From SAR202 cluster bacterium (lineage in GTDB: Bacteria; Chloroflexota; Dehalococcoidia; Lucifugimonadales; VGZY01), in assembly GCA_016872355.1 (NCBI GenBank), contig VGZY01000026.1, forward strand, positions 1 through 32,940: a stretch of 32,940 nucleotides of DNA, read 5' to 3'. The notes under the pieces were generated by a model. It was not told where the DNA came from and searched no databases. It saw only the letters and a program-made list of their open reading frames with translations. Position numbers and translations under genes: made by a program. Of the stretch, positions 1-32,940 are shown piece by piece (position 1 is the stretch's first letter; the number at the start of each line of letters is the position of its first letter).

Positions 1-2268
1 CAGGCGCCCGCGGCCGCTGCCGCGGCACGGCCGGCGGCACAGCCCGCAGCCCCGGAGGCGCCCGCCCCCACAGGCGGGACAACCGGCAAAACAACCCAAC
101 GCCCAGGCTCCTCTACCGGCCAGACTGCCCCTGCTGCTCCAGCGCCCGTGAAATACGTTGCAAAGAAGACCGCTCCCGGAAGCTATCCTAACTACGACTA
201 CTCCGGCCCAAGGCCGACAAGCTTCAAGGAATCGCCAATGTCCGCCGCGCTCGTCAAAGCCGGCAAACTGCCTCCCCTTGAGCAGCGCCTGCCGGTTCCG
301 GAGGATATTTACATCATCCCGCCGACAGACGAGATAGGCGTATACGGCGGCACCATGCGCATGACCCTGGGCAGCTTGAAGCCGCTCGACCACATGACGA
401 CTATCAGCGGCATGAACGCCAAGCCCGACGGCGTCACAGAGCCCCGTCTCTTCAAGAGCTTTGAGATTAGCCCGGACGGTCGCGTCCACACCTTCAAGAT
501 CCGCCGGGGCGTCCGCTGGTCGGACGGCTATCCCTTCACAATGGAGAACATCAGGTTCGCACTGGAAGACCTGCAGTTCAACAAGGAGCTCGTCCCCACA
601 ACGCCGGACGACCTCCGCTCGCCACTTACCGGCAAGGACCCCAAGTTTACTGTTGTGGACGCAAACACCTTCACGCTCGCTTGGGACGATCCCTACTTCA
701 GCTTCGAGGAGACCCGCTTCGGCTGGTCCTGGACGATGCATCGAGGGTGCCCGAGCTGCGCTTACGCACCTGCCCATATCCTGAAGCGCTACCACCCGAA
801 GTACAACGCGGCGGAGATACCCGCTTTGCTTGAGAAGTGGAAGCAGCCGGACTGGATCAGGATGTTCACCGCCGTGCGTAACATCCGCGGCCAGGCATTC
901 GGCATTCCCACGGGCACAATCCCCAACGTTGCCGACCCCAACTATATATTCAAAGGCGACCTGTATCACCCGACCGTCGGTGAGCTCGTTACAACTTTCA
1001 TCGCGACTAACGAGCGCCGTGCAGAGCGCAACCACTTCTTCTGGGGCGTCGACCCTGAAGGCAACCAGTTGCCCTACATCGACGGCCAGGTCAACTACGC
1101 GCTCGGCAACCGCGACGCGGCCATCTTCCGCGCCATGAACGGCGAGAACGACTATCTTGGCCAGGACATGATTCTATCCGAGCTGCCCCTTTACCTTGCC
1201 AACATGGAGAAGGGCGACTACAGCGTCTACATCTTCCGGTCCCCCGGCGGCGGAGACGCAAACATCGCCATCAACCAGGAGCACACGATCAATGCCGAGC
1301 TAGGCAAGCTGCTGAGGACGAAGGAGTTCCGCATTGCCCTGTCGCTGGCATGGGACAGGGAGGGGACCAACGACACGGCTGCAGGCGGCATCGGCACACC
1401 TCAGAACTGGGTCCCCCATCCGGACACGGCCTACTATCCCGGCGACCAGTTCCGCACGCTCGATGCCACGTTTGACCTTGCTAGGGCCAAGCAGCTCATC
1501 AAGGGCATTGGATACGAGGACAAGGACGGAGACGGCTTCCTGGACAAGAGAGAAGGGACTGGCCCCCTGACCATGTACCTCGAGGCCAGCGGCAGCGGCA
1601 TCCACTGGCCCTACGTCGAGCTGGCCCAGAAGTACTGGGCCGCCATAGGCATCAAGCTCGATATCAAAGACGGCTCCACGGTCGGCGCGCAGGCTGCGCA
1701 GTCCAACCCGACTCAGTATTTCAACCTGCACACCTCTCTCTACGAGATGAACCCGTGGTCGGTGTACTGGAACCGGCAGGCGCCTCTGACGTACCCGAAC
1801 CCGATCAGCCCGGACGCGGGCAAATACTTCCAGACCTTCGGTAAGGAGGGCCTTGCCCCCACCGGCGGCGATGCGAAGTACGCGGACGCCAAGAACAGGA
1901 TCGCTCCGGCGTCCACTTACGCCCCGGACATCAACGGCAGCCTGAAGAAGATGCAGGACATCTGGAACGACGGCAAGAAGTACGCCCGCCTGTCGCCCCA
2001 GCGCATCGACATCGGCAAGGATTTCCACCAGATCGCCGCGCTAGAGAAGTTCAACATCGGCACAATCGCTTATGCCGGCATAGACCGCGGCATACAGATG
2101 AAGCGCAACAACCTGCGCAACGTGCCCAAGAACCACGTCACCACCGAGTCCGGCGGCATCCTCGGCGTCTACTACTTCGAGAACGGCATCGACAACATGA
2201 ACCACACCGGCAATCGCTCCAAGCGCTACAAGAGCATCAGCTTCCTGGACCCGGCGTACTGGGACTAG
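1..2268 (+). CDS. ABC transporter substrate-binding protein, family 5 (peptide/nickel/oligosaccharide type), 5' end missing
   Basis: The reading frame is open from base 1, so the true start and the signal peptide lie upstream. A GTG at 148 is only an internal valine. About 755 residues are visible. The first 50 are an Ala/Pro/Thr-rich linker, as expected between a lipoprotein anchor and the folded domain. The body has family 5 features: an LTGKDPKFTVVDANTFTL-type stretch in the first lobe, a SLAWDREG segment, and a late domain with repeated Trp/Tyr-rich motifs. Such proteins bind peptides, sugars or other small solutes outside the membrane and deliver them to an ABC permease. No permease or ATPase gene follows; a terminator does. 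The substrate cannot be told. An acidic DKDGDGFLD stretch near residue 510 resembles a calcium-binding loop. Confidence 0.88.
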   Translation, partial: QAPAAAAAARPAAQPAAPEAPAPTGGTTGKTTQRPGSSTGQTAPAAPAPVKYVAKKTAPGSYPNYDYSGPRPTSFKESPMSAALVKAGKLPPLEQRLPVPEDIYIIPPTDEIGVYGGTMRMTLGSLKPLDHMTTISGMNAKPDGVTEPRLFKSFEISPDGRVHTFKIRRGVRWSDGYPFTMENIRFALEDLQFNKELVPTTPDDLRSPLTGKDPKFTVVDANTFTLAWDDPYFSFEETRFGWSWTMHRGCPSCAYAPAHILKRYHPKYNAAEIPALLEKWKQPDWIRMFTAVRNIRGQAFGIPTGTIPNVADPNYIFKGDLYHPTVGELVTTFIATNERRAERNHFFWGVDPEGNQLPYIDGQVNYALGNRDAAIFRAMNGENDYLGQDMILSELPLYLANMEKGDYSVYIFRSPGGGDANIAINQEHTINAELGKLLRTKEFRIALSLAWDREGTNDTAAGGIGTPQNWVPHPDTAYYPGDQFRTLDATFDLARAKQLIKGIGYEDKDGDGFLDKREGTGPLTMYLEASGSGIHWPYVELAQKYWAAIGIKLDIKDGSTVGAQAAQSNPTQYFNLHTSLYEMNPWSVYWNRQAPLTYPNPISPDAGKYFQTFGKEGLAPTGGDAKYADAKNRIAPASTYAPDINGSLKKMQDIWNDGKKYARLSPQRIDIGKDFHQIAALEKFNIGTIAYAGIDRGIQMKRNNLRNVPKNHVTTESGGILGVYYFENGIDNMNHTGNRSKRYKSISFLDPAYWD

Positions 2269-2297
2269 GGACTTGACCGGCGATTAGGCTCAGTCCA

Positions 2298-2330
2298 GGG
2301 GACCCGGAGTTATTCCGGGTCCCCTTCGCT
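2298..2330 (+). terminator. Rho-independent terminator after the binding-protein gene
   Basis: A perfect 10-bp stem (2298-2307 with 2315-2324) and a 7-nt loop are followed by a short pyrimidine-rich tail (TTCGCTTT). It begins 30 bases after the stop codon, which suits the end of the binding-protein transcript. Confidence 0.8.
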
Positions 2331-2408
2331 TTACAGCTAAAGTGTTGATATTGGGCGCTGAACACCCCAAAATAGCCTCGCAGTCAACGGAGAATGTCAG
2401 GAGCACGA

Positions 2409-3365
2409 ATGCAGTACCGCACTTTGGGGCGTAGTGGGATAAAGGTATCGCTGCTTGGGCTCGGGACCGGCGGGGAGCGCCGGCTCGGCCAGACGGAAGG
2501 ACTCTCGCAGGAGCAGCAAACGGCCTTCGTCCGAAAATCGCTCGATCTCGGAATCAACTTCTTCGACACATCTGAGGGCTACGGCCAGAGTGAGGCCATC
2601 CTGGGCGAGGCGCTGAAGGGCGTCCCACGTTCGTCCTACGTGCTCGCCACCAAGTGGCAGCACGACGGCAGGCAAGGCGCCGACCCACTCATGACGCGCG
2701 GCGCCCAGGGCATGGTGGACTCGCTTGAAACGAGCCTGAAACGACTTCGGACGGACCATGTGGAAGTCCTCATGTTCCACGGCATCCACCCGGGCACATA
2801 CAACACGATCTTCGAGCGGTTCCTCCCCACGATGCTTCGCCTCAAGGAGCAGGGCAAGGTCCGGCTCACCGGGTTCAGCGAGCGCTTCCCTGAAGACCCG
2901 GCGCATACTGCCGCCGCCATGGGCGTGAAGCAGCACCCGGCGCAATGAAATGTCATCGAGCTGAAGTACGGCATCCTCAATCAGACCGCCGTCGATGAGG
3001 TGCTGCCGCTGGCCGTAAAGCACGGCATCGGCATCGTCAATATGGCCGCCGTGCGCGTGAAGCTCCCCTCGCCGGCCGAGCTGGAGAAGCTCATCGCCGA
3101 GTGGAAGGCGAAGGTTTACATATCCGTAGGCAGCGTGCCGGACAAGGACCCGCTCGGCTGGCTGGTGAAAGGCGACGTGGACTCCGTCGTCAGCGCCGGA
3201 TACAAGTTTGCCGCAGACCATCCCGCCATCTCCACCGTCCTCACCGGCACATCCAACCCAGCCCATCTCGAGGCGAACGCGAAGGCCCTCGAGCATACTA
3301 CCCAGCCACCCGGGTACAAGCAGCGGCTCATCCGCCTCTTCGGCAAAATAAACGAATACGCCTGA
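2409..3365 (+). pseudogene. Aldo/keto reductase interrupted by an in-frame TGA
   Basis: The gene encodes an NADPH-dependent aldo/keto reductase fold of about 318 codons. The N-terminal half has the YRTLGRSG start, the FDTSEGYG segment (Asp and Tyr of the catalytic tetrad), ATKW (Lys) and MFHG (His). A TGA at 2946-2948 interrupts it, and the same frame then continues with NVIELKYGILNQ, which is normal family sequence. A tryptophan (TGG) is expected at the stop, so one G-to-A change explains it. The second half ends naturally at 3365. I placed the start at 2409 because GGAG lies 5 nt upstream; an in-frame ATG at 2394 is also possible. It is either a young pseudogene or a sequencing error. Without the second half the barrel would be incomplete. 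Confidence 0.85.
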
Positions 3366-3384
3366 TGGCGATTTATGACAGGGC

Positions 3385-3401
3385 TTGTCTAATATTGACA
3401 A
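3385..3401 (+). promoter_or_regulatory. Possible operator/promoter of the parDE pair
   Basis: Inverted arms TTGTC and GACAA flank an AT-rich centre. They overlap a perfect -35-like TTGACA (3395-3400) about 45 bases before the antitoxin start. A matching -10 is weak. Autoregulation by ParD-type antitoxins is known; this site as the operator is inference. Confidence 0.3.
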
Positions 3402-3443
3402 ATCCTGTTATCCGGCGCAAACTCAAGCATAGGAGGTCTGAAT

Positions 3444-3698
3444 ATGAACGTCTCACTCACTCCCGAGCTCGAGAAATATGTACGCGATAAGGTCGACTCC
3501 GGCAGCTACATCACCTCCAGCGAGGTAGTCCGCGAAGCCTTGCGCCTCCTGCAGGAGCGCGACCGCATCTACGAGTCCCGCCTGGCAGAGCTGCGCAGGG
3601 AGATAAAGAAGGGACTCAGCAGTCCGGACGCCGGCGAACTGGATTTCGAAGCTGTCAAGCGAGAAGGCCTCAAGAGACTTTCGGAGAACCGCGGTTAA
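3444..3698 (+). CDS. parD: ParD-type antitoxin (ribbon-helix-helix)
   Basis: This 84-residue protein opens with a beta-strand and helix typical of the ribbon-helix-helix fold (MNVSLTPELEKYV), then the family pattern GSYITSSEVVREALRLL, and a charged C-terminal half that would wrap the toxin. ParD antitoxins bind their own promoter as dimers and neutralise ParE. A strong ribosome site (AGGAGG, 6-7 nt before the ATG) supports the start. The stop is two bases before the toxin ATG, so the two are co-translated. The pair lies between a broken reductase gene and a truncated enolase gene, a region that looks recombined. Confidence 0.88.
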   Translation: MNVSLTPELEKYVRDKVDSGSYITSSEVVREALRLLQERDRIYESRLAELRREIKKGLSSPDAGELDFEAVKREGLKRLSENRG

Positions 3699-3700
3699 CG

Positions 3701-4003
3701 ATGGGAGTATTACGCAAGCGGGCACAAGCCTATGAAGACCTGCTCGAGATCTGGGCATGCATAGCCCGGGACAGTCTCGAAGCAGCGGACGGCCTCATTG
3801 ACTCCCTGGAGGCCCTTTGTCGACTGCTTGCCGATAACCCAGGTATGGGAAGGCCCCGCCCGGACCTTACGCCCGACCTTCGGAGCGCCACCAAGGGTCG
3901 TTACGCCATCTTCTATATGCCCATTCAAAACGGCGTCGAGGTCATCAGAGTCCTCAATCTGTCGCGCTGGATAGATGCCGGCACCTTCGAAGGTTCAATC
4001 TGA
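3701..4003 (+). CDS. parE: ParE/RelE-superfamily toxin
   Basis: This 100-residue protein follows parD by two bases. It has the RelE/ParE layout: an N-terminal helical hairpin (YEDLLEIWACIARDSLEAADGLIDSLE), the NPGMGRPRPDL segment, then strands ending in GRYAIFYMP and a C-terminal VIRVLNLSRWID. These features match ParE-type plasmid-stabilisation toxins; ParE members act on DNA gyrase, while RelE relatives cleave mRNA. Which target applies here cannot be read from the sequence. The antitoxin overlap and small size make the assignment firm at superfamily level. Confidence 0.85.
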   Translation: MGVLRKRAQAYEDLLEIWACIARDSLEAADGLIDSLEALCRLLADNPGMGRPRPDLTPDLRSATKGRYAIFYMPIQNGVEVIRVLNLSRWIDAGTFEGSI

Positions 4004-4022
4004 AAGCGAGTCCAATGGGCCG

Positions 4023-4664
4023 ATGAAAATCACTAGCGTCAAGGCCGTTTACCCCAAGTGGCGGGGCATCCCCAAAGGGCCATGGCAGTACCATTTCTGG
4101 CAGATACTCGTCCGCGTTGAAACGGACACCGGCCACACCGGCTACGGCTACGGCGGCGGCGGCCTCCCCGGCGTCGAGATCGTCAACAGCCACATTCGCG
4201 AGCTTGTGGATGGCGCCAGGCTGGACACCGTCGAGGACATCAAGGCTATCTGGGACAAGATGTACTTCGGCACCCTGCCCTACGGCCGCGGCGGCATACC
4301 CATGATGGCCCTCTCCGGCGTAGACCTCGCCCTCTGGGACGCCCTGGGCGTGGCGCGCGGCAAGCCCGTCTACGACCTCCTCGGCGGCGCGCGAAAGAAC
4401 AAAGTCCGCGCCTACGCCAACACCGAGAACTACCCCCAGGCCCGCGACCTCGGCTACAACGCCATCAAGTTCAAGTGCGGCAAGACGCGCTCGGACCGCG
4501 ACTACGACATCACCCTGAAGGCGGCGAAAGAAGCCCACGCCGCCATAGGCCCCTCCGGCACACTCATGACGGACTGCTACCTCTCCTGGGACGCCGCAAA
4601 CGAGAAGCTCGCAAACCCGCTGATAGGGTCGGTCTGCGTAAACCGGCCAATCTCAGGGTCGTAG
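4023..4664 (+). pseudogene. Enolase-superfamily (mandelate racemase/rhamnonate dehydratase-like) gene, 3' truncated
   Basis: Residues 1 to about 199 are a good N-terminal half of a mandelate racemase/muconate-lactonizing family protein: a capping domain starting MKITSVKAVYPKW, then GRGGIPMMALSGVDLALWD, the KFKCGK barrel strand with the KxK catalytic pattern, and MTDCYLSW, where the Asp should be the first magnesium ligand. Homology stops near base 4618, and about 15 unrelated residues run to a stop at 4664. Family members are usually near 390-400 residues, so two metal ligands and the second catalytic base are gone. The region resembles L-rhamnonate dehydratase most, but substrate is uncertain. 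The ATG at 4023 fits the family; one at 3975 would overlap the toxin gene. The break falls exactly where an inverted Rhs fragment begins. Confidence 0.82.
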
Positions 4665-4915
4665 TACCGGTTGATCATGTAGTACAGGACCTTGCCGTTC
4701 ACCACGTCCCTGTAAGCCGCCTTGTACCGGTAAGGGTTGTACTTCGAGCTGGCCGGCTCCTCGACTACCTCGCCAAACGGCTTGCTGAGGTACCAGTCCA
4801 CGTTGCCTGACGCGTCGATTATACCAATGATGTTGCCCGATGCGTCCGGCAGGTGGTAGAACACCCCGTCCGGCCCGGAGATAGAGAGTAGCCCTCCGCC
4901 GGGAGAGCGGACATA
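4616..4915 (-). pseudogene. Rhs/YD-repeat protein fragment
   Basis: On the minus strand the frame carries the typical end of an Rhs core: a HLPDASGNIIGIIDASGNV repeat, a KPFGEV segment, YNPYRY, and the conserved MINRYYDPEIGRFTQTDPI motif. Rhs/YD proteins are large secreted or surface shells whose variable tips follow this motif. Here there is no start and no upstream core, and the sequence breaks off just after DPI where it meets the enolase fragment. About 100 residues remain. It lies directly downstream of the Gfo/Idh/MocA gene on the same strand. I read it as a remnant, not a working gene. Confidence 0.8.
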
Positions 4916-4928
4916 GGGGCGCCTCCCC

Positions 4929-6092
4929 CTACTGCCGTGCCCGACCGATCTGCTCCGCATACCACTGCCTGCCGTACACCTCTTTCTTGTTGAACATGCG
5001 CCCCTTCTTCGGCGTCAACGTCAGGCTTCGGTCCAGGAGGGGGAATTTCACGGCGGTCATTCCCCGCCGCTCCGACTCTCTCAAGCCGATGGCTATCTCG
5101 AGCACCTTGCGGCCGTTGTCGCCGCTGGCGCGCGGCTCAATGCCCTGGTCCACCGAGTCGACGACCGATTGGACGGTATCCATGACACGGCTGCCTAGCT
5201 GCATCCACCCATGCTTATCGTACTGGTCCCGACCCATCGCAGGGTCGGAGAATAGCCCCTTCGCTTCCTCAAGGTCCGCAGGAACAACCCTGGCCGCGTT
5301 TGCTCCGCCCCTCGCCTTCCAGAGCCGGAAGCTCCGGCAGTCGGTGGCGAAAACCCCTCGGCTGCATAGCACTTCGATTTCGTACTGGGGCGCCTCCTTG
5401 TAGTGGATGTGCCCTTCGACTCCGTTGGCGAACCGGACAACTCCGGCCATGCCCTGATCGTCGTCGCTGAAAGCATCGAGGACCTGTTTCGTCTCCTCCG
5501 AGTCCTCGGCGGCCGCTCCCGTTACCCAACCGAAAATCCAGTCCACATCGGCGTCCTGGGCGAACATTCGCATGATGCTCAGAGGCTGGCAGCCCGTCCC
5601 AGAAATCTGGTCCGAGTGGTGATATACATTGATGATCTGGACATCTCCCAGTTCACCGGCGTCAATCAGGCGGCGGGCCTCCCAGAACTGGGACTGGTTT
5701 CGGAACATGTCCCCCGCGGCCAGGGGAATCCCGCGGTCCCTGCACATCTCCACCATCCGGTCCGCCAGCGCCAGGCTCGACGCCATCGGCTTCTCGCAGA
5801 GGATAGCCTTCACGCCGACTTCCGCGCAGCCGATGACCACTTCGGGGTTCACGCTCGTCGGCAATATCGTCGAGGCGATATCGATCTTTTCCTTCGCGAG
5901 CATCTCCCGGTAGCTCGAATAACCCGGAACGTTAAACCTCTTGCAGAAAAGCTCCAGGTTCTCCGGGTCCGTATCAGCCGCAGCGACGATCTGCGTCCTG
6001 GGATGAAGATCGAAAGCCCGCGCTTGCTGGGTCCCCTTCCTCCCGCACCCTATGGCCCCGACTCGGTACCTGGCGTCGGCTGTCTTGACCAA
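4929..6092 (-). CDS. Gfo/Idh/MocA-family NAD(P)-dependent oxidoreductase
   Basis: This 387-residue protein starts with a Rossmann segment (YRVGAIGCGRKG) and has the CEKPMA motif whose lysine and proline are characteristic of the glucose-fructose oxidoreductase/inositol dehydrogenase family. The second domain has the beta-sheet sequence GMAGVVRFANGVEGHIHY. Such enzymes oxidise or reduce sugars, inositols and related polyols. The frame stays open far upstream, but that extension is antisense to the DUF1800 gene. A TTG at 6092 has GGAGG six bases before it and yields MVKTADARYRVG, so I place the start there. Neighbouring sugar-acid genes suggest carbohydrate catabolism; substrate unknown. Confidence 0.87.
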   Translation of the reverse strand: MVKTADARYRVGAIGCGRKGTQQARAFDLHPRTQIVAAADTDPENLELFCKRFNVPGYSSYREMLAKEKIDIASTILPTSVNPEVVIGCAEVGVKAILCEKPMASSLALADRMVEMCRDRGIPLAAGDMFRNQSQFWEARRLIDAGELGDVQIINVYHHSDQISGTGCQPLSIMRMFAQDADVDWIFGWVTGAAAEDSEETKQVLDAFSDDDQGMAGVVRFANGVEGHIHYKEAPQYEIEVLCSRGVFATDCRSFRLWKARGGANAARVVPADLEEAKGLFSDPAMGRDQYDKHGWMQLGSRVMDTVQSVVDSVDQGIEPRASGDNGRKVLEIAIGLRESERRGMTAVKFPLLDRSLTLTPKKGRMFNKKEVYGRQWYAEQIGRARQ

Positions 6093-6183
6093 TCCGTGCC
6101 TCCCGCAGGAATGTCCGCCCCGTCCGCCATTGCTAACCGCCGCGATTATACCAATTACGGCACGCTGTGTGGCCGCCCCTCTC

Positions 6184-6212
6184 TTGACACGGACAATCCG
6201 CAGTGGTATCTG
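6184..6212 (+). promoter_or_regulatory. Candidate sigma-70 promoter for the DUF1800 gene
   Basis: A perfect -35 (TTGACA, 6184-6189), a 17-bp spacer and a weaker -10 (TATCTG, 6207-6212) lie in the divergent gap between the oxidoreductase and the DUF1800 gene, about 70 bases upstream of the latter. Confidence 0.4.
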
Positions 6213-6284
6213 TTCATCTTGTACCGATATTCGCTGGATATCGCCGCACTCCGGGGATATCCGGCACATGAAAGGCAACAAACT

Positions 6285-7676
6285 ATGGCGGATGCCGGAC
6301 TGGCCCTCTACGCCCACCTCATGCGACGCGCAGGCTTCGGCTATCGCATCGGCGACCTTGAAAAGATGGCGGAGAAGGGCTACGAGCAGTGCGTCGAGGA
6401 CCTCCTCCACCCGGAGCGCTTCCCGGACATCGAGGTGGACCTCCTGGAGCGGTACTACGGCACCGGCAACCTCGGCTGGTCGTACCAGTGGTGGCACCGC
6501 ATGATCAACTCCCCGCGCCATCTCCACGAGAAGATGACCCTCTTCTGGCACCACCTGTTCGCCACCGGCGACTCCAAGGCCAGCCACACCCCGTCCGCGC
6601 ACGGCCAGATAGACACCTTCCGCCGCGTCGCGCTGTCCGACTTCCGGACGCTGCTGACCGAGCTCTCGAAGGACCCTGCGATGATATTCTGGCTGGACAA
6701 TAACGAGAACCTCAAGGAAGAGCCGAACGAGAACTACGGCAGAGAGCTCCTGGAGCTCTTCTCAATGGGCGTCGGCAACTACACAGAGCAGGACGTCAAG
6801 GCCGCCGCGCAGGCGTTCACCGGCTGGACTCTCGCGACGCCTATCCCCGGCGCGGGCAGCCGCTACGGCGGCTACCCGTCCCGCTTCGTCTACCGCGACG
6901 AGGAGCACAACTACGGCGTCAAGACGTTCCTCGGCGAGACCGGCCGCTTCAACGGCGAGGACATCATCGATATCGTCTGCCGCCAGCCCGCCACATCGCG
7001 GTTCCTGGCCCGCCACCTGTACAGCTTCTTCGTGGAGGACGAGCCGCCCGTCTCCGCCTGGAACGAGATTCCCCCGAAGAACGTCCGGGCCATCGAGCAG
7101 CTCGCCGAGGTCTTCGCCGAGACGAACGGGGATATCAAGGCCGTCCTGAGGACGATCTTCAACTCGGAGTGGTTCAAGCAGGCGGAGTTCAAGCGCGTCA
7201 AGAGCCCGGTCGAGCTCGTCACCGGCGTCCTGAAGCTCGTCGGCACCTACCGCGGGCCGGACCCCGACTTCGCGGACTACTTCGGCCAGGCCGGCCACAT
7301 GGGCCAGAGTCTTCTGAACCCGCTCACCGTCGAGGGATGGCCCAACGGCACCGGCTGGATCGACGGCGGCACGCTGAACATGCGCGTCAACTTCGCCGTG
7401 AACGAGGTCTCGGACGCCTCCAAGCCCGGCATCCAGCAGATGATCGCGCGACTGGAGGCAGAAAGCCCAGTCCAGCCGGACGACTTCGTTTCGCGCTGCA
7501 TCGAGTATGTCGGCCCCGCGCCCATCCGCGGCGAGACCCGCCTAGGCCTCTTGAACGCCGCCATGCGCGACGGCCCCCTGGACTTCAAAGACGAGTCAAA
7601 GCGCAAATTCAACGAGGCCCTCGTCTCCCGCATGGTCCAGCTAGTCGTCTCAACAAGGGAATACCAGCTCTGCTGA
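6285..7676 (+). CDS. DUF1800 family protein
   Basis: This 463-residue protein matches the DUF1800 family: MRRAGFGYRIGDLEKMAEKGYE at the start, the diagnostic WWHRMINSPRHLHEKMTLFWHHLFATG block, NYGRELLELFSMGVGNYTEQDV, the AFTGW motif, and a C-terminal RHLYSFFVEDE region. The biochemical role is unknown; members often sit beside DUF1501 genes and are thought to be exported or envelope linked, but no DUF1501 gene follows here. I chose the ATG at 6285 because family similarity begins there and AAAGG lies upstream. The long open frame before it is antisense to the oxidoreductase. The stop at 7674-7676 overlaps the first base of a long inverted repeat. Confidence 0.88.
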   Translation: MADAGLALYAHLMRRAGFGYRIGDLEKMAEKGYEQCVEDLLHPERFPDIEVDLLERYYGTGNLGWSYQWWHRMINSPRHLHEKMTLFWHHLFATGDSKASHTPSAHGQIDTFRRVALSDFRTLLTELSKDPAMIFWLDNNENLKEEPNENYGRELLELFSMGVGNYTEQDVKAAAQAFTGWTLATPIPGAGSRYGGYPSRFVYRDEEHNYGVKTFLGETGRFNGEDIIDIVCRQPATSRFLARHLYSFFVEDEPPVSAWNEIPPKNVRAIEQLAEVFAETNGDIKAVLRTIFNSEWFKQAEFKRVKSPVELVTGVLKLVGTYRGPDPDFADYFGQAGHMGQSLLNPLTVEGWPNGTGWIDGGTLNMRVNFAVNEVSDASKPGIQQMIARLEAESPVQPDDFVSRCIEYVGPAPIRGETRLGLLNAAMRDGPLDFKDESKRKFNEALVSRMVQLVVSTREYQLC

Positions 7677-7789
7677 ATAGTGAATTGGGAATAGTGAATA
7701 GTGAATTGAACAGCCGGCTCGCCCCGGTTTGACAACGCGCTATCTGCTATTCTCCTAATTCACTATTCACTATTCTAAATTCACTATTC
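7675..7789. repeat. Nested inverted repeat built from AATAGTGAATT units
   Basis: Two perfect palindromic pairs are nested. The outer arms are 12 bp (GAATAGTGAATT, 7675-7686, with 7778-7789). The inner arms are 19 bp (7689-7707 with 7757-7775) and contain the same unit in tandem. Only a 2-by-2 mismatch separates them, so the transcript could form a 33-bp stem around a 49-nt loop. The left arm begins inside the DUF1800 stop codon, and the right arm ends 15 bases before the next ATG, just ahead of its GGAGGA ribosome site. Confidence 0.85.
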
Positions 7790-7804
7790 GTTCCGGAGGA
7801 ACAG

Positions 7805-8860
7805 ATGTCCCGCCCATACGCCCTGCTTCGCGCCGGTTACCCTTACTTCAGGACCATCGGCGAGTTCATGCGCATGCACTTCCCGGCGGACGTCGCCATC
7901 CACAAGGACGGCCGCGTCTTCTCGTTCCAGACGGGCAGCCGCTACTCCAAGGGCAAGTCCGGCTCCATCATGGTCACAGACATCGAGGACAAGAACTACG
8001 GCAGCTTCGCGTGGCGCTCGGACGGCACGCCTCTCCCCCACTCCTGGTTCCTCTGGCCCTGCCAGATGGTCTTCGACCTCAAGCAAGAGGTCCTCTTCTG
8101 CACGGACCAGGCAGACCCGCGCATCCAGTTGTTCCGCATAGACGATCACTACCCAGAGTACCTGGGCCGCTGGGGCGAGGGCGGCAGCGCCCCCGGCCAG
8201 ATGAAGAGCCCCGCCGGCATCGCCTGCGACATGGATAACAACATCTGGATCGTCGATGCCGGCAACCACCGCGTCCAGAAGTTCACACGCGACGGCAAGT
8301 TCCTCATGCAGTTCGGCGGATTCGGCACAGCCGAGGGCCAGTTCGACACCCCCTGGGGCATATACGTAGACGAGCTGGGCCAGGTGTACGTATCCGATTG
8401 GCGCAACGACCGCGTACAGGTCTTCAATATGGACGGCAGATTCCAGTGGCAGCTCGGCCGCCCCGGCGCCGGGAACGGCGAGATCAAGCGCCCCGCGGGC
8501 ATACATGTGGACACCGACGGCGATATATACGTAGCCGACTGGGGCAACAACCGCGTACAGCTCTTCACCCCGGACGGCCGCTACGTACAACAATTCCACG
8601 GAGACGCCACCCTCTCAAAGTCCCAGGTCGCCAGGATGTACCAGCGCTCGGGCAAGCAGAAGAGGATGAGGGAGGATGCGGACCTGGAGCAGGAGAAGTA
8701 CTTCACGAGGCCGCGCTCGGTCCGCGTGGACCATCGCGGGTACATGTTCGTGCCGGACTACGAGCACTACCGCATCCAGATATACAAGAAAGAGGCTTAC
8801 CCTCTGGATGAGTCGCAGATCCTCCCTCCGTTCAAGGTGCCGACGCTGAATGCGAATTGA
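7805..8860 (+). CDS. NHL-repeat beta-propeller protein
   Basis: This 351-residue protein carries several NHL blades. The clearest are near residues 135-280, each with the pattern P-x-G-I, then D-x-x-x-x-hydrophobic-(Y/W)-V-(A/S/D)-D, then N-(H/N/D)-R-V-Q-x-F, for example AGIHVDTDGDIYVADWGNNRVQ (blade starting near residue 227). A probable six-bladed propeller results. NHL proteins serve as binding scaffolds, and some are hydroxyglycine lyases; no catalytic assignment is possible here. No signal peptide is visible, so a cytoplasmic location is likely unless export is atypical. GGAGGA lies 5 bases before the ATG. The C-terminal part (SRPRSVRVDHRGYMFVPDYEHYRIQ-like) is another blade. Confidence 0.85.
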   Translation: MSRPYALLRAGYPYFRTIGEFMRMHFPADVAIHKDGRVFSFQTGSRYSKGKSGSIMVTDIEDKNYGSFAWRSDGTPLPHSWFLWPCQMVFDLKQEVLFCTDQADPRIQLFRIDDHYPEYLGRWGEGGSAPGQMKSPAGIACDMDNNIWIVDAGNHRVQKFTRDGKFLMQFGGFGTAEGQFDTPWGIYVDELGQVYVSDWRNDRVQVFNMDGRFQWQLGRPGAGNGEIKRPAGIHVDTDGDIYVADWGNNRVQLFTPDGRYVQQFHGDATLSKSQVARMYQRSGKQKRMREDADLEQEKYFTRPRSVRVDHRGYMFVPDYEHYRIQIYKKEAYPLDESQILPPFKVPTLNAN

Positions 8861-8868
8861 AGGTACGG

Positions 8869-8892
8869 CCCCGATTCGAGGACTCATCGGGG
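8869..8892 (+). terminator. Hairpin after the NHL gene, possible terminator
   Basis: CCCCGAT (8869-8875) pairs with ATCGGGG (8886-8892) around a 10-nt loop, nine bases after the NHL stop. There is no T-tract, so it may slow or protect the transcript rather than end it. Downstream to 8968 only GGTACGG-type short repeats are seen. Confidence 0.35.
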
Positions 8893-8968
8893 TTCAGAGC
8901 AAGGCACAGGGTACGGGGTACGGTAACAGCCGGGTAAAGGGTAGGGAGAAGAGGTACAGGCGCGGCGG

Positions 8969-9337
8969 CTATTTTGAGAGGACTTTGCCGGTGGATGAGC
9001 GCTTGCCGTGGGTGGAAGGCGTTTTAAGGTTGTTCTTGTCGGAGACGATGTTTGCCGCCTCCGTTCCGGCCGAGCCGAGGCGCAGGAGAGTGCCGAGGGC
9101 GATGTAGGCAATATCCGCGGCCTCTTTGCAGGCGTCCGGGATGTCCGCGCGGTTAAGGGCGCGTGCGTGCTCGCCCGTCTCCTCCGCCAGCAGCGCCAGC
9201 CTCTGCCGCAGCGCCTCCAGCGTGCCGTCCACGTCCGCCGTGTCCACCGATGGGATTTCGAACCTCTCGTGAAAGCGGTAAACGCTCTCGGCCATCCTGT
9301 TCATCGCGGCAAGGTACGGCTGCATCTCATCGGTCAT
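8969..9337 (-). CDS. MazG-like NTP pyrophosphohydrolase
   Basis: This 122-residue helical protein has the MazG/all-alpha NTP pyrophosphohydrolase signature: E52, E53 and E56 in LLAEETGEHARAL, then E72 and D75 in KEAADIAYIALG, spaced as in the EExxE...ExxD magnesium site. Such enzymes hydrolyse (d)NTPs to monophosphates and help clear unusual nucleotides. The C-terminal DKNNLKTPSTHGKRS is a plausible substrate-contacting tail. The ATG at 9337 lies within the last codons of the YihY-like gene (11-nt overlap), implying translational coupling. Upstream in-frame residues belong to that overlap and do not look like this family. Specificity is not readable. Confidence 0.72.
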   Translation of the reverse strand: MTDEMQPYLAAMNRMAESVYRFHERFEIPSVDTADVDGTLEALRQRLALLAEETGEHARALNRADIPDACKEAADIAYIALGTLLRLGSAGTEAANIVSDKNNLKTPSTHGKRSSTGKVLSK

Positions 9338-10355
9338 GTGCTTTGACTGCCTCTTCGGGTTTGGGAGCGCCGTCCGGAGTCTCTTTCCAATCGACTGACG
9401 GCAGCTCCTCGATATCATCCACCACAAGCTCGCCCTTGTGAAGCCCCTTTTTCATGAGCGCAAACTCCGCGTTCAGCTCCGCACCCACAAGCAGGATTAT
9501 GCTGCTGTAGTACGCCCAAAGCATGAGCGCTATGACGGGCGCCAGCGAGCCGTAGACATTCTCGAAGTTGGCGAACTGCTGGATGTATGTCAGGAAAACC
9601 GCCTTGCCGATCTCGAAAAGCACCGCCCCAAGGATGGCCCCGGGCCACACGTACTTCCAATACGTCTTTGTGTTGGGAAGGAACTTGTAGACCATCAGGA
9701 AGATCATAAGGGTCAACACAAAGGACGATACCTGCAGGGCGATTCTCAGCCCGCCGGCGAGCAGGAACTCCGGCACGTCCGCGTTGGCCTCCGCGAGCTC
9801 GGCCGCGATCCGAACGAAGCTGGCGGCGGCGATGGACGCTATGAAGAGCAGCGCAATGCACAGCGCCATGAAAAGCTGCCGGGGCTTGGCCTTGTAAAAT
9901 GGTCTGTCCTTATGAATATCCCAGGCCCGGTTGATGGCCCGGTTGATGGCGCCGAAAACCGCGCTCCCCGTCCACATCAGGCCCAGGATGGCGAATATGC
10001 CCAGGGCGCCCCGAAGCCCTTGCACAGCCTCCAGGTTGTCTTCCAGGAACGCCCCGGAGCCCGGGAGGTTCTCTCTGATGAAGTCCAGGAACGAGCGCTG
10101 CGCCTCTTCTGACTCCAGGAAGAACGACATCAGCGCGGTGAGCCCCAGCAGCAGCGGGAAGATGGAGAACATCACATAGTAGCCGATGCCCGCCGCGAAG
10201 TGCGTTACGTCGTCTGCCTGGATCTCCTTGATCGTTCTCCAGACCAGCACTGCGAGAAAGTTGCGCTCCAGCCTGCGCCGAACGGCCTTGACCCTCCGCC
10301 TTAGCCCGGTGCTGGAATAGAGATTATCGAGCCTTTCTTTGACGACGCCGACCAT
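9327..10355 (-). CDS. YihY/BrkB-family integral membrane protein
   Basis: This 342-residue protein has about six hydrophobic segments and family motifs: FAAGIGYYVMFSIFPLLLGL in the first membrane region, WTGSAVFGAINRAINRAWD, RPFYKAKPRQLFMAL, a late PNTKTYWKYVWPGAILGAVLFEIGK-type block, and YGSLAPVIALMLWAYYSSIILLVGAELNAEF near the end. The family was once called ribonuclease BN in error; its members are inner-membrane proteins of uncertain function, perhaps transport or envelope stress. The ATG at 10355 has AGGAG eight bases upstream; a GTG three codons earlier would overlap that site. It overlaps the MazG-like gene downstream. Confidence 0.88.
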   Translation of the reverse strand: MVGVVKERLDNLYSSTGLRRRVKAVRRRLERNFLAVLVWRTIKEIQADDVTHFAAGIGYYVMFSIFPLLLGLTALMSFFLESEEAQRSFLDFIRENLPGSGAFLEDNLEAVQGLRGALGIFAILGLMWTGSAVFGAINRAINRAWDIHKDRPFYKAKPRQLFMALCIALLFIASIAAASFVRIAAELAEANADVPEFLLAGGLRIALQVSSFVLTLMIFLMVYKFLPNTKTYWKYVWPGAILGAVLFEIGKAVFLTYIQQFANFENVYGSLAPVIALMLWAYYSSIILLVGAELNAEFALMKKGLHKGELVVDDIEELPSVDWKETPDGAPKPEEAVKAHDR

Positions 10356-10570
10356 CGCGGACACTCCTCACTGGCCCCTGCCACACCCGCGCCACCACCG
10401 GTTCCGCAGACGGGCGGAACAGGATACAATCAACGCGCCCAGGAAGGGCGCAGCCACAACCCCATGTTTCGAGCGTAGCACACGTCGAAGCCATGGGCCA
10501 ACCACGCAATGCGCCGATTCGCCGGTGAGTTTTGCCAATGCGTCATTCTATTACGGAGTAGAGCCCTCGA

Positions 10571-11701
10571 ATGGTCCAACACTACCTGATTTGCACCCGC
10601 TGCACCAACCAGATGGCATCGGGCATGAACGCCGTCGGCTGCGACCGCTGCGGCGGCCCCCTGGACGTTGGGTATGTGCCGGACGGCTCCAGCACGTACT
10701 ACGACAAGCGGCGCGGGATGCACGTGCCTCTCCCCATCTCCGGCATAGAGTCGCTGCAGGCAGTGTCCATGGGCGAGGGCAACACACCCACGGTTCAGCT
10801 CACCGCGGTGGGTGGCATGCTCGGCGCGCGCGAAATTCGCGCGAAGCTCGAGTACCTGGGTCCGACCGGCTCCTTCAAGGACCGCGGGACCGTGATCATG
10901 ATGGCGATGGCGTTGGAGGCGGGGGTCAAGGAGGTAGTGGAGGACTCGTCGGGTAACGCCGGAGCTTCTGTTTCCGCGTACGCAGCCAGGGTGGGCATCA
11001 AGGCGCATATCTTTGCGCCGGCCACGGCGCCGGCCGCGAAGCTCCGCCAGATAAAGGCCTACGGCGCAACGGTGCACTCGATCGAGGGGCCGCGCGAGGC
11101 CGCCACGGCGGCGGCAGTGGCGTTCTACAAGGAGCGCGGGATGGTCTACACCTCGCACGTCCTAAGCCCGTACTTCGCAGAGGGCACGAAGGTGTTCGCG
11201 TACGAGACCGCCGAGCAGATGCGAGACAGCATTCCTGCGCACATTGTCTTCCCCGTTGGAAACGGCTCGCTGATCATCGGCGCGTGGAAGGGCTTTACGG
11301 AGCTGCAGCGGGCGGGACGCATCGCGAGGATGCCGAAACTGCACTGCGTGCAGGCCCGAGGCGTCATGCCGATCGTTACTGCGGCGACGGGAAAGCAGCG
11401 GCCGGCCGGCGTGTCCGGCACGGTGGCGGGCGGCATCGCGGTCGGCGCCCCGGCGCGCAAGGAGCAGGTCGTGAGCGTGGTGAAGGCGTCGCAGGGCTCA
11501 ATCATCGCAGTCGACGATGCGGACACGCTCCGCTGGCAGAAGGCGCTTTGCGAGCGCGAGGGGATATTCGGCGAGCCCACCTCCGCCGCGGGGTTTGCGG
11601 GCCTTGAAGCGCTCATCAAGCGCGGCGACATCGGCCCTGCCGAGACCGTCCTCGTGCCGGTGACAGGCTTCGGCCTGAAGGACGCTATCGCGCCCGGCTA
11701 A
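10571..11701 (+). CDS. Threonine-synthase-like PLP-dependent enzyme
   Basis: This 376-residue protein starts with a four-cysteine knuckle (C8-x2-C11 and C24-x2-C27), followed by a fold-type II PLP domain. Key marks are GEGNTPT near residue 70, the lysine for the cofactor in GSFKDRG (K103), DSSGNAGAS, and a VGNGSL glycine loop that should bind the phosphate. Threonine synthase makes threonine from O-phosphohomoserine, and many relatives have the same zinc-ribbon start. Without thrA/thrB neighbours the exact substrate stays open; a cysteate- or threonine-type lyase is possible. Its stop overlaps the stop of the convergent PIN gene by four bases. Confidence 0.8.
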   Translation: MVQHYLICTRCTNQMASGMNAVGCDRCGGPLDVGYVPDGSSTYYDKRRGMHVPLPISGIESLQAVSMGEGNTPTVQLTAVGGMLGAREIRAKLEYLGPTGSFKDRGTVIMMAMALEAGVKEVVEDSSGNAGASVSAYAARVGIKAHIFAPATAPAAKLRQIKAYGATVHSIEGPREAATAAAVAFYKERGMVYTSHVLSPYFAEGTKVFAYETAEQMRDSIPAHIVFPVGNGSLIIGAWKGFTELQRAGRIARMPKLHCVQARGVMPIVTAATGKQRPAGVSGTVAGGIAVGAPARKEQVVSVVKASQGSIIAVDDADTLRWQKALCEREGIFGEPTSAAGFAGLEALIKRGDIGPAETVLVPVTGFGLKDAIAPG

Positions 11702-12108
11702 CCTTCTTCCAACGCCTCGGAGGTCCGAATATTGTTATCGGGGAACCTCTGATCAAAGGTGTAGACAGTCGGTGTCTCGCTAGCGCCGGCGGCGGCCCAG
11801 AGCAGAGCGTCTACATACGACACGCGCCGGGACGTGGAACACATCTGCAATGCAAAAACGACCGTCTTCTTATCACGGCCGTAGACGCGAATATTTTGCC
11901 GCAGCAGCAGTTGAGTGAGGTTCTCGACAGTCTCCGGTCGAGGGACACGGTAAGTGTCCTCAAGCACGAATGCAATTTCCGCTATAACAGCCTCCGTCAG
12001 GATAAGGTCCTTTCCGAGTTCAATGATCGACCTGGCGGCAGCCGCCATCGCCGGCGGGTCTCCAGTCAGGTACCGCACCACCACGCTCGTGTCGAGGAAT
12101 CCGCTCAA
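11698..12108 (-). CDS. vapC: PIN-domain toxin (VapC type)
   Basis: This PIN-domain ribonuclease of 136 residues has the acidic residues in their usual places: FLDTSVVVRYL (first Asp), TEAVIAEIAFVLE (Glu), SYVDALLWAAA (Asp) and TFDQRF (last Asp). VapC toxins cut RNA, often tRNA, when not bound by VapB. I chose a TTG at 12108 because it overlaps the VapB stop (TTGA), has GGAGGA about eight bases upstream, and gives the usual short lead before the first Asp. An ATG at 12129 would add seven residues and overlap VapB by 25 bases. Its stop overlaps the convergent neighbour. Confidence 0.85.
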   Translation of the reverse strand: MSGFLDTSVVVRYLTGDPPAMAAAARSIIELGKDLILTEAVIAEIAFVLEDTYRVPRPETVENLTQLLLRQNIRVYGRDKKTVVFALQMCSTSRRVSYVDALLWAAAGASETPTVYTFDQRFPDNNIRTSEALEEG

Positions 12109-12389
12109 GACGGCACTTCCTCCGTCCATCCGTCAACCCGTTCCCACGCGGCCGCTCGCCATGCCCTGTCGGCCGCGTCGTTAAACGACTCTTCGTCAGG
12201 TACCGACGTCCGCACGTACCTTGACAGGGTTCCTGCAAGTGAGCGATTGTGCTCCGGCGGAACGAAGTGTATCTCCAGATGGTTGTCGACAGCCCGTTGC
12301 ACCGTGTCCCACCCCGCTTCAACCCCGAGCTTATCGCGAAGTTCTTTCTGGATAACTACCTGGCCCTTTAGTCCTACTTTATGTCCCAT
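12105..12389 (-). CDS. vapB: AbrB/MazE-like antitoxin (VapB type)
   Basis: This 94-residue protein begins with a swapped-hairpin AbrB domain (MGHKVGLKGQVVIQKELRDKLG, about residues 1-45), the DNA-binding half of many VapB antitoxins. The acidic, Trp-containing C-terminal part (EESFNDAADRAWRAAAWERV) should bind the PIN toxin. The order antitoxin then toxin, the overlap of stop and start, and a promoter just upstream all fit a self-regulated pair. Confidence 0.85.
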   Translation of the reverse strand: MGHKVGLKGQVVIQKELRDKLGVEAGWDTVQRAVDNHLEIHFVPPEHNRSLAGTLSRYVRTSVPDEESFNDAADRAWRAAAWERVDGWTEEVPS

Positions 12390-12425
12390 CGTGACTCTCT
12401 CAGAAAAGTATTACGGACTAAAACA

Positions 12426-12454
12426 AGTATAACTCTTACGCTCGTTACAAACAA
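12426..12454 (-). promoter_or_regulatory. Candidate promoter of the vapBC pair
   Basis: Reading the minus strand, TTGTTT (12449-12454), a 17-bp spacer and TATACT (12426-12431, five of six consensus bases) lie 37 bases before the VapB ATG in an AT-rich gap. Confidence 0.5.
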
Positions 12455-12484
12455 ATAAGCCTACCTGCGTTATCTAACAGAAGT

Positions 12485-13669
12485 TCATTTGCCGACCGCC
12501 CGGAACGCCGTCTGGAACCCCGGAAGCGCACCTTGCAGGGTGCGGTCGTCGGTGCAATAGGCGATGCGGAAGTAGCCGGGCATGCCGAAGCCGCGGCCTG
12601 GCACGACGAGCACGCGCTGCTTGCGAAGCTCGTCCACGAAGGCAACGTCGTCGGCGATGGGCGACTTCGGGAATATGTAGAACGCCCCGCCGGGCCGGAC
12701 GATGGAGTAGCCGATCTCAGTGAGGCTCTTGAAAAGGAAGTCGCGCTTCCTCTCGTACTGGCCAACGTCCACGGTCACATCCTGGAGCCTCTTTACGATG
12801 TGCTGCATCAGCGCCGGCGCGTTCACAAATCCCAGCGTGCGGTTACTGAAGACGAGCCCGCCCATCAGCTCCGCTAGATCGGAGCATCCGGGATTGACCG
12901 CGATGAAGCCGATGCGCTCCCCGGGCAGCGCCAGGTCCTTGGAGTGGGAGGTGGCGACGATGGAGCGGGCATGGTGCGGGAACACCTGCGGGTATGTCTT
13001 CCCATCGAAGATGATCTTGCGGTACGGCTCGTCGCTCAGAAGGTAGATTTCAGTCCCGTACTCCTTCTCTTTTCTCCTGACCACCGCACCCATCGCTGCC
13101 AGCGTCTCCGCGGGGTAGACGACGCCGGTCGGATTGTTGGGCGAGCTGGTGAGCACGATCCGCGTGCGCGGGCCGATGGCCGTCTCAAGCGCGGCCATGT
13201 CCGGCAGGAACCGGTCGTCGCACGGGACTACCTTGCACGTAGCGCCGTGGTTGTCCGCATAGAACATGTACTCCACAAAGTACGGCGCGAATATTACAAC
13301 CTCGTCGCCGGGGTCCAAAAGAGTCCGCATGACGACGTTGATCGCGCCGCCGGCCCCAACTGTCATCACAATATGCTCTGCGGTGAAGGGCATGCCCGTC
13401 TCACACGAGAGCTGCGCCGCCACGGCGGCGCGCGTGTCCTGGTAGCCTGCGTTGGGCATGTACCGGTGCAGGCCCGCGATGTCGCTGTCCGCGATGCGTT
13501 TCAGCTCGGCGGCAAACTGTGGCGGCGGCTCCATGATGGGGTTGCCGAGAGAAAGGTCGTAGACGTTCTCAGCGCCGTACTTCTGCTTCAGCACGATCCC
13601 TTCCTCGAACATCTTTCGAATCCAGGAGCCCTGCTGCATAAAGGATCGAATCTTCTTGGATACGGGCAT
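12485..13669 (-). CDS. Class I/II pyridoxal-phosphate aminotransferase (AspC-like)
   Basis: The protein is 394 residues long, the normal size for fold-type I aminotransferases. Visible marks are DLSLGNP near residue 38, MPNAGYQDTR, the SPNNPTG loop (N179), DEPY (D213, Y216), the cofactor lysine K244 in SHSKDLALPGERIGF, and a C-terminal FRIAYC arginine that should hold the substrate carboxylate. Aspartate or a related amino acid is the probable donor; family subgroups differ in this. It faces the vapBC promoter with a short gap and is transcribed alone. No regulator site is visible. Confidence 0.88.
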   Translation of the reverse strand: MPVSKKIRSFMQQGSWIRKMFEEGIVLKQKYGAENVYDLSLGNPIMEPPPQFAAELKRIADSDIAGLHRYMPNAGYQDTRAAVAAQLSCETGMPFTAEHIVMTVGAGGAINVVMRTLLDPGDEVVIFAPYFVEYMFYADNHGATCKVVPCDDRFLPDMAALETAIGPRTRIVLTSSPNNPTGVVYPAETLAAMGAVVRRKEKEYGTEIYLLSDEPYRKIIFDGKTYPQVFPHHARSIVATSHSKDLALPGERIGFIAVNPGCSDLAELMGGLVFSNRTLGFVNAPALMQHIVKRLQDVTVDVGQYERKRDFLFKSLTEIGYSIVRPGGAFYIFPKSPIADDVAFVDELRKQRVLVVPGRGFGMPGYFRIAYCTDDRTLQGALPGFQTAFRAVGK

Positions 13670-13835
13670 GGTGCTTCTCTCTATGAGTGATGGTAGAGGC
13701 GAGGGGCATTAAACTATCCCGCCGCCGGTCTGTCAACGACGAAGAGTGATTTGGAACCCAGGTGAAAATGTATGGTCGTGTTTGCCCTTTTGTGATAGGA
13801 TTCCTTGGTGCCTTCCGCAGACGCAAGTTTCTCCC

Positions 13836-13911
<76 letters not shown>

Positions 13912-14066
13912 TTTCTATCTCTTCCCACATTTAGCGGCTGTGATTCCAATTCTTCTCGTTCCAATATCCCATAATAGACCTGTGCCCGTGAAACCCCAGG
14001 AAACGCAAAACGTCTCACTTCAGACGTGGGTATCGGTGCAGCTTATCCTGATAGCTGTGCGGTACG

Positions 14067-14267
14067 GTGCGTGAACCGCGCCCAGTAACTCCCGGCCTGT
14101 GCGAGAGCTGCGAGATGGCGCGCGCCATTCGCAGCGGCAAAGGCTCGGTGTTCTGGCTGTGCGGCAGACACGAAAGCGATCCCGGGTTTCCGAAGTACCC
14201 CAGGCTTCCCGTTGTCAGGTGCGAGGGTTATGCACCAGGGCTGGCAAACGGCGGCGACCGCCGCTGA
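14067..14267 (+). CDS. Small conserved protein with CxxC motif
   Basis: This 66-residue protein from a GTG start has C12-x2-C15, a later Cys (residue 32), and a conserved-looking core SGKGSVFWLC...DPGFPKYPRLPVVRCEGY with a fourth Cys near residue 52. I recall similar short proteins with a DPRFPKYPxLPVxxCxG ending in other environmental bacteria, probably binding one metal ion; function unknown. No strong ribosome site is visible, and an in-frame TAG at 14052 limits the start to this GTG or a CTG at 14055. It lies 155 bases after the tRNA, in a gap with no other gene. Confidence 0.6.
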   Translation: MREPRPVTPGLCESCEMARAIRSGKGSVFWLCGRHESDPGFPKYPRLPVVRCEGYAPGLANGGDRR

Positions 14268-14593
14268 ATTGCCAGCCATTTGTGCTTTGTGGCGGAAACC
14301 CCAGCGGGCAGAATCCCGGAATAAACAGAGAGGCCCCCGACGCTCAGCATCGCCGGAGGCCACTCAAGGAGGAGTCGTCGCCAACCTGAGGAAGCTCCGC
14401 GGGAGGGGGTTCCTTCAATTTGGCTCTGACGCGCTTATCCTACCACATGGAGTGGTTGGAATCAATAAAATCCCCATAGATTGTTGCCGCCGGGAGCCAT
14501 ATCGAATTGGCCCGCCGAGACTGGATGTCCAACTGTATGAGCCACTGGACATTTGACTGATTCCGCGCAAGTTGTGACAATGAGAATAGCTTC
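14268..14593. other. Gene-free stretch with one hairpin
   Basis: About 326 bases hold no convincing gene. A GC-rich imperfect hairpin lies at 14332-14361: arms begin GGCC and end GGCC, with three mismatches, and no T-tract follows. A purine-rich GGAGGAG run follows at about 14368. I do not recognise a riboswitch or known small RNA. Confidence 0.4.
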
Positions 14594-15544
14594 GTGAAAG
14601 GCGACAACCCCTTGCGAATCTCCCTCCGATTCTCACTCTTCGCCGCAATTGCCCTGGCCGTGACCACTGCCTGCAACAACGGCGGCACAGACCCCACGCC
14701 TACCGCCACGATCCCCACTGCAACAGCATCTGCCGCGGCCCCTACCACTCCGGCAGGCCAGGCCCTGACGGTATTCGCGGCCGGGACGGACTACGCCGTG
14801 GGACCCAACCGCTTCGCGTTCGCCGCCATCGACGCCCAAGGCGACCCTATTCGCACGCCCCAGGCGTCAGCGACTTTTGTGTTCCTGGACACGGAGCCCA
14901 TCCAGGCGCGCGCGCAGGCGGTCGCCGAGTTCGTCTCGTGGCCGGCGGGAACGTCGGGAGTATACGTTACCCAAGTCAACCTCGACGCGGCCGGGCGATG
15001 GGGAATCATCATTACCGTAAAAGACGCGTCGAACGCCACGCTTGAAGGCACGGCCGGCTTCGAGGTCAAGGCCGAAAGCCCCACACCCTCAGTAGGCGAG
15101 AGGCCACCGGCGAGCGTGAACAAGACGGCCCGAAGCGTCAGCGACCTGACAAAGATCAGCACTTCTATCTCGCCCGACGCCGACCTGTACCAGATGACCA
15201 TCGCTGAGGCGATGGAGTCCGGAAAGCCCACAATTGTGACCTTCGCCACCCCTGCGTATTGCACGTCAGCCACGTGCGGTCCTCAGGTGGATATTGTTTC
15301 CGAGGTTAAGGACGACTTCAAAGGCCGCGTGAACTTCATCCACGTCGAGGTCTATGACAATCCGGACGAAATCCAGGGCGACCTCAAAAAGGCCGTTCTT
15401 TCACCCGTTCTGAGGGAGTGGGGGCTGCCGTCAGAGCCCTACACTTTCATTCTGGACGAGGCCGGGCTCGTGGCAGCAAAGTACGAGGGATTCGTGACGA
15501 AAGGTGAGATGAAGGAAGGACTCAATGAGTTACTTGGCAACTAG
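14594..15544 (+). CDS. Lipoprotein with YtkA/FixH-like and thioredoxin-like domains
   Basis: This 316-residue protein has an N-terminal hydrophobic segment ending in Cys27 (VTTAC, a weak lipobox), then a Thr/Pro/Ala linker (30-53). Residues 55-157 look like an immunoglobulin-like sandwich with the G-x-W strand motif of YtkA/FixH domains. Residues 200-316 are a thioredoxin fold: TFATPAYCTSATCGPQ has C223 and C228, four residues between them rather than the usual two, and SEPYTFILDEAG holds the cis-Pro strand. It may handle metal ions or thiols at the cell surface, as thioredoxin-like partners of cytochrome and copper assembly do; that is inference. The last 20 bases overlap the next gene. The start is GTG. 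Confidence 0.7.
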   Translation: MKGDNPLRISLRFSLFAAIALAVTTACNNGGTDPTPTATIPTATASAAAPTTPAGQALTVFAAGTDYAVGPNRFAFAAIDAQGDPIRTPQASATFVFLDTEPIQARAQAVAEFVSWPAGTSGVYVTQVNLDAAGRWGIIITVKDASNATLEGTAGFEVKAESPTPSVGERPPASVNKTARSVSDLTKISTSISPDADLYQMTIAEAMESGKPTIVTFATPAYCTSATCGPQVDIVSEVKDDFKGRVNFIHVEVYDNPDEIQGDLKKAVLSPVLREWGLPSEPYTFILDEAGLVAAKYEGFVTKGEMKEGLNELLGN

Positions 15545-16133
15545 CGCACGGCGGGAACGGGTTTTCTGGACAACAGCATTAGCGGCGGTACTGGTCGCTG
15601 TCCTGGTGCTGACGACCCGGCAGGCCGCCGCGCAGGCCGTCGAGGACCCCATCGAGATATTCCGCGAGACCAAGGGCGCATACGCCCTATCCATGACAAT
15701 GCTCCCCAACCGGCCCACGGTTGGCATAGTCCACTTCAACATCCTGCCCACCGCCGGCGACGGCGTGACCCCGGTTACAGACGCCGAAATCCTCGTCGTC
15801 GCGAACAATCCGCAGGGCAAGGCAGAGTACCAGGTCCGGGCGCTCAACGACCCCGCGGACCGGAGCCGCTACGCCGCGAACATGATGATCGAGCATGAAG
15901 GGCTCTGGACGTTTGACGTGGAGATCAAGTCGGGCTCTCTAGGCGAAGAGAAGTTCACGGCGCCGCTTGAGATCGGCGAGCTGCCGATCGACCCGGGATG
16001 GGAGGGCGGCCTCATCCTGGCGCTCATCCTCATTGGCTTCGCCGGCGGCATTACTTACCTTGTATTGAGCTCGCGCAAGGCCCTGCGGGAGCGGGAAGCC
16101 TCAAGGCACGCGGCAGCGCAAAGCAGGGCTTGA
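15525..16133 (+). CDS. YtkA/FixH-like membrane-anchored protein
   Basis: This 202-residue protein has an N-terminal signal or anchor segment (about 14-38), a beta-sandwich domain (50-150) with the pattern P-x-x-G-x-x-x-F-x-I and HEGLWTFDVEI, and one membrane helix near 161-181 followed by a basic tail. YtkA/FixH-like domains occur in copper and cytochrome oxidase assembly proteins; the exact role here is not shown. It overlaps the upstream lipoprotein gene by 20 bases, so both are made together and probably act on the same partner outside the membrane. No CopC, Sco or oxidase gene is present in the window. Confidence 0.7.
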   Translation: MSYLATSARRERVFWTTALAAVLVAVLVLTTRQAAAQAVEDPIEIFRETKGAYALSMTMLPNRPTVGIVHFNILPTAGDGVTPVTDAEILVVANNPQGKAEYQVRALNDPADRSRYAANMMIEHEGLWTFDVEIKSGSLGEEKFTAPLEIGELPIDPGWEGGLILALILIGFAGGITYLVLSSRKALREREASRHAAAQSRA

Positions 16134-16196
16134 CTCCCGGCGAGATTGTGCACAAGATAGCCGGCAGTTGAGAGTCTGTACCTGAGGTACTTCACT

Positions 16197-17378
16197 ATGC
16201 CGGCAACCGGTGCGCTACGCCGCCTCCCTGCCCTGCTGATTGCTACCGCCCTCGCACTGCTCGTCGCGGGGTGCTCCGGCGACAATTCGCCATCGCCCAC
16301 GCCTGCCCCGACTGTAGACCACAGCCTGCTTCACGGCCGCGAGGCCGTGGTGGGCGTGGTCCTTTCCCTGACCGGCAGCAACGCCATATACGGCGAGCCG
16401 CAACGCAAAGGCATCGCCCTCGCCATGGACGAGATCAACCAGGGGCTGGCGGGATATCCACACTTCATCCTCGACATCCGCGACGACGAGGGCGACCCTC
16501 AGAAGGCGAAGGCGATTTACGAGGAGATGGTAGCCAGAGAACGCCTTCTCGCGATCGTCGGCCCCACCCTCTCTGCGAGCGCGGTAGTCGCCGACCCCGT
16601 GGCTCAGGCCGCCGGCGTGCCCGTGCTTGCCGTTTCGAACACCGCGACGGGTGTGGTCGAAATAGGCGACTACGTCTTTCGTAATTCTCTTTCCGAAGCG
16701 CAGGTTATTCCGCAGACGGTGGCTGTCGCCAAATCGAAGCTGGGGCTGCAGCGGGTCGCGATCATCTACGGCGACGGAGAGACATTCACCCTATCCGGAT
16801 ACCACGCCTTCAAGGACGCCCTGGCCGCCAACGGCATCTCGATTGCAGCTGAGCAGTCCTATGCGCCGGGCAGAACGGACTTTGCGGACCTGCTCCGTGA
16901 GATCGGCGCGTCCCACCCGGACGCCATCGTCGCTTCGTCGCTGGCCAGGGACGCCTCGGTCATCCTCCAGCAGGCGCGCGCGCTGGGAATCACCGCTCCA
17001 TTCATCGGCGGAAACGGCTTCAACTCGCCGTCTGTGCTCTCGGCGGCCGGTGAGGCGGCCGACGGCCTGATGGTCGGGGCGGCGTGGAACGTGGAGGCGC
17101 CCAGCGACTTGAGCAGGAAGTTCGTAGAGGCCTACCGGACGAGGTACGGCCAAGACCCGGACCAGTTTGCGGCGCAGGCGTACGCGGGGCTGTACATCCT
17201 GGGGAAGGCAATCTCCCGCATAGGGCCTGAGGAAGGGCGGAGCGAGCTTCGGGAGACCTTGCAGGGAGTGAGCCTGGAGACGGTTCTCGGCGACTTCCGG
17301 TTTGCGCCGTCGCGCGACGCGCAACACCCAGCGGTGGTCCAGATCGTACGCGGCGGCCGCTTCGTTCCGTACCAGTGA
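16197..17378 (+). CDS. Branched-chain amino acid-type ABC substrate-binding lipoprotein
   Basis: This 393-residue protein has a clean lipoprotein signal ending LLVAGC (Cys26) and a Pro/Thr linker, then a type 1 periplasmic-binding fold: IGVVLSLTGSNAIYGE-like opening, DEGDPQKAKAIYEEMVARERLLAIVGP, VPVLAVSNTATG, and a Tyr-rich close with FAAQAYAGLYILGKAI. Family members (LivJ/K, amide-binding) deliver amino acids or small amides to an ABC transporter. No permease follows; the gene meets the lutB gene end to end with a one-base gap. GAGGT lies eight bases before the ATG. Ligand unknown. Confidence 0.87.
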   Translation: MPATGALRRLPALLIATALALLVAGCSGDNSPSPTPAPTVDHSLLHGREAVVGVVLSLTGSNAIYGEPQRKGIALAMDEINQGLAGYPHFILDIRDDEGDPQKAKAIYEEMVARERLLAIVGPTLSASAVVADPVAQAAGVPVLAVSNTATGVVEIGDYVFRNSLSEAQVIPQTVAVAKSKLGLQRVAIIYGDGETFTLSGYHAFKDALAANGISIAAEQSYAPGRTDFADLLREIGASHPDAIVASSLARDASVILQQARALGITAPFIGGNGFNSPSVLSAAGEAADGLMVGAAWNVEAPSDLSRKFVEAYRTRYGQDPDQFAAQAYAGLYILGKAISRIGPEEGRSELRETLQGVSLETVLGDFRFAPSRDAQHPAVVQIVRGGRFVPYQ

Positions 17379-17379
17379 G

Positions 17380-18804
17380 CTAGCGTATACCCCGCTTCCA
17401 GCGCGCCCTGAACGTGCGCGAGGCCAGCGTGGGGAACGTGCGGTAGCGCGTCCACCCGGAGAGCGGAGGCGGCAGCCGCCGGATGCGGCCGTTCCGGGCG
17501 AGCGGCGACTGCGCCAGCCGCCCCACTCCGCCGGCCAGCCGCATGGCGGACGGGCGCGACACCGTAGCGCGGTACCCGCGCATCATCACCCTCTCTATCA
17601 CTGGCGCCGCCGGCTTGCTCACGTGCGTCCCACCCTCGGCAATCTCGTGGCGCAGGTGGAGGAGCATCCTTGGGATGTTGATTCTCACCGGGCACACTTC
17701 CCTACACGCCCCGCAAAGGCTGGACGCGAAGGGCAGGTGCTTTGCCTCCGCAACGTCTGTGAGCACCGGGGAGACGATTGCGCCGATGGGTCCCGAGTAC
17801 ACCCAGCCGTAGGCGTGGCCGCCCACCTTGCGGTATACGGGGCAGGCGTTCAGGCATGCGCCGCACCGAAGGCAATAGAGCGCCTCACGCATTTGAGGGT
17901 CCGCAAGCAGCTTCGAGCGTCCGTTGTCCACGATCACCAGGTGGAACTCCTCCGGGCCGTCCTCGTCATCAGCCCTTCGCGGCCCGGTCACGGTGGTAAC
18001 GTAGCTGGACAGGCGCTGGCCGGTGGCGGAGCGAATGAGCAGGCGAAGCATGACGCCAAGGTCCTCCATCGAGGGGACGATCTTCTCCATGCCCATGATA
18101 GCCACGTGCACCGGCGGCATTGATGTGGACATTCGACCGTTGCCCTCGTTGGTGACAAGGACGAGAGTGCCGGTCTCCGCCACAACGAAGTTCGCGCCCG
18201 TGATTCCCATGTCCGCGGCGATGAACTTCTCCCTGAGCTGCCTGCGCGCCACGCCCGCGATTTCTTCTATGCTGTCGTGGCGGGGAGCGCCGGTCTTTTC
18301 GTGGAGGATGTCGGAGACTTCCTGGCGCGACATGTGTATGGCCGGTGCGATGATATGGTAGGGCGTCTGCCCGGCGAGCTGGATGAGGTACTCCCCGAGG
18401 TCAGTCTCAACGGCCTCGATGCCGCTCGCTTCGAGATGGTGGTTGAGTCCCATCTCCTCGGAGATCATGGACTTGCCCTTGATCACGGTCCTGACGCCCC
18501 TCGCCCGCGCCAATCCAAGCACATAGTCGCTGGCCGACGCGGCGTCCTTCGCGAAGAAGACCTTGCCGCTTGCATTCTCCACGTTGCGCGCCGCCATCTC
18601 CAGGTAGTGGTCCAGGTTCTCCACCACGTGGGCCTTGATAGCCCGGCCGCGGTCCCGCAGATCCTCCCACCCTTGCGTGGCGGCCGCGGCGTTTATCCGC
18701 GCCTGGTGGAAGCCCCCGTACAGGCCCTGCAGGCTCTTCTGTCGCTGCGGGTCGGCGATTGTGGCGGAGGCGAGCGAAATGAACTCTCTGGTGCGCGGTT
18801 CCAT
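17380..18804 (-). CDS. lutB: LutB-type iron-sulfur LUD-domain protein
   Basis: This 474-residue protein has a LUD domain (about residues 60-290) with the KGKSMISEEMGLN motif and GANFVVAETGTLVLVTNEGNGR, then two [4Fe-4S] motifs: CLRCGACLNACPVYRKVGGHAYG and LCGACREVCPVRI, and a basic C-terminal tail. LutB is part of the LutABC complex that oxidises L-lactate to pyruvate. The ATG is three bases after the stop of a PIN toxin gene, so it sits at the end of a four-gene unit: lutA, antitoxin, toxin, lutB. No lutC gene is present in the window. The tail after the second cluster is unusually Arg-rich. Confidence 0.9.
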   Translation of the reverse strand: MEPRTREFISLASATIADPQRQKSLQGLYGGFHQARINAAAATQGWEDLRDRGRAIKAHVVENLDHYLEMAARNVENASGKVFFAKDAASASDYVLGLARARGVRTVIKGKSMISEEMGLNHHLEASGIEAVETDLGEYLIQLAGQTPYHIIAPAIHMSRQEVSDILHEKTGAPRHDSIEEIAGVARRQLREKFIAADMGITGANFVVAETGTLVLVTNEGNGRMSTSMPPVHVAIMGMEKIVPSMEDLGVMLRLLIRSATGQRLSSYVTTVTGPRRADDEDGPEEFHLVIVDNGRSKLLADPQMREALYCLRCGACLNACPVYRKVGGHAYGWVYSGPIGAIVSPVLTDVAEAKHLPFASSLCGACREVCPVRINIPRMLLHLRHEIAEGGTHVSKPAAPVIERVMMRGYRATVSRPSAMRLAGGVGRLAQSPLARNGRIRRLPPPLSGWTRYRTFPTLASRTFRARWKRGIR

Positions 18805-18807
18805 GGG

Positions 18808-19269
18808 CTATTCTGAGGGGACCTCTGGATGTGATGCTGTGAAGTCCCTGCTAAGGGCTGCCAAGAAGTCGGTTGGACTGACAACTGCAACGCCGCGAAA
18901 GACTCCAATCGGGAGTAGATGACGGCGATCGCCCGTGACGAGGTAATGTGCTTTCGCAGCGACCGCGCAATCAATCACGCGATTGTCGTCGTGGCCGCCT
19001 TTCACCACCCGTACTCTGCCCCGAGGCTCAACCAGTATCCCAATAGACTTGAACATATCTACAACTTCGTCTGCTCGCGCGACTTCCCAGCCAAATCGTA
19101 GAGTCAGCACTCGATGCAGCTCGTCAAGAATGAACTTCGATACGAAAAGATCGAAATCGCCTCTTGCCGTCGCCGCGAGGATGCGTCCTGGAGGGCCTCC
19201 GAAGTTGAGGGCCGAAACGAACACATTTGTGTCGAGCACCGCGCGGACCCGCTCAGCTCCGGTACTCAT
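18808..19269 (-). CDS. PIN-domain toxin (PIN_3/COG1569 type) inside the lut cluster
   Basis: This 153-residue protein has VRAVLDTNVFVSALNFGGPPG (first Asp), a SKFILDELHRVL helix with acidic residues, then KGGHDDNRVIDCAVAAKAHYLVTGDRRHLL, which supplies two more Asp residues of the nuclease site. The subgroup is that of small putative toxins paired with ribbon-helix-helix partners. Its ATG overlaps the antitoxin stop by 17 bases. Its stop comes three bases before the lutB start. The target RNA is unknown. Its location inside a metabolic operon makes expression tied to the operon likely. Confidence 0.85.
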   Translation of the reverse strand: MSTGAERVRAVLDTNVFVSALNFGGPPGRILAATARGDFDLFVSKFILDELHRVLTLRFGWEVARADEVVDMFKSIGILVEPRGRVRVVKGGHDDNRVIDCAVAAKAHYLVTGDRRHLLPIGVFRGVAVVSPTDFLAALSRDFTASHPEVPSE

Positions 19270-19492
19270 GAATAATGTCGTCCACCTGGTCCTCTGTTAT
19301 CCCTGTCTCGGCCGTCTTCTGCGAGCCGTAACGCATGAGTCCGTGAAGCCGGTGGGTAAGCACGTACCTTCGAAGGGCCTCTCGAATGAGGTCAGCTTCG
19401 GAGCGACCTTCCAGCCGGGTAAGCTCCTCGATCTGTCGTTCGAGCTCAGGAGATATCGACACCGTTACGGTCCTGGAATCGGCACTGCCCAT
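19253..19492 (-). CDS. Ribbon-helix-helix antitoxin inside the lut cluster
   Basis: This 79-residue protein has the ribbon-helix-helix pattern RTVTVSISPELERQIEELTRLEGRSEADLIREALRRYV, with a C-terminal tail that should cover the PIN toxin. The GAGGAGG ribosome site five bases before the ATG at 19492 is strong; the open frame upstream of it is antisense to nothing useful and is not homologous. It starts 38 bases after the lutA stop and overlaps the toxin start, the usual antitoxin-first order. Confidence 0.85.
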   Translation of the reverse strand: MGSADSRTVTVSISPELERQIEELTRLEGRSEADLIREALRRYVLTHRLHGLMRYGSQKTAETGITEDQVDDIIHEYRS

Positions 19493-19530
19493 ATCGCCCT
19501 CCTCTTTAGGCCCTGCAGCTCTCCACGCCG

Positions 19531-20301
19531 TCATTTTACCAGAATACCTGCCGTCGCCTCGTCGAGAAGCTGGGCCAGGTGGAGCGGGCGCACGGGCGTG
19601 CCGCGCTTCTCCATGCCGCCGGCGATCTGCATGAGGCAGGTGGAGTCGCATGCGACCACCGAGGCTGCGCCGGTCCGAGCGATATTATCGATCTTGTCCT
19701 TCAGCATTGCGCCGGAAATTTCAGAGTACTTTACCGAGAACGTGCCGCCGAACCCGCAGCACACATCCGACTGCTCCATTTCGACGAGGTCGCCCGGCCT
19801 GGCCGCCTCTATCAGGCCGCGAGCCTGCGTCTTTGCGCCGAGCTCACGGCGCAGGTGACAGGCCTCGTGATAGGTGACCTTGCCGGCTTCTTCTCTCCGC
19901 CCGGTCAACGGGAGCGTCTTCACGCCCAGCACATCTACGAGGAACTGGGAAAGCTCGAAAACGCGGGGCGCTACGGCGTGCACCTCGGCCAGGACGGCAG
20001 GGTCGTCGTGGAAAAGCTCCTCGTAAAAGACCTTTACCATGCTCGCGCACGAGCCGGACGGGATGACGACGTACTCGTTGTCTCTATACATGTCCAGGAA
20101 GCGCCGCGCGGACGGGCGAGCGTCCGACCAGTAGCCGGAATTGAATGCGGGCTGCCCACAGCAGGTCTGGCGCGCGTCGTACTCCACCTGGACGCCGAGC
20201 CTGGTGAGGACGCGCACAGTGCTCTCCCCAATCTCGGGGTATAACTGGTCAACGACGCATGTGACGAACAGTGAGGCGGCGGTGGGCCGTGGCTGGCTCA
20301 A
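19531..20301 (-). CDS. lutA: LutA/YkgE-type iron-sulfur oxidoreductase subunit
   Basis: This 256-residue protein has two cysteine-rich CCG domains: TCCGQPAFNSGY near residue 48 and VCCGFGGTFSVKY near residue 185, with SGSCASM and CDSTCLMQ as the other conserved cysteine blocks. These bind iron-sulfur clusters in LutA, glycolate oxidase GlcF and heterodisulfide reductase subunits. The presence of lutB downstream points to lactate oxidation. The start is a TTG with GGAG seven bases upstream. No upstream ATG or GTG in frame is available. LutA and LutB are separated by 0.7 kb of toxin-antitoxin genes. Confidence 0.88.
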   Translation of the reverse strand: MSQPRPTAASLFVTCVVDQLYPEIGESTVRVLTRLGVQVEYDARQTCCGQPAFNSGYWSDARPSARRFLDMYRDNEYVVIPSGSCASMVKVFYEELFHDDPAVLAEVHAVAPRVFELSQFLVDVLGVKTLPLTGRREEAGKVTYHEACHLRRELGAKTQARGLIEAARPGDLVEMEQSDVCCGFGGTFSVKYSEISGAMLKDKIDNIARTGAASVVACDSTCLMQIAGGMEKRGTPVRPLHLAQLLDEATAGILVK

Positions 20302-20335
20302 TGGCGGGCTCCGCGTGCGGTGTTAGGAAATTCTA

Positions 20336-20368
20336 CCAAAAGAAAAGGCCCCGGCGCTCGCCGGGGCC
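20336..20368 (-). terminator. Rho-independent terminator for the small membrane protein gene
   Basis: On the minus strand a perfect 9-bp stem (GGCCCCGGC / GCCGGGGCC, 4-nt loop, 20347-20368) is followed by TTTTCTTTT. It lies just downstream of the 20393-20638 gene and before lutA, separating the two transcription units. Confidence 0.88.
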
Positions 20369-20392
20369 CATTTCGAGGCGTTCCAAGAGAAA

Positions 20393-20638
20393 TCAGGAGA
20401 CCATGCCCCTGACCATGAAGCCGGCGATCCAGGCGATCATGAAGGCCGGGCCAGCCAGGAACAGCCACCCTTCGGTTGAGGGCCTGGCGGGGCCGTGCGC
20501 CCTCAGGTAGAAGAGGTAGGCGAAGAACCCAATCGCCAGCAGCCACACCGAAATCGTTGTGACGCCGAGCGCGATGCCGATAATGAAGCCGACGACGGCC
20601 CATGCGTAAGGGGAATCGATTATCTTTGTGAGGGTCAT
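20393..20638 (-). CDS. Small integral membrane protein
   Basis: This 81-residue protein has two or three hydrophobic segments: about residues 11-28, 31-45 and 57-77, with a short charged loop HGPARPSTEGW between them. No family is recognised. The GGAAGG ribosome site six bases before the ATG and a strong terminator after it support a real gene, as does a possible promoter upstream. Its role is not readable. Confidence 0.72.
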   Translation of the reverse strand: MTLTKIIDSPYAWAVVGFIIGIALGVTTISVWLLAIGFFAYLFYLRAHGPARPSTEGWLFLAGPAFMIAWIAGFMVRGMVS

Positions 20639-20668
20639 GGCTTACCTTCCGATGCTTGCTAGCTTCGA

Positions 20669-20698
20669 AGAATACACGAACCGCGCGTATGTTTGCAA
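20669..20698 (-). promoter_or_regulatory. Candidate promoter of the small membrane protein gene
   Basis: On the minus strand TTGCAA (20693-20698), an 18-bp spacer and TATTCT (20669-20674) lie about 30 bases before the ATG. Both boxes match four of six consensus bases. Confidence 0.35.
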
Positions 20699-20719
20699 TT
20701 GTTTGGTAATAGTGGAGTT

Positions 20720-22456
20720 TTGGCAGAACATATACCAAACCACGAAATCGCGGCGGTCTTTGATGACATGGCCGGCCTGCGGGAGGTCCAGGGGGCAAAC
20801 AAGTGCCGCGTGCGCGCATACCGCAACGCCGCGAGGAGCATCGACAACCTGGGGCGCAGCGTGGCGGAGATGGCGGAGCGGGGTGAAGACCTGTCCGCTA
20901 TCCCCGGCATTGGCAAGGAGCTGGCCCGAAAGGCGGTGGAGATCTCAGCGACCGGCAGCCTGGCTGACCTGACGCGCCTGAGGCGCCAAGTGCCGCGCGC
21001 GGTGACGGAGCTTATGGACCTCCCCGGGCTGGGCCCTAATAAGGCGCGTCAATTGCACGAGGCGCTTGGTGTTGCCACGCGCTCGGAGCTTGCCGAGGCC
21101 GCACAGGCCGGCAGGATCAGGAGGGTGCCCGGGTTCGGGCCGAAGACGGAGGAGCGTATCCTGGCCGAGCTGGCCGCCCGCAGGAGCGACAAGGGCAGCA
21201 ACCGCTCGCGGTTCCGGCACGCGGACGTGGAGCAGGTGGTAGAAGGCCTCCTGGCGCATGTGCGACGCGATCGCGGAGTGGTGCGCGCAGAGGCAGCCGG
21301 AAGCTTCAGGCGCGGCAAGGAGACCGTCGGCGACATCGATATGGTGGCGGCGTGCAGGCCCGGGTACAGCGTCATAGACCACTTCGTGAGCTTCGGCGGG
21401 ATCAGCCGCGTGGTATCGAAAGGCCCCACGAGGGCCACGGTGGTCATGCGGTCCGGACTGCAGGTGGACCTTCGCTCCGTGGACAAAGACTCCTGGGGCG
21501 CCGCCCTGCACTACTTCACCGGGTCCCGCGCGCATACTCTCAAGATACGGCTCATGGCCCAGCGCGCCGGGCTCAAGGTCAACGAGTACGGCGTGTATGA
21601 CGGCGACCGCAAGATCGCGGGCGAGACCGAGGAGGATGTGAACGCCGCCCTCGGCCTGCCGTATATCGAGCCGGAGCTCCGCGAGGACCGGGGCGAGGTG
21701 GAGGCTGGACTGGACGGCCGTCTGCCGGAGCTGGTGACGGAGGGAGACATTCGCGGGAACCTGCACACGCACACGGTCGCCACCGACGGCCGGATGACGC
21801 TGCGCCAGGTGGCCGATGGGGCAATGGCCCGCGGCTACGAGTACATCGCCGTGACTGACCACACGCAGAGCCTGCGCATAACGAACGGGCAGGACCCGGC
21901 GCGGGTGCTGGCCCAGTTTGCGGAAATAGACAGGCTGAACGATGAGCTCGAAGGGCGATTGCGGGTACTGAAGAGCGCGGAGGTGGACATACTGCTGGAC
22001 GGCTCGCTGGACCTGCCGGACGGAGTACTGCGAGAGATGGACGTGGTGGTCTGCTCGGTGCATTCGCACTTCAAGTTGCCGCGCAAGCATCAGACTGAAC
22101 GTATTATCAGGGCCATCTCGAAGCCGTGCCCTATCATCCTGGGCCATGGAACGGGGCGCAAGATCAACGTCAGGGAGCCATACGACGTGGACATTGAGGC
22201 GGTGATAGATGCGGCGGCGCGACTGGGACGTGTCCTGGAGGTGAACGGGCAGCCCGAGCGGTTGGACATTAACGATGTCTACGCGAAGATGGCGAAAGAG
22301 GCGGGCGTCAAACTCTCCGTTTCCACCGACGCACACCGTCTGAGTGAGTTCGACTTCATGCGCCACGGCGTGATGCAGGCGCGGCGGGGCTGGCTGGAGG
22401 CGCGCGACGTGATCAATACGCTGCCGCTGGAGGAGATGCTCGCTTCGTTCGGGTGA
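20720..22456 (+). CDS. polX: DNA polymerase X with PHP domain (PolX)
   Basis: This protein of about 578 residues has an N-terminal 8-kDa helix-hairpin-helix region (VRAYRNAARSIDNL, IPGIGKELARKAVE, LPGLGPNKARQLHEAL), a polymerase-beta-type palm with GSFRRGKETVGDIDMV (two catalytic Asp) and VDLRSVD (third Asp), and a C-terminal PHP domain with NLHTHTVATDG, VTDHTQS, a GHGTGRKIN loop and STDAH metal ligands. PolX proteins fill gaps in base-excision repair and use the PHP domain as a 3'-5' exonuclease or phosphatase. I prefer the TTG at 20720 because the family begins near AEHIPNHEIA. A TTG at 20693 is possible but overlaps the divergent promoter. Confidence 0.92.
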   Translation: MAEHIPNHEIAAVFDDMAGLREVQGANKCRVRAYRNAARSIDNLGRSVAEMAERGEDLSAIPGIGKELARKAVEISATGSLADLTRLRRQVPRAVTELMDLPGLGPNKARQLHEALGVATRSELAEAAQAGRIRRVPGFGPKTEERILAELAARRSDKGSNRSRFRHADVEQVVEGLLAHVRRDRGVVRAEAAGSFRRGKETVGDIDMVAACRPGYSVIDHFVSFGGISRVVSKGPTRATVVMRSGLQVDLRSVDKDSWGAALHYFTGSRAHTLKIRLMAQRAGLKVNEYGVYDGDRKIAGETEEDVNAALGLPYIEPELREDRGEVEAGLDGRLPELVTEGDIRGNLHTHTVATDGRMTLRQVADGAMARGYEYIAVTDHTQSLRITNGQDPARVLAQFAEIDRLNDELEGRLRVLKSAEVDILLDGSLDLPDGVLREMDVVVCSVHSHFKLPRKHQTERIIRAISKPCPIILGHGTGRKINVREPYDVDIEAVIDAAARLGRVLEVNGQPERLDINDVYAKMAKEAGVKLSVSTDAHRLSEFDFMRHGVMQARRGWLEARDVINTLPLEEMLASFG

Positions 22457-22468
22457 AAGTCGCGTGGG

Positions 22469-22503
22469 AAAAACGAAGGGCCGCCCCTCGAGAAGGGCGG
22501 CCC
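22469..22503 (-). terminator. Rho-independent terminator between polX and the convergent gene
   Basis: A perfect 9-bp stem (GGGCCGCCC, 22478-22486, with GGGCGGCCC, 22495-22503) has an 8-nt loop. Read on the minus strand it is followed by TTCGTTTTT, so it best serves the 22523-22960 gene, and may also stop polX transcripts. Confidence 0.85.
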
Positions 22504-22522
22504 GATCCGTCGCAACACGCTG

Positions 22523-22960
22523 TTACGGCCCTGGTGTCGGCGGCGGGGTGACGATTGGCCCGCTGCCCTGGTCATCGTTAAGGATGTCCCGCAACTCCTG
22601 CTTCATCGCTCGGATACGGTCTACTTTTTCGGAGATCTTGCGAAAAAGCTCTCCGCGGGCCTTGATTCCCTCACCGATAAGGAAGGCCGCGCCTTCCGAC
22701 CTGCTGTTGACCACGCCTGCATCCACCAGCTCCTCGAGCCTCAGAATAGCCTCGCGGTTCAAGCGGACCATAACGACGGTGTCCCTTGCGGACAGAGTGT
22801 CCTGGACAGCGTCGCGGAGGTTCTCGCCCGCCTCCTTGATCGTATCGCCCACTTTGTCGATATTCGCCTTTTCGTACGCGTTCTTGATAGCCGAGCGGCT
22901 CTCGTCGACGATTATCTCGAACCCTTCAACGATGCGCTTCTTCTTGCGTTCGCCTGTCAT
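22523..22960 (-). CDS. Ribbon-helix-helix-like protein with coiled flanks
   Basis: The 145-residue protein has a basic start (MTGERKKKR), a long amphipathic helical region (about 10-60), then TVVMVRLNREAILRLEELVDAGVVNSRSEGAAFLIGEGIKAR (about 62-103), which looks like a ribbon-helix-helix DNA-binding or dimer unit, then another charged helix and a Pro/Gly tail. A transcription factor or chromatin-like role is possible, but no known family is claimed. GGAGG lies six bases before the ATG at 22960. No toxin gene is adjacent, so it is not a plain antitoxin. Confidence 0.65.
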   Translation of the reverse strand: MTGERKKKRIVEGFEIIVDESRSAIKNAYEKANIDKVGDTIKEAGENLRDAVQDTLSARDTVVMVRLNREAILRLEELVDAGVVNSRSEGAAFLIGEGIKARGELFRKISEKVDRIRAMKQELRDILNDDQGSGPIVTPPPTPGP

Positions 22961-23258
22961 TTTCTGCCTCCATCGTGGCACTTACATGTAATTATATTAC
23001 GAACGCTCCTCAAACACTACATTTCGGCAAGGCACCTTTGTGTTAGTCCCGAGTTCGGAGCGAGGCGCGGAATGGTTCCAGCACATGGTACAATCCGAAG
23101 CGTAGCATTGACGAACCCTGATTCAGCAGAGAATCCCCGTAGAAACTCCAGCCGGCTCCGTACCAGACGAATCCGCCCCAGGGAAAATTGATGCCTCCTC
23201 CGGGAAGCGTGGGCGCGGAAGGTCGGCGTACTCCAGTCGCGACCTCACCCAGGGCAGC

Positions 23259-24581
23259 GTGCCCAAAAACCTCCTCTTCCTCGCTTGGCCCCAGGTCACG
23301 GAGGGCTTGCTGACGGTCGTCGCGCAGGTGGCGGACATGTTTTGGGCCGGCCGCCTCGGCTACCAGGCAGTCGCCGGGTTGGGCGTTGGCCAGATCTACA
23401 TTCTTATGACGCTCACTGCGCGGGCAGGCATGGACGCTGCCATGCGGGCCATGATTGCCCGGGCGATCGGCGCGCGCCAGATCTCCCACGCGAACCACGT
23501 GCTTTTGCAGGCGCTGGCGCTGACGGCCCTCTTCTCCCTCTTCATCGCAGTGACGGGCATCGCGCTTTCGGAGCAGATGCTGCGAGTTCTGGGCCTGGGG
23601 GACGAAGTGGTGCGGCAGGCGAACGCGTACATGCAGATCATGTTCATCGCCATCGGGGGGTTCTTCTTCCAGTCCATGAGCGCCGGGGCGCTCCAGGCGG
23701 CGGGGGACAGCCTCACTCCCCTGAAGGCGGAAACGGTCGCGCGAATTATTCACTTCGTCTTGAGCCCGTTGCTGGTGCTCGGCCTATTCGGGATGCCGGA
23801 ACTTGGGCTGGCGGGCATCTCACTCGCGATGCTCGCCGGTAGGAGCGTGGGCATTTCCATGAACTTCTTTGCGCTGTTCAGAGGGCATACTCGACTGCGC
23901 CTTGATATCAGGGAATTCAGGCCGGACGTGCCGCTGATGGGGCGCATGCTGAAGATAGGTCTGCCTGCCTCGGTCACGGGCGCGCAGCGGGGCATTTCGC
24001 AGCTCGTGCTGGTGGCGATGGTGGCGCCGTTCGGCGACGGCGCGGTGGCGGCGTTCGCGGTGGCGCGGCGCGTGGAGACGATGGCAAACCAGACGAGCGT
24101 CGGCATCGGCAAGGCCGCAGGGGCGCTTGCGGCGCAAAACCTGGGAGCAGGAAACGCAGACCGGGCGATGCCGACGGTCAAGTGTGCCATCGCCTACATG
24201 GCGATCGTGGGCGGCATTCTATGCACTTTCTTCTTCCTGTTCCCCGGCAAGGTGGCCGCGTTCTTCCACTCGGACGCGCAGTTCATAGACGCCGCAACGA
24301 CGTGGATACTCATCGTCGCTCTCGGCTTCCTGCCGCTGAGCGTGGGGTACGTGCTTGACCACGTCTTCAACACCGTGGGCAAGCCGACAATTCCAATGCT
24401 CGTCACGGTGGCTACGCTCTGGGGCATTGAGATACCGCTGTCCTATGTGCTCTCACACCACACGCCGCTGGCGCAATACGGGCTGCCGTGGGCGCTGGTT
24501 ATTGGCTCCACGATACGACTTGTGATACTGGCCGCCTATTTGCGAAACGGCAAGTGGCGCAGGGTCGGTGCGACCGTTTGA
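23259..24581 (+). CDS. MATE-family multidrug efflux transporter, 5' end uncertain
   Basis: This protein has about twelve membrane segments in two similar halves, as in MATE (Na+/H+ antiport) exporters: LAWPQVTEGLLTVVAQVADMFWAGRLG at the start, a second-half copy LKIGLPASVTGAQRGISQLVLVAMVAPFGDGAVAAF, and NTVGKPTIP near the end. The first canonical in-frame start is GTG at 23259, yet the frame stays open back to a TGA at 23109, and the residues just before it (YSSRDLTQGS) match the usual MATE N-terminus. An ATG at 23191 with a ribosome-like AGGGA is in another frame. So either an unusual start is used or one base is lost upstream. Confidence 0.88.
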   Translation: MPKNLLFLAWPQVTEGLLTVVAQVADMFWAGRLGYQAVAGLGVGQIYILMTLTARAGMDAAMRAMIARAIGARQISHANHVLLQALALTALFSLFIAVTGIALSEQMLRVLGLGDEVVRQANAYMQIMFIAIGGFFFQSMSAGALQAAGDSLTPLKAETVARIIHFVLSPLLVLGLFGMPELGLAGISLAMLAGRSVGISMNFFALFRGHTRLRLDIREFRPDVPLMGRMLKIGLPASVTGAQRGISQLVLVAMVAPFGDGAVAAFAVARRVETMANQTSVGIGKAAGALAAQNLGAGNADRAMPTVKCAIAYMAIVGGILCTFFFLFPGKVAAFFHSDAQFIDAATTWILIVALGFLPLSVGYVLDHVFNTVGKPTIPMLVTVATLWGIEIPLSYVLSHHTPLAQYGLPWALVIGSTIRLVILAAYLRNGKWRRVGATV

Positions 24582-24607
24582 CGCCAAATTTGCGTTAGCC
24601 CTATACC
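24578..24607 (+). promoter_or_regulatory. Candidate promoter of the lspA operon
   Basis: TTGACG (24578-24583), an 18-bp spacer and TATACC (24602-24607) overlap the MATE stop codon and lie about 60 bases before the lspA start. Confidence 0.42.
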
Positions 24608-24633
24608 TGTATGCGATACTAGGGCATAAAGCC

Positions 24634-24652
24634 CCGAATGCACCGCATTCGG
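24634..24652 (+). other. Short hairpin in the lspA leader
   Basis: CCGAATGC pairs with GCATTCGG around a 3-nt loop (ACC). It ends two bases before the AAGGA ribosome site of lspA, so it could affect access to that site. Confidence 0.45.
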
Positions 24653-24667
24653 CAAGGATGATTGTGC

Positions 24668-25276
24668 ATGACCATTCTGAACAACGACCCTCAGGCCCAG
24701 ACATCCGCTCCCGCGCCCGCTCCTCAACCCCCTGCGCGGAAGGCTGCCAAGCTGGCCTGGTACAAAGACGCCTACCTATTGGCGTCAGTACTCGGAGTGT
24801 TTCTTCTCGACCGCCTGACCAAAGTAATCGTGGTGCAGGCGCTTGACCTGTATGAGTCGTGGCCGCGCGACGGCTTCTTCCGGTTCACATATGGGCAAAA
24901 CACGGGTACGGCGTTTGGGCTGTTCCCTAACCAGACCGTTGCCCTTATCTTCGCCTCGTTCATCGCCATTGGCTTCCTGATCTACTTCTACAGGACGCAC
25001 GCCATGCCCAGCCGCCTCCTGCGGCTGGCGATCGGCCTCCAGCTGGGCGGGGCGTTCGGCAACCTGTTCGACAGGATGATGCACCGCGCGGTGGTGGACT
25101 TCATCGACGTGGGTCCGTGGCCCATCTTCAACCTGGCGGACTCCTCCATCGTAGTGGGCATCGGCCTGCTCGTCGTCGCGATGTTCATAACGACGGAGCC
25201 GGCTGAAAAGAAGCCTGCGCCGGCCGTGATCGAGCGGCTCGACTCCCCCGCGCCCGCGGTGGAAGAGTCCCGGTAA
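24668..25276 (+). CDS. lspA: Lipoprotein signal peptidase (signal peptidase II)
   Basis: This 202-residue membrane protease removes signal peptides from prolipoproteins after diacylglyceryl transfer. Four membrane segments are visible. Conserved blocks are FLLDRLTKVIV, YGQNTGTAFGLF, GNLFDRMMHRAVVDFIDV and FNLADSSI; the two catalytic aspartates are those of VVDFI and NLADS. An Ala/Pro-rich cytoplasmic lead (about 30 residues) and a Glu/Pro-rich tail are longer than usual. The ATG at 24668 has AAGGA upstream; a TTG two codons earlier is less likely. The pseudouridine synthase gene follows by six bases, the usual lspA-rluD order. The substrates would include the several lipoproteins in this window. 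Confidence 0.93.
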   Translation: MTILNNDPQAQTSAPAPAPQPPARKAAKLAWYKDAYLLASVLGVFLLDRLTKVIVVQALDLYESWPRDGFFRFTYGQNTGTAFGLFPNQTVALIFASFIAIGFLIYFYRTHAMPSRLLRLAIGLQLGGAFGNLFDRMMHRAVVDFIDVGPWPIFNLADSSIVVGIGLLVVAMFITTEPAEKKPAPAVIERLDSPAPAVEESR

Positions 25277-25282
25277 CCCGCC

Positions 25283-26188
25283 GTGCCACACACGTACGAG
25301 GCTGTGGCTGAGTCGGGCGGCGAGAGGCTGGACAGGTTCCTTGCCGGCCGTTTCCCCGACCTTTCCCGCTCGCGCATCCAGACGCTGATCGAAGACGGCC
25401 ACGTCACCGTGGACGACCGTTCAACGAAGGCGTCTGAGAGGCCCCGGGCGGGCCAGCGCATCGTGGTGACCGTGCCGGACCCCGGTCCGAGCGCGATCGA
25501 GCCGCGGGACATTCCCCTCAACATCGTTTACGAAGACCGGCACATCATGGTGGTGGACAAGCCCGCCGGGCTGACAGTGCACCCCGCCGCCGGCCACTAC
25601 AACGACACCCTTGCCAATGCCGTGCTGGCCCACGACCCGGATATCGAGGGCGTGGGTGGAGAGGTGCGGCCGGGCATCGTGCACCGGCTGGACAAGGACA
25701 CATCCGGCCTGCTCGTGATTGCGAAGACCGATGAGGCCCACCGCAGGCTGACCGCCCAGTTCATGGAGCGCGAGGTGACGAAGGTCTACCTGGCGCTCGT
25801 GCACGGGAGCCTCAAGCAGGACGAGGCGACTATCGACGCTCCGATCGGCCGCCATCCGGGCGACCGAAAGCGCATGGCCGTGGTGTCCACGGGGCGCCAT
25901 GCCGCGACGAAGATACGCGTTGTCGCGCGGTACCGGGGCCACACGCTGATCGAGGCACAGCCGGTCACCGGGCGGACGCACCAGATACGCGTTCACCTGG
26001 CCTCCATAGGCCACCCGGTTGCAGGCGATGCCACGTACGGCAAGGGGCACGCCGTTCTGAAGCGCCAGTTCCTGCACGCACACCGCCTTGGGTTCTGCCA
26101 CCCGGAGACCGGCGAGTACATGGAGTTCACGTCGGACCTGCCGCCGGACCTGCGGTGGGTCCTGGACGACCTGGTAGCGCCGGTATGA
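25283..26188 (+). CDS. rluD: RluA/RluD-family pseudouridine synthase
   Basis: This 301-residue protein has an S4 RNA-binding domain (about 12-65, GERLDRFLAGRFPDLSRSRIQ), the PAGLTVHPAAGH segment, and the catalytic motif HRLDKDTSG with the active aspartate at 137. It closes with GRTHQIRVHLASIGHPVAGDATYG. Family members make pseudouridines in large ribosomal RNA (RluD: positions in helix 69) or in tRNA. The symbol is a best guess within the family. It starts with GTG six bases after lspA and is followed by a palindromic repeat. Confidence 0.88.
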   Translation: MPHTYEAVAESGGERLDRFLAGRFPDLSRSRIQTLIEDGHVTVDDRSTKASERPRAGQRIVVTVPDPGPSAIEPRDIPLNIVYEDRHIMVVDKPAGLTVHPAAGHYNDTLANAVLAHDPDIEGVGGEVRPGIVHRLDKDTSGLLVIAKTDEAHRRLTAQFMEREVTKVYLALVHGSLKQDEATIDAPIGRHPGDRKRMAVVSTGRHAATKIRVVARYRGHTLIEAQPVTGRTHQIRVHLASIGHPVAGDATYGKGHAVLKRQFLHAHRLGFCHPETGEYMEFTSDLPPDLRWVLDDLVAPV

Positions 26189-26207
26189 ACGTGGTTCGCA
26201 GGCCCTC

Positions 26208-26303
26208 ATTTCGTAGGGGCGCACAGACGTGCGCCCTGCCCTGGTTGTACTAACCGAAATCGTAGGCAGGAAACGGGCGCACTGACGTGCGCCCGTACGA
26301 AAT
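26208..26303. repeat. Composite palindromic repeat with two GC-rich hairpins
   Basis: The first hairpin (26217-26236) has 8-bp arms GGGCGCAC/GTGCGCCC. The second (26273-26296) has 10-bp arms ACGGGCGCAC/GTGCGCCCGT. Outer arms ATTTCGTA (26208-26215) and TACGAAAT (26296-26303) also pair, so the whole element can fold as one. It lies between rluD and the DUF72 gene and resembles dispersed intergenic palindromes. It may also end the rluD transcript. Confidence 0.75.
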
Positions 26304-26388
26304 CGGGGCCACGGGTCCGCACGCGGATTCGCAGATGTGGGCAACAGAGCGATAGACTATTGGCGCCGGAGTGTATCCAGGAGCGCGA

Positions 26389-27321
26389 ATGGCCACCGCG
26401 AATATCAAAATAGGCTCTGCTTCGTGGGCGGACAAGTCGCTGCTCACGTCCGGCATGTACTACCCTTCGTGGTGCAAAACGGCCGAGGACAGGCTGCGCT
26501 TCTACTCCTCCGAGTTCCCAATGGTCGAGGTGGACAGCTCCTACTACGCCCTGCCCTCCAGCCGCAACTCCAGCCTTTGGGTTGAGAGGACGCCGGATGA
26601 CTTTGTATTCAACATCAAAGCCTTCCGCCTCTTCACCACGCACCCAACGCCGCCGGTCGCTCTGCCGAAGGACCTCCGCGAGACTATGCCGCCGGAGCTG
26701 GCTGCCAAGCGTAACGTGTACTACGCGGACGTACCCGCGGCGATGCGCGACCGAATGTGGGAGATGTACAGGGATGGGATCATGCCCCTCCAGTCGGCAG
26801 GCAAGCTGCGGGTTGTTGTGCTCCAGTTCCCCGCGTGGTTCATGCCGCGGAAGAGCAGCTTCGAACACATCGACGAGTGCCGGGAGCGGCTGTCCGGCTT
26901 CAAGACGGCGGTTGAGTTCCGCAACAAGTACTGGCTTAGCGACGAGAACCGGGAGTCCACGCTCTCATATCTGAGGCGAAACGGGATGTCATACATCTGC
27001 GTTGACGAGCCGCAGGGGATGAAGTCGTCCGTGCCGCCGATCGCAGACGTGACGGCGGACATTGGGATAGTCCGTTTCCACGGGCGCAACACGGAGATGT
27101 GGGAAGCCAAGGGGCTGACGGCGTCGCCTGAGCGCTTCGACTACTACTATTCGCGGCCGGAGCTTGAGGAGTGGGCGCCGAAGATTGAGTCGATGCGAAA
27201 AGACGCGGCCGAGGTGCACCTGGTCATGAACACCAATGCCCAGGACCAGGCAATAAAGAACGGGCGGTTGCTGGCGGAGATCATCGGCGAAGGGCTCAAG
27301 CCCGCCCCGACGCTTTTCTAG
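26389..27321 (+). CDS. DUF72 family protein (YecE-like)
   Basis: This 310-residue protein matches the DUF72 TIM-barrel family: IKIGSASWADKSLL at the start, FYSSEFPMVEVDSSYYALPS, FVFNIKAFRLFTTH, KLRVVVLQFPAWF, AVEFRNKYWL and a late YICVDEPQ. The biochemical role is unknown. The ATG at 26389 has AGGAG five bases upstream. Its TAG stop overlaps the TAG stop of the convergent permease gene within a shared CTAG. Confidence 0.88.
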   Translation: MATANIKIGSASWADKSLLTSGMYYPSWCKTAEDRLRFYSSEFPMVEVDSSYYALPSSRNSSLWVERTPDDFVFNIKAFRLFTTHPTPPVALPKDLRETMPPELAAKRNVYYADVPAAMRDRMWEMYRDGIMPLQSAGKLRVVVLQFPAWFMPRKSSFEHIDECRERLSGFKTAVEFRNKYWLSDENRESTLSYLRRNGMSYICVDEPQGMKSSVPPIADVTADIGIVRFHGRNTEMWEAKGLTASPERFDYYYSRPELEEWAPKIESMRKDAAEVHLVMNTNAQDQAIKNGRLLAEIIGEGLKPAPTLF

Positions 27322-28193
27322 CGCTGGGCAGAGCTCACGGTGGCGGATACCGCCTCTTCTGCCCCGCCGCGCAGCGCGCGGGTGCGGCGCACGCGGGCCA
27401 GGCCGGAGGACGCGCCTACAGTGACCAGGAGCACGACAACGGAAGTGAGCACCACCGCCCCGCCAGCCGCCAGGTCCGCGTAGAAGGCAATTATCAGCCC
27501 GGAAACCGAGCTGACAACCCCGATCAGCATCGCCAGGGCGATGGCTGACCGTAGCCCTTTCGCCAGCCGGATGCCGGCGATAACGGGTATCACCAGCATC
27601 GCCCCTACAAGCAGCACACCCACGACCCTCATGGAGAGGGTTATGGTCGCGCCCGTAAGTATCGCCAGCCCCAGGTTCACCGCGTTAACCGGCACGCCCG
27701 TGGTGATCGCAAGGTCGTTGTCGAAGGAAGTTTGCGCCAGCTCCGAATAGAAGATCACAACGAAGCCGATGATCAGGGCGCCGAGTGCCCCAACGAGCCA
27801 GAGGTCCGCCCAGTCAATCGTCAAAACGCTGCCGAAAAGGTAACTGAAAAGGTCCACGTTGAAGCCGCCGGCGAGGCTTATGATGACCACCGAGAGCGCT
27901 AGGGCGGTATAGAGCATAATGGCGAGGGCCGCGTCTCCCGGCATCATGCGCCGCGCCCGGAGCTGCTCTATTGTTACAGCCGCCACAGAGGTCGCTCCTA
28001 GCGCCGCAATGGGCGGAAAGGTCTTCAGAAGCAGCCCTACCGCGACGCCGGCCAGGGCAACATGGGAAAGGCTGTCCGCGATCATCGAGAGCCTGCGCAG
28101 GACAAGGAAGATGCCGATGGCGGGCGCCATCGCCCCGACGATTGCGCCGGCAATGAGCGCGCGGACCATGAAGTCGTACTGAAGTATCTCCAT
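27318..28193 (-). CDS. znuB: Zinc/manganese ABC transporter permease (ZnuB-like)
   Basis: This 291-residue protein has about eight hydrophobic segments and family 3 metal permease motifs: FMVRALIAGAIVGAMAPAIGIFLVLRRLSMIADSLSHVALAGVAVG, GFNVDLFSYLFGSVLTI, and RVVGVLLVGAMLVIPVIAG. Family members carry Zn, Mn or Fe across the inner membrane. The zinc-type regulator and binding protein in the same operon favour zinc. The ATG at 28193 (MEILQYDFM) is the family-like start; upstream in-frame sequence is the ATPase gene in another frame. It follows the ATPase gene by four bases. Confidence 0.9.
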   Translation of the reverse strand: MEILQYDFMVRALIAGAIVGAMAPAIGIFLVLRRLSMIADSLSHVALAGVAVGLLLKTFPPIAALGATSVAAVTIEQLRARRMMPGDAALAIMLYTALALSVVIISLAGGFNVDLFSYLFGSVLTIDWADLWLVGALGALIIGFVVIFYSELAQTSFDNDLAITTGVPVNAVNLGLAILTGATITLSMRVVGVLLVGAMLVIPVIAGIRLAKGLRSAIALAMLIGVVSSVSGLIIAFYADLAAGGAVVLTSVVVLLVTVGASSGLARVRRTRALRGGAEEAVSATVSSAQR

Positions 28194-28197
28194 CTGG

Positions 28198-28980
28198 CTA
28201 CCTGTGCTCGTGCAGCGCGTCGTGCACAAGGACGTCCGGCGAGAAGCCGTAGAGCTTCCCAAGCTCTTTCTGCGTCAGTGCGTGCGTGTCCCCGTGGAAG
28301 ACGATGGTGCGGTTAATGCAGGCTACGGTGGTGGCCTCGCGCATCACTGCCCCGATGTCGTGTGAGACCATGACGATGCTCATTCCCTTGTCCCGGTTGA
28401 GCCGCCGAAGGAGGGCGTAGAAGCGCTCCTGCCCGGCGGCGTCTATGCCGGCCACGGGCTCGTCGAGCACAAGGATCTCAGGGTCCCGGACGAGGGCACG
28501 GGCAAAGAGCACGCGCTGCTGCTGGCCGACCGACAGGGACGATATGCGGTGGCTGCGGATCGCGGTCAGCCCGGCCGTCTCAAGGGCCTCAGTGACGGTT
28601 GGGCCACCAGGCCTCCTGAAGATTCCCATGGGATCAAAGCCCCTGTAGAGCCCCTGCGAGACGATCTCTTCAACCGCGGACGGGAACTGGGAGCGGAGGC
28701 TGTCTACCTTCTGCGGAACGTACCCTACCCTGCCCACGGCCCGGAGCTTGCTGGGCGGCGAGCCGAACAGCTCCACGCTCCCGCACTGGGGGGCGACAAG
28801 ACCAAGGGCCAGCTTCAGCAGCGTGGACTTCCCGCTGCCGTTTGGGCCGAGCACGGCCATGAACTCCCCGCGCTGCACCGTGAATGAGACGTCTTCCACC
28901 ACCGGCACGGCCCCGTAGCCGTACCAGACGCCATTCAGCTTCAGGCATGGTCCCGAAAATCCGTTGCTCAGGTTGAACAC
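28198..28980 (-). CDS. znuC: Zinc ABC transporter ATP-binding protein (ZnuC-like)
   Basis: This 260-residue ATPase has Walker A GPNGSGKST (residues 45-53), Q-loop VPQKVDS, signature LSVGQQQR, Walker B ILVLDEP and the switch His in VSHDIG. It pairs with the permease to power metal import. The start is a GTG that overlaps the binding-protein stop by 13 bases, so the genes are coupled. The VFHGDTHALTQKELGKLYG tail is typical of metal-type ABC ATPases. Confidence 0.92.
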   Translation of the reverse strand: MFNLSNGFSGPCLKLNGVWYGYGAVPVVEDVSFTVQRGEFMAVLGPNGSGKSTLLKLALGLVAPQCGSVELFGSPPSKLRAVGRVGYVPQKVDSLRSQFPSAVEEIVSQGLYRGFDPMGIFRRPGGPTVTEALETAGLTAIRSHRISSLSVGQQQRVLFARALVRDPEILVLDEPVAGIDAAGQERFYALLRRLNRDKGMSIVMVSHDIGAVMREATTVACINRTIVFHGDTHALTQKELGKLYGFSPDVLVHDALHEHR

Positions 28981-31244
28981 CCCAGGGCCTGTTTCAGGGA
29001 AGTCAGATTCTTGTCCATAAGCGTGAAATATGTCTCTCCGCTCCGGGATTCATCAAGTGTAACACTTTCGATGGGGTGCAGCGGGAGCAGGGTGGCATTG
29101 ACTTCCTTTGCGACGGTCTGCGCCAGCCGCTGGCTGAGTATCGGCTCTACAAGTACGTATTGTATGCCGGCCTTCTTTATGCGGCTGGAGAGGTCCGCCA
29201 GGTCTCTGGGGGACGGCTCCGCCTCCGGCGAAAGGCCGGAAACGGCCATCTGCTCAAAGCCATAACGGCGGGCCATGTACCCGAATGCCTCATGGGAAGT
29301 GGCCACCTGCTTCTTGGAACACGTGGCAAGGCCTGTCTGGAACCGGGAGTCCAGCGCGTTCAGGTCAGCGATTAGCAAATCGGCGTTGTCGGTATATGCC
29401 GCCGCACTTGCGGGGTTTCGCGCGATCAACGCGTCCCTGATGACCTTGACCAGCTCAATAGCCTTCAATGGGTCAAGCCAAACGTGTGGGTCGAGCGAAC
29501 CGTGGCCGTGCCCGTCCGCATCCAGTTCCGGGCCACTGACCTGCTCGCTGTTCTCGATCACCGGACCCAGCGGGGCGTTCCACCCGAATATTGCGATTGC
29601 GGACGGGTTGCCGGCAACTTTGAAAGTCCTCTCGATCTCCATTTCCTCCAGGTGCACTTCAATTATTTCGCCGGTATCCGGAATGGTAATGTACGCGACT
29701 CCATGGCCGGCGACCATGCTGGGAAGCGCTCCGGATCCGAAGCGCTCAAACGGGCCAGTGACGTCCAACTCACCTACGAGCGTCCATGTTGCGAGATCAA
29801 GAACACGCAGCACGCCGTCCTTGGTCAGAACGACGACTTGATCGCCCTCAGAATGTTCGAAGTCGAAGCTCTGGTAGTTGGCAGGGAGAGTGTAGATATC
29901 TCTCTGGTTGATGGAGTCTGCGGCTGGATCGATTCGCACCAAGGCGTTGTAATTGTGGAAAACCCCATACTGGCCTACAGCAAAAGACTGATCGTGATGG
30001 GCCTTAATTACGCTTGTTCTGAAGTTGTCAGGGTACGAAATCTTCTTGGATGAAAAGAATCCAGTAGCCGGGTTCTGAGTCAAGACCAGCACTCCGCCGT
30101 CTCCGGTGCCATCGATGTTCTTCTGGAAACAGCCGAACAGGAAGCTATCGCCAACAACGGCCTCTCCATGCATACCGAGGCACCGTTTCTGCGGGTCGGC
30201 TTTGTCATTGAATGTCTGGATCGTGTTCCCCTGTTGGTCAACTATCTTGAAGCCGCTGGCCAGCGTTCCGAACTCGCGAGTCGGATCTGGGTCCGAGATC
30301 AACAGGAGACTGCGGGCCGCAGGTACTGAGACGCCGTGATTTGCCTCCGTGGTCAGGACGAAAGGAGAAACGCCGGAGTCGAAAACGGCGCGTTCAGGGA
30401 GAATAAGGTTCTTGCTGCTCACGCCCTCGTCGAAGTTGCCGTCGAAGTGGACGGTTACGTAGCCGTTGTGTGATACAAAGTGAACCGGGTTTTTGCTGCC
30501 ATATGCTGCATCACTCAGAGAGAACGGCAGAATGGAAGGCTCGCCCTTATAAGCGTCTATGTGGTCTCCATGGTCGTCCGCCCACATGCCAGAGTCAATG
30601 AAATTTACCTTTCCGGCGGCGGTTTGGACGGCGGCGGCGATTCTTCCGCTTTCGGTGACGTAAAGGCTAGACTTGCCTTCCACCTGGAATGTGGCAACAA
30701 TCTCGCCGGACTCCAGATCAACTACTTGGAGCAGGCCTGTTGCGCCGTCGGCGACAATAATCCTGGGCTGCGGCTCGTCACCGTGTCCATGCTCATCATC
30801 GAACTGTTCCGCAATGTCGTGTGCAGCCTCTACAAGGGTAACGGAGGCCGGCAGGTTGGCAACGGCGCGGTCTATCCACGGCTCAAAGCCCGCGCCGTTG
30901 TATACCATGATGTCCGAGTTGGCGAGCGTCCTGATATCGCCCGGAGTCGGTTCGAAGTCGTGCGCATCTACGCCGGGCTTGACGATGTTCGTCACGTTAG
31001 CAGTGTCCCCGGCTATGCGCCTGGTGAAGTATTCCAGCGGGAATAATGTTGTGGCTATGTCCAGCTTCTCTGCCTGGGCAGTGGGCGACGTGCCGGACGG
31101 CGTCGGCGTCTGGGCGCCGGAAGCGGGCGCATCATCCTTGCCGCATGCGACTGCAAGCACGGCTACGCCCAGGATCACAGCCACGAAGCGCGCAAAGCGG
31201 CGCTTGAAAATCGTCGGTTTTGTGATACTCAGTCTCATATTCAC
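28968..31244 (-). CDS. znuA: Zinc-binding ABC substrate protein with an internal AztD-like beta-propeller
   Basis: The 758-residue lipoprotein (Cys34 in LAVACG, Thr/Pro linker to about 58) has a split cluster 9 metal-binding fold. The first lobe runs to about 147 and holds H95 in the KPGVDAHDFEPTP motif. The second lobe runs from about 580 and holds H587 (DPHVWLDP), H651 (SHEAFGY) and a late Asp (D731). Between them, 160-560 are a beta-propeller like the zinc chaperone AztD, with DDHGDH (223-228) and scattered His. Its flanks, DDEHGHGDE and DGHGHG, are the two halves of the His-rich loop of ZnuA/AztC proteins, so the propeller is inserted inside that loop. A 15-bp operator overlaps codons 3-7. 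The start is GTG (31244) with AGGGAG upstream; ATG 31238 is the alternative. ZnuA alone is near 300 residues. Confidence 0.9.
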   Translation of the reverse strand: MNMRLSITKPTIFKRRFARFVAVILGVAVLAVACGKDDAPASGAQTPTPSGTSPTAQAEKLDIATTLFPLEYFTRRIAGDTANVTNIVKPGVDAHDFEPTPGDIRTLANSDIMVYNGAGFEPWIDRAVANLPASVTLVEAAHDIAEQFDDEHGHGDEPQPRIIVADGATGLLQVVDLESGEIVATFQVEGKSSLYVTESGRIAAAVQTAAGKVNFIDSGMWADDHGDHIDAYKGEPSILPFSLSDAAYGSKNPVHFVSHNGYVTVHFDGNFDEGVSSKNLILPERAVFDSGVSPFVLTTEANHGVSVPAARSLLLISDPDPTREFGTLASGFKIVDQQGNTIQTFNDKADPQKRCLGMHGEAVVGDSFLFGCFQKNIDGTGDGGVLVLTQNPATGFFSSKKISYPDNFRTSVIKAHHDQSFAVGQYGVFHNYNALVRIDPAADSINQRDIYTLPANYQSFDFEHSEGDQVVVLTKDGVLRVLDLATWTLVGELDVTGPFERFGSGALPSMVAGHGVAYITIPDTGEIIEVHLEEMEIERTFKVAGNPSAIAIFGWNAPLGPVIENSEQVSGPELDADGHGHGSLDPHVWLDPLKAIELVKVIRDALIARNPASAAAYTDNADLLIADLNALDSRFQTGLATCSKKQVATSHEAFGYMARRYGFEQMAVSGLSPEAEPSPRDLADLSSRIKKAGIQYVLVEPILSQRLAQTVAKEVNATLLPLHPIESVTLDESRSGETYFTLMDKNLTSLKQALGCST
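31223..31237 (-). promoter_or_regulatory. Zur/Fur-type operator at the znuA-like start
   Basis: On the minus strand TGAGACTGAGTATCA is a 7-1-7 inverted repeat with one mismatched pair per arm. It overlaps codons 3-7 of the binding-protein gene. The same 15 bases occur at the zur start. Confidence 0.8.
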
Positions 31245-31275
31245 GTGACAAATCTCCCTTTAGAGAATTATTGAG

Positions 31276-31773
31276 TTATCGGCAAGTTGCGACGTGTTGA
31301 ATCGGTTGGGCCGCCCGAGCTGATGCGGATACGGCGAGGTGGTCTTTGCACAGGAACCGAGAGACCGTGGAGGCAACCTTCGACAGCCCTTCGTCGATAT
31401 TCCGCCGCATGTCCAATTCCGGCCCAGGGTCAACCACGACGGCGAGCCAACGGTCTCCGCGTCCGCCCAGCGCGATTCGGTAGTGCGCGTCTGTGGAAGT
31501 TTGGGACATTATCTGGTCCAAGACGGTTGCCCATGCCCTCGGCTTAACCTGCTTATATTGGACGTACGCTGCAAAGACGCCGTCCTCAACCCATTCCGCG
31601 CTCTCGGTGTGGCCGCCGCAAGAGCATAGAGTCTCAACCATCCCGGTGTGATTCATCGCCCAGACAAGGTCCCTGACCGGCGCGTCGAGCAGGCGATAAT
31701 CAATGAACCACGGGTGCATTATCTGAACGTCCGGGTCCGTTCGCAGCAAAACCGCTTCCTTGAACCACCACAT
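31276..31773 (-). CDS. Unknown 165-residue protein in the zinc operon
   Basis: No family is recognised. The sequence has DVQIMHPWFIDYRLLDAPVRDLVWAMNHTGMVETLCSCGGHTES near residues 15-58, with two cysteines and a histidine close together (C49, C51, H54), which could bind a metal, and a middle stretch AAYVQYKQVKPRAW and a C-terminal part with DPGPELDMRRNIDEGLSKV. It has no signal peptide and is probably cytoplasmic. It starts two bases after the stop of the small ribbon-like gene and ends 31 bases before the znuA-like start, so it is very probably part of the same transcript and zinc response. Confidence 0.75.
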   Translation of the reverse strand: MWWFKEAVLLRTDPDVQIMHPWFIDYRLLDAPVRDLVWAMNHTGMVETLCSCGGHTESAEWVEDGVFAAYVQYKQVKPRAWATVLDQIMSQTSTDAHYRIALGGRGDRWLAVVVDPGPELDMRRNIDEGLSKVASTVSRFLCKDHLAVSASARAAQPIQHVATCR

Positions 31774-31775
31774 AT

Positions 31776-31970
31776 CTACTTCTTGCCCGCCTGTCCGCCT
31801 TCCAGGAGATAGAACTCCTGCTTGCTGATGAATTTGAAGACCTTCTCGCCGTTTGCGTTTGCGGTGGCGGCGTAAGTGGTGCGTCCGCTCTTCTGCTTAA
31901 TGGCCCTGGCGATTACCAAGCTGTCCGGTATCTGAACCGATTTACGGGTCTTCAGGCTATAGAACTCCAT
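31776..31970 (-). CDS. Cysteine-free paralogue of a short zinc-ribbon protein
   Basis: This 64-residue protein (ATG 31970, GAGGAG eight or nine bases upstream) aligns without gaps in its second half to the short zinc-ribbon family I know as DUF5679. The family has YCVKC near the start and GTCPVCGTKMFKI near the end. Here the same places read FYSLKTRK and AATANANGEKVFKF, so all four cysteines are replaced by Ser, Thr, Ala and Asn while KSGR and VFKF are kept. Zinc-free copies of zinc proteins, as with ribosomal proteins, are a known zinc-starvation strategy. A Zur-type box lies 25 bases upstream. An in-frame ATG at 32021 is less likely. The comparison is from memory. Confidence 0.75.
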   Translation of the reverse strand: MEFYSLKTRKSVQIPDSLVIARAIKQKSGRTTYAATANANGEKVFKFISKQEFYLLEGGQAGKK

Positions 31971-31995
31971 AGAATCTTCTCCTCGTTGAAATACC

Positions 31996-32010
31996 TGATA
32001 CTGCGTCTCA
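31996..32010 (-). promoter_or_regulatory. Zur/Fur-type operator before the ribbon-like gene
   Basis: TGAGACGCAGTATCA on the minus strand matches the other two boxes at 13 of 15 bases. It lies in the 47-base gap between zur and the ribbon-like gene, just ahead of that gene's ribosome site. Confidence 0.7.
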
Positions 32011-32017
32011 CTAAAAG

Positions 32018-32488
32018 TCAATAAGCCAAGCTAACCGCAGTGGTCACGGTCACTAGTTCCCTTTTTTTCTTAAGGCACTGCTTGCAGGTGATGTAGAACT
32101 CGATACGGTGGCCGACGATCTCGCCCGAGATATCCTCGCCGATGGCACGGAGAAGGCGTTCGATTGTCACGTCGCGGAACTCGCCGACGGTGCCGCACTT
32201 CAGGCAGATGGTGTGGTGGTGGTGCTCGTACCGAGCGAGGGTATACTTCGGCGCGCCGTCCGGGAGGGCCAGCTTGCAGACTACGCCGGCCTCCAGGAGG
32301 AGCTTGATGGTGCGGTACACGGTGGCCCTGCCTACTCCGGGGATCTCGTGGTTGATCTCTTCCGCGGTGAAGCCCTCGTGCTTGCGCTCAAGGAGGTTAA
32401 TCACGCCGCGCCGAGGCATGGTGGCCCGATAGCCCTTGTCTTCAAGGACCGCAATGAGGTCGGGCTTGGTTGCATGCGTCGCAGACAT
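32018..32488 (-). CDS. zur: Fur-family metalloregulator, probably Zur
   Basis: This 156-residue protein has the Fur winged helix (GYRATMPRRGVINLLERKHEGFTAEEI, then GRATVYRTIKLLLEAGVV) and a dimer domain with the His-rich YEHHHHTICLKCGTVGEF and a second CKQCLKKK, giving two Cys pairs for the structural zinc. Fur proteins with zinc as co-repressor block import genes when zinc is plentiful. Its position at the head of a zinc importer operon with shared operators makes Zur the best reading; Fur or PerR cannot be excluded by sequence alone. I use the ATG at 32488, which directly abuts one operator. A TTG at 32503 would begin inside that operator. Confidence 0.9.
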   Translation of the reverse strand: MSATHATKPDLIAVLEDKGYRATMPRRGVINLLERKHEGFTAEEINHEIPGVGRATVYRTIKLLLEAGVVCKLALPDGAPKYTLARYEHHHHTICLKCGTVGEFRDVTIERLLRAIGEDISGEIVGHRIEFYITCKQCLKKKRELVTVTTAVSLAY

Positions 32489-32502
32489 GATACTCAGTCT
32501 CA
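32488..32502 (-). promoter_or_regulatory. Zur/Fur-type operator at the zur start
   Basis: The 15-bp palindrome TGAGACTGAGTATCA, identical to the copy at the znuA-like gene, ends at the zur ATG. It suggests that the regulator controls itself. Confidence 0.8.
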
Positions 32503-32517
32503 ATTCATGCTATTAGT

Positions 32518-32540
32518 AAGTCCGGCTTGCCGCCGGACTT
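32518..32540 (-). terminator. Hairpin in the zur leader or terminator of the small gene upstream
   Basis: AAGTCCGGC pairs perfectly with GCCGGACTT around TTGCC. It lies between the small gene (ends 32580) and zur. No T-tract follows, so it may be a leader structure of zur rather than a terminator. Confidence 0.45.
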
Positions 32541-32548
32541 CCTGGAAC

Positions 32549-32577
32549 AAAATACCACTCAGTTATTGTGCTGTCAA
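32549..32577 (-). promoter_or_regulatory. Promoter of zur
   Basis: On the minus strand a perfect TTGACA (32572-32577), a 17-bp spacer and TATTTT (32549-32554, four of six) lie about 60 bases before the zur ATG. The operator is downstream of the predicted transcription start, so it could work as a roadblock. Confidence 0.62.
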
Positions 32578-32579
32578 GT

Positions 32580-32747
32580 TCAGCTTACGAAGAGCCTGCC
32601 GTACTCCCAGGGATGGACGCCCTGACTGCCGCAGAGAGGACACACCGAATTAGCCGTAACGATGCGCGACACAAAGAGGACAGGGAGCGCAGCGGCAGAG
32701 CCTTTGACCACGGCCTCTAATTTGACAGCGGTAAGAAGCTTTTTCAA
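32580..32747 (-). CDS. Small protein with CPLCG knuckle
   Basis: This 55-residue protein from a TTG start (GGAGG six bases upstream) has a basic start, a hydrophobic middle (about 12-30), then VCPLCGSQGVHPWEYGRLFVS, a possible half zinc knuckle. An ATG at 32774 has no ribosome site. No family is recognised. It ends directly before the zur promoter. Confidence 0.45.
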   Translation of the reverse strand: MKKLLTAVKLEAVVKGSAAALPVLFVSRIVTANSVCPLCGSQGVHPWEYGRLFVS

Positions 32748-32850
32748 TGGTCGCCTCCGTATTTGGAACGCCATCTACCGTTTGAGCACAATAATTGGAC
32801 ACTAACATTGTGCGGACGCAGTGTCAAGAACCCGGGCTTTTCTTGTCTTT

Positions 32851-32940
32851 GCTCAGTGATATTGTCAGTAGGTAACTGCTCAGTGAATATGTCAGTCCAT
32901 GAGAGGACTACATTTGACCGAGCGAGAAGCGAAGAGAGCA
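32851..32940 (+). mobile_element. Left end of an insertion sequence, cut by the window edge
   Basis: Two similar 19-mers lie 27 bp apart: 32851-32869 and 32878-32896, both of the form GCTCAGTGA...TGTCAGT, differing only in three central bases. They resemble subterminal transposase sites and stand just before a reading frame that starts at 32914. The inverted-repeat end is not certain. Confidence 0.5.
32914..32940 (+). CDS. Transposase N-terminus, partial
   Basis: A TTG with GAGAGGA six bases upstream starts a frame open to the window edge. The nine residues read MTEREAKRA, like the start of IS481/IS21-type transposases. Too little is present for a firm call. Confidence 0.4.

Follow-up and report, generated by a model that had tools for sequence, protein, structure and literature searches.

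In a 32,940-nucleotide stretch of DNA (hereafter, the window; contig VGZY01000026.1 of assembly GCA_016872355.1) from an uncultured Chloroflexota bacterium of the SAR202 cluster, we found a single gene in which a ZnuA-type substrate-binding protein, probably of a zinc ABC importer, carries an AztD-type zinc metallochaperone propeller, a protein that is normally separate, within the His-rich loop located between its two lobes. The donor and the receiver of a metal ion would, consequently, be part of a single chain, and intramolecular zinc hand-off is the most likely function of this arrangement, although this is inferred from the biochemistry of related proteins. Related bacteria appear to have evolved the same nesting more than once. 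In the open-access literature searched, we found no description of an AztD domain inside, or fused to, a receptor.

The gene occupies positions 28968-31244 on the minus strand and consists of an open frame of 758 codons that starts with a GTG at 31244. A sequence-only reading had proposed this domain order, the nesting site and the comparison with aztABCD systems, without naming the strand, and all three proposals are supported. The Pfam ZnuA profile (PF01297) matches the protein in two separated stretches (272.8 bits against a gathering score of 29, E 3.9e-81 for the whole protein), which are seen in a profile search of the genome as two places covering profile positions 1-96 and 75-263, both over the cut-off. 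The NCBIfam AztD profile (NF038015) matches residues 164-552 across profile positions 1-353 of 356 (E 4.5e-38). Against the PDB, residues 60-157 and 574-753 align to the two lobes of AdcA, leaving off and resuming at AdcA chain residues 102-105, its His-rich loop, while the AztD chains 6cmk and 6ck1 align over about residues 145-555 and 159-555, respectively. Chance is excluded by the E-values and by the presence of the same order in about 39 assemblies.

The protein starts with a signal peptide that contains a lipobox-like VLAVAC, followed by an Ala/Pro/Thr-rich linker (residues 1-57; 31074-31244, minus strand). Lobe 1 follows (residues 58-147; 30804-31073, minus strand), and then the N-side half of the His-rich loop (residues 148-158; 30771-30803, minus strand), which includes DDEHGHGDE at 149-157. 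The AztD-type propeller (residues 159-556; 29577-30770, minus strand) is followed by the C-side half of the loop (residues 557-583; 29496-29576, minus strand), with ADGHGHG at about 576-582, and by lobe 2 (residues 584-758; 28971-29495, minus strand), after which the protein ends. The protein is a member of the ZnuA family, but it fails the curated AztC and AztD cut-offs. The lobes score about equally against the MntC, AdcA and AztC models, all below cut-off (for AztC, NF040870, 169.8 bits against 350), and branch with un-nested ZnuA-type receptors. The propeller is a divergent AztD, with 130.9 bits against a curated cut-off of 400. The match to the two-domain AdcA model (NF033605) stops at profile position 322 of 517, and no ZinT domain is present.

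By alignment to Paracoccus AztD, site 2 of the propeller is His225, His228 and Asp230 (His99, His102 and Asp104 in AztD), site 1 is His255, His303 and His359 (His124, His167 and His218), and the disulphide cysteines are Cys355 and Cys372 (214 and 231). By contrast, the C-terminal site 2 ligand His408, which is found in 68% of AztD homologues (PMC6689063), has no counterpart, as the chain continues into the loop. The receptor ligands are His95 in lobe 1 and His587, His651 and Glu726 in lobe 2, although the assignment of the Glu rests on the alignment to AdcA. Across 44 nested propellers, the site 2 His/His/Asp are kept in 44, 43 and 44 cases, the site 1 ligands in 43, 42 and 41, and both cysteines in all. 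Two nested proteins (from loci L024 and L091) have lost most of site 1 (N/Q/Q and H/Q/Q, respectively) while keeping the equivalents of His99 and Asp104 of site 2. This agrees with the published finding that only site 2 gives zinc to AztC (PMC6689063), although L024 also has Asp in place of the second site 2 His.

Structure prediction also supports the domain assignment. An AlphaFold model built with a 16-row alignment has a mean pLDDT of 63, with the lobes mostly above 70 and the propeller mostly between 50 and 80, with a poor stretch at 407-467; in the N-terminal part, a helix at 14-30 is followed by a low-confidence region. Even though confidence in the propeller is only moderate, the predicted middle part matches AztD 6cmk_A with a Z of 29.2 (rmsd 3.5, 338 residues; Foldseek E 3e-24), and the split lobes match MntC, Lmb, YfeA and holo-AztC with Z about 28 over residues 57-756. 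A second nested protein (L007) gave a Z of 35.3 with AztD and 31.6 with holo-AztC. The linkers are under pLDDT 50 and pTM is 0.47 and 0.45, so the models do not resolve how the two domains sit together.

The genomic context is that of a metal importer. The genome (3.07 Mb, 97.6% complete) shows no other ZnuA and no other AztD-like domain. The cluster, which is all on the minus strand with overlapping or close ends, reads as a Fur-family regulator (Zur or Fur; 32018-32503), an 81-aa ORF, a 165-aa ORF, the nested gene, an ABC transporter ATPase of the AztA/ZnuC/MntA type (28198-28980) and an ABC-3 family permease of the AztB/ZnuB type (27318-28262, although its start codon is uncertain). A 7-1-7 palindrome of the Fur-box type, TGANACTNAGTNTCA, lies at the start of fur (32488-32502), upstream of the 81-aa ORF (31996-32010, with one mismatch) and over the first codons of the nested gene (31223-31237). 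Three are found in the window against 0.02 expected, and they are the only three in the whole genome at up to one mismatch. Perfect TGATACTnAGTATCA copies also lie at stand-alone aztD genes (L068, L070, L075 and L078) and at other nested genes (L071 and L091) of the same class, and copies with two mismatches are observed at L002, L079, L080, L086 and L094, with none as good in 100 shuffles of each region. By contrast, the nested genes of Caldilineaceae and of the family coded f20 lack it. Zinc-responsive control by the Fur-family protein is the simplest reading of these observations, but it is inferred.

Based on the above, we propose that the loop halves and the propeller bind Zn2+ from the surroundings at sites 1 and 2, that zinc moves from site 2, possibly through loop histidines, to the receptor site within the chain, and that the loaded receptor delivers zinc to the permease encoded downstream. 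Published work shows that the AztC loop and each of its three His are required for transfer, that zinc leaves AztD only from site 2, that this site lies on an extension made by the N- and C-terminal strands and a blade 2 hairpin, and that docking is slow (575-1330 M-1 s-1) and rate-limiting (PMC6689063, PMC7463823). Insertion of AztD by its termini into that loop would therefore hold the donor site near the mouth of the acceptor cleft and would turn a slow second-order docking step into a first-order one. If we assume an effective concentration of the tethered donor of around 1 mM, transfer would proceed at roughly 0.6-1.3 per second instead of about 0.01 per second at 10 uM free AztD, although this is a calculation and not a result. 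In the published docking model, the loop tip enters the propeller pore, while here the loop is split around the propeller, so the details must differ. We consider this mechanism more likely than not, although it has no binding or transfer data behind it and the metal is presumed to be zinc. Direct metal transfer between proteins is hard to study because the complexes are transient, and the geometry of AztC-AztD docking rests on a manually started docking model. A natural single-chain version, inserted at the loop that this model singles out, is evolutionary evidence for it, as well as a possible stable target for crystallography or cryo-EM with built-in 1:1 stoichiometry.

Other explanations were also considered. 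The main alternative, which we regard as possible but unlikely, is that the nested propeller is a tethered zinc buffer or scavenger that, with the His-rich linkers, raises local zinc near the receptor, with zinc reaching the receptor through solution rather than by direct hand-off from site 2. In agreement with this, site 1 is also well conserved and does not transfer to AztC in Paracoccus (PMC6689063), H/D/E-rich linkers are present on both sides in nearly all nested proteins, and the accessory ZinT domain and His-rich loop of AdcA only aid recruitment under zinc restriction (PMC7858048). However, a buffer would not need the propeller to sit in the transfer loop, yet the insertion is always there, and L024 and L091 have lost most of site 1 while keeping two of the site 2 ligands. 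It is much less likely that the propeller has become a structural or binding module (for surface attachment or partner docking) with no role in zinc handling. Although propellers are often binding platforms and the site 1 losses, together with the site 2 substitution in L024, could be read in this way, all mapped ligands are present in the window and in nearly all nested relatives, and the context is a metal importer with a Fur-type operator.

Similarly, cleavage of the flexible linkers after export, which would give a free AztD-like chaperone and a two-chain receptor and leave nesting only to ensure equal amounts, is very doubtful. Both linkers are predicted to be disordered, but they keep their H/D/E-rich composition while varying in length, which fits zinc binding better, and no protease site or precedent was looked for or found. 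Finally, an assembly or sequencing fusion of neighbouring aztC and aztD genes, which are indeed neighbours in other phyla, is rejected, as an end-to-end fusion would not nest one gene inside another and the same order occurs in about 39 assemblies, two of them chromosome-level, at under 30% identity to the window.

Several known systems resemble this protein in part. The AztABCD importers of Paracoccus denitrificans and Citrobacter koseri (PMC6689063, PMC7463823) share with it the propeller family, both zinc sites and the disulphide, a cluster A-I receptor with a His-bearing loop, and an ATPase, a permease and a Fur-family gene in the cluster, but there AztC and AztD are two proteins from two genes. 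AdcA of Streptococcus, the nearest fused receptor, also has a zinc receptor and a zinc accessory domain on one chain, with the His-rich loop at their interface, and its lobes are among the closest PDB matches. However, its accessory domain is the lipocalin-like ZinT, which is appended C-terminally by an 11-residue linker (PMC7858048). Un-nested ZnuA-type receptors with long H/D/E loops in Chloroflexota (e.g., L021, L022 and positions 2335-3597 of L005) have the same receptor fold and include the nearest relatives of the window's lobes (49% identity to L021), but their loop holds no propeller. Stand-alone AztD-like genes of the same class (L068, L070, L075, L078, L089 and L098) have propellers with the same ligands and, in many of them, the same operator-like box, but no receptor gene was recognised beside those inspected.

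The nesting is not a one-off but a recurrent architecture in Chloroflexota. Full-length nested genes were found in Caldilineaceae, Dehalococcoidia and several unnamed families of the same class and phylum, including the chromosome-level OX638325.1 (L002) and OY282376.1 (L005), and recognisable ATPase and permease genes follow in many loci. As other phyla were not searched as whole genomes and a single scan of genome contigs was seeded with the window protein, absence outside Chloroflexota is not shown. Stand-alone AztD-like genes occur in other members of the class, and two genomes (G546 and G580) carry one of each. In Paracoccus, Klebsiella, Phyllobacterium, Streptomyces, Thermus and Deinococcus plasmids, aztC and aztD are separate genes close together. 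None of 1494 matching plasmid records covers 80% of a nested query in one place, and one candidate, Deinococcus ficus, turned out to be an unannotated separate aztD next to the receptor gene.

A tree of the receptor lobes puts the window protein among un-nested ZnuA receptors (49% identity to genome G326, same order), a second nested group (family code f3) beside other un-nested receptors, and the remaining nested proteins elsewhere, with at least four label changes forced by supported branches. A single clade of nested receptors is rejected by AU tests (p-AU 1.5e-6; 1e-40 with reference AztC added), while window plus f3 alone is rejected more weakly (0.022). In the propeller tree, the window propeller sits in a supported set with 12 stand-alone AztD-like proteins, most from other phyla, while the f3 propellers sit inside the main Chloroflexota group, so lobes and propellers have different histories (p-AU 1.6e-65). 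The best reading is that there were at least two, probably three or more, insertions at the same loop. Nevertheless, the branches of the window are long and the groups were named after seeing the data, and a deep single origin followed by many losses and propeller swaps is not fully excluded. Repeated nesting would be a clear case of domain insertion favoured by function. In a broader reading, which we consider about as likely as not, a donor metallochaperone has been inserted repeatedly and independently into the acceptor's own transfer loop, so that metal hand-off is enforced by covalent topology, and this loop is a recurrent insertion site through which Chloroflexota swap zinc-handling modules (propeller, another domain, or plain His-rich repeats) in and out.

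A natural with-and-without pair exists in L005, where two neighbouring receptor genes are 85-86% identical on both sides, one with the propeller and one with only a 97-residue His/Asp/Glu loop. Direct DNA repeats coding for the His/Asp/Glu runs flank the insert there and in L018, which suggests, although it is an inference, recombination between repeats as a way in or out. By contrast, no such repeats flank the insert in the window.

Regarding the possible control of these genes, three Fur-box-type palindromes (TGANACTNAGTNTCA) were found in the window, at 31223-31237, 31996-32010 and 32488-32502, and these are the only ones in the genome at up to one mismatch. Perfect TGATACTnAGTATCA copies also precede stand-alone aztD and other nested genes in the class, so this may be a Zur operator of these Chloroflexota. 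In addition, two small ORFs are located on the minus strand between fur and the nested gene, at 31276-31773 and 31776-32021, neither of which has a Pfam or NCBIfam match. The 165-aa one contains CSCGGHTESAEW, and it is possible that both ORFs code for further zinc-responsive proteins.

In three other Chloroflexota loci (L047 661-2079, plus strand; L048 616-2067, plus strand; and L049 1501-3099, minus strand), ZnuA receptors carry a different insert in the loop that elsewhere holds the propeller, of about 145-157 residues and with no Pfam family over its cut-off. Thus, the loop seems to be a general insertion site. Additionally, in L005, a locus on a chromosome-level assembly, two neighbouring receptor genes (2335-3597 and 5986-8385) are 85-86% identical on both sides, although one is with and the other without the propeller. 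The nested proteins of L002 and L020 carry an extra Ala-rich, probably helical stretch of roughly 200 residues (L002 5281-5990 and L020 5290-5960; both approximate) between the signal peptide and lobe 1, which is possibly a stalk.

AztD-like genes were also observed in other arrangements. In L098, two tandem stand-alone AztD-like genes (6078-7577 and 7589-9178, minus strand) were found with no recognised receptor gene nearby. Streptomyces plasmids (L114 4776-6137 and L122 2824-4059) carry a third AztD-like gene, annotated as hypothetical, between aztB and aztC and, in L114, the site 1 His are all replaced by Arg, while the HGxH of site 2 remains.
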